Below are positions 1 through 64,000 of a DNA stretch of 64,000 bases, piece after piece. Position 1 is the first letter of the stretch, and each line of letters begins with the position of its first letter. The notes under the pieces are model-generated. The model was not told the DNA's origin and ran no database searches. It was given only the letters and a program-made list of their open reading frames with translations. Origin of the DNA: Thiomargarita sp. (GTDB lineage: Bacteria; Pseudomonadota; Gammaproteobacteria; Beggiatoales; Beggiatoaceae); NCBI GenBank assembly GCA_020721005.1, contig DYNP01000015.1, forward strand, positions 19,771 through 83,770, given 5' to 3'. The translations under genes and the position numbers were made by a program.

Positions 1-293
1 AAGCTCCAGTGGACGAAGAACTTCCCGCTACTTCCGAGGAAGGGACTGTGACTGATGAAGCTCCAGTGGACGAAGAACTTCCCGCTACTTCCGAGGAAGG
101 GACTGTGACTGACGAAGCCCCAGTGGACGAAGAACTTCCTGCTACTTCCGAGGAAGGGACTGTGACTGACGAAGCTCCAATTGATGAGGAACTTCCAGCC
201 GCTACTAATGAAGGAGCCGTGACTGATGAGACTCCAGCAGAAGGAGAGGCAACTATCACTGAAGAACAACCTCCATTGGACGAAGCTGCTTAA
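1..293 (+). CDS. C-terminal part of an acidic repeat protein (5' end outside window)
   Basis: The reading frame is open from the first base and ends with TAA at 291-293, so this is the 3' end of a longer gene. The visible 97 or so residues are built from a 19-residue unit (DEELPATSEEGTVTDEAPV) present three times almost unchanged and a fourth time diverged, then a short tail ending LDEAA. The composition is dominated by Glu, Asp, Thr, Pro and Ala, with no Cys and almost no basic residues, so the region should be disordered and strongly acidic. Such tails are common in secreted or envelope proteins and vary in length by slippage. The GTG at 9 lies inside a repeat and is not a plausible true start. 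The function cannot be told without the upstream part. A rho-independent terminator follows. Confidence 0.75.
   Translation, partial: APVDEELPATSEEGTVTDEAPVDEELPATSEEGTVTDEAPVDEELPATSEEGTVTDEAPIDEELPAATNEGAVTDETPAEGEATITEEQPPLDEAA
3..230 (+). repeat. 57-bp in-frame tandem repeat
   Basis: A 57-bp unit encoding a 19-residue acidic peptide is repeated head to tail. Three copies are nearly identical at the DNA level and the fourth has several substitutions. The near identity of the first copies indicates recent expansion or gene-conversion-like homogenisation. There are no spacers, so this is a coding minisatellite and not a CRISPR array. Confidence 0.85.
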
Positions 294-359
294 GTTCAGT
301 ATTATCGACTGTGACAACCCAATTTTGAGGGGTAAAATTCCCCCTCATCATTGCTAACT

Positions 360-392
360 AAAGCCCCCTTTAAATTGAAGGGGGCTTTTTTT
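360..392 (+). terminator. Rho-independent terminator of the acidic repeat gene
   Basis: A perfect 10-bp stem (AAGCCCCCTT at 361-370 and its complement at 378-387) with a 7-nt loop is followed directly by a T run (386-392). It lies about 70 bp after the stop codon at 293. It is a textbook intrinsic terminator for the plus-strand gene. Confidence 0.9.
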
Positions 393-464
393 ATGGGGGT
401 TTGAATGCTCAAAGGTGGCAATACAAACAGCGATTTTCCCATCCTACATAGCTGCCAAGGGATG

Positions 465-728
465 TTATCCCTTATCTACAGAAATTATATGCTTGGCCAA
501 AGTGAACCTATGCAATGCACTGTTAAAGGGAGTGTACTGTAATCTTAAGACTTGTCTAATTGCCTGCAAAGCGCCCAACTCATATCCATCTTGCAAATGT
601 TTAAGGGCTTGTTGTTGAAAATAAATAGTTTGTAATTCAATTTGTTGCAGTTGACTTAAATCGGACTGACACCGAGGACATGCCACTGATCTTGATAAAC
701 GGGCCTTGCAAAGGGGACAATATTCCAT
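465..728 (-). CDS. Small zinc-ribbon protein downstream of the Hsp70-like gene
   Basis: An 87-residue protein. The N-terminus carries two CxxC knuckles (CPLC at residues 4-7 and CPRC at about 17-20), the pattern of a small zinc ribbon. The remaining 65 residues are predicted helical, with many Gln and Leu (QQIELQ, QQQALKHLQDG). I recognise no named family. It starts 19 bp after the stop of the Hsp70-like gene on the same strand, so the two are very probably co-transcribed. I infer a role as an accessory or partner of that chaperone; nothing in the sequence proves it. Zinc binding by the two knuckles is the firmest prediction. Confidence 0.75.
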   Translation of the reverse strand: MEYCPLCKARLSRSVACPRCQSDLSQLQQIELQTIYFQQQALKHLQDGYELGALQAIRQVLRLQYTPFNSALHRFTLAKHIISVDKG

Positions 729-747
729 GATCTATATTTATTTTCTA

Positions 748-2496
748 TCAACTGTCCACATAATAGAGAATGTCAGAAAGTTGTTCTATAAGGGTTGATA
801 ATGTTTTAAACTGTTTATTGGCAATGGCTTGAGTAATTTGATTGACCAATTCCATCATATCTTCTTGATTTTCAGAACTGACTTTGCTCAACAATCGTCC
901 GGCTTTTTCCACCAGAGCTTGGGCTTGAATGATCAGGTGATGAGGTTCTGCAATGACTTTTTCTTGGGAAATTTCGGTTATTTCTTCAAAAATAGTGTTT
1001 AAACGTTGATTTACAGTGGTTTCAGAATTTTGTTCAAAGGCAATGGCTTGGTTAACGGTGACTGTTTTTTGAAGTCCCGATTGTTTCTCAATTGCGGTGA
1101 CTTCTAAGACCCCATCGACATCCAAACTAAATGTGACTAAAATGGGATTGTTATGGGGAACTGCACTTAATCCCTCAACGCTGAATTCTCCCAGTTTGAT
1201 GTTATTGGGATCGAGTGGATTCTCTCCTTGGAAAATGGGAATATCCACAGCTTCTTGATTGTCCAAAACGGTGTAAAATACTTCGGTTTTTTGGATGGGT
1301 AAAGGGGTGTTTCTGGCGATGATGGGAATATAAATGCTTTGTTGAATTTCTCCTTCCATTTCCTTAAGGGCATAGATACCAAAACTGTAGGGAGTGATGT
1401 CAACCAGACGAGTGGGCAAAGGACTGTTCCCATGGATAAGAGCGCCTTGGAGGGCTGCCCCCATGGCCACGCAGAGGTCCGGGTGAATTTCACAGCGTGG
1501 GGGTTGACGAAATAATTCTGCCAAACGTTGTCCGATCAACGGGGTGCGGGTGCTGCCTCCGACCAGTAAAACTTCATGAATATCAGAAACTTTCAGTTGT
1601 GCATCTCGTAAAGCAATCAAGGTGGATTCCAACGTCTGTTCAACCGGTTCCCGAATCAGGATTTCGTATTGTTCTCTGGACAGCTCCAGGGACAGATGAA
1701 TGGGAATTCCTTCCTGTTCCGTCAAAAACTCTTCTTGCATGAGAACATAGGGATGGTAAGATAAGGTGCGTTTGGCAATTTCAGCTATTCGGGTAATCTT
1801 GGCCATGGCAGGCTGCGATTGGCGAGGATCAATAGCGTATTTATTTTGTAAATGATTGAGAATATAGTCAATGATTTTTTGGTCAAAATCATCCCCACCC
1901 AGTTGAGGATGCCCATGAGTGGACAGAATTTTGATCGTATCATTGTGAATATGGGCTATCGAAACATCAAAAGTGCCCCCCCCAAAATCATAAATCAGCA
2001 CTTGTTTATTGGTTCGATGTTCAGTCTTATAGGCCAAGGCAGCTGCTGTGGGTTCATGGAGTAGTCGAACAATTTCTAAATCAGCCAGTTGCCCGGCTTC
2101 TCGGGTGGCTTGTTTTTGAGCGTCTGTAAAATAGGCAGGGACAGTGACCACGGCTTTTGAGATGGGGTGTTGTAAGTAGGCTTCAGCCGTATTTTTGAGG
2201 TGTTTGAGCAGGAAAGACGCGATGGCTTGCGGAGTGTAAGTCTGGTCTCCCAAGGTCACTTTAACGGATTGCCCCATTTTGCGTTTGATGGATTTAACCG
2301 TCCTTTCCGGATGAAGTAGATATTGATTTTTGGCAGTTTCTCCAACTAACAGGGTACCTTGAGCATCCAATCCTACGTAAGAAGGTAGAGCCAACTGTCC
2401 TGGCGTGGGTTCAAGTACCATAATTTTATGATTTTTTAATACGGCAACTTCTGAATTGGTAGTACCTAGGTCAATTCCAATGATAAATTCATTCAT
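748..2496 (-). CDS. Hsp70 family protein (DnaK paralogue)
   Basis: A 582-residue Hsp70. The nucleotide-binding domain spans about residues 1-370, with the phosphate-1 motif IGIDLGTTNS near residues 6-15, the HEPTAAALAY motif, the phosphate-2 motif DFGGGTFDVS and the adenosine motif LVGGSTRTP. A beta-sandwich substrate-binding domain follows (about 380-500), then a short helical lid. It is shorter than housekeeping DnaK (about 640), lacks the EEVKD-like tail, and has no dnaJ or grpE beside it; the only J-protein in the window is at 53126. It is therefore a specialised paralogue, in size like HscC-type proteins. The start at 2496 is only about 20 bp from the end of a miniature repeat element, so any native promoter lies inside or beyond that element. 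It is followed by the zinc-ribbon gene. Confidence 0.93.
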   Translation of the reverse strand: MNEFIIGIDLGTTNSEVAVLKNHKIMVLEPTPGQLALPSYVGLDAQGTLLVGETAKNQYLLHPERTVKSIKRKMGQSVKVTLGDQTYTPQAIASFLLKHLKNTAEAYLQHPISKAVVTVPAYFTDAQKQATREAGQLADLEIVRLLHEPTAAALAYKTEHRTNKQVLIYDFGGGTFDVSIAHIHNDTIKILSTHGHPQLGGDDFDQKIIDYILNHLQNKYAIDPRQSQPAMAKITRIAEIAKRTLSYHPYVLMQEEFLTEQEGIPIHLSLELSREQYEILIREPVEQTLESTLIALRDAQLKVSDIHEVLLVGGSTRTPLIGQRLAELFRQPPRCEIHPDLCVAMGAALQGALIHGNSPLPTRLVDITPYSFGIYALKEMEGEIQQSIYIPIIARNTPLPIQKTEVFYTVLDNQEAVDIPIFQGENPLDPNNIKLGEFSVEGLSAVPHNNPILVTFSLDVDGVLEVTAIEKQSGLQKTVTVNQAIAFEQNSETTVNQRLNTIFEEITEISQEKVIAEPHHLIIQAQALVEKAGRLLSKVSSENQEDMMELVNQITQAIANKQFKTLSTLIEQLSDILYYVDS

Positions 2497-2515
2497 ATTT
2501 TGCTAATTTGTTTAT

Positions 2516-2984
2516 TAGACCTCTTGCAAAAGTAAATGATGCGATAAAGATGAGATACGAAAAAATAAAAGGGAAATTCCCGTTGGAGTGGAGTTGAGGC
2601 TTTAGCCGAAGTGGAGGTTCTAGAAAGTACCTTGGAGTAGAGGCTTTAGCCGGTCAACCGTAGATCCTTGGAGTAGAAGCTTTAGCCGGTTAGCAATCTG
2701 TCCTTGGAGTGGAGGCTTTAGCCGGTCAGCCGTAGGCATCACCCCACATACACAAATTGCAAAGGCCTACGGCTGACCGGCTAAAGCCTCCACTCCAAGG
2801 TACTTTCTAAAGCCTATACCCCAAGGACCGACAGCTGACCGGCTAAAGCCTCTACTCCAAGGTACTTTCTAAAGCCTCTACTCCAAGGATCTACTGCTGA
2901 CCAGCTAAAGCCTCCACTCCGAGGTATCTTAACTGAGGGGCAACTCCCATTTTTTTATTATCGCATACTTTTTTAAGAGGTTTA
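2516..2984. repeat. MITE-like inverted-repeat element, copy 1 (longest)
   Basis: The left end reads TAGACCTCTTGCAAAAGTA and the right end is its imperfect complement (about 2966-2984), both bordered by TA. Inside is a perfect 36-bp inverted repeat (2702-2737 and 2765-2800) around an ATCACCCCACATACACAAA-type loop. Each side has several degenerate tandem units of about 22-40 bp built on TTGGAGTGGAGGCTTTAGCC. There is no coding capacity. Its relatives are at 11884-12160 and 43851-44126, with a reduced one at 34776-34964. It separates the Hsp70-like gene from the tRNA-Pro region. I see no gene from 2985 to 3258. Confidence 0.85.
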
Positions 2985-3258
2985 TTGTAATTGTAAAGGC
3001 TTATTTTAAAGATGAGAGCCATCCAATAGGGGGAAGTTTTGGGCATCCCCCTGACTTCTGTAGGACAGGCGAATCCAATGATATTGGAAGGGCTTTGGGA
3101 GAAATGATCTTATATTTTAGGGTATTTTTAATTAAAGGGAAATAGTCGATGGAATTGACTCGTAGAGCGGTCAATTTTTAACTCTTTCAAGAGGAGGGGA
3201 AAATGAATTTAGGAAGGGGAATGAATTTGGGAAGGGAAGTAATGCAAGTCCGTAAAAG

Positions 3259-3335
3259 TGGTCGGGATGAGAGGATTTGAACCTCCGACCTTTGCCTCCC
3301 GAAAGCAACGCTCTACCAAACTGAGCTACATCCCG
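3259..3335 (-). tRNA. tRNA-Pro (anticodon CGG)
   Basis: Read on the minus strand this 77-nt segment folds as a standard cloverleaf. It has a 7-bp acceptor stem CGGGATG/CATCCCG, a D arm with GCTC/GAGC, and an anticodon stem TTGCT/GGCAA around the loop TTCGGGA (anticodon CGG, reading CCG). The T arm is GGAGG-TTCAAAT-CCTCT, and the CCA end is encoded. The C1-G72 start and the T-arm sequence match bacterial tRNA-Pro genes. Confidence 0.95.
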
Positions 3336-3466
3336 TTTTTTAGAAATTCTACTCGACTGAATAGAGAATTTCGGCTAAAATTAACGTCAACACACGACTT
3401 TCCTCAAAGTTCAACATATGACGATCAGTATAATTAGTTTCAATCATTTTTGCAACCTCAATTGAT

Positions 3467-3808
3467 ATGCCCATTCTTATACAAACGATTATTTTACTGT
3501 CCCTGTCCAATATTTTCATGACTTTTGCGTGGTATGCGCATTTAAAGAATTTACATCAGGCACCTTGGCTAGTAGCCGCTTTAGTAAGTTGGGGTATTGC
3601 CCTATTTGAATACTTATTACAAGTGCCTGCCAACCGAATTGGTTATACCCAGTTCAGTTTGGCACAATTGAAAATTCTGCAAGAGGTAATTACTTTATCT
3701 GTGTTTGTCCCGTTTGCCATTTTTTATATGCAACAGCCGATGAAGTGGGATTATTTGTGGGCTGGGTTATGCTTGTTAGGAGCAGTATATTTTATCTTTC
3801 GAGCTTAA
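3467..3808 (+). CDS. DMT-superfamily DUF486 membrane protein
   Basis: A 113-residue protein with four hydrophobic segments (about residues 3-20, 34-52, 71-88 and 94-111). The body contains the WYAHLKNL and LEYLLQVPANRIGY-type sequence characteristic of the DUF486 family of small four-helix proteins related to the drug/metabolite transporter superfamily. The length is typical of the family. It should sit in the inner membrane; the substrate is unknown. No operon partner: the next gene is convergent and a hairpin lies between them. Confidence 0.88.
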   Translation: MPILIQTIILLSLSNIFMTFAWYAHLKNLHQAPWLVAALVSWGIALFEYLLQVPANRIGYTQFSLAQLKILQEVITLSVFVPFAIFYMQQPMKWDYLWAGLCLLGAVYFIFRA

Positions 3809-3840
3809 TCGTTTTTTGTTGATCAGTAGCCAGCCAGTAG

Positions 3841-3878
3841 GTTGGGTTGTGGCGCGCCTTTTTGCACCATAACCCAAC
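3841..3878. terminator. Hairpin between convergent genes (repeat-like, probable bidirectional terminator)
   Basis: An imperfect 12-bp inverted repeat (GTTGGGTTGTGG and CCATAACCCAAC) encloses a GC-rich loop, between the stop of the DUF486 gene and the stop of the convergent NAD-binding gene. The arm GTTGGGTT...AACCCAAC resembles dispersed palindromic repeats found between genes in many proteobacteria. The following plus-strand sequence is AT-rich (AATTTTG) but not a strong T run. Confidence 0.5.
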
Positions 3879-3885
3879 AATTTTG

Positions 3886-4839
3886 TTAACGTCGGGCCTG
3901 GCAACGCAAATGAGAATAAAACATCGATCTTTGGGTACTGGAATTTAGATAAGTGGGCAAAATGGATTCTAAACTGTGGGGCACTGAGTTAAATTGAGCA
4001 AAGTGATTGTGCTGGCAAATACTGTCAACACGACTGGTCTGATAATTGTCTACTGAATAAGGTTTGCCAGGAATCAGTTCCATGAAGTTGCCAGTCAGAT
4101 GAGACAAATTATTCTTTAAGGGAATAATATAACGTTTAAGTCCCATCACTTTAGCCGTGTATTCTACAATTTCTTGTAATGTATACTCTTGCGGTCCACA
4201 CAAACTGTAACGCTCCCCATAATGATTGGGATCGTCCAAGGTTTTCAACATCACTTCAACCAGATCTTCCACCCAAACCGGGGCCATTTTTGCGTAGGCA
4301 GAAGGTAGGGCAAAAAAGAAAGGGGCTATTTTGAGGAGATTGGCAAAACGATTGATAAAATTGTCATCTTCTCCAAATACTACTGAAGGTCTAAAAGTGG
4401 TGACCTGCATTCCCTCGATGGAATGGATCCAATCTTCTCCTTGTCCCTTAGTACGTAGATAATGGCTATTTTTCTCTTGGGGATTGGCATTGAGAGCGCT
4501 GAGGTGGAGAAAACGAGTGATTTGGTTGCGTTGGCAGGCATGCAAAAGTCGCTTGGGAAGTTCGACATGGGCTTGGTAAAAACCACTGCCATCGCTGCCA
4601 TTTTCATTGAGAATGCCTACCAAATTGATGATTGCTTGACAACCTGCCAATTCGGTATTGAGGTAATACTGTTGATAATGGTCAGCAGAGACCAATTCTA
4701 AATTGGGTAATACTAACAGGTCACGATGGCGTTCTCGACGACGTGTCAGAACACGAACATGCCACCCTTGTTGAGTTAGGCGGTTGGCTAAGTGTCGACC
4801 AATAAAGCCGGTGCCTCCAATTAAGGCAATAGTGCGCAT
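3886..4839 (-). CDS. NAD(P)-dependent epimerase/dehydratase, complex I NDUFA9-like
   Basis: A 317-residue atypical short-chain dehydrogenase. The N-terminal Rossmann signature ALIGGTGFIGRHLANRL (about residues 5-21) binds NAD(P). Further typical elements are INLVGILNE, FLHLSALNA and FRPSVVFGEDDNFINRF. This FRPSxVFG core with APVWVEDL is characteristic of the NDUFA9-like/YfcH-related group, which bind nucleotide but have no well-defined reaction in bacteria. It is transcribed alone, convergent with the DUF486 gene. Its specific substrate cannot be stated. Confidence 0.88.
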   Translation of the reverse strand: MRTIALIGGTGFIGRHLANRLTQQGWHVRVLTRRRERHRDLLVLPNLELVSADHYQQYYLNTELAGCQAIINLVGILNENGSDGSGFYQAHVELPKRLLHACQRNQITRFLHLSALNANPQEKNSHYLRTKGQGEDWIHSIEGMQVTTFRPSVVFGEDDNFINRFANLLKIAPFFFALPSAYAKMAPVWVEDLVEVMLKTLDDPNHYGERYSLCGPQEYTLQEIVEYTAKVMGLKRYIIPLKNNLSHLTGNFMELIPGKPYSVDNYQTSRVDSICQHNHFAQFNSVPHSLESILPTYLNSSTQRSMFYSHLRCQARR

Positions 4840-5025
4840 GAGAGCTCTCCTTAGGTTTTGAAATCAATAAATATTTTTGGGATCAGTCTTTCCTCTTTCT
4901 ATACGAAAAAAGATTGGCAGAAGATTAGGGTGAAAGTTTCTTCCCAGCCCCAATAGGATGGGCTGATGATAGGAGACCCATCCTATATGTGCTGATTATT
5001 CCCTATAAAGGGGAAAAATTGAGAT

Positions 5026-5820
5026 TCATTTGGGAATTGGGGTAGAAGGTCGATTGCTCATGGTACAGGTCATGGTTGCTGCCAAGGCAATGAGTCCAAA
5101 GGCAAGGGGCCAAGTGAGATCCAACCACCAAATGCCCTGTTTTAGGATGTTGAGGTTGTGCAGTAAGACGTGTAAAAATGCGCCAATAGAGAATATAAAA
5201 AGTCCCGTGAGGGCAAACCACCAAGGGCGACAAATGGGATGGCCAATTAATACGGAGGCCGTGATAATGATCATGGTCATCAGCATTGGCGTAAAAACTA
5301 CATAAGCCATAGTGGTCATAAAGGCCGCAATGCCAATTTGTTTTAGAGTTTCTGAATTGATGATGAGGGCAAGCAGGGAGATACTGGTGGCAATGATAAA
5401 TGCCGAAATCCAGGCCCAAAAGGGAATGGCTACGTTAAGGCTGAATCGTAACGTCATCAGAGCTGAAAGGACAAGGGGGATGAAGAGGAGATAACCTATA
5501 TCAGAATACCAAGGAAAGGGGGTTTCTTGTCCAGAGTGAGTGATGGGATACACTAGAGAGAGGAATGCACCTCCGGTCCAAAAAAGTACAGCAATACCCA
5601 AGGTAGACCATGCTTTGCGTACTGGATCATTCGGAAGGAAAAGTCGCCTATTGTAGAAACAGAAAAAACTGGCGAGTGCTGCAATGAGTAGTTCTAAAAA
5701 GCTGCTATAGTATGTGTAAATCACGTGTTGTTCTCCACCTCTAAAGAGGAGTCCAAGAAAGATAGCGGCAATGCAGAGTACTGCCCAGCTGATCAGTAGA
5801 ATGAAAGAGATTTTTGACAT
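5026..5820 (-). CDS. Polytopic membrane protein of unknown function
   Basis: A 264-residue, very hydrophobic protein with about eight predicted membrane helices (roughly residues 5-26, 36-56, 70-92, 105-124, 130-152, 158-190, 195-222 and 228-250). There are no soluble domains. The helix bundle resembles the membrane sensor modules (MHYT- or MASE-like) found in front of GGDEF or kinase domains, but here it stands alone, and I do not assign a family. It is divergent from the operon beginning at 6050 and has no partner gene on its own strand. Confidence 0.8.
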   Translation of the reverse strand: MSKISFILLISWAVLCIAAIFLGLLFRGGEQHVIYTYYSSFLELLIAALASFFCFYNRRLFLPNDPVRKAWSTLGIAVLFWTGGAFLSLVYPITHSGQETPFPWYSDIGYLLFIPLVLSALMTLRFSLNVAIPFWAWISAFIIATSISLLALIINSETLKQIGIAAFMTTMAYVVFTPMLMTMIIITASVLIGHPICRPWWFALTGLFIFSIGAFLHVLLHNLNILKQGIWWLDLTWPLAFGLIALAATMTCTMSNRPSTPIPK

Positions 5821-6049
5821 TTTACCTACCTTTGGTTAGAAATTGTTTTATTTTGCTTAATTCTTGACTATATCATAGAATTAAGTAGCTAAGCAAAATA
5901 CCATTAAGTAGGAAGTAGGTACAGCAATGTCATAAGTAGACGGACTTTGCCTTCCTTAAAAAGGGGAAGTAAACAACGTCTCAGGAAGAGATTTTTTGAA
6001 TTTTAGAAATTTGGCATTGGTTTTTGTTGAGATAAATACTACACTTAAG

Positions 6050-6745
6050 ATGAAACGATATCGATCAGTCAGTAGTTGCGTGACTTATCAAGTCTATGAG
6101 TTTGACTTAAATGGGCTGAGTTTGGAGCAATATGCAAAGTTAAGGATATTTGTCCAAACTTTAGGTTACAACAGTTATCCTTCACAATTAAGTGTACTCC
6201 ATATCAAGCATCCCTTATTTTTTATTGATTTTCCAGGGTATGGTTTTCCCACGGCTAAGATCAGTTTTTATCCTCAGACTGTCCCTGAAAAAGTCAATGA
6301 ATACTTGGAAATGTTGAATGGTCAATTAGCCTTTGGAGGAGTAAGTATGAATGAGAAGAGTAGTTATGTGATTAAGGTGGGCGAGTTGTTTAAGGCATTG
6401 AATGGGAAGAGAGTCAGTCAGGGATTGTCAGAAATTGACAGTCCCCTGATTGCCAGTAAGTTGGGCATTCTGTTTGCGTTGAAGACCAACGGTTATGTCA
6501 ACTTCAAGGGAGAGATCATCGACCTTAATGACAATCAACTCATTGCCTTACAGGAAATTTTGGATCAACATTTTAATGCGGAGATGAGTGTGGAATTGCG
6601 GCAACTTATTGCTTCAATGGAGCATTTTATTAAGTCTGCAGAAGCCGCATCTTCTGAAACGACTGTCGTTTCTGAGAAGAAAGGCTTGTTTAATAAATTC
6701 AAAGGGTTATTTAAATCCAAACTGCATCAAGAGAGTCATGCCTGA
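6050..6745 (+). CDS. Unknown protein, first gene of the V4R-like operon
   Basis: A 231-residue soluble protein that I do not recognise. I chose ATG at 6050 over the in-frame TTG at 5996, because the 18 extra residues look non-native. The first 90 residues are mixed alpha/beta. The middle (about 100-185) reads like a helical domain with SKLGILFALKTNGYVNFKGEIIDL. The last 25 residues form a basic amphipathic stretch (KKGLFNKFKGLFKSK) suited to membrane or nucleic-acid association. Its TGA stop overlaps the next ATG by one base (TGATG), so translation of the two genes is probably coupled and the products probably act together. Confidence 0.75.
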   Translation: MKRYRSVSSCVTYQVYEFDLNGLSLEQYAKLRIFVQTLGYNSYPSQLSVLHIKHPLFFIDFPGYGFPTAKISFYPQTVPEKVNEYLEMLNGQLAFGGVSMNEKSSYVIKVGELFKALNGKRVSQGLSEIDSPLIASKLGILFALKTNGYVNFKGEIIDLNDNQLIALQEILDQHFNAEMSVELRQLIASMEHFIKSAEAASSETTVVSEKKGLFNKFKGLFKSKLHQESHA

Positions 6746-7953
6746 TGGATAAACCCCTACATTCAACCCCGCAAATTGTCACCGTGGGCGGCCAGCGATT
6801 GATTGGAGGACTCAGTCGGGTCTATCATTGTAACCACTACAATGCCTATCTGCAAATGGCCGTATTGATGACCGAATATCTCCCCCAACATTCTCCTCAA
6901 CAATTATTGACGGAAGCAGTTACGCCCTTGATACAAGAGTTACGCAAAAGGGGTTATTCTCAACAACAATTGTTGGAGGAATACTCTTATTGTGGATTCG
7001 GTGTTTTACGACAAATCGACGCAATCCATTGGGAAACTCCCAGTTCCCATTATGGACAGTCCTTAACTTTTCACGGTAAACCTCAAAAAAGTTGCTTTTT
7101 TACCACAGGTTACTTGCAGGGACTGTTGGACCGACAAGTTGTTGAAGTGGCTTGTCAAGTTGAAGGCAGTGAATCCGACCGCTTTCAAGTGTCTGAACTT
7201 CCTTGTATCGTGAATCCTTACTTGGTTTATCCATTAGAACTTACCCCAGAAATTCCAGAACGCTTCTCATTTAGCGGATGTCAGGAATTTACAACTCAGA
7301 TCGATGAGCCCAGTATTATTGCTGCCGTCAACAGCTTACCATTATATGGGAAAAAAGAGGCGCCGGAAACGGGATTAATTCCTGCATTTGGTGTGGTATT
7401 GACTCATCATTTTGCCGATTACTACAATCAGATTTCCTATCAAACCTATTGGGCACTGCGCAATGCAGGCATGCCGGAAGAGGATAGTAAAGAGATGTTT
7501 ATCCAGGCCGGACATATTTGCGCATTTAACACTTTTGGGGGAATTATGAAAAGTCCCGAGTGGCATGCCATTGTGGCACCCCACTGTCGAAATCGGGAAG
7601 ATTGGCTGCACGGCATGATCGCAGTGATCAATGCGTTAGGCTGGGGAATTTTTCGAGTGGAACGAATTGTTCCTGAAAAGGAATTTATTGTGCGCGTCTA
7701 CAACTCATATGAAGGTATAGGTTATCGACGCATTTTCCTAAAAACGGAGGATAAAAACATGTCTTTCCTGGGCATGGGAGCTACTTTGGGACTGGTTCAT
7801 TTGCTATGGAAAGTCGACATTCGGGAACGACCTGATTTGACTCATGACTTTTATGTTAAACAATTCAATAACCCGCAGAATAGCTATACCGTTGAACAAT
7901 CTCATGCCATTGCTGCGGGTGATGAATATGATCGTTTCATTGTGTCTAAATAA
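6745..7953 (+). CDS. Protein with two V4R-like domains
   Basis: A 402-residue protein. Around residues 90-150 it has the hallmarks of a V4R (4-vinyl reductase) domain: GFGVLRQIDAIHW, then FFTTGYLQGLLDRQ, then VVEVACQVEGSESDRFQV. The same layout recurs near the C-terminus: GWGIFRVERI, FLGMGATLGLVHLL, then EQSHAIAAGDEYDRFIV. V4R domains bind small hydrophobic ligands or metals and usually act as sensors; the usual second Cys is replaced here by Asp or Arg in both copies. The start ATG overlaps the stop of the preceding unknown gene, so the pair is an operon. No DNA-binding, kinase or cyclase output domain is present. Domain assignment is by eye and moderate. Confidence 0.65.
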   Translation: MDKPLHSTPQIVTVGGQRLIGGLSRVYHCNHYNAYLQMAVLMTEYLPQHSPQQLLTEAVTPLIQELRKRGYSQQQLLEEYSYCGFGVLRQIDAIHWETPSSHYGQSLTFHGKPQKSCFFTTGYLQGLLDRQVVEVACQVEGSESDRFQVSELPCIVNPYLVYPLELTPEIPERFSFSGCQEFTTQIDEPSIIAAVNSLPLYGKKEAPETGLIPAFGVVLTHHFADYYNQISYQTYWALRNAGMPEEDSKEMFIQAGHICAFNTFGGIMKSPEWHAIVAPHCRNREDWLHGMIAVINALGWGIFRVERIVPEKEFIVRVYNSYEGIGYRRIFLKTEDKNMSFLGMGATLGLVHLLWKVDIRERPDLTHDFYVKQFNNPQNSYTVEQSHAIAAGDEYDRFIVSK

Positions 7954-8010
7954 CCCGCCTTCTCGTTAAAGAAGGGACAATCTCTTAACGGACTGTCCAA
8001 AGTAGGTAAA

Positions 8011-8367
8011 TCATAACTTGACAGGTTTCAGCAAGGGATTAATGTCTGTCAAAGACTTGAAATGACTTTCTGCCCAAGTCGTCACTTGCTTCTTGCTGTC
8101 AGTGAGAATATCAAAAGTTACTCGAAAGTTGTTGAGAGTTTTCTTATTGAAATCACTGGCCAAACGATACTGTTCAGTCCACAGGTCGGGAACTCGTTTG
8201 ACTTGAGTTAAGGTTTCAACTTGTTGACGACCATTGTCCAAACAAATGCTCACCATATCCAGTTGTTGTTGATAGAGACTGACCATCATATCAGTATTGA
8301 TGTCAAGCCATTTTTGACTGGCAGTAAGGACACTGTTGTTGAAATCAGACCATTGTTTGAATTGCAT
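8011..8367 (-). CDS. Phasin family protein
   Basis: A 118-residue, all-helical, Gln- and Thr-rich protein with the heptad-like pattern of phasins (FNNSVLTASQKWLDINTDMM, VETLTQVKRVPDLWTEQYRLASDFN). Phasins coat polyhydroxyalkanoate granules and control their size; some relatives are general stress-type granule proteins. The length is in the usual range. A good ribosome binding site AAGGAG (8374-8379) stands 6 bp before ATG, and a near-consensus sigma-70 promoter lies at 8386-8413, fitting an abundant protein. No PHA synthase gene is in the window, so the link to PHA rests on the family alone. Confidence 0.8.
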   Translation of the reverse strand: MQFKQWSDFNNSVLTASQKWLDINTDMMVSLYQQQLDMVSICLDNGRQQVETLTQVKRVPDLWTEQYRLASDFNKKTLNNFRVTFDILTDSKKQVTTWAESHFKSLTDINPLLKPVKL

Positions 8368-8385
8368 AAAAATCTCCTTAATTCT

Positions 8386-8413
8386 ATTGTAAAGTGAGAA
8401 TTGCGTAAGTCAA
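8386..8413 (-). promoter_or_regulatory. Sigma-70 promoter of the phasin gene
   Basis: On the minus strand TTGACT (8408-8413, 5 of 6 to consensus) is separated by 16 bp from TACAAT (8386-8391, 5 of 6). Transcription would begin about 12 bp before the AAGGAG ribosome binding site. It is the strongest promoter-like sequence I can read in the window. Confidence 0.7.
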
Positions 8414-8612
8414 GGCGCCAAAGCTGGAGATACGCTTTTCTCATGATCCTCTGTTTAGAGAGGAATATAGGCAGTGAACCCTAACTCTTTTGAAGGTAAA
8501 GAGTATTGGTGATTCTGTTTTGTTGCACTGCACAAATTATGGATACTAGAACGAGGAATGTCAAGCCTTTGACTAAAAATTTTATTTTTGACTGGTAAGA
8601 GAGGTATAATTA

Positions 8613-9059
8613 ATGAGGTATTATGACACCCAACTTGCGGCACAATACGATTATCTACAACGTATTTTCAAATTATATCAACAAGTTGAAAGCTGGTTAG
8701 CTCAAGATTCTACTTTGAAAGTGGATAGAAATTGGATTGAAATTCAAGCAGGGGAGCAGTCCTACCAAGTACCTACACTGTCTGTACAACGTCCTAACGG
8801 ACCGATCGTGATGGAATTAAAACCACTGGGATACAGTCTACCTTTATCTGAAGGAGTACTTTCCGTAGAAAATTGGTGGGAAATGGAACAATTGATTTTT
8901 TTGTCGGAGAAAGAAATCGGATCGTCAATATATGAGGGAGTTCAACAATCCGGGTGGTATTGGGAACGTTTGAATAGACGCCCCCACTATTTGAATCAAA
9001 CAACCTTTTGGGAATTGGTGCATTGGGTAGATGAATCTTGTCAAAATCATTCACTTTAA
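8613..9059 (+). CDS. Small soluble protein of unknown function
   Basis: A 148-residue acidic, Trp-rich protein (seven Trp) with no signal peptide or membrane segment. It has an N-terminal helix (AAQYDYLQRIFKLYQQVESWL), then beta-rich sequence, then a C-terminal helix with FWELVHWVDES. I recognise no family. A TATAAT sequence lies about 8 bp before the start but I find no matching -35, so it may be chance. The gene is convergent with folP (stops 43 bp apart) and is not in an operon. Confidence 0.65.
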   Translation: MRYYDTQLAAQYDYLQRIFKLYQQVESWLAQDSTLKVDRNWIEIQAGEQSYQVPTLSVQRPNGPIVMELKPLGYSLPLSEGVLSVENWWEMEQLIFLSEKEIGSSIYEGVQQSGWYWERLNRRPHYLNQTTFWELVHWVDESCQNHSL

Positions 9060-9102
9060 ACGAACGTGTAATTGCCAGAGACCGGGATAACACCGCTTAA
9101 AT

Positions 9103-9942
9103 TTAGCTTTTGCAGTCTAAAGAAGTGGCACGTTCAATTGCCAAATACATTCTCAAACAGTCAACTGTGGGGGCAACATCATGGGTACGAATGACTTTCA
9201 CCCCTGCAGAAAGTGCCAGAGTGGCAAGTGCTAATCCCCCATACAATCGTTCCAAGGAAGACTTGTTCAAGACATTCCCAATCATCGATTTACGAGAAAC
9301 TCCAATGAGCACTGGATAATGACCTGCGGTGAAGTAAGACAGGCATTTCACCAGTTGTAAGTTGTGCTCCAAAGTTTTGCCAAATCCAAATCCGGGGTCA
9401 ATCAATAATCGGGTGGGCGCAATGCCTTGTTGTAAACAAGCATCTAGGCGAGTGTGGAGAAATGTTTGGACTTCTCTAACTACATTTTGATAATGGGGAT
9501 GGTGTTGCATGGTTTGGGGACTGCCCTGTTTGTGCATACAACAGAGGTAAACTGACTGGGCAGGGGCAACAATATCCAAGGTCCCATGGACTTGGAAAGC
9601 ATTGATATCATTGATCATATTGACCCCAGCAGCAATGGCAGCTTGCATGACAGCCGGTTTACTGGTGTCTACGGAAATCCAAATGGGCGATTCAGCGCGC
9701 AATTGTTCCACAACAGGCATAATCCGATCCAATTCAACTTGTTCCAAGACAGATTCCGCCCCAGGTCGGGTGGATTCTCCCCCAATGTCAATGATATCTG
9801 CCCCTTCCTCAATCAGTTGACGAGCCCGTTGTAAAGCCATGGCAGGAGTGCAATATTGTCCTCCATCCGAAAAAGAATCTGGAGTAACATTGAGAATACC
9901 CATGACTTTGGGTGTTTTGAAGTGATCAGTTACCAAACTCAT
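9103..9942 (-). CDS. folP: Dihydropteroate synthase
   Basis: A 279-residue TIM-barrel enzyme that condenses para-aminobenzoate with dihydropterin pyrophosphate in folate synthesis. Diagnostic motifs are MGILNVTPDSFSDGG (about residues 14-28), IDIGGESTRPGAE, SVDTSKP, the NDI segment, LIDPGFGFGKTLEHN and GVSRKSMIG. The length is normal. It begins 6 bp after the minE stop on the same strand, so it is read as the last gene of a minC-minD-minE-folP unit, an unusual partner for the division genes. No sulfonamide-resistance change can be judged by eye. Confidence 0.97.
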   Translation of the reverse strand: MSLVTDHFKTPKVMGILNVTPDSFSDGGQYCTPAMALQRARQLIEEGADIIDIGGESTRPGAESVLEQVELDRIMPVVEQLRAESPIWISVDTSKPAVMQAAIAAGVNMINDINAFQVHGTLDIVAPAQSVYLCCMHKQGSPQTMQHHPHYQNVVREVQTFLHTRLDACLQQGIAPTRLLIDPGFGFGKTLEHNLQLVKCLSYFTAGHYPVLIGVSRKSMIGNVLNKSSLERLYGGLALATLALSAGVKVIRTHDVAPTVDCLRMYLAIERATSLDCKS

Positions 9943-9948
9943 GAACAG

Positions 9949-10239
9949 TTAAGATTTCCCCGAGTCTTTCCGAGAATTGTCATTGTCGGGTAACGTGATA
10001 TTCAATTCCAACACTTCAAAGTCCCCGTTCCTTTCCAAGTGAATACTGATGTGTTCATCTTCAATAGCAACATATTTTCTGACCACTTCCAATAATTCTT
10101 TTTGTAAAAGTGGCAAATAGTCCAAATTAGGGGAATTGTGTAGGCGACGTTCATGTTCTACAATAATGCGCAATCGTTCCTTGGCCAAGGAAGCGGTATT
10201 CTTCTGTGGCGATAAGCGGAAGTAATTGAGAAAGTTCAT
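9949..10239 (-). CDS. minE: Cell division topological specificity factor MinE
   Basis: A 96-residue MinE. The N-terminal amphipathic membrane-targeting segment MNFLNYFRLSPQ is followed by the anti-MinCD segment (ASLAKERLRIIVEHERR) and the dimerising topological domain (LLQKELLEVVRKYVAIEDEHISI). MinE stimulates MinD ATPase activity and drives pole-to-pole oscillation, so that MinC blocks FtsZ only away from midcell. I chose ATG at 10239, one base after the minD stop; the TTG further upstream would add five residues and overlap minD. Operon with minD and folP. Confidence 0.96.
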   Translation of the reverse strand: MNFLNYFRLSPQKNTASLAKERLRIIVEHERRLHNSPNLDYLPLLQKELLEVVRKYVAIEDEHISIHLERNGDFEVLELNITLPDNDNSRKDSGKS

Positions 10240-10240
10240 G

Positions 10241-11041
10241 TCATTTTTTTCCAAACCAGTGACTTAAAAATCCTTTCTTTTGAGAGTTAGACACTTCCTC
10301 TCCCAAAAAGCGGGCCACCACTTCCAAATAGGCCTGGCCAGCATCACTGGCTTTGTCCAAGGTTACCGGCACTCCGGAGTTGGAGGCTTGTAAAACGGAT
10401 TTGGATTCGGGAATAATACCTAATAGAGGAATAGCAAGAATATCTTGGATATCTTGGGCACTGAGCATGTCTCCCTTGGTCACCCGTTTTTGAGCATAAC
10501 GGGTAATTAACAAATGTTCCTTAACGGGGTCTAAATTTTGGGCGGCCCGATGAGTTTTACTGGACAGTAAACCAATAATTCGGTCAGAGTCTCGCACGGA
10601 AGACACTTCGGGATTGGTCACTATTAAAGCTTCGTCAGCAAAATACATGGCCATAATGGCGCCATGTTCAATACCTGCTGGGGAATCGCAAACAATGTAT
10701 TCAAAACGTTTTTTAAGCGCTTCAATGACTCGATAAACGCCCTTTAAAGTCAATGCTTCTTTATCTCGGGTTTGAGAAGCAGGTAAGATAAATAAACTGT
10801 CAACCCGTTTGTCCTTAATGATAGCTTGATTTAAAGTGCCTTCGCCATTGATGACATTGACAAAATCATAGACCACGCGCCGTTCGCATCCCATAATTAA
10901 ATCAAGGTTGCGTAAACCCACATCAAAGTCGATGACGACGGTTTGATGTCCACGTAAAGCGAGACCGGTAGCAAATGCAGCGCTGGTAGTGGTTTTGCCT
11001 ACCCCACCTTTTCCTGAAGTTACGACAATAACTGTGCTCAT
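10241..11041 (-). CDS. minD: Septum site-determining ATPase MinD
   Basis: A 266-residue ParA/MRP-type ATPase. It has the deviant Walker A motif SGKGGVGKTTTSAA (about residues 9-22), switch I VIDFDVGLRNLDL, the CDSPAGIE switch II region, and NPEVSSVRDSDR. The C-terminal amphipathic membrane-targeting helix is SQKKGFLSHWFGKK. MinD binds the membrane as an ATP dimer, recruits MinC, and is released by MinE. It lies between minC (88 bp upstream) and minE (1 bp downstream). All family landmarks are intact. Confidence 0.98.
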   Translation of the reverse strand: MSTVIVVTSGKGGVGKTTTSAAFATGLALRGHQTVVIDFDVGLRNLDLIMGCERRVVYDFVNVINGEGTLNQAIIKDKRVDSLFILPASQTRDKEALTLKGVYRVIEALKKRFEYIVCDSPAGIEHGAIMAMYFADEALIVTNPEVSSVRDSDRIIGLLSSKTHRAAQNLDPVKEHLLITRYAQKRVTKGDMLSAQDIQDILAIPLLGIIPESKSVLQASNSGVPVTLDKASDAGQAYLEVVARFLGEEVSNSQKKGFLSHWFGKK

Positions 11042-11129
11042 GTTAATGGTATATTTTCACTGATTGAGATGAATTTTAAGGGATTTTGCGGAAATTCCAA
11101 ATTAATGATTCAGTCAAGGAAGATGGATT

Positions 11130-11843
11130 TTAAAGAGCCTCGATTTTCAACTCTTCCCCAACCAAAAAAATTTGGGCTGCCTTTCCTTGCAAGTGATGCG
11201 GCAGTCCTTCATTAATCTGATATTGCCCGGCAATGGAGACCAATTCGGCTTCCAATTGTTGACAAAATATGCGAGCTTGAGTATCCCCATTTACGCCAGC
11301 TAAGGCTCTACCTCTTAAGGCGCTGTAAACATGAATATGTCCATGTGCCAAAATTTCAGCACCGTGGCTCACTGGAGATAACACCACCAAATCTCCTTGC
11401 AAAGCTACCACTTGCTGTCCGGACCGCACCGGATGGCTGATGATTTTAGCACTGGTATTGAGAATAACCGGTTCTGACTCCACTTCAATTTGGGGTTTTT
11501 CACGAGACTCACTTCTCGAATTTTGAGGCAGTATACCTAAAGTCAAATTCAGTGCCAACTGTTTTTGTGGGTCAGTTCCTCCGCGAATAGCCACGGGCAC
11601 CAGTCCATGTTTACGCAGCAACTCTACTAAGTGAGTGAGATCCAAGGCCGAAAGGTGGGGTTCCCCCAAGTCCTGGAGATCGATGAGTAATGGCGCATGT
11701 TGGAAGAATTGAGGAGCTTGAGCGACTTTGTCAGCCAATTGGACAGTAATAGCCTCTTGATCGCTCTTGAAAAGATGTAATACCATTAAGGTGGTTAAGC
11801 TACCTTTGAGTTCAAAGGCGGGAATTGAGGTTAAATTCGGCAT
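11130..11843 (-). CDS. minC: Septum site-determining protein MinC
   Basis: A 237-residue MinC, the FtsZ-ring inhibitor recruited by MinD. The N-terminal domain ([15 protein letters not shown] onward, about residues 1-105) is the FtsZ-binding part. The C-terminal right-handed beta-helix (about 125-230) carries the signature [41 protein letters not shown] for MinD binding. The frame stays open to a TTG at 11897, but those 18 codons run into the terminal repeat of the inverted-repeat element at 11884, so ATG at 11843 is the real start. The gap between this start and the element is only 40 bp, so the promoter must lie in or across the element. Confidence 0.95.
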   Translation of the reverse strand: [237 protein letters not shown]

Positions 11844-11883
11844 AGCAGGCAAGGTTAATTGAACGACTTTAATGAGTTTATAA

Positions 11884-12160
11884 TAGACCTCTTGCAAAAG
11901 TAAAGGTAGGTTGGAGTGAAGGCTTTAGCCGGTGGTTGGAGTGGAGGCTTTAGCCGGTCAGCCGTAGGCATCACCCCACATACACAAATGGCAAGGGCCA
12001 ACTGCTAACCGGCTAAAGCCTCCACTCCAACCTACTTACTAACCGGCTAAAGCCTCCACTCCAACCTACTTACTAACCGACTAAAGCCTCCACTCCAACA
12101 TATTTTAACTGAGGCGCAACTCTCATTTTTTCATAATCGCATACTTTTGCAAGAGGTCTA
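11884..12160. repeat. MITE-like inverted-repeat element, copy 2 (best-preserved ends)
   Basis: A 277-bp element with near-perfect terminal inverted repeats: TAGACCTCTTGCAAAAGTA at the left, and its complement TACTTTTGCAAGAGGTCTA at 12142-12160. Both ends are bordered by TA. The interior holds units of the TTGGAGTGGAGGCTTTAGCCGG type in one orientation, the loop ATCACCCCACATACACAAA, and complementary units on the other side. It occupies most of the gap between minC and the hybrid kinase gene. From 12161 to 12252 I see nothing. Confidence 0.88.
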
Positions 12161-12252
12161 ATATGGTAATGGATTTGGATAAGAAAAAACAGGTGAGTTG
12201 GGAAATGTGAGAAATTGGGTAGATTTTTTAAATCCGCCGTATTCATTGGTAA

Positions 12253-14490
12253 TCAAACCCCCAATATAACTCGTTTTTGTTCCTCCAATGCCACCCGTAA
12301 TTGATCAATTTCCCCCGGCAATTGCTCCTGAATCAAGGGTGCAGTTTTGGCAATTTCCTCGGTTTTAGCCAATATTTCCAATTGCTTACATAAACCAGTT
12401 ATTCGAGTGGCTCCCAAATTGGCACAGGCCCCCTTAAATTTATGGGCAGCCAAATAAATTTTTTCTGAATCTTGATGAGTTTGAGCCTGCTGCAATTCCT
12501 GCAAGTAATTGGGCAATTCAGCAATAAATAAATCAATTAACCAAGTTAACCGACCGTCTTTCATTTCTTTACGCATTTGTTGCAACATTTTAGGAGAAAG
12601 TATCTCATCACTAAGGACAGGTAATTCAGTCAAATTAGAGGATTGGAGGATCATGGGGGTCTCCTGCTGCCCTAAATAAGGGCTGTTTTGGGGAAGATGG
12701 GATTTTAGATAACGCGCCAACATCGTCTGCATTTCCTGTAAAGTCACCGGTTTACTGAGATAATCATCCATACCTGCTTTTAAACAAGCTTCTCGATCTT
12801 CCGGCAAAGCGCTGGCAGTTAAAGCAATGATCGGAAGAAAACGCTGTTTGGGGTCAGTGAGTAAGCGTATTTGGCGAGTGGTTGCCAGTCCGTCTAAACG
12901 AGGCATTTGGCAATCCATTAAAATCAGATCACAGTGTTGTTGGGGAAGATATTGTAGAACTTCCTCACCATCATTGACCACCGATACTTCACAACCTAAC
13001 CGTTTCAATAAGTGTTTCACCACCTCTTGATTAATGAGATTGTCTTCCGCTAACAAAAGTTGGGGAGGTGGATAAAAAACCCATGGTTTTTCCTCAATAA
13101 AAGTTGAATTGGGAATGATTTGGGAGGAATCTGCAACCATTTTAAAGGGCAGATTAAACCAAAAACAGCTGCCCTTATTTAACTCACTTTGTAAACCAAT
13201 TTCCCCGCCCATCAATTGAATGAGACGGCGAGTAATAGCCAATCCTAAACCTGTACCTCCATAGCGACGACTGATGGAATCATCGGCTTGCGTGAAGGGT
13301 TTAAACAATTTTTCACCCATGGCTTGACTGATCCCAATCCCACTGTCTAACACTTCAAAATGCACAACACAGTGCTGTTCTCGTTGTTCCAATAAAGTTA
13401 AATGTAGAGAAATGCTGCCCTTTTCTGTGAATTTCAGAGCATTGCCCAATAAATTAGTGAGAACCTGTCGTAAACGCTGTGGATCACCCTCCAATACCCA
13501 ATGGCTCAATTCTGGATCCAATCGAATATTTAAATTGAGACCCTTATGGTCGATACCTGGAGTAAAAAATGCACCAAGTTCACTGATCAAACTCGACAAT
13601 TTGAAAGGAGCCATAGATAAATTCATTTTACCCGCTTCAATTTTTGAGAAATCCAAAATATCATTGATCAGGGTTAATAAACTGTGGCCTGCACTTTGAA
13701 TCATGTGTAGATAATGCTGTTGAGTGTCATTTAAGGAAGTTTGTGCCAACAAATCAACAGTTCCCAATACTCCACTCATGGGGGTGCGGATTTCATGACT
13801 CATCGTAGCCAAAAAATCACTTTTGGCCTGATTCGCTGCAACCGCTTGAGACTTGATCTGTTGAAGATGACGCATGGATTGCTGTTGCTGAGTAATATCG
13901 CGAATAATGTATAAAAACAACGGGGAATCTTGAGTTATTCCTTCCTTAACAAAAAGGGGAACACGTTCCAAGGGAATCTCTAAACTGTCAATTTCCACAT
14001 CCACAATACGACCATAACGATGCCACCATTGCGTTTGATAAGCCCGCAACACTTGAATTGGCAATTTTTCAGAAGAGACCTGCAAATGGGCAATGGGGAA
14101 ATAACGCAAAGTGGTGGCTTCATAACCCAATTTTTGGCAAAAAGAAGGATTAACTTGCAAAATTTGGCCTCGAACATCTAATACACATAGACTATGGGGG
14201 AATAATTGAAACAAAGGATTGGTTTCCCATTGCACTGAATATGAGTTCCCAATTAAGGCATGTACTATCAGGCTGCTGATCAGTAGAAAAATTAAACAAA
14301 CCAATAGGATCAAGGGACTGAAATATCCACTGACCAATACAATTCCCAATAGAATGATTCCCATACCGATTTTCAACCATAAGGAAGATAAATTCGGCTC
14401 AATTGTCCTGCGATTAGCCGTTTGAGGCCGTTGGCCAAAAACTTGTAAAAAAGTCCGAATATTCTCAAAAAGATTGTGTATAATGCGCAT
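12253..14490 (-). CDS. Hybrid sensor histidine kinase, BarA-like (PAS-HisKA-HATPase-REC-HPt)
   Basis: A 745-residue phosphorelay protein. Two adjacent membrane helices (about residues 35-85) are followed by a PAS domain (about 100-215) and HisKA with the phosphorylated His in ATMSHEIRTPMSG. The HATPase domain has N (LLGNALKFTE), G1 (DSGIGIS) and G2 (GTGLGLAI) boxes. A receiver domain has its acceptor in LILMDCQMPRLDG, and a C-terminal HPt domain has its His in AAHKFKGACANLGATR. This is the full His-Asp-His relay of the BarA/ArcB type. There is no large periplasmic loop, so the signal is probably sensed by PAS or the membrane. I chose ATG at 14490; an ATG at 14574 would overlap the divergent TRAP gene. 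Its response regulator is not in the window. Confidence 0.93.
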   Translation of the reverse strand: MRIIHNLFENIRTFLQVFGQRPQTANRRTIEPNLSSLWLKIGMGIILLGIVLVSGYFSPLILLVCLIFLLISSLIVHALIGNSYSVQWETNPLFQLFPHSLCVLDVRGQILQVNPSFCQKLGYEATTLRYFPIAHLQVSSEKLPIQVLRAYQTQWWHRYGRIVDVEIDSLEIPLERVPLFVKEGITQDSPLFLYIIRDITQQQQSMRHLQQIKSQAVAANQAKSDFLATMSHEIRTPMSGVLGTVDLLAQTSLNDTQQHYLHMIQSAGHSLLTLINDILDFSKIEAGKMNLSMAPFKLSSLISELGAFFTPGIDHKGLNLNIRLDPELSHWVLEGDPQRLRQVLTNLLGNALKFTEKGSISLHLTLLEQREQHCVVHFEVLDSGIGISQAMGEKLFKPFTQADDSISRRYGGTGLGLAITRRLIQLMGGEIGLQSELNKGSCFWFNLPFKMVADSSQIIPNSTFIEEKPWVFYPPPQLLLAEDNLINQEVVKHLLKRLGCEVSVVNDGEEVLQYLPQQHCDLILMDCQMPRLDGLATTRQIRLLTDPKQRFLPIIALTASALPEDREACLKAGMDDYLSKPVTLQEMQTMLARYLKSHLPQNSPYLGQQETPMILQSSNLTELPVLSDEILSPKMLQQMRKEMKDGRLTWLIDLFIAELPNYLQELQQAQTHQDSEKIYLAAHKFKGACANLGATRITGLCKQLEILAKTEEIAKTAPLIQEQLPGEIDQLRVALEEQKRVILGV

Positions 14491-14512
14491 AGTCAAAAAA
14501 AGGAAGGAAATA

Positions 14513-15067
14513 ATGAGTCTTAAACAACTCACGCATCCATTGATAAAATTACTCCATTTACTGGTCAAGGCCATTCAACACTTAAATGAATGGCTAGGAA
14601 AAATAGCGGCTAGCCTCGTCCTGCTATTGGTCACTCTCATCATTTATGATGTCACAATGAGATATATTTGGAATCAAGGCACCATTGCCCTACAAGAAGC
14701 CCAATGGCACCTTTTTGCCCTGATGATCCTACTTGGAGCCGCTGACACCTTAAAACAGGACGGGCATGTTCGAATTGATATTCTCTATCAAAGTACATGG
14801 ATGACCGAGCGGGGACGAGCTTGGATCAACCTCCTTGGTAGCGTGATGCTATTGATCCCCTTTTGCCTACTGATCATCCACACCTCATTCCCCTTTATCG
14901 AACAAGCCTACCTTTTTCAAGAAACCAGTCCTGATCCAGGGGGACTTCCTTACCGCTTTCTACTCAAAGCAGCCATCCCTTTAGGCTTTATCCTGCTCAT
15001 GCTACAAGGAATTGTACAAGCCATCAGCAGTGTATTATACCTGCTAAATCCAACAAAAGGGGGATAA
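14513..15067 (+). CDS. TRAP transporter small membrane subunit (DctQ-like)
   Basis: A 184-residue protein with four membrane helices and the DctQ signature around LQEAQWHLFALMILLGAADTLKQDGHVRIDILY. It is the small integral-membrane subunit of a tripartite ATP-independent periplasmic transporter, which imports organic acids using the sodium gradient. ATG at 14513 follows a strong ribosome binding site (AGGAAGGA) at a good distance; upstream in-frame codons would enter the divergent kinase gene. It directly abuts the large subunit gene. No DctP-type solute-binding protein gene is adjacent. Confidence 0.92.
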   Translation: MSLKQLTHPLIKLLHLLVKAIQHLNEWLGKIAASLVLLLVTLIIYDVTMRYIWNQGTIALQEAQWHLFALMILLGAADTLKQDGHVRIDILYQSTWMTERGRAWINLLGSVMLLIPFCLLIIHTSFPFIEQAYLFQETSPDPGGLPYRFLLKAAIPLGFILLMLQGIVQAISSVLYLLNPTKGG

Positions 15068-16390
15068 GTGGAAATAATCCAGCCCGAATTCATCGCCCTA
15101 CTCATGATTTTCATCCTGTTGCTCAGTTTATTACTTGGTTACCCCGTTGCTTTCACCTTAGGAGGTATTTCTTTCCTATTCGGGACCCTCTTTTTAGAAG
15201 GAGAATTATTCAACCTACTGCCATTAAGAATCTGGGGCATTCTCACCAACACCACACTGCTGGCCGTTCCCCTCTTCATACTCATGGGAATTATCTTAGA
15301 AAAAAGTGGGTTAGCCGAACAACTCATCAAAACCATGGGACAACTGTTCAGCAAAATCCCGGGAGGACTCGCCCTTTCCATAGTCCTGGTTGGAACACTG
15401 TTGGCTGCTACTACCGGCGTTGTCGGCGCCACCGTCGTTACCATGGGAATCATTGCCCTGCCCAGCCTCCTCAAAAATGGCTATTCCCCTCCCTTAGCCA
15501 CCGGCACCATTGCTGCTTCCGGTACTTTAGGACAGATCATCCCCCCCAGCATCATCTTGATCCTACTGGCCGACATTGTAGGCGTTTCCGTGGGACAACT
15601 GTTCATGGGTGCCCTCATTCCCGGCGGATTATTGGTACTCTCCTACCTAATTTACATCATCCTGCGTGCTTACTTAAATCCCGCAGATGCCCCCTCAGTC
15701 ACCCCAGATTGCCCAATAGACGCTCATTTCTACCGACAAGCCCTGCGCAACCTGCTCCCCATCTTACTCTTAGTTCTCACCGTTCTAGGTACTTTATTTA
15801 CTGGCATAGCCACCCCCTCAGAATCTGCCGCCTTTGGTGCCCTGGGCGCCCTGTTACTCTCTCTCTCAAAAAAACAACTCACCCTTCAACACCTGACCGA
15901 GGCCCTCCAACAAACAACACGTTTAACCAGCATGGTTTTCCTCATTCTCATTGGCGCCACGGCATTTGGGCTAGTTTTCCGTGGACTGGAAGGAGATCAA
16001 CTCATCAAAGACCTCTTTAGCTATTTGCCTGGAGGAGAAACTGGCTTTATAATAACCAGCCTATTACTCATCTTTCTCGCCGGATTCTTTTTAGACTTCC
16101 TAGAAATCTGCTTCATCATTCTACCCATCTTACTCCCAGTTGCCCAACACTACCAAATCGACCTGCTTTGGTTCAGCATCTTGGTTGCCGTCAACCTGCA
16201 AACCTCATTTTTAACTCCTCCATTTGGCTTCTCACTGTTCTACTTAAAAGCGGTCTCGCCCCCCACCATCCACATGAATACCCTCTACAAGGGAATTGTC
16301 CCCTTTGTCATCCTACAACTCCTGGTTCTAGGACTACTGATTATCTATCCATCCTTCGTATTATGGCTACCCCACACCTACCTAAAATAG
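15068..16390 (+). CDS. TRAP transporter large membrane subunit (DctM-like)
   Basis: A 440-residue protein with about 12 membrane helices. Family hallmarks are LLGYPVAFTLGG near the start, PLFILMGIILEKSGLAEQL, the GATVVTMGIIALPSLLKNGY region, ASGTLGQIIPPSIILILLADI and the C-terminal TPPFGFSLFYLK. It forms the transport channel of the TRAP system with the small subunit. The start is GTG at 15068, immediately after the TAA of that gene. The length is typical. The lack of a periplasmic binding protein gene beside it means the substrate cannot be guessed from context. Confidence 0.95.
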   Translation: MEIIQPEFIALLMIFILLLSLLLGYPVAFTLGGISFLFGTLFLEGELFNLLPLRIWGILTNTTLLAVPLFILMGIILEKSGLAEQLIKTMGQLFSKIPGGLALSIVLVGTLLAATTGVVGATVVTMGIIALPSLLKNGYSPPLATGTIAASGTLGQIIPPSIILILLADIVGVSVGQLFMGALIPGGLLVLSYLIYIILRAYLNPADAPSVTPDCPIDAHFYRQALRNLLPILLLVLTVLGTLFTGIATPSESAAFGALGALLLSLSKKQLTLQHLTEALQQTTRLTSMVFLILIGATAFGLVFRGLEGDQLIKDLFSYLPGGETGFIITSLLLIFLAGFFLDFLEICFIILPILLPVAQHYQIDLLWFSILVAVNLQTSFLTPPFGFSLFYLKAVSPPTIHMNTLYKGIVPFVILQLLVLGLLIIYPSFVLWLPHTYLK

Positions 16391-16460
16391 GAACCGATTT
16401 ACCCCCCTTTTAAGAAAACACCCCCCCTTTTTTTTTTAATAATACTCTTTTGGAGAAAAT

Positions 16461-16892
16461 ATGCCCATTGAACGCACTCTATCCATCATCAAACCCGACG
16501 CTGTAGCAGCCAATCACATCGGTGAAATTTGGGACCGTTTTGAAAAATCCGGTCTCAAAATCATTGCGGCCAAAATGCAACACCTCAGCCGTGAACGAGC
16601 CGAAGGATTCTATGCGGTACACAAAGAACGCCCATTTTTCAAAGACCTGGTTGACTTCATGATCTCCGGTCCCATCATGATTCAAGTCTTAGAAGGAGAA
16701 AATGCCATCACCGTAAACCGTAATCTCATGGGTGCCACAGACCCCAAAAAAGCAGCCCCTGGCACCATAAGAGCTGACTTTGCCAAAACCGTAGATGAAA
16801 ATGCAGTGCATGGCTCAGACGGACCAGAAACCGCCGCCATTGAAATTGCCTATTTCTTTCAACCCACAGAACTTTGTCCGCGCACTCGCTGA
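16461..16892 (+). CDS. ndk: Nucleoside diphosphate kinase
   Basis: A 143-residue enzyme that transfers the gamma-phosphate between nucleoside triphosphates and diphosphates. It has the N-terminal [12 protein letters not shown], the Kpn-loop region, [18 protein letters not shown], and the active-site His in [12 protein letters not shown] (about residue 117). The length is the family norm. The ribosome binding site TTGGAG precedes ATG. It has its own position after the TRAP genes, with a C- and T-rich tract between them. Confidence 0.98.
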
Positions 16893-16997
16893 TCCCTCAA
16901 CCACCTTCCTTATCATTCCTTTCCCCTTCCACCTACTCGGGAAACTAAACTGTTAACAAAAACACAGACAATCCTGAGAGTAAAGTAACCAAGCGGT

Positions 16998-17022
16998 GGG
17001 CACACAAAAAAACAGTGTGCCC
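16998..17022. terminator. Hairpin downstream of ndk
   Basis: A perfect 8-bp stem (GGGCACAC and GTGTGCCC) with a 9-nt A-rich loop, about 105 bp after ndk and before the TonB-dependent receptor gene. Only a short pyrimidine tract (TTCTC) follows, so it is a weak terminator candidate or simply a structured spacer. Confidence 0.4.
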
Positions 17023-17090
17023 TTCTCAACTCTCACTGCCATTTTTAAACAGTAAAACACCTTCCCCACCCTTCCCAAAAACAATCTTAT

Positions 17091-19115
17091 ATGTTCATCA
17101 GTACAAAGACAAAATATGCCTCATGCTCTCATTGTTTACCCCATTGCATTTTAACCAGCCTCTTCCTCCTGAACTCATCCTTCTCAACCCTGTTCGCACA
17201 AGAAAACACCTCAATTTTGCTCACTGAACTTCAAGTAGAAACCCTGATGGACATGAACTTGGAAGACCTGATAAATATCAAAGTTATCAGCGCCTCTAAA
17301 AGGGAACAATCAATTAAAAAAGCCCCTTCCACCATGACCGTTTTCAATCGACAAGAAATCAAAGCCATGGGCATTACCACCCTTGAAGAACTGCTCAACT
17401 TTGTACCCGGCTTTCAAGCCAGTCGAGAAACCGTTTATAATCAAGGATATAGAGTAATCAGTCGCGGCCAAAGCACCCCTCAAGCTTCCTATAACATACT
17501 GTTCATGATTGACGGTCAACGACTCAACACCGACTTTACTGGCGGTGCCTTAGCCCTCAATCACTTTATCACCTTAGCCAATGTCAAACAAGTCGAAATC
17601 ATTCGTGGCCCAGGGTCGGCACTCTATGGGACCGGAGCGTTTACTGGAGTAGTTAACATCATCACCATGACCGAAGGCAACGAAGTTTCTGCCAGTTTAG
17701 GTAATTTAAACAGCAGAGAATTACACACCTTACTTTCCCATGAAGAAGACAACTGGAAAACTTCCATTTTTGCCCACTATTTTCAAGATCACGGTCAATC
17801 CTATGAAAAACATTACTTTCCCAACAATTCACCTGCAGAAACCATTCACGATCCACGACAAGGAACCGATGCCAATCTCAACCTTACCTGGAAAGACCAA
17901 TCTGCCATTGGTCTGCGTTACACCAAACGTAAACTAGACGGTTTTTGGGGCGCAAATAACGCATATGGAGAACAACTCTCTTATCTTGAAACGGAACAAC
18001 CCATACTTTCCTTACAACATACCCTGTTAAACACCGATCACAACAAACTGGCCTTTTACACCCATTATGCCACAGCAAAATTGGAACAAGGCGTTGGTCT
18101 TCATATTGGGAACAGAGCTGTGCAAGAATCATCTTTAGTAAGAGAACAAGAATGGCAGTTGGGAATTGATGGACGGCATAACATAAACTCCCAACACGAA
18201 TTGACAGCTGGAATTGAATGGCGCCAACCCAAATTGCTTGAACGAAACACCAAACACACTGACTTTATCACCGGGAACTTGCTTCAAAATACTGATCAAA
18301 AAACTGGGGGACGCGACATTATTGGCATCCATGTACAACACCACTATGATAACAACTCAAACCTAGAAAGCACACTGGGCATTCGCTTTGACCACTACTC
18401 TGATTTTGGAAACACAACCAACCCTCGGCTGGGCCTCGTGTATACACCAATTCCCAACACTCAATTCAAATTCCTATATGGACAAGCCTTTCGAGCCCCT
18501 TCTTTCCAACAACTCTGGACTGTTGGACTCGGCAACCCCAACTTAAGACCAGAAACAGTGAAGACGCTTGAATTGGCTTGGACGCAAAACTATGCAAAAT
18601 TACAAAGCACCCTCACTTACTTTCAAAGTCGCACCAAAAATCGCATAGACACCATGCTATTCCCGAATGGACGAATCTTTGCCAACTTAGCCAGTTTAGA
18701 AACCTCTGGTTGGGAATTGGATGCCTCCAGCAAAATAGACAACTGGTTGTTACGCTTAACCTATACCCACCTAACTGAAACGGTGGAACACCCTCAAAAC
18801 GTTTCCAATCGCATGTTCTCAACCATCCTCAACTATCAACAAGGGGCTTGGAATGTCAATCTAAATGGACACTACCAAAATCAAATGGAACAAGACATTA
18901 ACAATGCCGGTCAATTGGCCACCTTACCTATTCCAGCAAGTTGGGTATGGAACAGTGCAATACGTTACAATTGGAGCGATCATATCACCTGGATAGCTCA
19001 AGTACAAAATTTAGCAGACGAAGAAACCATCAGTCCCACCAAACTAGCACCTTTAAAAGAAGGACTTCCCAATCGTGGGCGCACCTTTTCATTGGGAATA
19101 GAAATTCAATTCTAA
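17091..19115 (+). CDS. TonB-dependent outer-membrane receptor
   Basis: A 674-residue receptor. A long N-terminal signal region (about residues 1-37, cleavage near LFAQEN) is followed by the plug domain (about 65-180: KKAPSTMTVFNRQEIKAMG, LLNFVPGFQASRE, IEIIRGPGSALYGTGAFTGVVNIIT). A 22-strand barrel follows and ends in Phe (LGIEIQF), as outer-membrane barrels do. The sequence RAPSFQQLWTVGLGNPNLRPET is the usual hallmark of the family. It imports an unknown ligand (siderophore, cobalamin, metal chelate or peptide) with TonB-ExbBD. I find no riboswitch or Fur-like box in the 198 bp upstream. It stands alone and is convergent with the CHAT gene. Confidence 0.94.
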   Translation: MFISTKTKYASCSHCLPHCILTSLFLLNSSFSTLFAQENTSILLTELQVETLMDMNLEDLINIKVISASKREQSIKKAPSTMTVFNRQEIKAMGITTLEELLNFVPGFQASRETVYNQGYRVISRGQSTPQASYNILFMIDGQRLNTDFTGGALALNHFITLANVKQVEIIRGPGSALYGTGAFTGVVNIITMTEGNEVSASLGNLNSRELHTLLSHEEDNWKTSIFAHYFQDHGQSYEKHYFPNNSPAETIHDPRQGTDANLNLTWKDQSAIGLRYTKRKLDGFWGANNAYGEQLSYLETEQPILSLQHTLLNTDHNKLAFYTHYATAKLEQGVGLHIGNRAVQESSLVREQEWQLGIDGRHNINSQHELTAGIEWRQPKLLERNTKHTDFITGNLLQNTDQKTGGRDIIGIHVQHHYDNNSNLESTLGIRFDHYSDFGNTTNPRLGLVYTPIPNTQFKFLYGQAFRAPSFQQLWTVGLGNPNLRPETVKTLELAWTQNYAKLQSTLTYFQSRTKNRIDTMLFPNGRIFANLASLETSGWELDASSKIDNWLLRLTYTHLTETVEHPQNVSNRMFSTILNYQQGAWNVNLNGHYQNQMEQDINNAGQLATLPIPASWVWNSAIRYNWSDHITWIAQVQNLADEETISPTKLAPLKEGLPNRGRTFSLGIEIQF

Positions 19116-19173
19116 TTTAAAACCAAGTTTCCCACTTCTTTTCTGTCTCATATAGATGAGGCAAACTCATTTT

Positions 19174-19195
19174 CCCCTCCTTTTTCAAGGAAGGG
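19174..19195. repeat. CCCCTCCTT-type palindromic repeat between convergent genes
   Basis: CCCCTCCTT and AAGGAAGGG form an imperfect hairpin with a 4-nt loop, followed by TAGGGGTGG. The same motif with the same arms occurs at 41553-41573 and, less perfectly, near 41490-41515, 37845-37875 and 52763-52790. It probably acts as a bidirectional transcription stop between the receptor and CHAT genes. Confidence 0.55.
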
Positions 19196-19219
19196 TAGGG
19201 GTGGTTCAACCCACTCTTT

Positions 19220-21490
19220 CTACAACCAATTCCCAATCAACAAAAAAGCAGCCCAATACACTGGGTGACGAAAAGTATGTTCTGAAATCAACTTTTTCTG
19301 AGCATTTTGCAGAGCCTGAGCCTTAGACAACTTGGAATTTTTGAGTTGATTATAAAACTCTGTAATCAGACCGGCAGTCGATTCATCATTGACAAACCAC
19401 AAACTGGCTAAAGCACTTTTAGCGCCGGCCTTTACAGCCACTCCTGCCAGTCCCAAAGCCGCTCTTTCATCACCTAATGCGGTTTGGCAAGCACTCAAAG
19501 TTAACAATTCTATAGGATCTTTGCGCAATTCTGTAAATCTTAACAAACTTTCCAATTTGTCCATAGTCAATTTGCCATCATAGGTTAACAAAAAAGTCTT
19601 TTTGGGATCACTGTCAAACTGCCCATGGGAAGCAATATGGACAATTGAATAAGGCGTTTTCTGCAAGGTCTGATTAACCTTACTTAACAAAAAATTCTGA
19701 TCCAGTAAGATCTTATTGTCTGAAAACAGCGCTTGAATGCTATCAAGTTCCTTAGGCACATTGGGCAGAGGTGAAAAATTTTGTACTCCCAATGATAACC
19801 CATTGAGAAAAATACTGATTTTATCTCTAGGAATGGGGGTGGGCTCTGTAAGATTAAGTCCAGGGGTAATGGCAATTGCAAATTCTTCTATTAGAAAACG
19901 TCGTTGTTCCGCGTTATAAAGGGCTGCCAATGGAATTGTGCGTAAAAATCCATCGGGAATAATAATTAGGGTGTTAACATGATGTTTTTCCAAAATTGAT
20001 CGTAAGGGACTGATAAACCACTGATACAATTTATCTGCCTGTTCAGCAAAACGATAATGAGTGCTGGTTTGCAAATTTTGCCGAAATTCTAAAACATTTT
20101 GCGCCACTTCTTCCAAACTGACTGAGACAGTGGCTTGATAAGTTTCTTGTTGGACATTGGTCAAAATTTCCACCCGATCAGGCAATAAAATGGGATAAAT
20201 GATAGCGGTATCAGAGGCCAAGTTGTCCAATTGAACTGCCTTTTGTCCCCCCGAAACACATTCATCTTGGAAATAATCTTGCAACTCTGCTGCTTTCAAT
20301 TGTTCAAGGACATAAAGGACTTGGTTGAGCAATTTTTGTTGGGAACCTCCCGAAGAACTGGCTTTGCGCAACATGACATCCGCCAATCCAAAATAGATGG
20401 GACGCACTTGTTCCCTGAATAAATCAGAGGGATCACGTTGTCCTGTAACCAGTCGAGTTTGAATGGGATTTAAATGAGCAAAGGCTTGTTGGTAAGTGAT
20501 CAGTGCTCCGTCGAGATCACCTGTTTTTACCAATAATTGTCCCAATTGTCCCTCCCAAAAATAGAGAATATCGGGCTTGTCTTGACTGAAAAAAACGGCT
20601 TGTCTGGTAACTCGTAAAGCTTCTAAATAAGAGTGTTGGCGCTCATAAACTTGTCCCAAAAAACCCAGAGCATAAGCTTTAAGATGTTGATTAGACAGTT
20701 GTTCGGCAAGGGAAAACGCATGTTCAAATGCAGAATTAGCCAAAAGGAGGTTTTCATCAGAGGAAGGTTTAAGGCGCAGTGCCAATTGGCCTAAACTTAA
20801 CCAATAGAAGCCTTTTTCAAAATGATCGGGCAAAGATGCAATTAAAGGTGCTACCGATTTAAGATGTGCTTGATGATCTACGGCTTGTTCCAATTTTAAT
20901 GAGGCTTGAATTTGATTGATAATTCCTTGAATTTGCATCAAATTATCTTGGGACTGCTGCGCAAGTTGAATAACTTGTTGATAAACTACACTGGCTTTTT
21001 CATATTCTTTGCGGATGCTTAACAAATTACCCCAATTGTTGAGAAGATGGGCCTGCAGCAGTGGTTTATCAAGGGATTTTACTAAGTTGAGACTGTTGAT
21101 CAGTCGTTTTTCTGCTTCTTCCGGACGTTGTAAAGCCAATAAAACGTCACTCATTGTACTGTCAATCAATAGAATTTGTTCGGGTAATTGTGCTTGTTCA
21201 GCGAGTTCAAGGGCCTGTTCCAATTGGAGAAGGGCCGTGTTATAATCGCCCAGAGCTTGGTAGGCTAGGGATAGGTATAAATGGATGTTGCTGGCTGTGA
21301 TTGAGGTTAATTCTTTATTTTTAAGGACATTTTTCCAGTGTTCGATCGCTTTGGCAAAATTGCCTTGTTCGAAAAATTGTTGTCCAGTGGACAGAGATTT
21401 CTCATCTTGCGCATAGTTGCCAGGTGGATAAGTGGCAAAGAATAATAACAGCAACAAAATTGTCAATGGGCCAGGTTTCTGGGTGATCAT
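19220..21490 (-). CDS. Secreted TPR-CHAT protein (caspase-like protease domain)
   Basis: A 756-residue protein. An N-terminal signal peptide (hydrophobic stretch LTILLLLLFFATY, cleavage near NYAQDE) precedes about seven TPR units (residues 30-390, for example NIHLYLSLAYQALGDYNTAL). A CHAT domain forms the C-terminus (about 450-755). The putative catalytic dyad is His in HIASHGQFD (near residue 623) and Cys in LSACQTALG (near 668), both present. CHAT domains are caspase-like peptidases, several of which work in bacterial cell-death or defence systems; secreted TPR-CHAT proteins in filamentous bacteria have no proven substrate. The next gene on the strand upstream is the MoxR ATPase (230 bp away), a possible but unproven partner. 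Confidence 0.92.
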   Translation of the reverse strand: MITQKPGPLTILLLLLFFATYPPGNYAQDEKSLSTGQQFFEQGNFAKAIEHWKNVLKNKELTSITASNIHLYLSLAYQALGDYNTALLQLEQALELAEQAQLPEQILLIDSTMSDVLLALQRPEEAEKRLINSLNLVKSLDKPLLQAHLLNNWGNLLSIRKEYEKASVVYQQVIQLAQQSQDNLMQIQGIINQIQASLKLEQAVDHQAHLKSVAPLIASLPDHFEKGFYWLSLGQLALRLKPSSDENLLLANSAFEHAFSLAEQLSNQHLKAYALGFLGQVYERQHSYLEALRVTRQAVFFSQDKPDILYFWEGQLGQLLVKTGDLDGALITYQQAFAHLNPIQTRLVTGQRDPSDLFREQVRPIYFGLADVMLRKASSSGGSQQKLLNQVLYVLEQLKAAELQDYFQDECVSGGQKAVQLDNLASDTAIIYPILLPDRVEILTNVQQETYQATVSVSLEEVAQNVLEFRQNLQTSTHYRFAEQADKLYQWFISPLRSILEKHHVNTLIIIPDGFLRTIPLAALYNAEQRRFLIEEFAIAITPGLNLTEPTPIPRDKISIFLNGLSLGVQNFSPLPNVPKELDSIQALFSDNKILLDQNFLLSKVNQTLQKTPYSIVHIASHGQFDSDPKKTFLLTYDGKLTMDKLESLLRFTELRKDPIELLTLSACQTALGDERAALGLAGVAVKAGAKSALASLWFVNDESTAGLITEFYNQLKNSKLSKAQALQNAQKKLISEHTFRHPVYWAAFLLIGNWL

Positions 21491-21720
21491 GTGAGTTTCC
21501 TTTTAGAAGCGCTTAATTCATGAAGTTTATTGTCGTGTCTTGAAAGTCAACCAAAAAAAGAGGGGAATTTGCCCTTGGCCTTTTTTTGGCAAAGGGGAGA
21601 ATGTTATTTTTTAATCTGCCCTTATCTAAGGAGAATAAATTTTTTCCTTACTTGTTCAAAAATAGAAATTGTTTTCGCTTTTTGTTCGGGGAGGAGCAGG
21701 AGATGGTTAAAGAGGAGTGG

Positions 21721-22638
21721 TTAAGGAATGGCAATTTCCTTGATCAGTTGGGTGATTAGAGTTTGGCCGTCTTGTTGTTCCGTCAAGGCGGACAGGCGAT
21801 GGATCACTACCCCCGGCAAAACGGTTTGTACATCTTCCGGTATAACATGGTCTCGACCTTGGATCAAGGCCCAAGCTTGGGCACTGTGCAAAATAGCCAA
21901 ACCTGCTCTTGGAGAAAGTCCAGTGCGATAAGCTGGGGATTGACGACTGTATTCTAAAATGGCTTGTAAATAGTCGATCAAAGCTTCAGCGACATGGATT
22001 TGAGGCACTTGTTTTTGAATGTTTAAAATATCTTCGGTGCTGATGCAAGAGGTCAGATCTTTTAAGAGGTCTCGACGATCTTGGCCTTTCAAGAGAGCTC
22101 GTTCGGTATGATGATCAGGATAACCCAATTGCAAACGCATCATGAATCGGTCCAATTGAGATTCTGGTAAAGGAAAGGTGCCAATCTGATGCAAAGGATT
22201 TTGTGTGGCCAATACAAAGAAGGGGGTTGGTAGGCTGCGAGTTTCTCCCTCAACGGTAACTTGATGTTCTTCCATGGCTTCCAGCAAGGCGCTTTGAGTT
22301 TTGGGGGTGGCACGGTTGACTTCATCAGCCAAAATCATTTGTGCAAAAATGGATCCTTTGTGAAATTTGAATTGTTTGGCTTCTTGATCGTAAATGGAGA
22401 CTCCAATGATGTCTGCGGGTAACAAGTCACTGGTGAATTGTATCCGTTGAAAACTGAGTCCCAATACCCGAGATAATACTTGAGCGAGGGTTGTTTTTCC
22501 CACCCCAGGCACGTCTTCAATGAGAAGGTGACCGCGGGCCAATAAGCAAGTCAATGCCAAACGAATTTGATGTTCTTTCCCCAGGATAACTTTGGCTATT
22601 TGGGCAACGACAAAGTCAATTTTATCTTTAGTCGGCAT
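21721..22638 (-). CDS. MoxR family AAA+ ATPase
   Basis: A 305-residue AAA+ ATPase. Walker A is PGVGKTT (residues 44-50), Walker B is MILADEVNRATPKTQSALLE, sensor 1 is FVLATQNP, and the arginine region LPESQLDRFMMRL is typical of MoxR. MoxR proteins act as chaperones that insert metals or activate partner proteins, usually with a von Willebrand factor A protein encoded next door. Here no VWA, DUF58 or transglutaminase gene follows. The neighbours are the CHAT protein (same strand, downstream) and the divergent WD40 lipoprotein, so the partner is either one of these or elsewhere. Confidence 0.94.
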   Translation of the reverse strand: MPTKDKIDFVVAQIAKVILGKEHQIRLALTCLLARGHLLIEDVPGVGKTTLAQVLSRVLGLSFQRIQFTSDLLPADIIGVSIYDQEAKQFKFHKGSIFAQMILADEVNRATPKTQSALLEAMEEHQVTVEGETRSLPTPFFVLATQNPLHQIGTFPLPESQLDRFMMRLQLGYPDHHTERALLKGQDRRDLLKDLTSCISTEDILNIQKQVPQIHVAEALIDYLQAILEYSRQSPAYRTGLSPRAGLAILHSAQAWALIQGRDHVIPEDVQTVLPGVVIHRLSALTEQQDGQTLITQLIKEIAIP

Positions 22639-22768
22639 AAAAAAACAATTCCTCTCTTTTTTTCCAAAGGAAAGAAATAATTTCTTTCTTCTGTTCCAAG
22701 GAGGGGATAAAGCTCGCTACCTCGTTCCCATTCTTCGGCATTATTTTCTCACTATAATTTAAAAATTT

Positions 22769-23743
22769 ATGAAACAGTCTCTATTATTGACTCTTGTTAA
22801 TTTGATTTCAATCTTGTGGATGATGCAAGGTTGTAGTCATGTGGATATCCTTCCCAATCAAACCGCACATATCCTCGTCGGACATAAGGATTCTGTGACG
22901 GATTTATCCTTCCATCCGGAGGGACAACAGTTGATCTCAGCCAGCATGGATAATACACTTAAACTGTGGGATGTGGAAAGTGGGGAATTAATCCATTCCA
23001 TCAAAGCCCATGAAAAGCGGATTAATTCGGTCGCCTTTAGTCCCGATGGACAGTATTTTGCTTCAGGAGGTGGAGGATATGATCGGACGGTGGAAATTTG
23101 GAGCACGGCAAATCGTAGACTGTTACGCTCCTTAAAAGCACACACGGGCGCCATTGTTGCCTTGGCCTTTGATTCCGGTGGCCAACGCTTGGCATCTGCC
23201 AGTTTTGACAAAACCATAAAAATTTGGGATTGGATGGAAGGGCGTTTATTGACCACTTTGAGCAAGCATCAGGATTATGTATATGCAATAGCCTTCAATG
23301 CGGATGGTCATTTGGTTTCTGGCAGTTGGGACAACACGGTTAAATTCTGGACCTTACCTCAAGGCTCAGTGCTGCAAACTCTACAATTTCAGTCTCCAGT
23401 CACTGCTCTGGCTCTCAGTCCAGACGGACACAAATTGGCAGTGGGAACAGGAAGTGCCAAAGATAATCTACAGATCTGGGAATTAACTGTCCAGCAACAT
23501 CTCTATACCATAACTGCCCATGATCATTCCATCACTTCACTGGATTTCAGTCCCCAAGGAAAATATTTGGCTTCTGGAAGTGCTGGCACCAAAGATATGT
23601 TGAAAATTTGGGAAGTGGAGACTGGTAAGGAAGTTGCTAATTTGACAGGACATCAAAATTTCATTACTTCCATCTCCTTTAATCCAAAAGGATCATTGCT
23701 TGCTGCTGGCAGTGAAGATGGCACCATTATTCTTTGGCGGTAA
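22769..23743 (+). CDS. WD40-repeat lipoprotein
   Basis: A 324-residue protein. An N-terminal signal ends in a lipobox (WMMQGC, Cys at about residue 22), so it should be a lipid-anchored envelope protein. The rest is seven WD40 repeats forming one complete beta-propeller, with repeats such as HKDSVTDLSFHPEGQQLISAS and NTLKLWDVESG. Isolated seven-blade propellers act as protein-interaction platforms. It is followed after 4 bp by a lipase-like lipoprotein gene, so the two are surely co-transcribed. Confidence 0.92.
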   Translation: MKQSLLLTLVNLISILWMMQGCSHVDILPNQTAHILVGHKDSVTDLSFHPEGQQLISASMDNTLKLWDVESGELIHSIKAHEKRINSVAFSPDGQYFASGGGGYDRTVEIWSTANRRLLRSLKAHTGAIVALAFDSGGQRLASASFDKTIKIWDWMEGRLLTTLSKHQDYVYAIAFNADGHLVSGSWDNTVKFWTLPQGSVLQTLQFQSPVTALALSPDGHKLAVGTGSAKDNLQIWELTVQQHLYTITAHDHSITSLDFSPQGKYLASGSAGTKDMLKIWEVETGKEVANLTGHQNFITSISFNPKGSLLAAGSEDGTIILWR

Positions 23744-23747
23744 TTGT

Positions 23748-24494
23748 ATGTCCTCCTATTTTTTAATTTTCGCACTCATTCTAGTCACAATTTTGGGATG
23801 CACTCCTGTTCCCCCAATCTTGGTCGAAAATTCCAAAAATCAAGTTGTTATCTTGTTACATGGGTTGGCCCGCACTCACCGTTCCATGCAGGAATTGGGT
23901 AACTATTTGGGACAACAGGGAAAATTTAAAATCATCAATGTAGATTATCCCTCAAGACAACTGTCCATGCCAGAACTTGTGAATTATCTTGATCAACAAT
24001 TGGGCCAATTTGAGCTATCAACTGTTGACAAAATCCATTTTGTCACCCATTCCTTGGGTGGCATTTTGATCCGTTCCTATCTTAAGCAACACAGTCTTCC
24101 CAATTTAGGTCGAGTGGTCATGATCAGTCCCCCCAACCAAGGCAGTGAGTTGGTTGATTTTTTGGGAGACAATTGCCTGTTTGCTTATGTCATGGGACCA
24201 GTTGCTCCACAATTGGGCACTGACCCTGACAGTTTACCGAATCAACTTGGATCTGTTCAATTCCCATTGGGCATCATCACTGGTAATTTTAGTTTAAATC
24301 CATTGGCTTCCCTAATTATTCCCGGTCAAGACGATGGAACTGTGGCTGTGGAACGGGCAAAAGTATCTGGAATGACTGCCTTTATAGTTTTACCTTATGG
24401 CCATTCCTTTCTCATGAATCAACCTGCAATTATGAAACAAACTCTCCAGTTTTTAGAGTACGGGCGTTTTTTGGAAAATGGGCCCGAATTTTAG
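23748..24494 (+). CDS. Lipase-like alpha/beta-hydrolase lipoprotein
   Basis: A 248-residue protein. I chose ATG at 23748, 4 bp after the WD40 stop, because it begins a signal peptide with lipobox VTILGC (Cys near residue 18); a start at 23700 would overlap the WD40 gene. The hydrolase core begins VVILLHGLARTHRSM (oxyanion region), continues with FVTHSLGGILIRSYL (nucleophile Ser), then an Asp in PGQDDGTVAVE and a His in LPYGHSFLM, giving a full Ser-Asp-His triad. It probably hydrolyses an ester or lipid in the envelope. Paired with the WD40 lipoprotein; function unknown. Confidence 0.88.
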   Translation: MSSYFLIFALILVTILGCTPVPPILVENSKNQVVILLHGLARTHRSMQELGNYLGQQGKFKIINVDYPSRQLSMPELVNYLDQQLGQFELSTVDKIHFVTHSLGGILIRSYLKQHSLPNLGRVVMISPPNQGSELVDFLGDNCLFAYVMGPVAPQLGTDPDSLPNQLGSVQFPLGIITGNFSLNPLASLIIPGQDDGTVAVERAKVSGMTAFIVLPYGHSFLMNQPAIMKQTLQFLEYGRFLENGPEF

Positions 24495-24520
24495 AAATTC
24501 GGGTTTGTAATAGGCAAAAG

Positions 24521-25447
24521 TCACATCAGGCGCATCAACACTTTAACATGAGCCGTCACACTTCGGGCTAAGGCACTGAGAGCATAGCCACCTTCTAAAG
24601 TTGAAATGACTCGACCTTGGGCATATTTGTCTGCCACCAATAAAATTTCTTGGGTAACCCAAGCATAATCAGCGGTATGTAAACGAAATTGGGACATGTC
24701 ATCTTCAATGTGGGCATCGAATCCAGCGGAGATAAAAATCAATTCCGGTGCAAATTTATGTAAGGCTGGCAACCAATGAGTCAATACAGCTTGTCGAAAT
24801 TGGTCTCCAGAAGTGCCTGCAGGCAATGGGACATTGAGAATATGATTATTACCTCCTTCTGCTCCAGAATAGGGATAAAATGGATGTTGAAAGGTGGAAC
24901 ACAATAATACTCGAGAATCGTGTTGAAAAATTTCCTCAGTCCCATTGCCATGGTGAACATCAAAATCGAGAATGGCTACTCGATTCAAACCGTAATGGGT
25001 TAGAGCGTGACTGGCACCCACCGCCACATTGTTGAAAAAACAGAATCCCATCGCCCGATCGCTTAAAGCATGATGTCCAGGAGGACGAACATTACAGAAA
25101 GCGATTCTATGTTGGTGAGTTAATACCAGATCAGTGGCGAATACTGCGGCACCTGCAGCTCGTAAAGCAGCCTGTGGAGTATTTCCGGTCAATAAAGTGT
25201 CGGGGTCCAAATAAGTGGAGCCCGGCTGATCTTGGAAGCTTAATATTTTGTCAATGTATTTAGGATGGTGCACTCTAACCAATTGTTGACGAGTGGCCAA
25301 AGGGGCTTCATAATATCTTATAAAATCAACTAACTTGGAAGAAATAAGCTGATCTTCTATTGCATGAAGACGAGTGGGTGCTTCTGGATGACCCAGTCCC
25401 ATATCATGTAATAAACAATCGGAATGATGTAAATAAGCAAGTGGCAT
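24521..25447 (-). CDS. Histone deacetylase family protein
   Basis: A 308-residue zinc-dependent deacetylase of the arginase/deacetylase fold (bacterial AcuC/acetoin utilisation and acetylpolyamine amidohydrolase relatives). Motifs are HPEAPTRLHAIE near the start, RPPGHHA (catalytic His pair), AILDFDVHHGNGTEEIF (zinc ligands), and ISAGFDAH. ATG at 25447 is preceded by GGGGAG and gives the standard N-terminus MPLAYLHHSDCLLHDMG. The frame is open upstream to 25600, but that stretch overlaps another gene and is not family-like. Targets may be acetylated polyamines or proteins. Confidence 0.93.
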   Translation of the reverse strand: MPLAYLHHSDCLLHDMGLGHPEAPTRLHAIEDQLISSKLVDFIRYYEAPLATRQQLVRVHHPKYIDKILSFQDQPGSTYLDPDTLLTGNTPQAALRAAGAAVFATDLVLTHQHRIAFCNVRPPGHHALSDRAMGFCFFNNVAVGASHALTHYGLNRVAILDFDVHHGNGTEEIFQHDSRVLLCSTFQHPFYPYSGAEGGNNHILNVPLPAGTSGDQFRQAVLTHWLPALHKFAPELIFISAGFDAHIEDDMSQFRLHTADYAWVTQEILLVADKYAQGRVISTLEGGYALSALARSVTAHVKVLMRLM

Positions 25448-25490
25448 ATTGTTAAAACTCCCCAAGGCTAACAGTCTAAAAATAACCCAC

Positions 25491-25991
25491 TTATTGGGTG
25501 TAGGGGTCTCCCCATTCTGTAGTATATGTAATTTCAAAGTCAACGGCTGCTCCAGCCATTTGCCGGTCAATTGGCAAATATACCACTTCTCGTCCCTCAA
25601 TTCTTCTATTGGGAGAAGGCACTAAAATTTCTGCGGCAACATCTTGAATATCTTCAATTAATTCATCCAAAGTCAGATTTCCCATGATCATGGATTTTTC
25701 TAAATCACCCAACAATTCATTGGCTATAGTGGCAGGATGTTTGTTTTCTGGGACCGCCACTAAACATTCTATACGCAAAGTTAATAAACGAACTGTTCCT
25801 CCATACCGGTTGCGTTCTCGACTTTCAGAAAGTTCCCAAATAACTGCAGAAGGTGTTTTCCCTTTTTCAAAAATGGATTCTTGACGGTAGACATTGCCAG
25901 GTCCAATTTCATTGTCATAGCCATTGTGAACTGCTATAGATTCTAGTTGGGTAACAATCCGCTCAATAATTTTTTCACGCACGGTTTTCAT
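25491..25991 (-). CDS. Phage tail-terminator/neck-like small protein
   Basis: A 166-residue soluble protein. The N-terminus (VREKIIERIVTQLESI) followed by a GPGNVYRQESIF-PSAVIWELSE-RLLTLRIECLV pattern and HPATIANELLGDLEKSMI resembles small phage structural proteins that cap the tail tube or join head and tail, where a helix packs on a sheet and a measured value per element is averaged. This is fold-level pattern matching, so confidence is limited. No other phage gene lies nearby; it sits 43 bp upstream of the deacetylase on the same strand. It could equally be an unrelated orphan. Confidence 0.4.
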   Translation of the reverse strand: MKTVREKIIERIVTQLESIAVHNGYDNEIGPGNVYRQESIFEKGKTPSAVIWELSESRERNRYGGTVRLLTLRIECLVAVPENKHPATIANELLGDLEKSMIMGNLTLDELIEDIQDVAAEILVPSPNRRIEGREVVYLPIDRQMAGAAVDFEITYTTEWGDPYTQ

Positions 25992-26326
25992 AATGTTAGG
26001 ATCATTGTGTAGCGGGATTGGAAGATATTGAAATAATTTTCACAGTTGATTGAGATTGAACAGGTAAGTTCAGCTCAATTTTAGTTTTTTTGATCACTTT
26101 CAGCCTCTTAAATAATATAACACTGTGACAAATTTTTAGGGCATTTTACTAATCGGAACAACCATCAAAATTTGTTAAGTCTTGAAGATTTGACAAATTC
26201 TTCAGAGATTTAAAAAATTTCTTTTTTCTCAATCAGTTACTTTAATTGATCAGCCTAAAAATTATTATCAGTGGCTCACTTTTCTATTAAGATTGCTAAT
26301 CCCAATTCTTTCCAATTCCGGAACTT
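25992..26326. other. AT-rich intergenic stretch, no feature seen
   Basis: 335 bp between the phage-like gene and the PD-(D/E)XK protein gene, both on the minus strand. It is strongly AT-rich with scattered TGATCA sites. I find no open frame of note, no hairpin-plus-T terminator and no member of the repeat families seen elsewhere. Confidence 0.6.
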
Positions 26327-27151
26327 TTATTTGTTTTTGGGAGGTTGAATCGAATAACGCTGCAACAAATTCTTAATTTCTTCTGGACTTAATCCTTGCA
26401 AACGTTCTTCAGGCAATAGTCCTTTCAGTCGTTGCTCAGGCGGCAGTCCCTTCAGTCGTTTTTCAATTGGTATTCGAGCCAATATTTCGGCTTCAAATTG
26501 TTCCAAGGTATAAGCCATGTTAATATGCTCCTCCAAACGGTAAAAATGATACAGTTCATAAATTAAAATCGGGGTTACATTTTGTTTCCACACATAGTGT
26601 AAGGCCCCCATATGAATTCTCTGTGCTTCATCACTGAATAGATGCCAAGCAGCGTTACGGGTATCGTTGCCAATTTCTTTTAATACGATTATTCGCACTG
26701 AATGACTGCCCCAAAGAAGTTCATAAATTCCCGAAACAGAATTTTTAATTGTGGGGGGGTATTGTTTAAACAATTTGTGGGGATAACGGGTTGTGACCGC
26801 ATACCATTGAAAATCGCTTTCTTTTAATCCTTGTTGTTTCTTTTTAGTCAAGAGTTTACGATAGTTGACATAGTGCCCTATCAATTCGTCCAGTGACCAT
26901 GGAGTCAGGGATTCTCGAAATGATTTATAGGTCAATAAATTATGGGTGGATAAATTTTCCAAACCATCGGGCAAGTGTTGAGGATTAGGATCAGGAAGGT
27001 CTGATTTTCTGATGATCACCACGTCTAAAAATTGTTGTTTGGCTGTTAATTCTTTTTCCAATTCTACCTGATATGGGGTGTTTGTAAAAACATCTGTCAG
27101 TAAAATACCAAATAGTCGGTGCCAATTGATTGAGTATGTTGATGTGGTCAT
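26327..27151 (-). CDS. Rpn/transposase-like PD-(D/E)XK nuclease family protein
   Basis: A 274-residue protein. The core VELEKELTAKQQFLDVVIIRK matches the catalytic strand pair of the PD-(D/E)XK-type proteins (Rpn family and cyanobacterial relatives), which are often annotated as putative transposases but are nucleases of unclear role. The C-terminus is a short tandem repeat (RLKGLPPEQ, RLKGLLPEE, RLQGLSPEE) leading to a final helix, a tail frequently seen in this family in filamentous bacteria. No insertion-sequence ends flank it, so it is not acting as a mobile element here. Downstream of the SPOR gene, 40 bp away. Confidence 0.72.
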   Translation of the reverse strand: MTTSTYSINWHRLFGILLTDVFTNTPYQVELEKELTAKQQFLDVVIIRKSDLPDPNPQHLPDGLENLSTHNLLTYKSFRESLTPWSLDELIGHYVNYRKLLTKKKQQGLKESDFQWYAVTTRYPHKLFKQYPPTIKNSVSGIYELLWGSHSVRIIVLKEIGNDTRNAAWHLFSDEAQRIHMGALHYVWKQNVTPILIYELYHFYRLEEHINMAYTLEQFEAEILARIPIEKRLKGLPPEQRLKGLLPEERLQGLSPEEIKNLLQRYSIQPPKNK

Positions 27152-27191
27152 TAGGTGAAATTGGATTTTTAGGTTTCAGGTAATTTGGATT

Positions 27192-27830
27192 TTACTCTAT
27201 TTTCTTAATCACTCCTTTGACCCCCAGCAAAGTACTCAATTGCCTTTTCTGTTGTTCGGTTATACTGCGATCAGTTTCCGGTGGTAAGCGTACCATATAC
27301 CAGCCGTCGTTACTCTTGACAATATTCACGTCAGCAACGATATTTTTATCTGTAATTTGCTGAATTAATTTTTGGGCTCGTTCTTCATCTCGAAAGCTTG
27401 CGGCTTGGACATACCAGTTCCTTCCTTCTTGTGATTTGGAATAAATATCTTCGGCACTGCCGGTTGTGGTTGGCAACTGATAAGTTTCTTTTTGCATGGG
27501 TCGCCCTTCTATGTCTAAAAATACAAAATTGGCTGGCAATCGCTTCGATAAGGTGGTTGAGAGACTGCGTCCTCTGGGGTTTTCTGTATTGGCAGCACCG
27601 GGGAGATTATTTGGAGTAGACGCTGTGGTTTCAACGGTAGCATTAATATTTGAAGGCATATTTAACCCAAATTGGTTACTTGTCGTGCTTGCAGATATAC
27701 CCAGTAGCAATTTCAGTAAGCTATAGATCAGTAGCATGAGTGCAAAAAGAACGATTCCCCCAACAATGCGTTGTTTGGGATCAGGTTGTTCGGGAATTGG
27801 ACGTCGTGTATTATAAGAAGTTATCATCAA
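27192..27830 (-). CDS. SPOR-domain membrane protein
   Basis: A 212-residue protein with one N-terminal membrane helix (about residues 25-46), a Ser/Thr/Asn-rich periplasmic linker, and a C-terminal SPOR domain (about 134-212: WYVQAASFRDEERAQKLIQQI, then GWYMVRLPP). SPOR domains bind denuded septal peptidoglycan, so a role in division or septal wall remodelling is likely (FtsN/DedD-like architecture). It precedes the PD-(D/E)XK gene on the same strand. Confidence 0.85.
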   Translation of the reverse strand: MMITSYNTRRPIPEQPDPKQRIVGGIVLFALMLLIYSLLKLLLGISASTTSNQFGLNMPSNINATVETTASTPNNLPGAANTENPRGRSLSTTLSKRLPANFVFLDIEGRPMQKETYQLPTTTGSAEDIYSKSQEGRNWYVQAASFRDEERAQKLIQQITDKNIVADVNIVKSNDGWYMVRLPPETDRSITEQQKRQLSTLLGVKGVIKKIE

Positions 27831-28040
27831 TGATTTATCCTAAGGGAATCAGTACATAAAACTTTTTTGGATTATCGCTGAGTAGGGACGAGGAGCCGTC
27901 GGCGCTATTCAAAATAGTGACTCTCCTTTTTCCAGGTTCCAAGATGAGAGAAGGTAATGACCATGACAGATAATTCTTCAAATTAATCCTCCAACAAAGA
28001 TCCCAAGCCTCTTTTCAACTGATGTCACGCAATGGACTAT

Positions 28041-28069
28041 TTCGTTCCCACGCAGAGCGTGGGAACGAA
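28041..28069. repeat. Perfect 13-bp palindromic hairpin repeat
   Basis: TTCGTTCCCACGC and its exact complement are separated by AGA. This is a REP-like extragenic palindrome of the GTTCCCACGC-GCGTGGGAAC type, known as a dispersed repeat in several large sulfur-bacterial and cyanobacterial genomes. There is no T run, so it is not an ordinary terminator. Confidence 0.75.
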
Positions 28070-28317
28070 AGATTAGACAATGATTGTTTCTACACTGCGC
28101 AACATCAGTTCTTAATTTGTGATATGGCTAACGCATCATAAAAAAGATGCCCATGTAGACTGCGAGGCGCACTTGTCGCGTCACTCTCCGATATGGATTT
28201 CAAACTGACCCTCATGTTCCTAATTTGCCGAATACATACCTCGATCCCGCGCCACGAAATTATGGAGACTCGAATACTGCCTTTCTTGGTTGATGCGCTA
28301 ATCCAACTTACCTTTTT

Positions 28318-28334
28318 CTTTTGCAAGAGCTCTA
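28318..28334. repeat. Isolated end of the MITE-like family
   Basis: CTTTTGCAAGAGCTCTA matches the right terminus of the element at 11884-12160 (CTTTTGCAAGAGGTCTA) with one mismatch and ends in the same TA. It lies 17 bp beyond the sppA stop codon. I could not find the matching left end nearby, so it is a solo end or marks a degraded element. Confidence 0.6.
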
Positions 28335-28351
28335 TTGACTTTACCCCCTCT

Positions 28352-29353
28352 TCAATACAATCCAACTCCCTCAGAATGAGCAGTTTGTTGAAATGTTTTA
28401 GTGAGAGTAACTCCCAATTGTTCTGCAAAACGTTCCAAATAAGACAATTTGGGGGTAAAATTTTTGATCTTCTCAACCTTGATAATTTCTCGGGCTACAT
28501 AACTGCTACTGCCTAAGCCATCAACCAGTCCCAACTGAATTGCTTCCTCCCCAGTCCATATCAAACCTGAGTATAATTTTGGGTTGTCCAACAACTGCAA
28601 TTTGTCACTGGCCTTCAAGCTGGCCTCTCGACCTTCTTTAACCTTGACAATGAATTGGCGATGGATATTGTCCAATAATCCTTGGACATGGTTAACGTCC
28701 TCTGACTTTGTAGGAGAAAAGGGATCTAAAAATCCTTTATGTTCCCCTGCAGTCATCAACCGACGCTCAATACCCAATTTCTGTAAAGCCTCCACAAACC
28801 CAAATCCGTCCATCAACACTCCTATTGATCCCACCAAACTGGCTTTATCGGCGTAAATTTGGTCAGCAGCAGCCGCAATATAGTAACCTCCAGAAGCACA
28901 AATATCAGTAACCACGGCGTAAACAGGCAGCGGATGTTTCTTCCGCAAACGGTTAATTTCATCATTGATATAACCCGCTTGAACCGGACTCCCTCCGGGA
29001 CTGTTAATACGGATAATCAGGCCCGCTGTATTACTATCCTTAAAAGCGGTTCGCAATCCAGAGATAATCTTATCCGCATTCGTAATCTCCGCTTCAGCAG
29101 ATATAACTCCCTCGATATCAATCAAAGCAGTATGCTTACCCACCTCCAATTCTCCCTCCGCCTCAGACAACCACCCGCTAAGTTCCGGATTGGCGAGCAC
29201 CAACAGTAGGAGCAAATAGAAAACCAGTAACAGTTTGAAAAAAATACCCCATCGACGAGCTCTTCTCTGCTCATTTAAGGTAGCAAAGGCCAAACGATTT
29301 AAAACATCACGCTCCCATTTTTCATCAGGGGTAGACACAGGCAAATCTGACAT
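28352..29353 (-). CDS. sppA: Signal peptide peptidase SppA (S49 family serine protease)
   Basis: A 333-residue protein of the short (single-domain) SppA type. It has an N-terminal membrane helix (about residues 36-56), then the S49 fold: INSPGGSP (oxyanion region), DICASGGYYIAAA (catalytic Ser), DKASLVGSIGVLM and TAGEHKGFLDPFSP (catalytic Lys region). It cleaves remnant signal peptides in the inner membrane with the active site on the periplasmic side. The C-terminal 40 residues extend beyond the catalytic core. Transcribed alone. Confidence 0.94.
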   Translation of the reverse strand: MSDLPVSTPDEKWERDVLNRLAFATLNEQRRARRWGIFFKLLLVFYLLLLLVLANPELSGWLSEAEGELEVGKHTALIDIEGVISAEAEITNADKIISGLRTAFKDSNTAGLIIRINSPGGSPVQAGYINDEINRLRKKHPLPVYAVVTDICASGGYYIAAAADQIYADKASLVGSIGVLMDGFGFVEALQKLGIERRLMTAGEHKGFLDPFSPTKSEDVNHVQGLLDNIHRQFIVKVKEGREASLKASDKLQLLDNPKLYSGLIWTGEEAIQLGLVDGLGSSSYVAREIIKVEKIKNFTPKLSYLERFAEQLGVTLTKTFQQTAHSEGVGLY

Positions 29354-29543
29354 AGCTATATAATCCTAGGCTTAAAAGTGAATTATTTTGATGGAGACAA
29401 GTGAAATGGGTTTATTTCTCATCATTGATTTGTTATTATAACTCACAAAAGCCATTTTTTAAATGACTGTAAAATATCCCTATCTAAAACACTGTTTTTT
29501 GAACCCTTACCATCGTGCAGGCAGCTTTCCTTATCATCAAGTC

Positions 29544-29565
29544 TATCTACCCTTTTGAGTAGATA
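29544..29565. promoter_or_regulatory. Inverted repeat upstream of the four-helix membrane protein
   Basis: Perfect 7-bp arms TATCTAC and GTAGATA, spaced by 8 bp, lie 34 bp upstream of ATG at 29600. The position suits an operator or a 5'-leader hairpin. No regulator can be named. Confidence 0.35.
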
Positions 29566-29599
29566 ACTCAATACTACTTTTAACCAAAAGGAACTCTTC

Positions 29600-30025
29600 A
29601 TGGACTATCTAAAAATCATTCTGACAATCCCATTGTTTGGGGTATTACTGATCATCTACCTGATTCTGGTCAGCTCCGGTGTAGATTTCTCTGCCGCAGC
29701 CACTCCTCTCTTCTCTATGTCCTTGATGTCTGGTGCTTCTTGGTCCCCCACTTCCAGCGATATTCTTATTGTGTTTGGTGTGATCATCTTGTACGTTGAA
29801 ATTGTGAAGTCGACAAGAACGGGGACTGCCTCAACCATTGAACACGTTTTATCTACCTTTGTATTCATCACCTTCCTGGTTCTCTTTTTAACCTGGGGTA
29901 TAGCAGGCACCTCCACCTTCCTGATTTTAGCCCTGATGTCCTTACTCGATGTCATCGCAGGTTTCACGATTACCATTGCTACCGCTCGTCGAGACATGAA
30001 TTGGGCAGGTGGTCCCCCCCAATAG
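29600..30025 (+). CDS. Small four-helix membrane protein of unknown function
   Basis: A 141-residue protein with four membrane helices (about residues 5-25, 50-70, 88-107 and 110-130) and a charged C-terminus (TARRDMNWAGGPPQ). The pattern is that of a small uncharacterised membrane protein family; I do not recognise a named one. The ribosome binding site AAAGGAA precedes ATG. It lies 160 bp upstream of the cation:proton antiporter gene on the same strand and may be co-expressed with it. Confidence 0.75.
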   Translation: MDYLKIILTIPLFGVLLIIYLILVSSGVDFSAAATPLFSMSLMSGASWSPTSSDILIVFGVIILYVEIVKSTRTGTASTIEHVLSTFVFITFLVLFLTWGIAGTSTFLILALMSLLDVIAGFTITIATARRDMNWAGGPPQ

Positions 30026-30186
30026 TTAAGGATATTTCTTCAATCTTCCCCTTGTTTAAGGTCAGAACTCTCTTTTCTTCTGTCCTTAGATGACATAACC
30101 TATTCATCTGCAGCCCAGTTCCCAGTTCTGTTCGTCCTCAGTCAGAACTTGGGTTCTTGGCTCTTTCTCAATTATTCCAAGCCTCT

Positions 30187-31386
30187 ATGCATGTTATTGA
30201 TCCTTCAATTGGACCCACCACTGATTCCATAGTCTTCTCGATCTTTGTCATCTTCAGCGGATCAGCCCTACTGGCAACGCTGGCTCTCTATGCCCGGCAA
30301 GCTCTCCTCGTTGGCTACATTATTTGGGGAATTCTACTGGGTCCCTTTGCTCTCTCTATTATCCCTGATATTGAAGTCATCAAAGGCATTGCTGACATTG
30401 GAATCATCTTTCTCCTATTCCTCCTAGGACTGAGCTTAGAGCCTCAAGGACTCCTTCACTTGCTGGGAAAAACCACCTTGATCACCCTTCTCAGCTCAAG
30501 TTTATTCGCATTATTGGGGATCATGTTTGGCTTGGGTTTTGGTTTCAGTTGGCAAGACAGCTTAGTGATAGGCGCTACCATGATGTTTTCCAGTACGATC
30601 ATTGGGCTAAAACTGCTCCCAACGACTGTACTCCATCACAAAAGAGCCGGAGAAATCATCGTCAGTATTCTGCTTTTGCAGGACTTGATTGCTATTCTGC
30701 TATTGCTGGTCTTACAAGGTTTGGGTAAACAGGGGAGTCAACCAATATTGGACATCCTGGTCGTAAGTTTAGAACTGCCCTTTCTGCTTGGCTTTGCCCT
30801 GCTATTTGAGCGCCTCGTCTTGAACCGACTCATGCGGCAATTTGACAAAATCCAGGAGTACATCTTTCTGATCACCATTGGCTGGTGTTTGGGGATGGCA
30901 GAGCTTGCCAGTTTCCTGAACCTCTCCCACGAAATTGGAGCCTTTATTGGAGGGGTTGTTCTTGCCAGCAATCCCATCGCTCGTTTCATTTCCGAAAGTC
31001 TAAAACCCCTGCGCGACTTTTTTTTAGTGATTTTTTTCTTCTCCCTAGGCGCTAGTCTCAATCTTCCTACCCTGCAGTTAATTTTATTCCCAGCGACCCT
31101 ATTGGCGGCGACTCTGTTACTAATTAAACCCTGGATATTCAATTACTTACTCATAAAGTTTGGAGAGGCCTCTCAATCACCCTTAGAAATTGGTTGTCGG
31201 TTGGGACAGGTGAGTGAATTTTCACTACTGGTGGCCGTAGTCGCCCTAGAAACTCATCTGATCTCTGACCAAGCTTCCTACTTAATTCAAGCTGCAACAA
31301 TTATGACCTTCATTGCGTCATCTTACTACATTATATTGCGTTATCCAACCCCTATTGCGGTTTCTGACCGGTTACGCCGCGATTGA
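30187..31386 (+). CDS. CPA2-family cation:proton antiporter (KefB/KefC membrane domain)
   Basis: A 399-residue membrane protein with about 12-13 helices. CPA2 landmarks are GYIIWGILLGPFALSIIPD, LLFLLGLSLEPQGL, MMFSSTIIGLKLLP, LLLQDLIAILLLL and LNLSHEIGAFIGGVVLASN. It carries no cytoplasmic RCK/TrkA_N domain, so it is a membrane-only antiporter exchanging K+ or Na+ for H+. I chose ATG at 30187; an in-frame TTG at 30157 is also possible. The STAS-like gene begins 11 bp after its stop, suggesting regulation by that protein, as SulP-type carriers are regulated by STAS domains. Confidence 0.88.
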   Translation: MHVIDPSIGPTTDSIVFSIFVIFSGSALLATLALYARQALLVGYIIWGILLGPFALSIIPDIEVIKGIADIGIIFLLFLLGLSLEPQGLLHLLGKTTLITLLSSSLFALLGIMFGLGFGFSWQDSLVIGATMMFSSTIIGLKLLPTTVLHHKRAGEIIVSILLLQDLIAILLLLVLQGLGKQGSQPILDILVVSLELPFLLGFALLFERLVLNRLMRQFDKIQEYIFLITIGWCLGMAELASFLNLSHEIGAFIGGVVLASNPIARFISESLKPLRDFFLVIFFFSLGASLNLPTLQLILFPATLLAATLLLIKPWIFNYLLIKFGEASQSPLEIGCRLGQVSEFSLLVAVVALETHLISDQASYLIQAATIMTFIASSYYIILRYPTPIAVSDRLRRD

Positions 31387-31397
31387 GTGCTCACGAT

Positions 31398-31763
31398 ATG
31401 GAACTTAAAAATCAATCTTACACAATCATCTACCTCCCAGAAAATAACAGTATCATCTGTCAAGGATCTGTGCTACCCAATGGAGATTTTGAATACGATC
31501 CTATTATTCACCTTTTCAATGAAGCAATTCAGCATGCGCTCTCGCAACTGAATGAACAACAGAGGACGAAAATTCTCACGTTAGATCTTAAAGCTTTGGA
31601 ATTTCTCAATAGTACAGGGATTCGAGCCATGGCGAAATTGGTGTTGCAAGTGCGCGAACATGAAGCCTTATCCCTTGAAATTATAGGTGACCAAGCGATT
31701 CCTTGGCAAAATAAGCTATTGAAAAACCTACAAAGACTGATGCCCCAGCTCATCTTGAAATAG
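31398..31763 (+). CDS. STAS-like regulator (slr1659-type)
   Basis: A 121-residue protein of the STAS-like/anti-sigma antagonist fold. LTLDLKALEFLNSTGIRAMAKLVL is the conserved phosphorylation-loop region, with Ser-Thr where Spo0F-type antagonists are phosphorylated. The C-terminal IPWQNKLLKNLQRLMPQL is the signature of the slr1659-like group first described in cyanobacteria and common in Beggiatoa-like genomes. ATG at 31398 is preferred to a TTG overlapping the antiporter stop. The likely partner is a switch kinase/phosphatase encoded elsewhere, or the antiporter itself. Confidence 0.78.
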   Translation: MELKNQSYTIIYLPENNSIICQGSVLPNGDFEYDPIIHLFNEAIQHALSQLNEQQRTKILTLDLKALEFLNSTGIRAMAKLVLQVREHEALSLEIIGDQAIPWQNKLLKNLQRLMPQLILK

Positions 31764-31965
31764 TAGAAACGCGATTAATCGCGTCTCCTCTACCTGTTAG
31801 ACGCAAATAATCGCGTCCCTATCATTGTTGGAGGCCCAGTAGAAACGCGATTAATCGCGTCTCCTACCTGTTAGACACAAACAATCGCGTCTCTACCATT
31901 GTTGGACCGCCCAGTAGAGGCGCGATTAATCGCGTCCCTACCTGTTAGACGCAAACAAACGCGGC
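31763..31965. repeat. Tandem array of palindrome-bearing repeat (about 75 bp unit, 2.7 copies)
   Basis: Units start at 31763, 31839 and 31914. Each contains the perfect 16-bp palindrome ACGCGATTAATCGCGT (the third has GCGCGATT), then CTACCTGTTAGACGCAAA and a second half-site AATCGCGT. Period 75-76 bp; the last copy is truncated. A single diverged relative is at 52795-52846. The array starts at the stop codon of the STAS-like gene and ends about 55 bp before the molybdoenzyme gene. Confidence 0.8.
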
Positions 31966-32020
31966 TCTGTGCTTCCCTAAGTGCTATTTTTTATCTAGGA
32001 TTTTCTTCAAGGAGATTAAC

Positions 32021-34141
32021 ATGCCCTCCCTAACCCGCAGACAGTTTTTATCATCGACAACCACCCTAACTGCCGGTCTTATCCTGGGTTTCTACTTTCC
32101 CCCCTCAAATCGAATAGCCCAAGCGGTTGAATCTGCAACTCACCTTAAATTCAATGCTTGGTTGAAGATCGGCACCGATGACACGATCACAGTGATCGTA
32201 GCCCACGCTGAAATGGGCCAAGGCGTTTATACTGCTTTACCGATGTTAGTGGCAGAAGAATTAGAGGCCAACTGGCAACAAATCCGAATTACCAATTCTC
32301 CAGTGAGTGAAGAATACAAAAATCCCCTGGTTGGATTACAAATTACCGGTGGCAGTACGACCATTCGCAGCCGTTGGGATGGTTTACGCAAAGCCGGTGC
32401 TGCAGCAAAAGAAATGCTGATCGAAGCCGCCGCCCAAGTCTGGAAAGTCGATCCCAAGGAGTGTGAAGCCAATAATAGCCAAATAATTCATCCTGCCACA
32501 GGAAGAATTCTCAAATACTCCCAACTGGCTGAAGCAGCGGCTAAACTGACGCCACCTTCTGCCCCTCGTCTAAAATCTTCCAAAGAATTCAAGTTGATAG
32601 GACAAGCCATCAAACGTCTGGATACACCTGAAAAAATCGATGGCTCTGCCCAATTCGGTATAGATGTACGGTTGCCTAATATGCTTTATGCTGCCCTCCA
32701 ACAAGCACCTATATTTCGCAGCAAAGTAGAAAGTTATGACGCCTCCGCTGCAGAAAGTTTACGGCTCTTCCCGCTATCAAATGGCATTGCCGTGATCGCC
32801 GATTCTTACTGGCAAGCCAAACAGGGCTTGGCAACTTTAAATCTTCGGTTCTCAAAGTCTGAACTCGATACCCTAGACAGCGCCCAACTTAAAGCTTCCT
32901 TTCAAGAGGATTTGCAGAAAACCGGGGCAGAAGCCGAGCGTCAAGGGGATGTGGCTGCTGCCTTGAAAAAAGCCGACAAGATTTTGGAAGCAGAGTATAG
33001 CGCTCCCTTTTTGGCACATGCAACCATGGAACCCCTCAATTGCACTGCCCACGTACAAGAGGATCGCTGTGAAATTTGGGTAGGGACGCAAGCTCCAGAA
33101 TGGGCAAGAAATGCTGCCGTTGAAATAACCGGTCTTCCTGCTGAGAAAATTGAGATTCACACTACGTATTTAGGGGGAGGTTTTGGGCGTCGTGTTGAAA
33201 TCGATTGTATAAAGCAGTGTCTGACGATAGCGAAATCTTTGGGGCAACCTGTGCAGTTGATCTGGTCTCGAGAAGAGGATATGCAGCATGATTTCTATCG
33301 GCCAGCCGCTGCGGTTAGGTTGACTGCCGGAGTAGATAAACAGGGGAAATTGACTGCCTTCAAAGCTCGGGTGGTGAGCCCTTCCATATCTAAACGAGTG
33401 GTTCCCAGTTGGTTGAAGGGAGAAATCGACCCCAATGCTGTAGAAGGATTCGTTGAGCTCGCTTACAATATACCAAATACTTATGTGGATTACATTATGA
33501 AGGAAACCCCGGTACCTGTGGGTTTCTGGCGCTCAGTGGGGCATTCTTACTCCGGTTTTATGATGGAAAGTTTTATAGACGAAATCGCTCATGCGACCGA
33601 CACAGACCCTTATCAACTTCGCAAAACATTATTGGCTGAACAACCGCGCCATTTAGCGGTATTGGAAACCCTGGTAAAAGCAGCCAACTGGCAGGATCCA
33701 TTACCTCCGAAAGTGTATCGAGGACTGGCCATTCACGCCTCATTTGCCAGCATTGTCGGTCAAGTGGCGGAAATTTCCCTGACCTCATCCCATCAACTCA
33801 CAGTTCAACGGGTAGTATCAGTGATAGATTGCGGAATGGTTGTCAATCCGGACACCGTGAAAGCCCAAGTTGAAAGCAGCATTATTTTTGGACTCGGTGC
33901 TCTTAAGCAGAGCATAACCCTTAAAGAAGGAAAGGTTGAACAAAGCAATTTCCACGACTTTCCTATATTAAGGTTGAGTGATACTCCTAAGATTGAAATC
34001 CATATCATTGACAGTCAAGACAATCCTGGAGGCGTGGGCGAGCCAGCCACCCCCCCGATCATACCTGCCGTCACCAATGCCCTATTCGCTGCCATTGGTA
34101 AGCGTATTCGTGAATTGCCCATTCCCCAAAAAATAATCTGA
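32021..34141 (+). CDS. IorB-type molybdopterin-binding subunit (xanthine dehydrogenase family)
   Basis: A 706-residue protein with a twin-arginine signal (TRRQFLSS at residues 5-12, hydrophobic stretch to about 35), so it is exported folded with its cofactor. The body is the large molybdenum-binding subunit of the aldehyde oxidase/isoquinoline 1-oxidoreductase beta type: AHAEMGQGVYTALPMLVAEEL, TYLGGGFGRRVEID, VVSVIDCGMVVNPDTVKAQ, and the C-terminal GGVGEPATPPIIPAVTNALF holding the catalytic Glu. Such enzymes need a small 2Fe-2S subunit (IorA), usually encoded next door. None is present on either side, so it is unpaired here. It probably hydroxylates an aldehyde or N-heterocycle in the periplasm. 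Confidence 0.92.
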   Translation: MPSLTRRQFLSSTTTLTAGLILGFYFPPSNRIAQAVESATHLKFNAWLKIGTDDTITVIVAHAEMGQGVYTALPMLVAEELEANWQQIRITNSPVSEEYKNPLVGLQITGGSTTIRSRWDGLRKAGAAAKEMLIEAAAQVWKVDPKECEANNSQIIHPATGRILKYSQLAEAAAKLTPPSAPRLKSSKEFKLIGQAIKRLDTPEKIDGSAQFGIDVRLPNMLYAALQQAPIFRSKVESYDASAAESLRLFPLSNGIAVIADSYWQAKQGLATLNLRFSKSELDTLDSAQLKASFQEDLQKTGAEAERQGDVAAALKKADKILEAEYSAPFLAHATMEPLNCTAHVQEDRCEIWVGTQAPEWARNAAVEITGLPAEKIEIHTTYLGGGFGRRVEIDCIKQCLTIAKSLGQPVQLIWSREEDMQHDFYRPAAAVRLTAGVDKQGKLTAFKARVVSPSISKRVVPSWLKGEIDPNAVEGFVELAYNIPNTYVDYIMKETPVPVGFWRSVGHSYSGFMMESFIDEIAHATDTDPYQLRKTLLAEQPRHLAVLETLVKAANWQDPLPPKVYRGLAIHASFASIVGQVAEISLTSSHQLTVQRVVSVIDCGMVVNPDTVKAQVESSIIFGLGALKQSITLKEGKVEQSNFHDFPILRLSDTPKIEIHIIDSQDNPGGVGEPATPPIIPAVTNALFAAIGKRIRELPIPQKII

Positions 34142-34200
34142 AATTTTGAGTAGGGCGCCATAAAGCGCCTCTCTACTCTTACAAACCACTCAAAAAAACC

Positions 34201-34782
34201 ATGACCCTTCCCATAACCACGGCTGGCGTTGATGAAGTGGGGCGCGGTCCCTTAGCAGGTCCCGTCGTGGCAGCCGCCGTGATTCTACCGCCGGATCATC
34301 CCATCCAAGGACTCAGAGATTCCAAACGCCTGACTGAAAAACAACGGGAACGTTTGGCTGACGAAATTCAAAAATACGCCCTAGCTTTTGCCTTAGGACG
34401 GGCTGAAGTTTCAGAAATTGACCAGTTAAACATCCTTCAAGCAAGTCTATTGGCCATGCAACGCGCCGTTTTAAGCCTCTCCATTGTCCCTCAACAAGTG
34501 GTCGTTGACGGTCCACATTGTCCAAAAATACCCTATCCAGTGACCGCCATAATCCGCGGCGATCAAACCATTCCCGTCATCAGTGCAGCCTCCATACTTG
34601 CCAAAGTTAATCGAGATCGAGAAATGAAAGAAATGGATCGAAAATACCCGGGTTATGGCTTTGCTGCTCACAAAGGTTACCCAACCCGTTTGCACCTGGC
34701 TGCCCTACAACAATTGGGCATTACTCCTATTCATCGTCGTTCATTTGCGCCCGTGAAGAATTATTTAAAGACAAACAGCTGA
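34201..34782 (+). CDS. rnhB: Ribonuclease HII
   Basis: A 193-residue RNase HII that removes ribonucleotides from DNA and cleaves RNA-DNA hybrids. The catalytic acids are in AGVDEVGRG (residues 8-16), VVDGPHCP and DRDREM of [19 protein letters not shown] and [14 protein letters not shown] are the conserved substrate-binding stretches. The last codons and the TGA stop (34780-34782) lie inside the arm of the repeat element beginning at 34776, so the natural C-terminus may have been slightly altered by the element; the enzyme core is complete. Confidence 0.97.
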
Positions 34783-34964
34783 CCGGCTAAAGCCTCCATT
34801 CCAAAGAATTTCATCATCCATAAGATTCAATAAAAAGCCTACTCTATCTGACTGGCCTCAAAAAAATGGTCAAGTCTTTAAAACCTGACAGACTTAAGCC
34901 AACATTGGAATGGAGGCTTTAGCCGGTCAGCCATATCGCATCATTTCCTATTGCAAGAGCTCTA
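34776..34964. repeat. Reduced MITE-like element, copy 4
   Basis: A perfect 27-bp inverted repeat (34778-34804 and 34905-34931) of the family arm (GCTGACCGGCTAAAGCC...) encloses 100 bp unrelated to the other copies. The right side continues to the family terminus TTGCAAGAGCTCTA (34951-34964) ending in TA. The left terminus is missing; the left arm is fused to the end of rnhB. From 34965 to 35127 I see nothing except a short CCCACCCTACCTGGCTG motif, also found near 52871. Confidence 0.75.
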
Positions 34965-35127
34965 ATTGAAAATTAAGGGGGGAGCAAAAACATTTTCCCA
35001 CCCTACCTGGCTGCTACAGTTTGGTATTTTCAAAGTGATTATCACAAATATTCAAAGATAATTTTAGTACCCAGTATTTTGACATGTTTGAACTAATATT
35101 TCATTACCTCCACTTCTGCTCCTGAAA

Positions 35128-35726
35128 TCAATCACTGGTGGCAATATTCTCAAATTGCTGTGTTTCATCATCCCAATACACAATGGAGGAGGCTGTTTCA
35201 AAAGCAATGTAATTAATCGCATCGAATTTTAACTTCAGTACCGGCGGCTCCCCTGGTTCACAGTCTCAATAGCCCTTACCGCAGGCCGTTTTGTACTGAC
35301 CAGGTTCAATCAACTCAATCCCCATAGACTGTGGACTGAGGTCCATGTCATTTTCTTCCACCTTGATGACTTGATAGGGTCCACCTGACTGGGCCAGAAA
35401 AACAAATAATCCCCAGCCACGATTATCTTTCTGTAGCAACATCCAGGCATCATCCGTTTTTTGGTCGCCATTGAAGTCACCACGAATATGAAAGGGCACG
35501 GGTAACTCTTTTTGGAATGCGACCCAACTTTTTTGTAATCCGCTTGGGTGGGAAAACGCCAATTCATGGGAAGAGTGACTGTATTAGTTGAGTCCGCCTT
35601 CTGGGTTGTTGAAGTAACCAGAGGTTTGACCAGTTTTTATCCTTTTGACTGAGGTCCTTGGCAAGCCATTAAGGTTAAGGTGGTCATTAGAATGAGCAGT
35701 AAAGCAATTGATTTAGAGAGTTTCAT
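35128..35726 (-). pseudogene. Broken lipoprotein gene (two stops and a frameshift)
   Basis: ATG at 35726, after AAGGAG, starts a lipoprotein signal (MKLSKSIALLL ... LMAC, Cys near residue 22). After QGPQSKG a TAA interrupts the frame. The frame then runs on to DYKK, where a run of six A (seven needed) shifts it by one. It continues as SWVAFQKELPVPFHIRGDFNGDQKTDDAWMLL to GKGY, meets a TGA in place of a likely Trp codon (35266-35268), and carries on with DCEPGEPPVLKLKFDAINYIAFE to a final TGA at 35128. The three lesions repaired give 199 residues. The GDFNGDQKTDDAW segment is like FG-GAP/EF-type secreted proteins. The original function is unknown. Confidence 0.82.
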
Positions 35727-35961
35727 GGTTAAGTCTCCTTAAAAAAGTGATATAGAGCGGAATACATTTTGTACTCCGAGCAAATTGTCGTGATTATCTG
35801 TCTTATGGAAGCATCATGGTATCCTGAATTTTTTAATAAATTCAGCCGTTGCTGGATCTTTCTACGTTGATTTTTAGGAGAGAAAATGACTGCTCCAGAA
35901 ACAGTAACTTCAGAGAATTCGGAGGAAAATCCATAACACTGAAACCTACGCAATAAACCTT

Positions 35962-35997
35962 CCGGTAAAGTTGGCAAAAACTTGCTGACTTTACCGG
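35962..35997 (-). terminator. Strong hairpin just downstream of the amidotransferase gene
   Basis: A perfect 10-bp stem CCGGTAAAGT/ACTTTACCGG encloses a loop that itself pairs (GCAA/TTGC). It lies 18 bp beyond the stop of the gene ending at 36016. There is no T tract on the minus strand, so it may be a structured 3' end and not a full intrinsic terminator. Confidence 0.5.
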
Positions 35998-36015
35998 GAA
36001 AACTCCTCCTGTAAT

Positions 36016-37791
36016 TCAAATTCCCTGTATTTGTAACCAATATTCCAACAAGGCCAGATGCCACAAATGACTGCCTTGCAAAGCCGTCATTTTACCTTCC
36101 GGATTCGCCATTATTTGCTCTACGTATGTTCTCTGAAATAACCCCCGTTCTCGACAAGTTTGAGAATTTAAAATGGTTCGCATAAATTCTAAAAATGGTC
36201 CCCGTACATATTTCAATGCCGGTACTGGAAAGTATCCTTTGGGACGATCAATCACGGTGGCTGGCAAGTATTGACGAGCGATATTCTTTAAAGGGAATTT
36301 GCCGCCTGATTTCAATTTTAATTCCGAAGGCATGGCGGCTGCCAGTTCCACTAAAGTATGATCTAGATACGGCACTCTGGCTTCCAATCCCCAGGCCATG
36401 GTCATGTTGTCTACCCGCTTCACCGGATCATCGACAATCAATGTTGTGACATCTAAGCGCAGCACCCGATCCAAAAAGGTGTCAGCTCCTTCTTCTGCCA
36501 ACAGGTCGGCTATCAGATCCGAAGTATAATCTTCCCCCTGATAATCCGGCTGCACCGTTTCCAAAAATTCACTGTGAGAACGGTCAAAGTAATGATTCCG
36601 AAATCTTTCTAAATCCGTTCCCAAGGCAGCTTGCATCATGGGATACCAAAAATAGCCAGCAAATACTTCATCAGCTCCTTGTCCACTTTGCACCACTTTC
36701 ACGGTTTTCGACACTTGCTCAGCCAACAGGTAAAAGGCCACAGCATCTTGTCCGACCATAGGTTCAGACATGGCTGCAATTGCTTCGGGAAGTCGTTGGA
36801 GAACTTGAGAGTTGGGAATGGTGTAACGATGATGAGAGGTCCCATAACGGGCAACCACTTGATCGGAATATTCAAATTCACTGCCTTTTTCCTCCGGAGC
36901 ATCCTCGAAACCCACGGAAAAGGTTAATAGATTGGCCGGAGTACCTTGTTTGGCCAATAGGGCGACCAATAAACTGGAATCCAATCCTCCTGACAGTAAT
37001 ATTCCCACTGGCACATCAGCTGCTGCAGAGTGACTGGCAATCACTGATTCCAAAGTGGCATGTGTAAATTCTAACCAGTCTCGTTCCGTGCGTGGATAGT
37101 CCGGGCGCCGGGCAGATAATTGCCAATAACGTTGAGTGACTGCAGTGGAATGGGGACTGATTTTTAACAGGGTGGCCGGCGGCAATTTGCGAATGCCTTG
37201 CAATAAGGTCCGAGGGGCTGGCACCACGGCATGCAGAGTCAAATGATGATGTAATGCAACTTTGTCCAAACGGGTATCCACTTGACCGCTGACCAATAAT
37301 GCCGGCAATGTGGAGGCAAAACGGATAAAGTCAGGGGTTTGCTCATAGTACAAGGGCTTGATGCCAAAACGGTCCCGCGCCAATAACAGTTGTTGTTGAT
37401 GAGCATCCCAAAGGGCAAATGCAAACATACCCTGCAGATATTGCACACAATCTGATCCCCAAGAGCTATAAGCTTTTAAAATAACTTCGGTATCCCCTTC
37501 AGAGAAAAATCGAAACCCCCGTTTCTGCAATTCACGGCGCAAACTTTGATAATTATAAATGGTGCCATTAAACACAATACTCAGTCCCAATTCCTCATCT
37601 ACCATGGGTTGATGAGAATGAGGGGAAAGATCAATAACCGCCAAACGCCGATGACCCAGTCCCAAAGGTCCTTGGATGATTTGTCCAACTTCATCCGGTC
37701 CACGACGGGCCAAGTGGTTGAGCATCTTAGTCAATAAGGTTGGATCAGGATTTTGTCCATCAAACCTCAGTTCACCACAAATACCACACAT
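36016..37791 (-). CDS. Asparagine synthase-like amidotransferase, NAGGN (AsnO) type
   Basis: A 591-residue glutamine-dependent amidotransferase. The N-terminal class II glutaminase domain has Cys2 (MCGICGELRFDG), then LARRGPDEVG and FNGTIYNYQSLR. The C-terminal ATP-pyrophosphatase domain has the PP-loop SGGLDSSLL (near residue 266), SGQGADEVFAGY, and RVDNMTMAWGLEARVPYLD. The length and the GELRFDG and PMVGQDAVAFYLL sequences fit the AsnO subgroup, which makes the amide of the osmoprotectant N-acetylglutaminylglutamine; ordinary AsnB is the alternative. The usual ngg partner gene (GNAT plus ATP-grasp) is not adjacent. A hairpin follows. Confidence 0.88.
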   Translation of the reverse strand: MCGICGELRFDGQNPDPTLLTKMLNHLARRGPDEVGQIIQGPLGLGHRRLAVIDLSPHSHQPMVDEELGLSIVFNGTIYNYQSLRRELQKRGFRFFSEGDTEVILKAYSSWGSDCVQYLQGMFAFALWDAHQQQLLLARDRFGIKPLYYEQTPDFIRFASTLPALLVSGQVDTRLDKVALHHHLTLHAVVPAPRTLLQGIRKLPPATLLKISPHSTAVTQRYWQLSARRPDYPRTERDWLEFTHATLESVIASHSAAADVPVGILLSGGLDSSLLVALLAKQGTPANLLTFSVGFEDAPEEKGSEFEYSDQVVARYGTSHHRYTIPNSQVLQRLPEAIAAMSEPMVGQDAVAFYLLAEQVSKTVKVVQSGQGADEVFAGYFWYPMMQAALGTDLERFRNHYFDRSHSEFLETVQPDYQGEDYTSDLIADLLAEEGADTFLDRVLRLDVTTLIVDDPVKRVDNMTMAWGLEARVPYLDHTLVELAAAMPSELKLKSGGKFPLKNIARQYLPATVIDRPKGYFPVPALKYVRGPFLEFMRTILNSQTCRERGLFQRTYVEQIMANPEGKMTALQGSHLWHLALLEYWLQIQGI

Positions 37792-37951
37792 GATATGATT
37801 TCCTTTTTTTACACTGTGACCTGATAACGATTTTCAGGATTGTAAGCCCCCTTCCTTAATCAGGGAGGGGCTGGGAGATAGGGTGGCTTCTTCCTGCCAT
37901 CAGTCTTTTTTGAGGAAGAAGGGAAAGAATAGGCTAGCCCAACTTAGGGAA

Positions 37952-40900
37952 TCAAGGATGGTGAAGCCAATGACCATTGTGGGTGTTGAATACATAGGTT
38001 TGATTGGATTGGGTGACGACATAATAATACTGTCCTTGAGGGTCTCGAGCAATAATTTTAACCAAATCGTCACTGGGAAAGTGCAAAGCAGAAAGTGGCA
38101 ATTGAAAATTGGGGTCTTCTACCGAAAAAATGGTATTGGCTTTGGCATAATAAATGGCTTCCCGATCCCCTGTGGGAATGGAAAAAACGGCATTGACAGG
38201 GGTGAAATCAATAGAGCCTGGAGTTGTGGTCCCCGGCAGCCACCAATAGGCTTTGCCATTGGCTTCTGTGGCAATTAGGGTATTGGCTGGGAACAGTCTA
38301 TCTCCTTGTTGCATGAGTAACAGTCCCGTGACCGGACTGCTAAATCCTCCAGTGGGCAATTGATAGCCCAAGTTTTGAAATTCCGAAAATCCCAAAGTTT
38401 GCCAGGTATCGGCTGCAAAATAGGTAAATTCTCCAGTTTGTTGTAGACTGTATAAAGTGTTATCGATCAATTCTCCATTGGTGCCTTGTGCAGGTGCGGT
38501 AATTGCTGGAGGAGGTGAAGTGGTGGCAACTAGAATTTGCGAGGAGAATGGCGCTACAGTCAAAGTTCCTTTCACAGTTTCCCCAGCCAAATCCCAATAT
38601 TCTTTGCCTGCTAAATCAATGTCTTGAGAATTTTCGGTCATGTTGGTGAACAAGACGGAACGCAAATTTGGAGGACTGAGCACCGCAGTGACTGGTTCTA
38701 GATGCACATTGTCGAGCCAGTAACCAGCATCCTTCTCTTGAGTTAAAAGCAGCAGTTTGGCTTGTAGAGTTTGAGAGGCTTGAAAGACCATTTCATGCTC
38801 TTGACGAGTGGTATCATAAACAAAATTACGTTCTATTAACACGTTAAATTGACTGGTGTCACTGTCGGAAATTCTTAAACGAATGTTGCCATAGCCCGCT
38901 CCTAACAGACTGAATTTCAGGCGATAATATTGTCCCTGGGTGAGAGAAAAATTATTGGGAATGACGCTGGCGCTCTTTTGACCTTTTTTATAGGTCATTT
39001 TCAAACTTCCCCCATCCAATTGTTGGGCATCCCAGGTAATAGTGGCCGCTCCTGAACCTTTCCAGTTGCTGACGTCTTGGTCAAAGGTGGCGTTGGTCAG
39101 TAGGTTGGCCCCGCTTTCCGAAATGGTGTATTCCGGCAGGGAGAATGGGCATGTTTTGGAATTTTTGTCATATTGTGGAAAGGTGGCTTGCCATTGTTTA
39201 AGGGAATAGGGAATGCCATTGCGTTCGATCACTGCTTTTGAATAGGGATTGCAATAAGTGTTATTGTCCATGGGACCGTGGTCAGTTTGGTTGGTCAATA
39301 TCAAGCCCAAATGATCTGGGGATAGAGAATATAAGATGTTATTTTCGACCAAGTTATTTTGGGAGGGACCTTTTTTGTCTTCAATGTACAGTTGCTCTTC
39401 ATTGTCAAACATGACATTATTGCGGACAATGGTGTTTACATAGGCGTTGAGACGAATGCCTTTGTCTGGATGATAGGCTACAGTGTTGTTCTCAATTATG
39501 TTGTCTTTGTAATTGTTGTCAGCCCCAATGCCCATGCCATAGGAAGAGTGTTTCATACATGGGCTGACAGTGAGACTGCCACAACCATTGGATTCGTCGA
39601 CATTGCCAATGGAGTCAAAGAGGAAGTTGCCGCGAATGGTATTCCCATTGGCACCGATGGCAATGGCGCCTCCATCGTTGAGTAGGACTAAGGAGCGTCG
39701 CACAATGTTATTTTCGATGCGATGTTTGCCTTGATCTTTAAGGTAAATGCCATTCCAGCAGGTGTTTTCAATGGTATTTTGACGAACTGTATAAGCCATG
39801 CCGGCCACATTGATACCAACGCCTTGGTAGCTGGCTTCGGAGCGGTCTCCATACAGTGGGTACATGGCGGTGTTGGTAATGGTATTCTTTTCGGCTACGC
39901 TATTTTTGACGTCAAAGGTCCGAGAGGATTGGAGCACGATGCTGCCTTTAAAATGAAAGTCGAGAGTGTTGCCAGTGACTAGGGTATTGGCACCGTTCCA
40001 AACATAAATACCAGTCCCATTGTGATCCAGTTGACAATTTCGGACGATCACATTGTCAGAGCCCACAATGCCAATGCCGCGATCGATGAAGTGACGAATA
40101 GCAAGGTTCTCAATCAAGTTTTCGTGTTTGCCAGTGTTGATTTGCAAGCCCACTTCATGGGTCATGGCTTCGACCAACGCGGTGTTTAAATCACTACCTT
40201 CTGGAGGATATAAATAAACTTTTTGAGTGGAGGCATCGTAATACCATTCTCCAGGATGGTCCAGTTCCTCTAATTTGTTGTCTAAAAAATAACCCCACTC
40301 TGGAAGTTGATCCAATAGACCTTTTGCCGTGATTTTGCCTGTTGCCGCTTGATAATCCGTGATAGGCGTGATAACATAGGTCCAACTGTAGATGCGAATA
40401 CGTAATGTAGCGCCTGTCCAGTAGCCGTCCGGTTTGCCATAATTCGCCAATACCGGATCAGTGAAGCCATTTTTACCCGCTGTCTGTGCCACTTTCAACC
40501 ACTTAACTTGCTTGGGAGAGTCTACATTGGGGTAACGAGCCAGGGTCAGTAATTGTCCATTGAGAAATAAATAGTAAACTCCTTTATCGGATAGCGGCAA
40601 TTGACTGACATCCGCCTCATAAACGGCTTTATTCAATAACGGATGTGCAGTGGGACGCCAATCAGTCACCGGCACACTCCCGCTGATGATAGGCAAATGT
40701 TGTCCTGTTCCAAATGCCCCAAAAGTCAATTTTTGGGTGGTTTTGGTATTGAGTGAACCTCGAAATAATGAGTCTCGTTTGAACAAAATGACATCGCCGG
40801 CTTGAAATGAGCTGGCATTGACCTTGTCAAGAGTTCGCCAAGGTCGACTCTCCTCACGACCTTCAGTATTGTCATCTCCATCATTTGCGACATAATAAGT

Positions 40901-40957
40901 CGCCGCTTGAGCTTGCATAATTAATAAGCAACTCATTAATATTAAACAATAACGCAT
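37952..40957 (-). CDS. Secreted right-handed parallel beta-helix protein
   Basis: A 1001-residue extracellular protein. The signal peptide (MRYCLILMSCLLIMQAQA) is followed by TYYVANDGDDNTEG, the usual opening of pectate-lyase-like beta-helix proteins. Parallel beta-helix repeats fill about residues 280-560 (runs of N-x-I-x-N-N such as HRIENNIVRRS, NIIENNTVAYH, NTIVRNNVMF). A carbohydrate-binding-like domain follows (about 610-750, LLTNATFDQDVSNWKG), then a C-terminal region with a LYSLQQTGEFTYFAAD-type fold. It probably binds or cleaves polysaccharide, or serves as a sheath or adhesion protein; no catalytic residues can be identified. Confidence 0.88.
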   Translation of the reverse strand: MRYCLILMSCLLIMQAQAATYYVANDGDDNTEGREESRPWRTLDKVNASSFQAGDVILFKRDSLFRGSLNTKTTQKLTFGAFGTGQHLPIISGSVPVTDWRPTAHPLLNKAVYEADVSQLPLSDKGVYYLFLNGQLLTLARYPNVDSPKQVKWLKVAQTAGKNGFTDPVLANYGKPDGYWTGATLRIRIYSWTYVITPITDYQAATGKITAKGLLDQLPEWGYFLDNKLEELDHPGEWYYDASTQKVYLYPPEGSDLNTALVEAMTHEVGLQINTGKHENLIENLAIRHFIDRGIGIVGSDNVIVRNCQLDHNGTGIYVWNGANTLVTGNTLDFHFKGSIVLQSSRTFDVKNSVAEKNTITNTAMYPLYGDRSEASYQGVGINVAGMAYTVRQNTIENTCWNGIYLKDQGKHRIENNIVRRSLVLLNDGGAIAIGANGNTIRGNFLFDSIGNVDESNGCGSLTVSPCMKHSSYGMGIGADNNYKDNIIENNTVAYHPDKGIRLNAYVNTIVRNNVMFDNEEQLYIEDKKGPSQNNLVENNILYSLSPDHLGLILTNQTDHGPMDNNTYCNPYSKAVIERNGIPYSLKQWQATFPQYDKNSKTCPFSLPEYTISESGANLLTNATFDQDVSNWKGSGAATITWDAQQLDGGSLKMTYKKGQKSASVIPNNFSLTQGQYYRLKFSLLGAGYGNIRLRISDSDTSQFNVLIERNFVYDTTRQEHEMVFQASQTLQAKLLLLTQEKDAGYWLDNVHLEPVTAVLSPPNLRSVLFTNMTENSQDIDLAGKEYWDLAGETVKGTLTVAPFSSQILVATTSPPPAITAPAQGTNGELIDNTLYSLQQTGEFTYFAADTWQTLGFSEFQNLGYQLPTGGFSSPVTGLLLMQQGDRLFPANTLIATEANGKAYWWLPGTTTPGSIDFTPVNAVFSIPTGDREAIYYAKANTIFSVEDPNFQLPLSALHFPSDDLVKIIARDPQGQYYYVVTQSNQTYVFNTHNGHWLHHP

Positions 40958-41066
40958 GTTATACCTCTCGATTTGGCTAATTTCTAAGTAGATAATGGCA
41001 GTGATCTTAGTTTATAATTATCAATCATCTGAATGTTCAATTCAATTCTAACTGGAGCCAACTCTT

Positions 41067-41468
41067 ATGGAATCATCCTCAGAAAAGGTGCGATTAGACA
41101 AATGGTTATGGGCCGCCCGTTTTTTTAAAACCCGTAGCTTGGCCACTGAAGCCATTGAAGGTGGAAAGGTACAAGTCAATCAGCAGCGGATAAAACCCTC
41201 TAAAGAAGTAAGATTGGGGGAAGAAATTAACGTCCGGATGGGGGCGATTGAGAAAACTGTAATTGTACGCGGTTTATCAAAACAACGTCGTCCAGCGGTC
41301 GAAGCTGCCTTGCTGTATGAGGAAACCTTGGAAAGTGTGCAAAAACGGGAAGAGGCGGCTAAACTGCGCCAACAGGCAGTTGGAGTTCGACCCATTGGCA
41401 CTGGCAGACCCACTAAAAAGGATCGGCGTTTGATCCGACGTTTTACCGAGGGGGGGAATGCTTCCTAA
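41067..41468 (+). CDS. hslR: Heat-shock protein 15 (S4 RNA-binding)
   Basis: A 133-residue protein. An S4 RNA-binding domain (VRLDKWLWAARFFKTRSLATEAIEGGKVQVNQQRIKPS, about residues 8-46) is followed by the basic C-terminal tail GRPTKKDRRLIRRF that typifies Hsp15. Hsp15 binds 50S subunits carrying a stalled nascent chain and helps recycle them after heat shock. The length and tail match the family. Transcribed alone from the region after the divergent beta-helix gene. Confidence 0.95.
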   Translation: MESSSEKVRLDKWLWAARFFKTRSLATEAIEGGKVQVNQQRIKPSKEVRLGEEINVRMGAIEKTVIVRGLSKQRRPAVEAALLYEETLESVQKREEAAKLRQQAVGVRPIGTGRPTKKDRRLIRRFTEGGNAS

Positions 41469-41552
41469 CGCTGATGACAGAAAGTCCATCAATCTCCCCT
41501 CCTTAGCAAGGAAGGGCAGGTGGTTTACAATTCGGAAATTAACCACCCCTAA

Positions 41553-41573
41553 CCCCTCCTTTCTAAGGAGGGG
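41553..41573. terminator. CCCCTCCTT hairpin after hslR (repeat family)
   Basis: A perfect 9-bp stem CCCCTCCTT/AAGGAGGGG with loop TCT, 85 bp after the hslR stop. A second imperfect copy (CCCTCCTT AGC AAGGAAGGG) lies near 41495-41515. The T run is absent (AACTTATTT follows). The same palindrome family occurs at 19174-19195. Confidence 0.6.
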
Positions 41574-41681
41574 AACTTATTTCGAGAGTAATTTAGCCCC
41601 TCATTCAACAATAATATACATTGCTCGATCTCAATAATAATAACCATTTCCTGATCTCAATTCCCATAAGGAGTTTTGCAG

Positions 41682-42521
41682 ATGACAGTCCCTTCCATTC
41701 TACTTACCTTAATTTTCACTTGTATCCACTGCCTATTCCCCCCAGTTTGGGCTGGACAAACTGCTGATACCCAAATGCTGGTCAACGGCTGCTTGGGTTG
41801 CCATGGTCCCCGAGGTATTAGTTTGGGACCCGCAATTCCTACCATTTCTGGTATGGATGAGGAATTATTTGTGAAGACCATGGAAAATTATCAGAAGGAC
41901 AAATGGTATTCCACAGTGATGGGTCGGCTTGCCAAAGGATACACGCGAGCCGATTTTCAAGCGATGGCCAACTACTTTTCCCAATTCCCATTTACCCGTT
42001 ACCCTCAGGCTACTGATCCAGAAAAAGTGCTGGCTGGGCGTCTGTTACACCGGGAACATTGTGAAGAATGCCATAAAAATGATGGATTTAGCAGTCAAAA
42101 GCAAACCGGTCGCTTGGCGGGACAATGGTTGCTTTATCTACAATATACCTTGTTGGATTATCAACAGGGACGCCGAGAGGCTCCAGAAAAGATGAGGGAT
42201 CGTTTTAAAATGTTATTGGAAAAACAAGGACCTGGTAGCTTAGAACAACTCAGTCATTTCTATGCCAGTCAATTAGATCCTCCCTCTGAACCTGATCCCT
42301 CAGCTCGACCTGATCTGGTAATTGATTCCCAAAATCCTGCGTCATCCCAATTACCGGTCCCATTCCCTTTTTCTCAACGAAATGTTCCTCCTCCTTCCAA
42401 TGGAGATTTTCAACCGACCACTCATCCCTTGCTTCAACCCTCACTTCATCCCTTTGAACCGCCAGTCATTCCCTCTCAACAGAATGCCCTTCCCCTTCCC
42501 AACGGAGATTCTCAACCTTAA
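41682..42521 (+). CDS. fccA: Flavocytochrome c sulfide dehydrogenase, dihaem cytochrome subunit
   Basis: A 279-residue periplasmic cytochrome. The signal peptide (about residues 1-25, cleavage after WAG) is followed by two haem c sites, CLGCH (residues 37-41) and CEECH (127-131), each in a cytochrome c-like domain, as in dihaem FccA. It takes electrons from the flavin subunit that oxidises sulfide. ATG at 41682 follows AAGGAG at 8 bp. The C-terminal 75 residues are an unusual Pro-rich extension (SQRNVPPPSNGDFQP, then HPFEPPVIPSQQ) absent from classical FccA. Followed after 14 bp by fccB. Confidence 0.92.
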   Translation: MTVPSILLTLIFTCIHCLFPPVWAGQTADTQMLVNGCLGCHGPRGISLGPAIPTISGMDEELFVKTMENYQKDKWYSTVMGRLAKGYTRADFQAMANYFSQFPFTRYPQATDPEKVLAGRLLHREHCEECHKNDGFSSQKQTGRLAGQWLLYLQYTLLDYQQGRREAPEKMRDRFKMLLEKQGPGSLEQLSHFYASQLDPPSEPDPSARPDLVIDSQNPASSQLPVPFPFSQRNVPPPSNGDFQPTTHPLLQPSLHPFEPPVIPSQQNALPLPNGDSQP

Positions 42522-42535
42522 AGGAACTTTGGCTT

Positions 42536-43834
42536 ATGTTTACTATCACACGTCGACAATTCATCAAATTGGCCGGAAGCGGCGCCGCCCTTAGTCTTGT
42601 GGGAATGCCTTGGACAGTTCAGGCCAATTCCCCTAAAATTGTGATCATCGGAGGAGGAATAGGGGGAGTTACTACTGCTAGAGAATTGATTCAGTTGCAT
42701 CCTCAGCTGGATATCACTTTATTAGAGCCCCATCCCGTTTATCATACTTGTTTTATGAGCAATGAGGTGCTCAGTGGGGAACGCCCTTTGGAAAGTATTC
42801 AATTTGGTTATGAATTTTTGCAAAAACGTGGGATTCGTTGGCTGCCAGTTCCCGCACTTGCCATTGATCCCGTGACTAAAAAGGTTAAAATTCCTGAGGG
42901 TGAATTGAGTTATGATCGATTGGTGGTCAGTCCCGGCATTCAGTTTCGATGGGACCAGATTGAAGGTTATGGAAAGGCGGTCAGTGAACATTTGCCTCAT
43001 GCGTGGTCAGCTCCTTCTCAAGTTGCCCTGTTGCGTCAACAATTGGAAGCCATGCCCAATGGAGGCACGGTGATCATTACGGTTCCCCCTCATCCTTATC
43101 GTTGTCCCCCTGCTCCCTATGAAAGAGCCAGTCAAATTGCCTATTATCTTAAACAGTATAAACCGCGCTCTAAAGTGTTGATTTTAGATGCTAAAGATGG
43201 ATTTCCCAAACAGCAATTGTTTATGCAAGGTTGGGAAGAGTTGTATGGGTTTAAGACTGAGCACAGTTTGATCGAGTGGTTGCCTTCTCAAGAAGGTAAA
43301 GTGCTGCGGGTAGATGCTCAGAAAATGGCAGTTTATGCAGGAGAATTGGAGGAGGAATATAAGGGGTCAGTGATCAATGTGATTCCGCCTCAAATGGCTG
43401 GACAAATTGCGATTGACAACGATTTAAGTGATGATACGGGTTGGTGTCCAGTGAATAAGAAGACTTTTGAGTCCAGTCGACATCCTGATGTTTATGTAAT
43501 TGGGGATGCTTGTGATGCCAGCCAGATGCCCAAATCTGCCTATTCTGCACATTCTCAAGCCAAGGTTTGTGCGTTGGCCATTGTAGCCAGTCTCAAGGGG
43601 GAAGAGATCAGCACGCCCGCTTATCTTAACACGTGTTACAGTGTGCTGGGTAAAGAGTATGCGATCTCGTTGAGTACGGTTTATCGGTTGGTAGGAGACA
43701 GCATTGCCCCGGTGGAAGGTTCTGGAGGATTGACGCCTGAGCAGGCTTCAGCGGAAGATAAGAAGCGGGAATATTTGTATGCCCACAGTTGGTTTTTGAA
43801 TTTTACCCAAGGCATTTTTGGGGGAGAGTTATAA
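42536..43834 (+). CDS. fccB: Flavocytochrome c sulfide dehydrogenase, flavin subunit
   Basis: A 432-residue FAD protein with a twin-arginine signal (TRRQF, residues 5-9), so it is exported folded. GGGIGG (39-44) binds the FAD ADP moiety. Cys72 in HTCFMSN sits where the flavin is covalently attached in Allochromatium FccB. The redox-active Cys are in YRCPPAPYERA and the second half near IGDACDAS. The C-terminal domain (SYSVLGKEYAISLSTVYR) is the FCSD dimerisation part. It oxidises sulfide to sulfur or polysulfide and passes electrons to FccA. This pair is the clearest metabolic marker in the window. Confidence 0.95.
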   Translation: MFTITRRQFIKLAGSGAALSLVGMPWTVQANSPKIVIIGGGIGGVTTARELIQLHPQLDITLLEPHPVYHTCFMSNEVLSGERPLESIQFGYEFLQKRGIRWLPVPALAIDPVTKKVKIPEGELSYDRLVVSPGIQFRWDQIEGYGKAVSEHLPHAWSAPSQVALLRQQLEAMPNGGTVIITVPPHPYRCPPAPYERASQIAYYLKQYKPRSKVLILDAKDGFPKQQLFMQGWEELYGFKTEHSLIEWLPSQEGKVLRVDAQKMAVYAGELEEEYKGSVINVIPPQMAGQIAIDNDLSDDTGWCPVNKKTFESSRHPDVYVIGDACDASQMPKSAYSAHSQAKVCALAIVASLKGEEISTPAYLNTCYSVLGKEYAISLSTVYRLVGDSIAPVEGSGGLTPEQASAEDKKREYLYAHSWFLNFTQGIFGGEL

Positions 43835-43850
43835 GTAGTGAATGGTGAAT

Positions 43851-44126
43851 TAGACTTCCTGTAAAGGTAAATGATGCGATAAAGATGAGATACGAAAAAA
43901 TAAAAGAGAAATTTCCGTTGGAGTGGAGGCTTCAGCCGGTATCTTGGAGTGGAGGCTTCAGCCGGTATCTTGGAGTAGAGGCTTCAGCCGGACAGCCATA
44001 GGCATCACTCCACATACACAAATCGCAAGAGCCTACTGCTGGCCGGCTAAAGCCTCCACTCCAGCGTATTTTAACTGAGGGGAAACTCTCATTTTTTCAT
44101 GATCGCATACTTTTACAAGAAGTCTA
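43851..44126. repeat. MITE-like inverted-repeat element, copy 3
   Basis: A 276-bp element with diverged termini (TAGACTTCCTGTAAAGGTA at left, TTTTACAAGAAGTCTA at right, TA at both edges). Three direct units of about 24 bp (TTGGAGTGGAGGCTTCAGCC, the second and third almost identical) lie left of the conserved loop CATCACTCCACATACACAAA, and one complementary unit lies on the right. The left 70 bp (ATGATGCGATAAAGATGAGA and onward) match copy 1 almost exactly. It starts 17 bp after the fccB stop. Confidence 0.85.
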
Positions 44127-44189
44127 TTATAAGTTATGCGTGAGGAATAAAAGGGTTTTCAACATTTTATTCATGATTCACCATTCATG

Positions 44190-44696
44190 TTAGGGCATGG
44201 TGATTTCTTCCACACTTTCAATGATCACTTCTTGTTGAGGCACGTCTTTATGAAAACCTTTGCTGGTGGTGGCCACTTGCTTGATTTTATTAACTACGTC
44301 TATACCTTCTATCACTTTGCCAAATACACAATATCCCCAACCGTCTGGAGTAGGTGCCCGGTAATTGAGAAAGTCATTGTCAGCTACGTTGATGAAAAAT
44401 TGGGAAGAGGCAGAATGAGGATCAGAGGTGCGAGCCATGGCAATGCTGCCTTCTTCATTTTTCAGCTCATTGTTGGCCTCATTTGGAATGGGAGGTTGAG
44501 TGGCTTTGGGCTGCATACCGCGAGTCATACCCCCACCTTGAATCATGAAGTTTTCAATGACTCGATGAAATAGAGTGCCCGTATAGAATCCTGAGTTGAC
44601 ATAGCTTAGAAAGTTAGCAACCGTTTTGGGCGCTTTTTCAGAATTCAGTTGAATGAGAACAGTGCCATAGTTGGTTTGCATTTTTACGGTAGGCAT
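44190..44696 (-). CDS. ppiB: Cyclophilin-type peptidyl-prolyl cis-trans isomerase
   Basis: A 168-residue cytoplasmic cyclophilin of the bacterial PpiB type. It has no signal peptide. Family motifs are [15 protein letters not shown] (catalytic Arg region), [32 protein letters not shown] and [19 protein letters not shown]. It speeds proline isomerisation in folding. A second cyclophilin with a signal peptide lies 128 bp upstream on the same strand; the two share the same core and probably arose by duplication. Confidence 0.95.
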
Positions 44697-44824
44697 AGTT
44701 AAGTAAACCCCATTAAGTGAGAGTTGAAATAAAAAGTATAGGTTAAATTGGGAATATCCCTCATTTACTTATGAGGGAAAAGATTGCCCTTCTTTTTTTT
44801 ACAAGGAGGGGAATATCTCAGAAA

Positions 44825-46561
44825 TTAATTGGGACGTTTAGCCGGACTGTCTGGTGGCGTTGGTTCATCGGGAGGTGCTTGAAGGGCCGCTTTTTCAGAT
44901 AAGGTCGGTTCCACCTGAGTTGCCTTGAGACTTGTAGCAATGGAAGTTGATTTCGATTTGGGAACCGCAGTGGTTTCTTCTGCTAGGGTGCCATCTGCTG
45001 CTTCTGAAGATTTTTCTGTTTCGGAGGAGTCTTCTGCAGTTTGATCCTGATCATCAGTCGCTTCCGACTCTTCAGCCACAGATTCTTCTGATGAGTCTTC
45101 CACTTCATTTTCATTGCTGTCTTGTTCCCAATCAGCCTCGGCTTTCCCAGACTCTTTAGCGGTGGCTTCTTTTTCTGATGGGGAGACCTTTTCCTGATCT
45201 GCTTCAGCAATCTCCCCATTATCCTCTAAATTGTCCTCATCCCCAGTAGAAAAATCATCTGCTGTTGAGTTAGATACATCTTTAGCCTGTTGATCGGGAT
45301 TGTCAGTACTATCTTCCCCTGCCTGTTGGTCGATATTCTCAGCATGATCTTCTTCTGCCTGTTGATCAGAGTTGTCAGCATTATCCTCCTGTGCCTGTTG
45401 ATCAGCATTATCGACAACACCTCCTTCGGTATTGTCAGCATTATCTTCTTCTGCCTGTTGATCGGAATTGTCAGCATTATCTCCCTCTGCCTGTTGATCG
45501 ATGTTGTCAGCATGATCTTCTTCTGCCTGTTGATCGGCATTATCAGCATTGTCAGTATTGTCCTCATCTGCCTGTTGATCGGCATTGTCAGCATTATTTT
45601 CCTCCTCCTGTTGATCGGCATTGTCAGCGTTATCAGAATTATCCTCATCTGCCTGTTGATCAGCATTGTCAGCGTTATCAGCATTATCCTCATCTGCCTG
45701 TTGATCAGCATTGTCAGCGTTGTCAGTATTATCCTCATCTGCCTGTTGATCAGCATTGTCAGCGTTGTCAGTATTATCCTCATCTGCCTGTTGATCAGCA
45801 TTGTCAGTATCGTCAATATTATCCTCTTCAAGATCATTTTCTTCATCAGTATCCTTTTGAGAAGAATCTTTTTCCGCTTCATCTCCCTCATTAACGTCAG
45901 TCAACATATCTCTCTGTATATCTGCCGGGGAAGGAATATAGTCCTGAGGTTTTTTATCCGGTAATTTAGAAGTGCTGACCACCCAATTACTTGGAAGAGT
46001 ATATTCTACTCGAACCTCCTCAATAAGGACCGGATTTTGTGGTACATCTCGACGAAACGGTCCATCCGCGTCTACAGGTAATTTGGAAATTTTATCGACC
46101 ACGTCCATACCTTCCACAACTTTGCCAAACACGCAATAACCCCAACCGGAGGCAGTTGAAGATTTGTAGTCTAGGAATTGATTATCCTTAATATTGAAGA
46201 AAAATTGGGAAGTTGCCGAATGGGGATCTGCAGTGCGGGCCAAAGCCACCGTTCCACGAGTATTCGATAACCCATTGGTGGCCTCATTAAATATGGGGGA
46301 ATGAGTGCTTTTTTTCTGGTAATCAGCAGTATAAGCCCCCCCTTGAACGATAAAGTTTTCAATAATACGGTGGAATACAGTACTACTATAGAATCCTTCA
46401 TTTACATAGCGCAGAAAATTTTTAACCGATTCTGGGGCTTTGATGGGGTGTAATTCGATTTCAATCATCCCCAAATTAGTTTGAATGGTGACGTGAGGAA
46501 CTTCTTGAGCCCAAGTTAAACGGGTCAAGCTGAGTAGAAGACAGATGGCAATCAATTTCAT
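44825..46561 (-). CDS. Secreted cyclophilin with a long acidic repeat tail
   Basis: A 578-residue protein. The signal peptide (MKLIAICLLLSLTRLTWA) is followed by a cyclophilin domain (about residues 24-190: FHRIIENFIVQGGAYTAD, FNEATNGLSNTRGTVALARTADPHS). The remaining 380 residues are extraordinary. About 200 residues are tandem copies of a 15-residue Asp/Asn/Gln unit (DNADNADQQADEDNT) and variants, then a Ser/Glu/Asp-rich part, then PPDEPTPPDSPAKRPN. The tail is disordered, strongly negative, and could bind Ca2+ or resist salt. The cyclophilin active site looks intact, so this should be a periplasmic or extracellular foldase. No such tail is typical of the family. Confidence 0.9.
   Translation of the reverse strand: MKLIAICLLLSLTRLTWAQEVPHVTIQTNLGMIEIELHPIKAPESVKNFLRYVNEGFYSSTVFHRIIENFIVQGGAYTADYQKKSTHSPIFNEATNGLSNTRGTVALARTADPHSATSQFFFNIKDNQFLDYKSSTASGWGYCVFGKVVEGMDVVDKISKLPVDADGPFRRDVPQNPVLIEEVRVEYTLPSNWVVSTSKLPDKKPQDYIPSPADIQRDMLTDVNEGDEAEKDSSQKDTDEENDLEEDNIDDTDNADQQADEDNTDNADNADQQADEDNTDNADNADQQADEDNADNADNADQQADEDNSDNADNADQQEEENNADNADQQADEDNTDNADNADQQAEEDHADNIDQQAEGDNADNSDQQAEEDNADNTEGGVVDNADQQAQEDNADNSDQQAEEDHAENIDQQAGEDSTDNPDQQAKDVSNSTADDFSTGDEDNLEDNGEIAEADQEKVSPSEKEATAKESGKAEADWEQDSNENEVEDSSEESVAEESEATDDQDQTAEDSSETEKSSEAADGTLAEETTAVPKSKSTSIATSLKATQVEPTLSEKAALQAPPDEPTPPDSPAKRPN
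45280..45830 (-). repeat. 45-bp coding minisatellite in the cyclophilin tail
   Basis: A 45-bp unit coding for DNADNADQQADEDNT is repeated with variable degeneration. The copies nearest the cyclophilin domain (about 45640-45800) are almost identical; later copies lose one DNA triplet block (DNADQQ, DNSDQQ, DNIDQQ). The array is a likely site of length variation between strains. Confidence 0.8.
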
Positions 46562-46862
46562 AATGAGTTTGGATTGGCAATAGGGGTGAAAGGGAAATAA
46601 GCCAGTGAAGTTATCACGGTCGAAATCACGTTAAGTGAGCAGTTGCCGGGCAGTCAGAGTCCGCAAATCGAGAAATAGATTTTTCGGGGATAACCTCCCT
46701 TCAAAGGAGATTATTCCAAAGTCCCGATTTATTCAAGCACTCCATAGTTTAACAGTAAGGCTGCTGGTTTTAAAGCCGGATTTCACTGCGGCTAAAAGCC
46801 CACGTCGGATTTTCACAACATTGTGGAAATGAGTACGATTATTTTAAGGGATTATACTAACC
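46562..46862. other. Intergenic stretch, no gene seen
   Basis: 301 bp between the start of the acidic-tail cyclophilin gene and the end of the large glycosyltransferase gene (both minus). It holds an imperfect inverted repeat GGATAACCTCC/GGAGATTATTCC near 46687-46717 and AT-rich sequence near the end. I see no terminator with a clear T run and no coding potential. Confidence 0.55.
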
Positions 46863-49800
46863 TTATAAAGTATGAATTCCGTGTTGCAGGAGATAACGCT
46901 GAGTCAGGGTAATACTGTCCGCCTTCTTTCTTTCTTCCACCCATACCTCGTCCAAACATCGGTATTGACTGGGAGATAACTCCCTATCTTGAGGTTTGAA
47001 AAATGCCGCCCGCAATTGTTGTATAACTTCCATCGGTTTTTGCAACAAATCCCCATATTCAACAATTTGCAGATGATTCAATTGGGACTGAGCCTGCAAT
47101 AGCAAGTTGGTACTTTTTTGCCAATGTTGCGCTATTCTCATCAATAAACGCGGTTGACTGCCATAATCTGCCTGAATTCTTGCTTGTAAAGTCAAAGCGG
47201 TCGTTTCAAGGTCGCGTTTCAAATACACAAATTGAGCTTTGGGAAATTGAGTTTGTAAAGCCAAAGTCCGACCCATATTCACAGCAGCCCGGTAAATTTG
47301 CCAATTAGATGGAATTATGTCAGATTGAATCACGGAAGTCAGCAAACGTTTTTTTAACAACCGGGCATGGTGAGTATTAAATGGGGAAGGATATTCAGTC
47401 CATAAGGGAGCAATTGTCGCATTGGGACTGATAGGCGCAGTTTGAAATAACCAACGTTCTTCAAAAAAACTTTTTCGCTCCAATTCACTTTCCTTTTCCC
47501 ATTCCCCATTTTCCAATTTCAAACTGAATTTTAGCAATTGATTTAACCAATAAGTGCTTTCGTGATCATAGCCCAGCACAAAAATCCAATTGTTTTCCGG
47601 CACTTCACATTCAAAATTTTTTCCAGTCCCTTCCATTGAGATCTGATCCCATCGACACAACTTGGGACTGGTTTGGGCATGAGTGGGTAAATCCAAAGCC
47701 TGTTGCCAAAGTTCAAGATGATCTTCCAACAAATAATGAGCCAGCACCCAATCTCGTAATTGATGCCCAGCCTGTTGGCTGGCCACTGGATCAGCCAAAT
47801 GAGAATATATTGCAGATAACCAAGCTTGAGTATTGTTGGGTACCCGGGTCACTGGAGCTGAGTGATAAGGTTCACAGTCCGAACAAATCACCGGAATCCC
47901 CAGCACCCCGTATTCTAACAACCGCAGATTGCTTTTGGCCCGATTGAATAAATTGTCAGCAAGTGGAGCTAAGGCCAGATCCAAATTGAGACTGGCTAAT
48001 TTAGCCGGGTAATCTGCAAAAGGCACCATGGGGTGAAACTCAGCAATATAAGGTCGCATTTCTAAGGGACACATCCCGAAAAATACCCATTCTACGACTG
48101 CACTTAATTTCTGCACAATGGGAATCAAAAGTTGCAGATCACCTTGGTGTTGAGCGGCGCCTGCCCAACCGATACGAGGCTTTGGTGCTTGATGGCGTTG
48201 AGAACGAAGAGAAGTCCAGCGCTGGCTTTCGAGGCAATTGGGCACTACCCAAATATCCTTTGCTAAATACTGATAAATTTCGGCAAGAAACGGAGTGCTG
48301 ACAATTAACCGATCAGAATAGGCCAGAGCCAATTTGAGTCGCTGGAGAATGTCTCGATAATGATGACGACGATGAGGATTTTCAGCAGGTAGGGCATAGA
48401 GCAAATCATCTTGACTGAAGAAGATGGAACAATTTTTGAGTTGAGGGTAATACTTGAAATTTTGCAACTGATGACTGTGTAAAGCATTGTGAATCAACAG
48501 CTTATCTGGGCTCACTCTAGCAAGTTGGGGTAAACTGGGAAAATGGGGATGTGAGTCATTGGGAAATAGAGAATAATGCACGTGCCCAGCTTGCTGTAAA
48601 GCTTGCAGTGGAGCACGGACGCGATATTGTCCACTGCCCCAGTGATCAAAAGGGAAGGCCACAACGTGAGGTTTATCCTGAATATAAGGAATGGGTGGAT
48701 TGGGGAATTCTGTTTCAGGTTGCCAAGGGGGACCCGTGAGCGTGAGATTGGGGTGGTAAGCAGGATCATGACTCAATTGAAATAGCCAACGATTGTACAT
48801 TTGAGAAACTTCGTCAAACAATTGATAGCTGAGTGGGGAATGGCGAGTCAAGCTGCCCATGCCATGTTGGAGTAAAGTGACAAAAGGAGTCCAAACAATT
48901 AATTTCCCCTGTTGTTGAACTTTGAGACAGAGGTCAATTTCACCAAATAGGGGGAGTTGGGGATCAAATCCTCCTATATTGAGATAGACATCCGTTTTGA
49001 TGAGCAGGCAGTTTTCAGAGACAGCAGAGTAATTTTGAGTGGTTTGGGCACGATTCAGATATCCGGGATGGTCGTGGGGCAGTTGAAGTTGACTGTGTCC
49101 AGCAATCCCAAATTTTCCCCTCCCTAAGATATATCCACTGTGGCTGAGTTGGTGTTGGGAATTGAGTATCTTGGGGGCGACAATACCAACTTCAGTGCGC
49201 TGAATGAGTGATACCAGAATAGTGAGCCAGTCAGGTTGGATGATTTCGGTATCATCATTGAGGAATAATAAAAATTCCCCAGTGGTGTGAGCAATGGTTT
49301 GTCGATACAGTTCCCCCAAATGACAGGGCTGGGAATGGGACTGGTAATGCACTTTTGGATTTTGAAGCAGTGGTTGAATTTGAATAAGATAACTTGAATC
49401 AGATCTGTGATTGGGACTGGTATTGTCAATAACAAATATTTGATAATTGGGGTAGTCTGTGAGCGTGAGAATCGTGTGCAGACAGCGTTGTAAGGTTGCC
49501 GCTTCATTGCGGGTAGCAATGAGTATAGAGACCATAGGTTGGGTGACAAGTGGATATTCAACACAGTGCACAAGCGGAATCTCGGTTTGGTAAACGACAG
49601 CATTGAGTTGTTGACGCTGCAGGTGGTCCTCTAAAATCTGTTGAGCAACTTGGGGATCAGGGTGGGGATTTTCCAAACTGGCTTGGTAAAGGGGATGGGG
49701 AAGATGTCCAATGGCGGTGGCGCCCTGTTGTTCCCACACTTTGAAACAGAGGTCATAGCTGTAAAACTGGGGATATGCAATGGAGCTGCCGAGTTGTTGC

Positions 49801-51185
49801 CAAGTGGCTCGTTGGATAAGGGTAAAATTTCCTATGTAAGGCGTGGAACGCAGGAGATCGAGGGTAAAATCGGGTTTAAATTGAACGGTATGGGGAGGCG
49901 ATCCCCAGGGTTCATCAAGGTAAAGTAAGCGCCAGTCGGGCTTGGTCTGTATGTAATGTTGACAAAGTTCCAAACATCGGGGATCGAGGGTGTCTCCAGG
50001 ATTGAGTATTCCTATCCAGTCCCCACTGGAATTTTGGGAAATAAGTTGGGAAAGAATTTGGGGATCAGTGGCTTGAAGCGGAACAGCAGTGTAATTGACT
50101 CTGGGATCGGAACTGAGTTGTTCCCTTGAACTGTCTCTGGTTAAGGAAGCGTTTGAAAATTTGCTGTCTGTCGGTTGATGGGGAGGAGGTTCAAGCAGCG
50201 TGAATTGCCAGTGGACATGAGTTTGGGCTTGGAGACTGGCCAGGGTGGTTTGCAATTGAGACCGGGTACAGGGAAGGTGGGGATTACAGAAGAGATGAAA
50301 TAGGTAGGGTGGTTTAAAGGCAGCGTGACAGTCGTGAAATTGGGACCGCTGAGCAGAGTGGGGAGTTTTGAGTTTTGGGTAAAGTTGGGTGCGCAGTTCA
50401 TCAAGTTGGATTTGGGTGTCAGGCAAATTAGGGTCGTAAGTAAGCAAAGTGGTATAGACCTGTTGACAGATTGCGGACAATGGAGAGGACTGGGGACTGA
50501 CTTGTAGTTTATGATGCCTGAGATGGGGGGTTAAAAATTGATTGATTTCGGGGTAAGCTAAAGACCAAGGTCGCGGCCAATGAAGGGTAAACTGAGTTTG
50601 GATCTGATGGATGGGCAGGGTCCAGTCGGTGAGCAATTGTTCAAAGGACAGGAAGCAGCGGGGCTGCTGACGAGTGTAAAATTCGGCTTCCAAAGTGTAA
50701 ATCAACCACAGTGTAAGACTGTGATTGAGGGGCAATTGATCGCGTTTCTGTAGAGAAGCTGCCACTTCGTAGGGAGAACGCAACAGATGAAGGTAATGAG
50801 GAAGTGCTGGAAGTTGGGGGAATAGGGGTTGCCACAGGGGCAATAATCGACAGAGTCGAGGATCTTTGACGCCCCATATCGGATGGGTGGACAGATGGGT
50901 ACGTAGATAATCACGGAGATTATTTTGAAAGGGACGCAGAGTTTTAAGTTGTGTCCATTCAGAGGGGAGGGGTTGGAGACTGTGCCAATTGGAGTTGAGA
51001 TGATGAAGCAGAGCATCGTGTTGTTGGACCAGAGGAATCAGTTCCCAAAATCCTTTCTCATTGGTGGGATGAGGAGGAAGGTGAGAGTGACCAATAAATA
51101 CGCCCAGTAAATTGAGAGTTCTAATTAAGGCGGAGGTACCACTGCGGTGCATTCCCAGTACAAGCAGAGCCTGAGGATGAGTCAT
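46863..51185 (-). CDS. Multi-domain glycosyltransferase (sulfotransferase-like, GT2, GT2, GT4-like, degenerate sulfotransferase-like)
   Basis: A 1440-residue protein. Residues about 5-215 are a sulfotransferase-like domain with the PAPS P-loop-like LGMHRSGTSALIRTL. About 290-520 is a first GT2-like domain (LASLQAQTH, WIGILNPGDTLDP). About 565-800 is a second GT2 domain with better motifs (SILIATRNEAATLQRCL, FLLFLNDDTEI, GEIDLCLKVQQQGK). About 850-1180 is GT4-like (FDHWGSGQYRVRAPLQAL, VVPNCLES, RLLEYGVLGIPVICSD). From about 1210 the C-terminus resembles a second sulfotransferase whose P-loop is lost (FVLGYDHESTYWLNQLLKF) but which keeps FVYLKRDLETTALTLQAR. I chose ATG at 51185; TTG at 51218 is the alternative. 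No signal peptide, so it is cytoplasmic and probably builds a surface polysaccharide. Confidence 0.85.
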   Translation of the reverse strand: MTHPQALLVLGMHRSGTSALIRTLNLLGVFIGHSHLPPHPTNEKGFWELIPLVQQHDALLHHLNSNWHSLQPLPSEWTQLKTLRPFQNNLRDYLRTHLSTHPIWGVKDPRLCRLLPLWQPLFPQLPALPHYLHLLRSPYEVAASLQKRDQLPLNHSLTLWLIYTLEAEFYTRQQPRCFLSFEQLLTDWTLPIHQIQTQFTLHWPRPWSLAYPEINQFLTPHLRHHKLQVSPQSSPLSAICQQVYTTLLTYDPNLPDTQIQLDELRTQLYPKLKTPHSAQRSQFHDCHAAFKPPYLFHLFCNPHLPCTRSQLQTTLASLQAQTHVHWQFTLLEPPPHQPTDSKFSNASLTRDSSREQLSSDPRVNYTAVPLQATDPQILSQLISQNSSGDWIGILNPGDTLDPRCLELCQHYIQTKPDWRLLYLDEPWGSPPHTVQFKPDFTLDLLRSTPYIGNFTLIQRATWQQLGSSIAYPQFYSYDLCFKVWEQQGATAIGHLPHPLYQASLENPHPDPQVAQQILEDHLQRQQLNAVVYQTEIPLVHCVEYPLVTQPMVSILIATRNEAATLQRCLHTILTLTDYPNYQIFVIDNTSPNHRSDSSYLIQIQPLLQNPKVHYQSHSQPCHLGELYRQTIAHTTGEFLLFLNDDTEIIQPDWLTILVSLIQRTEVGIVAPKILNSQHQLSHSGYILGRGKFGIAGHSQLQLPHDHPGYLNRAQTTQNYSAVSENCLLIKTDVYLNIGGFDPQLPLFGEIDLCLKVQQQGKLIVWTPFVTLLQHGMGSLTRHSPLSYQLFDEVSQMYNRWLFQLSHDPAYHPNLTLTGPPWQPETEFPNPPIPYIQDKPHVVAFPFDHWGSGQYRVRAPLQALQQAGHVHYSLFPNDSHPHFPSLPQLARVSPDKLLIHNALHSHQLQNFKYYPQLKNCSIFFSQDDLLYALPAENPHRRHHYRDILQRLKLALAYSDRLIVSTPFLAEIYQYLAKDIWVVPNCLESQRWTSLRSQRHQAPKPRIGWAGAAQHQGDLQLLIPIVQKLSAVVEWVFFGMCPLEMRPYIAEFHPMVPFADYPAKLASLNLDLALAPLADNLFNRAKSNLRLLEYGVLGIPVICSDCEPYHSAPVTRVPNNTQAWLSAIYSHLADPVASQQAGHQLRDWVLAHYLLEDHLELWQQALDLPTHAQTSPKLCRWDQISMEGTGKNFECEVPENNWIFVLGYDHESTYWLNQLLKFSLKLENGEWEKESELERKSFFEERWLFQTAPISPNATIAPLWTEYPSPFNTHHARLLKKRLLTSVIQSDIIPSNWQIYRAAVNMGRTLALQTQFPKAQFVYLKRDLETTALTLQARIQADYGSQPRLLMRIAQHWQKSTNLLLQAQSQLNHLQIVEYGDLLQKPMEVIQQLRAAFFKPQDRELSPSQYRCLDEVWVEERKKADSITLTQRYLLQHGIHTL

Positions 51186-51360
51186 GAGTGAAGTCCAGGT
51201 CAAGTTACAGGTTGACAATGTAGGCGAATAGGAGAGGATTCGATTTATTTCTGTAGTAAAATCGAGTTTGTGGAGATAATTAAAAGAAGCTTTGTTAAAA
51301 TAAGGACTATTTCCCCAAAAATCAGATAACCCAAGTGCCCAGATTCAAGCGTTCATTACT

Positions 51361-52740
51361 ATGCCAAGCAACCACCTATCACGTATAACTACTATGACAA
51401 CGTTTAAAGATAAGGCTTCCCGAATTATGATTGTGGATCGTTCGGAAGTGGCTCGCTCGATTATTTCCCATATCTTACAAAAGGAAATGAACGATGCGTA
51501 TATCGTAACTTGCGGCAGTGCCGAGGAAGCCTTGGAGTATTTGCATCGCGAAAAGTTTGATCTGATAACCACCTCTCTCCTATTACCGGGCCTAGATGGC
51601 TTAGATTTATGTCATGAAATTCGAAAAAGTGACAAACAACATTTGACACCGGTGATCGTGGTTTCCAGTGATGCGGATACACGGTTACTCAGAGAAGGTT
51701 TTTCAGCGGGAGTGACTGATTATTTTAACAAATCCTTAGGTTATAAAAAATTAGTGGAGTTTATCAAAGATGTCTGTCAACGTCATTCTGGGTTGGTGGG
51801 ACGGGTATTATACGTGGAAGATAGCTTAAGTACTGCTCAAACTACGCAGTCACTCATGGAAAAACATGGATTGTATATCACACATATTACCAGTGCAGAA
51901 GAGGCATTGCAGTTATTAAAGCAAGCTAAAGATGCCCCCCTAGATTCCAATGAAGGTTTTGATATCGTGTTCACAGACTTTTTTCTGGAGGGACAGATGA
52001 CTGGCGGTGACCTGTTATACGCAATTCGTACCCAGTTGCACTACTCTCGTCAAGAAATGCCAGTGTTGGTCATCACCATTGAGGATAATAAAAGCAGTCA
52101 AGCAGAAATTTTTCACGCCGGAGCCAATGATTTTATCACCAAGCCGGTGATTGAAGAAGTATTGATTGCCCGGATCAAATCCCTATTATTAGTTAGGCAT
52201 CAATACAACGTATTACAGCGATACTCCAAAGACTTATATCAGTTGGCAACCACAGATGGTTTGACGGGTACACGAAACAAAAAGTACCTGTTGGAAGAAG
52301 GAAAAAATTTACTTTCTCAACAACCGCAAGTCTGTTTAATGATGGTGGACATCGACCATTTTGAGGACCTCAATCAAAGTCAAGGACATCTGGTGGGGGA
52401 TCACATCCTCCACAAAGTTGGACAATTTTTAAATGATTACTTTATGGACAGAGCCTTGGTCGCTCGCTTTGCAGGCAAAAAATTCACCCTCCTCATCCCA
52501 GAATGTACCTTAGAAAGGGGTAAAATCACCGCTGAAAATTTACGCTGCAAATTCTTGGACTTAAAACCAGAAGGATTTGAGATCAGCGTCAGTATCGGGT
52601 TAACTTCCTCTGAAGGAGTCACAGAAACAACATTAACTACCTTAATCGCAGACGCTGACAACGCCTTACATACTGCTCAAAAGCAGGGGTATAACCGAAC
52701 CTGTTTGTGTATCACCCATAAAAATATTACCTCAGCTTGA
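51361..52740 (+). CDS. Degenerate REC-REC-GGDEF regulator
   Basis: A 459-residue protein with two receiver domains and a C-terminal GGDEF-type domain. REC1 (about residues 20-135) has Ser72 where the phosphorylated Asp should be (LITTSLLLPGLDG), so it cannot be a normal acceptor. REC2 (about 147-275) has Asp206 (DIVFTDFFLEG) and Lys261 and looks functional. The GGDEF domain (from about 295) keeps VDIDHFEDLNQSQGHLVGD, but the signature is replaced by AGKKF (371-375), which should abolish diguanylate cyclase activity. It may serve as a c-di-GMP-independent output or a binding partner. No kinase gene is adjacent; ATG at 51394 is an alternative start. Confidence 0.9.
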   Translation: MPSNHLSRITTMTTFKDKASRIMIVDRSEVARSIISHILQKEMNDAYIVTCGSAEEALEYLHREKFDLITTSLLLPGLDGLDLCHEIRKSDKQHLTPVIVVSSDADTRLLREGFSAGVTDYFNKSLGYKKLVEFIKDVCQRHSGLVGRVLYVEDSLSTAQTTQSLMEKHGLYITHITSAEEALQLLKQAKDAPLDSNEGFDIVFTDFFLEGQMTGGDLLYAIRTQLHYSRQEMPVLVITIEDNKSSQAEIFHAGANDFITKPVIEEVLIARIKSLLLVRHQYNVLQRYSKDLYQLATTDGLTGTRNKKYLLEEGKNLLSQQPQVCLMMVDIDHFEDLNQSQGHLVGDHILHKVGQFLNDYFMDRALVARFAGKKFTLLIPECTLERGKITAENLRCKFLDLKPEGFEISVSIGLTSSEGVTETTLTTLIADADNALHTAQKQGYNRTCLCITHKNITSA

Positions 52741-53125
52741 GGGAATCCATCCGATGCTACTACCCCCTGCCCCTCCTTAGTGAAAAGAGGATCAGCGTCT
52801 CTACCATTTGTTGAACGTCCTTTTGTAAAAACGCGATTAATCGTGTGGGTGGACAACAAGTTTATCGTTGCCCACCCTACTTGGCTGGCTGGCTTGAAAA
52901 TAGCTCAAAGTGACATCATATAATACGGCCTATCAAAATAGGCCCAATCGCCGGAAAAAAGTAAATTGCGGACTGTGCCAAGCCGTAGCTTTACATTCTA
53001 AAGAGGAAGTAGAGCGTGTAACCTGCTAAACATACTTTAAAATGGCATATTTAAAAATTCGGCCCGTAGGGAAATAGAAGATTGAAAAAATCCAACAATT
53101 CAGATATTATCCCAACTTAAACATT
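52741..53125. other. Intergenic stretch with scattered repeat remnants
   Basis: 385 bp between the GGDEF-like gene and cbpA. It contains a piece of the CCCCTCCTT family (about 52763-52790), the single ACGCGATTAATCG repeat at 52795-52846, and an imperfect 10-bp hairpin (GGTGGACAAC/GTTGCCCACC, 52849-52876) followed by CCTACTTGGCTGG. Nothing coding is seen from 52900 to 53125. Confidence 0.6.
52795..52846. repeat. Diverged single copy of the ACGCGATTAATCGCGT repeat
   Basis: GCGTCTCTACCATTTGTTGAAC followed after a few bases by ACGCGATTAATCGTGT matches the unit of the array at 31763-31965, with a few substitutions. It shows the repeat is dispersed in the genome and not confined to the array. Confidence 0.65.
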
Positions 53126-54064
53126 ATGCAATACAAAGATTACTACCAAACCTTGGGTGTGACCAGGGATGCCAGTCAAGAGGAAATTAAACGAGCTTAT
53201 CGCAAACTGGCTCGGAAGTACCACCCGGACGTCAGTCAAGAAAAGGGCGCTGAAGAACGTTTTAAGGAAGTAGGGGAAGCCTATGAAGTTCTCAAAGACC
53301 CGCAAAAACGGGCTGCCTATGATCAACTGGGGACCGGTTTCCACTCCGGAGATGAATTTCAACCTCCCCCTGGTTGGGGATTTAGCTTTGAATTCAAAGA
53401 TCATACTCAACCCGGCTTTGATTTCAGCGACTTCTTTGAAACCCTATTTGGCAGTACTAAAGCGGGAGGAGCGCATTACAATCAATCTACCCGCTCTGCA
53501 GGAATCGATCAACGGGCACAAATTGCCATCAGTTTAGAAGAAGCCTATCAAGGCACTCAACGCACCTTACAAATCCAACTGCCGGAATTCGACGCACGCG
53601 GGCAACCCGTCTTACAAAGCCGTACACTCACCGTTAAAATACCCCCGGGTATCACCGAGGGCCAACAAATTCGGTTAGCCGGACAAGGTAGCGCAGGTCG
53701 AGGCGGCAGTTTAAGAGGTGATCTGTACTTAGAAATTGGATTTTCGCCCCATCCCTTTTACCGGGTAGATAAACGCGACATCTACTTAGATTTACCAATC
53801 ACCCCTTGGGAAGCGGCATTGGGCACACAAATCACTGTACCCACCTTGAAAGGGAAAGTCAAATTGGAAATCCCAGCCGGTACTCAAACTGGTCAGAAAA
53901 TGCGCCTAAAAGGTCAAGGTTTTCCCGGCAAACCCGCTGGAGACCAATTTATCATCCTAAAAATAGTTGCCCCCTCAGCCACCACAGAAACACAACGTGC
54001 CGCTTATCGCGACTTGGCCAAACACTTTAACTTTAATCCACGCACCGAATTTAACTGTGATTGA
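53126..54064 (+). CDS. cbpA: DnaJ-class co-chaperone CbpA
   Basis: A 312-residue J-domain protein without a zinc-finger region. The J domain (about residues 4-70) has the HPD motif ([11 protein letters not shown]). A Gly/Phe-rich linker (about 75-120) follows, then two C-terminal beta-sandwich substrate-binding domains (about 130-300: [38 protein letters not shown]). It stimulates Hsp70 and binds curved DNA in E. coli. It is not beside the Hsp70-like gene at 748, nor beside a cbpM gene. A strong intrinsic terminator follows. Confidence 0.95.
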
Positions 54065-54119
54065 GACCATATTCCCACTCACTGAACTATTAACCGATTA
54101 ACAATCCCCCCCCTGTTTG

Positions 54120-54147
54120 GGACGCTTAAGAAAGCGTCCTTTTTTTT
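54120..54147 (+). terminator. Intrinsic terminator of cbpA
   Basis: An 8-bp perfect stem GGACGCTT/AAGCGTCC with loop AAGA is followed by eight T residues (54140-54147), 55 bp after the cbpA stop and before the next plus-strand gene. Confidence 0.9.
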
Positions 54148-54179
54148 GTTCCCCTATCATCAATCTCACAGGAAATCCT

Positions 54180-54782
54180 ATGCCCCAACAGTCCCCTCCC
54201 TATCAAGGTCGCCTGATTCAATGGGATGACGAAAAAGGATTCGGCTTCATCCAACCCGAACATGAAAAAGACCAAGTATTTCTCCACATCAGCCAAGTTC
54301 AACCAGCCACACGTCGCCCCAAACTCAATGACACCCTCCTCTACCAACTGACCTTTAACAAAAAAGGCCAACCTCAAGCCACTCAAGCCATTCTCCAGGG
54401 CGTCCCAAGCAAACTCCTCTGGCTCAACCCATGGCATTGGGGACTGATTTTATTCTGTACATTTGGGGCCCTCCACCTCATCATAAAAACCACTCCCCAA
54501 TGGTTTCCACTCAACATTCTCCCCCTCTTCCTTTACCTGTTAATGAGCCTGATTGCTTACATCCTATATGCTCGGGACAAATATTCTGCCCTCAAAAGCC
54601 AATGGAGAATTCCCGAAAACACTCTGCACGCAGTAGAAGCCTTGGGAGGTTGGCCAGGCGCCCTCATTGCCCAATTCTCATTCCGCCATAAAAGCGCTAA
54701 ACTTCCCTACCAAATACTATTCTGGACCATTGTAACCTCCCACCTCATAGCTTGGCTACTGTGGTTTTGGTCTCAACTGTAA
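54180..54782 (+). CDS. Cold-shock domain protein with DUF1294 membrane domain
   Basis: A 200-residue two-part protein. The N-terminal cold-shock domain (about residues 5-70: GRLIQWDDEKGFGFIQPEHEKDQVFLHIS) carries RNP1-type residues GFGFI and VFLHI, so it binds RNA or single-stranded DNA. The C-terminus is a DUF1294 membrane unit of three to four helices with the conserved YARDKYSALKSQWRIPE and FRHKSAK motifs. The combination is common in proteobacteria but its role is unknown. ATG at 54180 follows CAGGAAAT; the upstream in-frame codons run through the cbpA terminator and are excluded. Confidence 0.93.
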   Translation: MPQQSPPYQGRLIQWDDEKGFGFIQPEHEKDQVFLHISQVQPATRRPKLNDTLLYQLTFNKKGQPQATQAILQGVPSKLLWLNPWHWGLILFCTFGALHLIIKTTPQWFPLNILPLFLYLLMSLIAYILYARDKYSALKSQWRIPENTLHAVEALGGWPGALIAQFSFRHKSAKLPYQILFWTIVTSHLIAWLLWFWSQL

Positions 54783-54897
54783 AAAACAACCCCTTCTAAT
54801 CGATTTACAAATACATGCCATCCGCAAAACCCGTTCTGCGTTCCCATGCTCAATCATAGAAACGGGAATAGATGCAATCCGATACATTCAACTCAGA

Positions 54898-55491
54898 TTA
54901 AAGCAACCACCACCCCCGTTTCTGCAACAACATCTGTGTATTGGGACCCAATGGTAAACTGTAGGCATGAGAAGCAATCACCTGAGCCGTTTTAACCTCC
55001 ACCAATCGCAAATTCACATACAAAACATCCTTTGCTGCTGCATAATTTCCCGCCAATACCGCCTGAGCCTGATAACTCTCTGCCAAATAACGAGTCTCCC
55101 GAGACAACACAAACTCTCCCCGTCGTGAAATAATACTGAGCCGATCCTGTAAACGACTCTCTCGAACCTGATATCCTTGCTGAGCCAACCGTGCCGACAA
55201 TTGCTCGCTGATCAAACGACCCAACGAAGAACTGTCCCGCAAATTATCGATATCCGCTAAAGTGGTCACCAAGATCACATGCTCCGGCTCCAAACGCACC
55301 AAGGCATTCCCCAACAACCGATCAGCTGCCACAAAACTGCTCTCTGTCAAATCACTGTCCACAGCCACCTGCTCAACACACTCCCCAGTCTTGATCCGAT
55401 AACTGCATTCCCCAAACGCCACTTTATTCACCTGACACCCTATCAAACATCCCAAACTCACTCCCAACAAACACAATCTACCTATCATCAC
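54898..55491 (-). CDS. FlgO-family outer-membrane lipoprotein
   Basis: A 197-residue protein. A signal with lipobox (LGCLIGC, Cys near residue 19) is followed by a FlgO-like domain (about 55-195: SSFVAADRLLGNALVRLEPEHVILVTTLADIDNLRDSSSLGRLISEQLSARLAQQGYQV). FlgO in Vibrio is an outer-membrane protein needed for flagellar stability, but many FlgO-like lipoproteins occur without flagella. No flagellar gene is in the window. It overlaps the 3' end of pdxA by 14 bp, so it is the last gene of the SWIM-pdxA-FlgO unit. Confidence 0.85.
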   Translation of the reverse strand: MMIGRLCLLGVSLGCLIGCQVNKVAFGECSYRIKTGECVEQVAVDSDLTESSFVAADRLLGNALVRLEPEHVILVTTLADIDNLRDSSSLGRLISEQLSARLAQQGYQVRESRLQDRLSIISRRGEFVLSRETRYLAESYQAQAVLAGNYAAAKDVLYVNLRLVEVKTAQVIASHAYSLPLGPNTQMLLQKRGWWLL

Positions 55492-56485
55492 AATTCCCCA
55501 TCAATTTAGCCATTTGGATCGCCGCAGACAAACTGTGACTTTCCGCTTTACCAGTACCCGCTAAACACAAAGCCGTGCCATGATCCACTGAAGTCCGTAT
55601 GATCGGCAACCCCAAAGTCACATTCACCGCCTCCCCAAAGCCCTGAGACTTTAACACTGGCAACCCCTGATCATGATACATCGTCAACACCACATCTATT
55701 CCCTGCAAACTTTTTGCAGTGAAAGCCGTGTCGGCTGGGACTGGTCCCAACACTCTAATCCCTTGATCTCGCAAGCAATCAAGCACTGGAATCATGATCT
55801 CCTGTTCCTCCATGCCCAAATATCCCCCTTCACCCGCATGAGGATTCAAGCCACACACCAAAATCAAAGGATCAACCAACCCAAACCACCGTTGCAAATC
55901 TCGCTGCACAATCCAAATCACCTCTGCCAACAACACTTTACTGAGCTTCCCACTCACCTGATTGAGAGGCAGATGAGTTGTCACCAAAGCCACCCGTAAT
56001 CGTGGCGTGGCCAACATCATCACCACCCGTTCAGTCCTAGTCTGAGCCGCCAAAAATTCGGTATGACCCGTAAAGGGAATGCCTGCCTCATTGATCACCC
56101 CTTTATGAACGGGACCAGTCACCAAAGCCTGTGCCCAACCCTGTTGACAAGCCTCACAAGCCCGACGCAAGCTCTCCAATACATAAACTGCATTGGCTGC
56201 ACACAACTGACCAGCCTGCACCGATTGCTCAGTGGGAATAGGCACAATCTGTAAACACCCAGCCCTGTGAGGCTGCGGTACCTGAGTCCCAAATTTTTCC
56301 ACCTTTTGCAACTGAATCGACAACCCCAACTGCAAAGCCCGCTGAGCCAACATCTGTGGATCTGCAAATACCACCCATTCTGCACCCTCATCAGGCTGCT
56401 GAGCCAACTGCAAAACAATATCTGGACCAATTCCCGCTGGCTCTCCCGGAGTAATGGCCAATCGAATAATCGATGATGTGCTCAT
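55478..56485 (-). CDS. pdxA: 4-hydroxythreonine-4-phosphate dehydrogenase
   Basis: A 335-residue NAD-dependent enzyme of pyridoxal 5'-phosphate synthesis (DXP-dependent branch). Motifs are AITPGEPAGIGPD near the N-terminus, VTGPVHKGVINEAGIPFTGHTEFLA, CGLNPHAGEGGYLG with metal-binding His, and MYHDQGLPVLKSQGF with the second metal-binding His. I chose ATG at 56485; a GTG at 56512 would add nine unlike residues. Operon: SWIM protein gene 31 bp upstream, FlgO-like gene overlapping downstream. The often-linked ksgA/apaH genes are absent. Confidence 0.97.
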   Translation of the reverse strand: MSTSSIIRLAITPGEPAGIGPDIVLQLAQQPDEGAEWVVFADPQMLAQRALQLGLSIQLQKVEKFGTQVPQPHRAGCLQIVPIPTEQSVQAGQLCAANAVYVLESLRRACEACQQGWAQALVTGPVHKGVINEAGIPFTGHTEFLAAQTRTERVVMMLATPRLRVALVTTHLPLNQVSGKLSKVLLAEVIWIVQRDLQRWFGLVDPLILVCGLNPHAGEGGYLGMEEQEIMIPVLDCLRDQGIRVLGPVPADTAFTAKSLQGIDVVLTMYHDQGLPVLKSQGFGEAVNVTLGLPIIRTSVDHGTALCLAGTGKAESHSLSAAIQMAKLMGNCDDR

Positions 56486-56516
56486 TGATACACCATTCTC
56501 ATCATGCTTCACTCAA

Positions 56517-57575
56517 CTAAAAACCCAACCTCAAATTCAAATTTAATCTTACCCGCAACCCAAGGTAAACCCAAAAGGATCGTTGAGTTCTCATCAAACG
56601 CAAATATTCTGGATAACGACGTTGCTTCAACAATAACTGAGCATACACTTCCAACAACTGCTTTCTCACCTCATTGGGCAAAGTTTCCCAAAGCAAAACT
56701 CGATCATTCCCTTGTAAAATAGCCCCTAAAGGAGGGTAATGCCAACCGTATTCCAAAGCATAAATAGCCGTGCTAAACTGAAAGGGACTGTCAATCAATT
56801 CGGCTTCCCATTGGGTCAAACAATGGCGCCAATATTCCACCTGCTCCACCGACAACTGCATGCTCAAAATGGCCGTGGCCCACAACTGATCCAATTCTAC
56901 AAAAAATTCAGTGACCGTTCCCTCATCCTTGTAATCATATCGGGTTTGATAACCTTCCCAAGTCAACAAAGCCTCTTCAGTCACTAACTCCAATAAAGTC
57001 AAGGCATTACTCACCTCCCCACTTTGCAAAAAAGTGGTGATCTGCCCCAAAAAATTCCGAAATAAATCACAATCAAATCCATAATTCAAGGCTTCTCGAA
57101 TATGACGACGTGTTAACTCCACATCGATTTGCAAATACTCGGGCAAATTCACCGTAACCTGACTGGCCAACAGATGCTCAACCAATTGAGTCAATTGCGG
57201 CTGCCTTTTCAACAAAGCCAAAATAATAGCCTGTAACTGCGTTTTATGCAAGTGAGCCAACAACGAATCCAACGTGGCTTTAGACTCTATGACTGGATTC
57301 CCCATCAAACATCCCAATAACACCGCCACAATATGCTCACAACCTCTTTCACCTTCATGACAAGTACACTGCGTAGAAATCAAACTGCCCTCATGAAATT
57401 GCAAATAAACATAATTATTTTTATCAACAACTTGCACTGCACCTTCAATCCCATCTCCTCTTTGCACCAACCACTGCACTGTCTGCTGCTGATACAAATT
57501 TTCCCCCAAAGCAAACAGAGACTCGCTGACATAACTGCGAATCAAAGGTATACTCAACTTAAATAGGGCTGACAT
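56517..57575 (-). CDS. SWIM zinc-finger protein
   Basis: A 352-residue protein. After an N-terminal domain that begins LFKLSIPLIRSYVSESLFALGENLYQQ, a SWIM zinc finger appears (CTCHEGERGCEH, CxCx(n)CxH, about residues 69-80). The rest is helical (about 100-345). SWIM domains bind zinc and mediate DNA or protein contacts; in bacteria they are often next to SNF2 helicases or MoxR-VWA clusters. Here the partner genes are pdxA and the FlgO-like gene, which give no hint. The last ten residues (RVRLNLNLRLGF) are low complexity. Confidence 0.85.
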   Translation of the reverse strand: MSALFKLSIPLIRSYVSESLFALGENLYQQQTVQWLVQRGDGIEGAVQVVDKNNYVYLQFHEGSLISTQCTCHEGERGCEHIVAVLLGCLMGNPVIESKATLDSLLAHLHKTQLQAIILALLKRQPQLTQLVEHLLASQVTVNLPEYLQIDVELTRRHIREALNYGFDCDLFRNFLGQITTFLQSGEVSNALTLLELVTEEALLTWEGYQTRYDYKDEGTVTEFFVELDQLWATAILSMQLSVEQVEYWRHCLTQWEAELIDSPFQFSTAIYALEYGWHYPPLGAILQGNDRVLLWETLPNEVRKQLLEVYAQLLLKQRRYPEYLRLMRTQRSFWVYLGLRVRLNLNLRLGF

Positions 57576-57641
57576 AAACCTTCCCCATCTTCAACCTATT
57601 GTTAGACCTCAACTTATTGTCAGGAACCAATTCAGTCACTT

Positions 57642-58274
57642 TTACTGCCCCTTATTTTTCAACCAGTTTCTCATGATATTGACAAAAACTGGTGCAAAAG
57701 GCGATAATTTTCCATTATCTGTTCGTTCCAACATAGCCATCGATAACTTCAATAACTCCTCATCTTCAAACAATTCAAGCCCTTCCACTGATCTTCCATA
57801 CCGTTTAAAGATCAGACTGTCAAACAATCTCTTCCTTGCTTCCCACAATTTTTTATTCGCCAAATTTAATATTTCTAGAGTGTTTTGAGCTCGCTCGGAC
57901 AAACCCTTCACATTTCCAGAAATGTAAAATTTAAGTTCTGTTTCACATTCTTGCATAAAAGGGGTCAGCGGCAATGGTTTTGAACCTCGTTTTATTCCAC
58001 ACTGCTCTTTGGTATTACAACTGGCCACAATGTTATTATAATCCAAACTTTGATTTGGAACAGACACTTGCGCCTCCACATGCTCATTATGTGAACTTGT
58101 CTCTTCAATCGATTTACAACAGTAGGCACACAGATAATATTGTTCTCGCAAACAAGCTTATCGAATCGCCTGTCGCTCAGTTTCGGGAAGCTCACCATAA
58201 TGAGACAGCTTTTTTCCATGTTTCTTCCAGTGAGTTAATGCCAACGGCTCTGGAGATTTACTGATTTTGCGCAT
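57642..58274 (-). pseudogene. PtuB-like HNH nuclease gene with an in-frame stop
   Basis: ATG at 58274 begins MRKISKSPEPLALTHWKK, the usual N-terminus of the TIGR02646/PtuB nuclease family. A TAA at codon 39 (58158-58160) interrupts it. The same frame continues without further stops as ACLREQYYLCAYCCKSIEE, NEHVEAQVSVPNQSLDYNNIVASC, then a helical C-terminus. The HNH core (CAYC, His in NEHVEAQ, Asn in LDYNN) is preserved, but the conserved IEH is NEH-VEA. Without the stop, the product would be 210 residues. Its start overlaps the end of the ATPase remnant by 17 bp, as in an intact operon. It is either dead or needs read-through. Confidence 0.8.
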
Positions 58275-58464
58275 GGCGAACCTCCAATCTCTTCAACAAC
58301 AATTTGGCTTTTATCAATTCCAGATTGTTGCTGGACAATATAAGTTGAACTTTACATGATTTACCAGCTCCATTATTACCCACCAATACAGTGATTTGAG
58401 AAAGAGACACGTCCAAAGTTTCAAAGGGACCATAGTTTTCAAGAAACAAATTTGTTATCTTCAT
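58258..58464 (-). pseudogene. Internally deleted AAA ATPase (PtuA/OLD-like)
   Basis: ATG at 58464 gives MKITNLFLENYGPFETLDV and the Walker A motif VGNNGAGKS (near residues 27-35), the standard N-terminus of SMC/OLD-type ATPases of Septu and similar defence systems. Directly after GKS comes CKVQLILSSNNLELIKAKLLLKRLEVRHAQNQ, which reads as a C-terminal end. A full protein would be several hundred residues, so the middle, including Walker B, is missing. The junction shows GTAAA on both sides (GGTAAATCATGTAAAG), consistent with a microhomology deletion. The reading frame happens to be kept, so a 68-residue peptide could be made. Confidence 0.75.
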
Positions 58465-58493
58465 GAAGCAAATCCTTTGAAAAAATGACCGGA

Positions 58494-58562
58494 CTAACAA
58501 ATTAACTCGAAAATTTCCGACTTCAACCACTTTAAAATTTCCAAATTATCTCCTAAAACAAT
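58494..58562 (-). pseudogene. N-terminal scrap of a third DNA methyltransferase
   Basis: Read on the minus strand, 23 codons from 58562 give IVLGDNLEILKWLKSEIFELIC then TAG. Aligned with residues 4-25 of the methyltransferase at 59453-60472 (LLLGDNLEVLKTLESENVDLIY) 13 of 22 residues are identical. There is no start codon and everything after is lost. It sits between the second methyltransferase and the ATPase remnant and shows that a third tandem copy was once present, or that the deletion trimmed it. Confidence 0.7.
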
Positions 58563-58583
58563 GGTCTATCCATGACAATGATC

Positions 58584-59456
58584 TCACCGCAACGATTTCT
58601 CTGTAAAATTAGAAAAATCCCTCAACAACCCCTCATGCTGCTGTTGCAACCGCATTCTCGATACTTTAACTGCTTGTTCCGATTGATCAATGCCGATCCA
58701 GTACCGTTGCAACCGTTCCGCTACCACCACTGTGGTGCCACTGCCCACAAATGGATCTAAAACCATATCGCCCTCATTGCTGGCACATCGGATAATACGC
58801 TCTAGAAGAGCCTCGGGTTTTTGAGTGGGATAGCCAATGCGTTCCTTTACAGAAATATGAGCACCGCTGCCGATATCGCTCCACCAATCTTCCAAAGTCT
58901 TACCTTCCTGTTCCCTATTTCTCAAAGCCTTGGCATGTTCAATTGACGCTCTTTCCCTATTATACAATGTTCCCTTGTTATGAATACCGCTTAAATAAGG
59001 AACTTTTATAGGGTGAAAAGTAAAAGTGGAAGTCTTTGAATATCTCCAAATAGTATCATGTTTTTGTGGAAAATTCCTCTTTGATTGACTGGGTCCCTTA
59101 TAACACCAAATAATCTCATTACGAAAATTGTGTTCCCCAAATATTTTATCCAGAATGAATACCCGGATATAAGCGTTTGCATGCCAATCACAGTGCAAAA
59201 ATATCGATCCTGTGGACTTTAATACCCGGTGCATTTCCATCACTCGCTCTTTTAACCATGCAACATAATGATCAATCCCCCCAGACCATTGGTCTTGAAA
59301 ACCTCGAATTTCCCCATTATCTTCCTGAATCACTTCATAATTACGGTTGGAAAAAAACGGGGGATCCAAATAGATCAAATCGACACTTTTCGACTCCAAG
59401 GTCTTCAAAATTTGCAAATTATCGCCCAATAACAATTTATTGATAACATTGTTCAT
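58584..59456 (-). CDS. DNA methyltransferase (beta-class, second tandem copy)
   Basis: A 290-residue amino-methyltransferase with catalytic motif IV first (DLIYLDPPFFS, DPPF at residues 31-34) and the SAM-binding motif I near the C-terminus (VLDPFVGSGTTVVVAERL), i.e. the beta order. WCYKGPSQSKRN and HISVKERIGYPTQKPEALLERII are conserved landmarks. The motif DPPF indicates N6-adenine or N4-cytosine methylation. It overlaps the stop of the first copy by 4 bp (ATGA). The termini are highly similar to that copy, but the middle (target recognition) differs, so the two should methylate different sites. Confidence 0.93.
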   Translation of the reverse strand: MNNVINKLLLGDNLQILKTLESKSVDLIYLDPPFFSNRNYEVIQEDNGEIRGFQDQWSGGIDHYVAWLKERVMEMHRVLKSTGSIFLHCDWHANAYIRVFILDKIFGEHNFRNEIIWCYKGPSQSKRNFPQKHDTIWRYSKTSTFTFHPIKVPYLSGIHNKGTLYNRERASIEHAKALRNREQEGKTLEDWWSDIGSGAHISVKERIGYPTQKPEALLERIIRCASNEGDMVLDPFVGSGTTVVVAERLQRYWIGIDQSEQAVKVSRMRLQQQHEGLLRDFSNFTEKSLR

Positions 59457-60472
59457 AACAATGTCCTCGCTGTAAAATCAGGAACTTCTCTCAACAACTC
59501 CTCGCGCTGCTGTTGCAATCGCATTCTCGACACTCTAACTGCTTGTTCCGATTGATCAATACCAATCCAGTGCCGTTGCAACCGCTCTGCCACCACCACT
59601 GTGGTGCCACTGCCCACAAATGGATCTAAAACCACCTCATGTTGATTACTGGCCATTTTAATAATGCGTTCCAACAAAGCCTCGGGTTTTTGAGTTGGAT
59701 AACCTATGCGCTCTTTGGCATGCGCTTGGACATTGGGAATGTCAGCCCAAATATCACCACATAAATTCCCTTTATTTTCATCAAGATAACGTTTAAATGC
59801 CAAACGACCGGCTGGATTTTTGGGAAAATGAATTAAGCCCTCCTCATCCCACTTTTGCAAGGTGGTGAGAGCACAACGCCATCCGTTAACTGGGGGTTTA
59901 TAGCCTTTGTAATCATATAAACCTTGGGGATTCATTCGACTGGGATTGGCTAAATTATCCAAACGATATTGTCCTTTTTCATCTTTATGCTTATAGGCTT
60001 CTTGAATGTATTTTTGCTCATAAGCTGAATAGACTGGATGATAAGTAATTGTTTTCGATTTAGAATAATACCAAATGGTATCTTTCAAAACGGCCAGTTT
60101 TTTCTTAGCATCATTATGGGCATTATGTCTTTGCCAAACAATTTCTCCCTTAAAATTTTGTTCTCCAAAAATTCTGTTCAAAATAAAAACTTTGATCTCA
60201 GCATTCGCATGCCAATCACAGTGCAAAAATATCGATCCCGTGGATTTTAACACCCGGTACATTTCTTCCACCCGCTCTTTCAACCATGCAATATAATATT
60301 CGATGCCTCCGGACCACTGATCTTGAAAACTTCGAATTTCCCCAGCATCTCCCCAGATTATTTCATAGTTGCGATTGGAAAAAAAGGGGGGGTCTAAATA
60401 AATTAAATCGACATTTTCCGATTCCAAGGTTTTCAAAACTTCCAAATTGTCACCCAATAGTAACTTATTCAC
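59453..60472 (-). CDS. DNA methyltransferase (beta-class, first tandem copy)
   Basis: A 339-residue methyltransferase. Start GTG at 60472 with an AAAAGG ribosome binding site. Motif IV is DLIYLDPPFFS (DPPF 27-30), motif I is VVLDPFVGSGTTVVVAERL (near residue 285), and the CPPY-like region is replaced by IVWQRHNAHNDAKKKLAV. The target-recognition middle (DEKGQYRLDNLANPSRMNPQGLYDYKGYKPP) matches the adenine-methyltransferase type seen beside type III-like or stand-alone systems. No restriction subunit (Res or similar) is next to it. It heads the operon that runs through the second copy into the ATPase and HNH remnants. Confidence 0.94.
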   Translation of the reverse strand: MNKLLLGDNLEVLKTLESENVDLIYLDPPFFSNRNYEIIWGDAGEIRSFQDQWSGGIEYYIAWLKERVEEMYRVLKSTGSIFLHCDWHANAEIKVFILNRIFGEQNFKGEIVWQRHNAHNDAKKKLAVLKDTIWYYSKSKTITYHPVYSAYEQKYIQEAYKHKDEKGQYRLDNLANPSRMNPQGLYDYKGYKPPVNGWRCALTTLQKWDEEGLIHFPKNPAGRLAFKRYLDENKGNLCGDIWADIPNVQAHAKERIGYPTQKPEALLERIIKMASNQHEVVLDPFVGSGTTVVVAERLQRHWIGIDQSEQAVRVSRMRLQQQREELLREVPDFTARTLL

Positions 60473-60593
60473 AACGATGACCTTTTTGATGATTCAATGG
60501 TCCACTATAGTATTTGAATTTTATTAATTGAGAGAGTTTTGAAAGACCTTCCATAAGTTTTTATCTTTTTTTAAAGGGAGTCATGCAAAGATC

Positions 60594-62942
60594 TCAAGGC
60601 AGTTTAAAAGTGCGAGTGGCTTGTTCATTATTCTCCAATAATAGAGAGAAGTGAAAAGGAGAATGCCCTGGTGTTAAAAAGTAAATTTGACAAATGCCCG
60701 GTTTTAACCCAGTTTCATGATAATAGCCAGTTTCATCTGTTTCATTCAGTCGCCACTGTTCCTGATTGTGCACTAGATAGGGGACATGAGATATGGGGTG
60801 ATGATTGTTTTTATCCAACAATTGACCGTTTAAACTGGCAAATTTGGCAAGGGGGATCAGGGACAAAGTGCCTAAATCTTGCGAAGTTTTTTGTAAATCA
60901 TCGGTCACAGTTAACAATTGAGAATGTAGAGTTTCCTGATAACCCCAAGCATTCCCTTGTACATAATAGTTGCTGCCAGATTGCAGAGTTAATTTGAGAT
61001 TGGCCAAACCTTGTCGATCGGTTTTGGTAAAAGCAATCAGGGGATGTGTCAGGGTGGTTTTGGGAAGTTGGGAAGGGGGATTTTGGTAAATGCGCACCCA
61101 ACTAAAGGGCAGTGGTTGTTGGGTTTTGGCATCAATCAGCTTAATTTTCAAAGAGATAGTTTGTGGACGAGGGGGTAAAAATCGGAAAGAGTTGGGCCAG
61201 TAGGGGTAGGCTAATTGGGGAATTACGGGTTGGGCTGGGTGTTGTTGTAACCAGTCACGAAGGGCTTGAAAGGTGGCATGTTCACATTGGGCACGGTTGG
61301 CACAGTGCACTCGGGCCATGGGTTGGGCAGGCGAATTATTAACCAGGGTGCCTTCGTGTCGATATCCCCAGTAATGGGGACTATTTTGGGAATGGGGGCT
61401 GAGTTGGTTTGGGTGAGTGGTTTGTGGGAAGCCGAGAATTTTTTCAGTGATTTGGGCACCATAAAGGGGTTTTTGATCGAGTAAGGGTTTAAGTTGTGGA
61501 AAGGTCAATTGGGGGGTAAAACGTTGGCCAGCATAGCTGATCAGGGTGTCGCCAGTTTGGATCTTGGACCAATTTTGTCCTTTGAAAATATGGTGTTGGG
61601 TGGTTAAGCCCATGAGCAGTTGCAGTGGGAATTGAGAAGGTAGGGGATGGTGTTCGAGATCGGTGAGCACACTGAGAAATTTGCCAGGTTTTTCCGCTAA
61701 AGGGAGATTGTCTGGAATATCGAACAGTAGAGGGGAAGGGTTTTCGTCTCTTGTTGAAAAGGGATTGGTGGCTTGATCAGGGGTATTGAGTTGGTAAGAG
61801 AATAATTCTTCTTCGGTAAAGTGAAGCAATTTGCCAAGTTGGTAACAGGAGACTTGTTGGCAAAAATCGGGAGGTAAGAGGGAGGTGATGGCGCCTTGGG
61901 GGTCTTGGCCTTGATTAAAATAGGTATCGTGGAGTACTTGATCATGGGCAGTGAGACCAGAATGTGGGGTGCCCAAAGTGGTGGCAGAGGCAATCAGATG
62001 CTGATAAGGCGCATGGGTAGCCAGATTTTGTAAGTAGGTTCGTACCAGTATTCCCCCCAGAGAATGGGCCACGATGTGGATTTGATGACCGGTGGCTTGA
62101 GCAATGGTATAAAGAGTGGTGGCCAGGTCTGCTGCGGTGTCTTCAAAGTGGCTGGCGGTTGCCCAACGAAATTCAAAGAGGATATAGTGGGAATCTGTGT
62201 CAGCGCTTGGTTTGCCGAGTTCTAATAGACGGTTGGGCAGGTCGCCCCAGGTGGATTTTCCGCCGCCAAATTCCTTGTAAGGAGTATATCCATGTATCAG
62301 GAGAATGGGCTCTTTGTTGTGGTAACATGATTTTTGAGTGGGGGAACAGTGTGAGGTGGTTTCTGAGGCAAGACGGAGACTGGTTTTAAAAAATAGGGGG
62401 GTTTTGCTGTTCAGGAAGATCAAGTTATTAATACGGTTGCCATAGCCAATTTCTCCGGGGGCTTTCCAAAAATAGGCGGAATTGCTGAGCCAGCGATGTC
62501 GCAAAGTCTCATTGGGATTGGAGAGTGCAGAGAGTTGAGAGGAAGGGGATGAGGTTGGAGAAGGGGAAAGAAGAGTGATTTGTTCTAGGGTCGGCACCGT
62601 GGCTTGTAACCATTGGGGTTCAGGAAGTTGTAAGATGAATGGACCGGTTTTTTCTGAATGTAATAGGGTTACTAGATTGCCTTGATTGTCCCATTCTCTC
62701 TTTATGTGAATGAGCATTGGGGAGGAGGAGTCTGGATGATAAATACGGGTGTTCCCCAGATGGTTGGTGGCATATTTTGGACCTTGGGCATGGAGTTGCC
62801 CCTCTTCAAGAATGGGAATGGGAATTTGAGTTGAGGAAGGCTTGGTATTGACAGGTGAGATTGGTGAGGTTTGATGGGTACAGTTGAGCAGAAGGGCAGC
62901 ATAAAGGGTGAGTTGGAATGTCAGTTTGCCCAGAGCCTTCAT
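60594..62942 (-). CDS. Large secreted lipase-like lipoprotein with C-terminal beta domains
   Basis: A 782-residue protein. From ATG at 62942 a signal with lipobox (LLLNC, Cys near residue 22) is predicted. An ATG at 63020 would put 26 extra residues ahead of it. The hydrolase domain (about residues 170-480) has LLIHGYTPYKEFGGGKSTWGDL and the nucleophile Ser in HIVAHSLGGILVRTYL; ATTLGTPHSG follows. About 590-780 holds two carboxypeptidase-regulatory-like beta-sandwich units (KLIDAKTQQPLPFSWVRIYQ and LNGQLLDKNNHHPISHVPY). It is probably an outer-membrane or extracellular esterase. Unlike the small hydrolase at 23748, it has a long Ser/Thr/Pro-rich linker. Next to epmB, 96 bp from its end. Confidence 0.85.
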   Translation of the reverse strand: MKALGKLTFQLTLYAALLLNCTHQTSPISPVNTKPSSTQIPIPILEEGQLHAQGPKYATNHLGNTRIYHPDSSSPMLIHIKREWDNQGNLVTLLHSEKTGPFILQLPEPQWLQATVPTLEQITLLSPSPTSSPSSQLSALSNPNETLRHRWLSNSAYFWKAPGEIGYGNRINNLIFLNSKTPLFFKTSLRLASETTSHCSPTQKSCYHNKEPILLIHGYTPYKEFGGGKSTWGDLPNRLLELGKPSADTDSHYILFEFRWATASHFEDTAADLATTLYTIAQATGHQIHIVAHSLGGILVRTYLQNLATHAPYQHLIASATTLGTPHSGLTAHDQVLHDTYFNQGQDPQGAITSLLPPDFCQQVSCYQLGKLLHFTEEELFSYQLNTPDQATNPFSTRDENPSPLLFDIPDNLPLAEKPGKFLSVLTDLEHHPLPSQFPLQLLMGLTTQHHIFKGQNWSKIQTGDTLISYAGQRFTPQLTFPQLKPLLDQKPLYGAQITEKILGFPQTTHPNQLSPHSQNSPHYWGYRHEGTLVNNSPAQPMARVHCANRAQCEHATFQALRDWLQQHPAQPVIPQLAYPYWPNSFRFLPPRPQTISLKIKLIDAKTQQPLPFSWVRIYQNPPSQLPKTTLTHPLIAFTKTDRQGLANLKLTLQSGSNYYVQGNAWGYQETLHSQLLTVTDDLQKTSQDLGTLSLIPLAKFASLNGQLLDKNNHHPISHVPYLVHNQEQWRLNETDETGYYHETGLKPGICQIYFLTPGHSPFHFSLLLENNEQATRTFKLP

Positions 62943-63037
62943 TTTGGGTAGGGTACAGGGGAACCCGGAAGGCTTTTGGGAATGTAAAGTGGGGATTAGA
63001 GGGGAATTTAAGGGCGCCATGGGATTTTGAGAGGGGG

Positions 63038-64000
63038 TTAAAGTAGCGGTTTTTTGTAGGGACTGCCCGCCACTTCTTCGACAATTTGGGGCATTAAATA
63101 ACCCGGTAGATGGGTTCTCAATTGTTCGGTTAGAAGTTGTCGTTGGGAAACAGTGACTTGGAAGTGGGTAGCGCCTTGAACTTGGTCCAGTTGGTGGAGA
63201 TAATAGGGGAAAATTTTGTGGTGGATTAAAGTTTCGCTGAGCTGAGTCAGGATATCTAGGTTGTCATTGATGCCTTTTAGAAGGACCGCTTGATTGAGCA
63301 AGAGAATGCCAGCATGGTAAAGTTGTTCTAGGGCGTTGTGCACTTCTTCATTGATTTCTTGGGGGTGATTGATGTGCAGTACTAGAATGGGTTGTAGATG
63401 GGTTTGTGTAAGTCCTTGCAGTAATTTGGGGGTGATACGACTGGGAATGGTGCTTGGAAAACGGGTATGTATTCGTAATCTGCGTAGATCAGGCAGTCCA
63501 GCCAGGGCAGTTATCCAGGCGGTGAGTTTGTCGTCGCTCAAAGTAAGGGGATCTCCTCCGCTAAGAATGACCTCATGCAGAGAGTCTTGCTTATTCAGCC
63601 ATTGCAGGGTATCTGGCAAGGTGGGAGGAGGAAAGGAAAGATGACGCCGAAAGCAATATCTGCAGTGCAGTGGGCAGGTTTTGCTGACTAAGAGCAGGGC
63701 TCGATGGGCATATTTCTGCAGTAGCCCCGGAATTTTTTCGGCGATTTGGTCACCAGTGGGATCGCTGTTGAAGGTGGGATCGAGGCACAGTTCTTCTGCA
63801 ACAGGCAATATTTGTAGCAACAGAGGATCTTCAGGTGTGCGTTTGGCTATTTTTTTTAGGTAGCTGTGGGGAACTCGGAGCTTAAATTGGCGATGAGCCG
63901 CAGGACTGAAGTGAGTGGGGGGAAGTTCGAGGAGGTGGAGCAGGTGGTCAGGGTTGTTAATGGCGTGTTGTAATTCTTGTTGCCAAACTGAGGTAGATAC
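63038..64000 (-). CDS. epmB: EF-P lysyltransferase partner EpmB (lysine 2,3-aminomutase-like), 5' end outside window
   Basis: The frame is open from the last base of the window to the TAG/TAA stop region at 63038, giving the last 320 residues (WQQELQHAINNPDHLLHLLEL ... FKLRVPHSYLKKIAKRTPEDPLLLQILP). The radical-SAM cluster motif is CPLHCRYC within SKTCPLHCRYCFRRH (CxxxCxxC), followed by VILSGGDPLTLSDDKL. This is the EpmB/KamA type without the PLP-lid extension of clostridial KamA. It makes (R)-beta-lysine from lysine for modification of EF-P by EpmA. Only a handful of N-terminal residues are missing. Confidence 0.94.
   Translation of the reverse strand, partial: VSTSVWQQELQHAINNPDHLLHLLELPPTHFSPAAHRQFKLRVPHSYLKKIAKRTPEDPLLLQILPVAEELCLDPTFNSDPTGDQIAEKIPGLLQKYAHRALLLVSKTCPLHCRYCFRRHLSFPPPTLPDTLQWLNKQDSLHEVILSGGDPLTLSDDKLTAWITALAGLPDLRRLRIHTRFPSTIPSRITPKLLQGLTQTHLQPILVLHINHPQEINEEVHNALEQLYHAGILLLNQAVLLKGINDNLDILTQLSETLIHHKIFPYYLHQLDQVQGATHFQVTVSQRQLLTEQLRTHLPGYLMPQIVEEVAGSPYKKPLL

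Follow-up and report, generated by a model that had tools for sequence, protein, structure and literature searches.

A Thiomargarita MITE with IS5-type ends, variable arm arrays and a hairpin core found in both orientations

Variable-module MITEs related to insertion sequences are already known, as is the inversion of Correia elements. In Porphyromonas gingivalis, the BrickBuilt element carries IS5-like terminal repeats and a variable internal array, lies between genes and is predicted to form long stem-loops; according to the same report, its 23-nt array sits between a leader and a tail, one strain holds 19 copies, and target duplications of differing length accompany three of the four checkable copies (PMC4596501). 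BOX of Streptococcus pneumoniae likewise consists of terminal modules and variable internal tandem modules (boxB), and IS-related mobilisation has been proposed for it (PMC3049150). The term “inversion” does not occur in the main text of either paper. For the Correia elements of Neisseria, which are MITE-type repeats, inversion is reported in a review (PMC10969869), and in chloroplast genomes small segments bounded by the inverted repeats of hairpins flip recurrently, with several changes of state per tree (PMC3123225, PMC6824564). MITEs are also abundant in Ca. Thiomargarita nelsonii, a member, like our organism, of the Beggiatoaceae (PMC4853749); the hupL MITE described there, whose inverted repeat is 19 bp and whose direct repeats are 10 bp long, is set apart from ours by this description, not by sequence.

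Here we describe a family from a Thiomargarita sp. genome of 4.05 Mb (G000; 133 contigs, possibly incomplete), starting from its copies in a 64,000-nucleotide stretch (G000:C84:19771-83770), the whole of which we call the window. Unlike BrickBuilt, this family has a hairpin core that is flanked by two opposed arrays and is found inverted in some copies, and its target duplication is consistently A-N-T. Its ends differ from those of BOX, for which the cited account describes no central hairpin with two opposed arrays (PMC3049150). In the Correia case the element itself inverts (PMC10969869), whereas here the central segment alone is turned relative to the ends, and whereas the chloroplast inversions are single plastid loci (PMC3123225, PMC6824564), this is a dispersed mobile family. 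In the open-licence literature we found no description of this family, of its unit or terminus strings, or of core inversion in a MITE. Given the close precedents of BrickBuilt, BOX and Correia, we regard the family as a variation on a known element type, set apart from an ordinary MITE by the opposed, independent arrays and the inverted cores. With a probability of roughly 0.77, we read it as a non-autonomous MITE of the ISL2 type of IS5 that encloses an older hairpin, with arrays that slip, a core that flips and no dedicated function.

The window contains three complete copies and one degenerate relative. The features are as follows, core orientation being expressed relative to the ends as “same” or “inverted”:
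2517-2983, plus strand: MITE copy 1, 467 bp, terminal repeats at 0 and 3 mismatches, core in the “same” orientation
2514-2516, no strand: left target duplication of copy 1, ATT, from flank comparison
2984-2986, no strand: right target duplication of copy 1, ATT, from flank comparison
2630-2735, plus strand: left-arm tandem array of copy 1, 36-bp period, extending into the left core stem (Tandem Repeats Finder)
2702-2737, plus strand: left stem of the copy 1 core hairpin, 36 nt, 100% complementary to 2765-2800 (inverted-repeat search)
2738-2764, plus strand: copy 1 core loop, part of the segment seen both ways round across the family (orientation comparison)
2765-2800, plus strand: right stem of the copy 1 core hairpin (inverted-repeat search)
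2772-2926, plus strand: right-arm tandem array of copy 1, 62-bp period (36+26) (Tandem Repeats Finder, unit spacings)
11885-12159, plus strand: MITE copy 2, complete, 275 bp, AAT target duplication (terminal-repeat scan)
43852-44125, plus strand: MITE copy 3, complete, 274 bp, ATT target duplication (terminal-repeat scan)
about 34770-34963, plus strand: degenerate relative with two outward-facing units, a single terminal-repeat-like end (3 mismatches) and no loop (terminal-repeat scan, loop search)
748-2496, minus strand: Hsp70-family ORF, DnaK/HscA-like, starting 20 bp from copy 1 (Pfam HSP70 1.6e-138; below the NCBIfam DnaK and HscA cut-offs)

The original prediction of a MITE family with variable internal units is borne out, with many further copies in the genome. 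Its perfect 36-bp palindrome in the copy 1 core is present (arms 2702-2737 and 2765-2800), and tandem units were detected by Tandem Repeats Finder on both the left and the right arm. It had also named four relatives with common termini, loop and unit; this holds for the three complete copies, but the fourth has one terminal repeat and lacks the loop, whose sequence CATACACAAA occurs three times in the window and not in the relative at about 34770-34963. The right end of every complete window copy contains TAACTGA (2930-2936, 12106-12112 and 44072-44078), which is a heptamer repeat reported from marine Beggiatoaceae (PMC4853749); across the whole window this heptamer is not in excess, with 7 sites against 8.0 expected. 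In an Rfam scan of 2400-3400 a tRNA alone scored above the gathering threshold; miRNA-type and sok matches at copy 1 stayed below it and were rejected as reflections of the hairpin.

Several other repeats lie in the window. A second, apparently unrelated family consists of 74-bp tandem units with the palindrome ACGCGATTAATCGCGT at 31762-31968 and has a relative 21 kb away at 52795-52851. Tandem repeats with periods divisible by three lie at 1-285 (57 bp) and at 45258-45874 (36/45 bp); those at 45258-45874 overlap an ORF whose N-terminal domain is a cyclophilin-type isomerase. At 58584-60472, two neighbouring related N6/N4 DNA methylase genes contain direct repeats of 250-300 bp at 79-83%.

How many copies does the genome hold? 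A genome-wide search with a 17-base terminus at up to 3 mismatches, the check for further copies that had been proposed, gave 259 matches against 22 for the reversed pattern. At no more than one mismatch, an 18-base terminus gave 153 matches and a 20-base unit 1029, each against 0 in the control. The two terminus counts suggest about a hundred or more elements. With the same tolerance, the unit was absent from the other 368 genomes of the class that were sampled, a sample without the related genome G007; it had 0 exact matches in viral contigs, and plasmid records gave no match to the element. Stretches of G000 were picked by terminus, core or unit matches, and 463 kb including the window were analysed. 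Pairs of ends with at most 4 mismatches each and less than 2.5 kb apart delimit 54 elements in the first 416 kb, ranging from 194 to 788 bp (median 311). The 463 kb contain 128 cores, some of them in tandem, of which 53 are two-ended, 56 one-ended and 19 without ends. Tandem whole cores or elements, in 2-4 copies at a spacing of 125-225 bp, occur at seven loci (L045, L058, L092, L315, L048 at 4713-4963, L044 and L068), with one core orientation per array, unlike locus L331 described below.

The flanks of the paired elements reveal the integration class. An exact 3-bp flanking repeat is found at 42 of the 54, a count that locus L083 enters three times for a single insertion, and a 4-bp repeat at one; among the controls, seven offsets yielded 0-3 of 54, and a shift of the left flank alone 0-4 of 54. 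The flank triplets read A-N-T in 98 of 108 cases, compared with 0-21 of 108 at offsets. A-N-T stands on either side of 45 elements; 41 of these have the same middle base left and right and one has complementary bases, where composition would give about 40% identity. The TA border is made up of the final T of the duplication and the first A of the terminal repeat. An A-N-T target duplication is the rule for the ISL2 subgroup of IS5. Judged by its termini and flanks, the element is a MITE with ends and a 3-bp duplication of the IS5/ISL2 type, the subgroup placement being by ends, A-N-T duplication and layout, not by a tree.

The TA borders had at first been taken to suggest integration of the IS630/Tc1-mariner kind, with insertion at TA and duplication of it. 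TA does stand at most borders, the flank usually ending in T and the terminal repeat beginning with A, but because it spans the junction of duplication and terminal repeat it lends that class no support. The base past TA is the same left and right in 41 of 45 elements and is complementary in one, the flanks duplicate a 3-bp A-N-T, and identical termini bound an IS5-type transposase gene elsewhere, so that we give an IS630/Tc1-mariner-type MITE hardly any credence. Comparison of the joined flanks with the sequence at hand (one genome per species) gave 5 junction-spanning alignments and no clean empty site; two of these are the tandem locus L045 counted twice, and three are weak at 75-76% identity.

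As predicted, the copies encode no transposase, and mobilisation presumably occurs in trans. By inspection, the seven longest of the 54 paired elements (up to 788 bp) contain frames of at most 129 aa made of repeats and no transposase gene, and no transposase remnant was seen in copies at contig ends. An exact search for ANT plus terminus in 84,980 species genomes returned at least 98 stretches, many in Psychrobacter and cyanobacteria, of which 80 were examined (L214-L231 were left out). At least ten Psychrobacter elements of 913-914 bp carry the terminus at both ends, with a matching 3-bp flank in 6 of these 10. One of them, L135, has two overlapping frames that match HTH_Tnp_4 and DDE_Tnp_4 over the cut-off; against the IS5 transposase model transpos_IS5_4 the halves, each taken alone, stay below it. 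These elements resemble ISCaa3 of Amoebophilus (ISL2 group), which at 914 bp has two frameshifted ORFs and 22/23-bp inverted repeats and differs from the MITE in being autonomous, with direct repeats tabulated as 0 (PMC3196728). Closer to our genome, in G033 of the same family, three distinct contigs (L105 = L196, L110 = L174, and L114) open with a frame that stops just before the terminus; the frame of L105 has 34 residues and is identical in 16 of 30 to the end of the Psychrobacter transposase. Among 30 transposase loci from relatives (L232-L261), both ends lie within 3 mismatches in one, L248 of G021 (0 and 3), whose flank does not match; L249 of G001 has distant ends and a 3-bp flank match.

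An autonomous element with the same ends, which the original prediction had proposed to look for, was found in Psychrobacter and, as contig starts, in G033, but not in the genome of the window: neither PF13359 nor the C-terminal half of the Psychrobacter transposase has a match in G000, and mobilisation in trans accordingly rests on other genomes. The single PF01609 match in G000, on contig C95, was discarded as the autonomous copy, its surroundings showing other ends. Elements of 99-124 bp with the same terminus and a 3-bp flank duplication were noted in cyanobacteria and one Chloroflexota genome (L146, L166, L170 and L210), and the terminus class thus seems to make small elements widely.

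Within the ends, the arms are variable. The 54 elements contain 375 units, 2-22 each, and the arms are unequal in 42; the commonest of 267 unit spacings are 26, 36, 14, 44, 18 and 43 bp. In 44 of the 54, 73-79 bp separate the innermost units, so that the arrays vary around a core that keeps a nearly fixed length of about 95 bp. Units from one array resemble each other more than they resemble units of other arrays, an excess of 4 to 6 percentage points that holds for each of the five classes compared. On inspection, the long arrays with 36-bp spacing tend to occupy the right arm and those with 44-bp spacing the left arm, whichever way the core is oriented, which suggests that the arrays do not flip along with the core; copy 1 and L051_9677 depart from this pattern, having some 36-bp spacings in the left arm.

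The core occurs in both orientations, a feature that was no part of the original prediction and that takes a comparison across the genome to see. After removal of cores with a common left end, 50 two-ended elements were left for the count, and these are 28 “same” and 22 “inverted” (one assembly, no reads); with stricter ends (at most 4 mismatches) the numbers are 20 and 15 (n = 35), and among the 56 one-ended cores 33 and 23. A diagnostic base of the inner stem turns with the loop: on the left it is C in 17 of 17 “same” elements, and in “inverted” ones it is G in 4 of 5 on the left and in 10 of 11 on the right. The right base of “same” elements is more mixed (5 C, 1 G, 2 T), and neither base is readable in 18 of the 50. 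Orientation does not follow descent as recorded in the ends. Left-end and right-end distances of elements correlate (r 0.50, p 0.0015), whereas elements whose end sequences are closest share their orientation at a rate of 0.50, with 0.497 expected from shuffles, and at 0.48 to 0.56 in a repeat test (p 0.25-0.65); the ends thus hold a lineage signal of which orientation is independent. Against free flipping, the seven smallest of the 50 (239 bp or less) are all “same”, compared with 21 “same” and 22 “inverted” among the rest (Fisher p 0.014). We draw no size rule from this because inverted short elements of 194, 205 and 222 bp, each with one recognised end, exist outside the set of 50.

Two loci allow the comparison of copies that began alike. 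L331 consists of three tandem 196-bp units with identical arms of 30 bp and 28 bp and two 82-bp spacers with 4 differences. Within the inner 56 bp, units 2 and 3 are 89.3% and 92.9% identical to unit 1 when inverted and 52.4% and 54.1% when read directly. L083 comprises three paralogous loci that share one common insertion, with an ATT flank in each; flank identity is 97-99.5% over the adjacent 200 bp and 85-95% over 400-500 bp. The arrays, as left/right units, are 2/9, 1/3 and 6/2, and copies 2 and 3 have the loop turned round (82-86% inverted, 54-57% direct). The last 62 bp on the right are the same in copies 1 and 2; on the left, copy 2 is shortened and ends differently. Since paralogous copies at L083 and tandem copies at L331 differ in this way at one locus, arrays and core orientation change after insertion. 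The L083 elements follow three paralogous genes in a row (1525-7584), each of which ends 2 bp inside the element, the stop codon TAG apparently being formed by the T of the duplication and the AG of the terminal repeat. The gene tested beside these elements has a TPS (two-partner-secretion) domain.

Could the inverted cores and differing arrays have been copied in from elsewhere? Ectopic gene conversion or recombination with dispersed copies is the main rival to our reading. With 128 cores in 463 kb, potential donors are many; at L083 the loop segments differ by 14-18% after inversion while the adjacent flanks differ by 0.5-3%, and the altered left end of copy 2 fits an exchange as well. L331 speaks differently, with unchanged arms, spacers that differ at 4 of 82 positions and an inversion confined to the inner 56 bp, and so does the right end common to L083 copies 1 and 2. 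Inverted donors, moreover, must still have arisen. We consider conversion unlikely as the main cause, yet the rival most worth keeping in mind. An assembly artefact at the inverted repeats appears much less probable. The assembly is fragmented into 133 contigs, and some of them start or end inside elements (for example C79, C88, C111 and C133), but a core of about 95 bp fits into one ordinary read, elements of 240-302 bp show both orientations, and orientation is fixed in 15 of 15 informative loci of G007.

G007 also bears on the age of the core. A core search in 42 genomes of the family found it in this one other genome, with at least 44 matches listed (45 in a second search), and there other ends flank the cores. 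Reading 23 distinct G007 loci by eye gave 2 without a loop match, 6 without an asymmetric flank and 15 informative ones, all “same”; the queries carried a slight flank in the “same” orientation, which may favour such matches. G000 itself has cores of the G007 type without recognised IS5 ends (L322, L323 and L325). From these two observations, the core appears to be a hairpin repeat common to two genera that was enclosed later by IS5-type ends in the G000 lineage, and “same” is likely its ancestral orientation.

We propose the following course of events for the preferred reading of an ISL2-type MITE around an older hairpin. An IS5-family transposase supplied in trans would act on the termini AGACCTCTTGCAAAAGTA, paste the element between genes and duplicate a 3-bp A-N-T target, the duplication itself being seen in the flanks. 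Inside the IS5-type ends, the older hairpin repeat of about 95 bp and the units derived from its stem would be especially prone to slippage and template switching during replication, or to recombination between short repeats; each arm would then grow and shrink as a separate tandem array, while the segment between the stems flips. We prefer such hairpin-driven slippage, template switching or short-repeat recombination as the cause because chloroplast hairpins flip, BrickBuilt and BOX have variable modules and Correia elements invert. A point against hairpin-driven flipping is that avian inversion hot spots are described as not tied to stem-loops (PMC3123225). The element would most likely be without dedicated function, and its effects on neighbours, for instance a stop codon lent to a gene or a transcript leader with a long hairpin, would be by-products.

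The neighbourhood of copy 1 raises the question of recruitment. Its position 20 bp upstream of the Hsp70-like gene (ORF 748-2496, minus) was confirmed, and the predicted transcript fold of the copy is very stable owing to the inverted arrays (-276.5 kcal/mol, z -19.9), both of which would suit an element recruited as hsp70 promoter or leader. The claim that the element must contain whatever promoter hsp70 has finds no support, since 275 bp of other DNA (2984-3258) are free before the tRNA-Pro gene and could house a promoter. Nor did a consensus scan of 2440-3340, which other promoter types may escape, find any sigma-70-like site (0 against a shuffle mean of 0.9). Elements occur, furthermore, at every kind of gene border: 32 of the 54 lie between tandem, 13 between convergent and 9 between divergent genes and none within a gene (crude ORF calling), which is close to the distribution of the window gaps longer than 50 bp (21 tandem, 6 convergent and 7 divergent). 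Recruitment for hsp70 is, on balance, very unlikely.

The same data bear on the idea that the core is an invertible switch, turned by a dedicated site-specific recombinase for phase variation of neighbouring genes. The near-equal orientations (28:22) are what a switch might produce, and three copies lie 55-56 bp upstream of paralogous genes, the tested one having the two-partner-secretion domain. Set against this are the lack of a sigma-70-like site near copy 1 and the lack of a clear placement bias by gene orientation under crude ORF calling. A spacing of 56 bp is also short for site-specific inversion recombinases. We hold the dedicated switch to be a slim prospect. Only slightly better are the odds of a broader version, in which more than 100 dispersed and still-flipping hairpins form a mobile switch family that renders neighbours phase-variable, among them the tandem genes for secreted exoproteins.

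If the preferred reading of a flipping and slipping MITE is right, what does the family offer? Its integration class is now corrected, in that a TA border, easily taken for IS630/mariner, arises where an A-N-T duplication meets a terminal repeat. In a genome that harbours copies of this kind, assembly, the calling of start codons and the ends of genes can all become blurred. Two instabilities usually studied apart, minisatellite growth and hairpin-loop inversion, are joined here in one bacterial mobile family, and its many dispersed copies with defined ends form a natural experiment in which hairpin length, arm symmetry and array period can be set against flipping and slippage.
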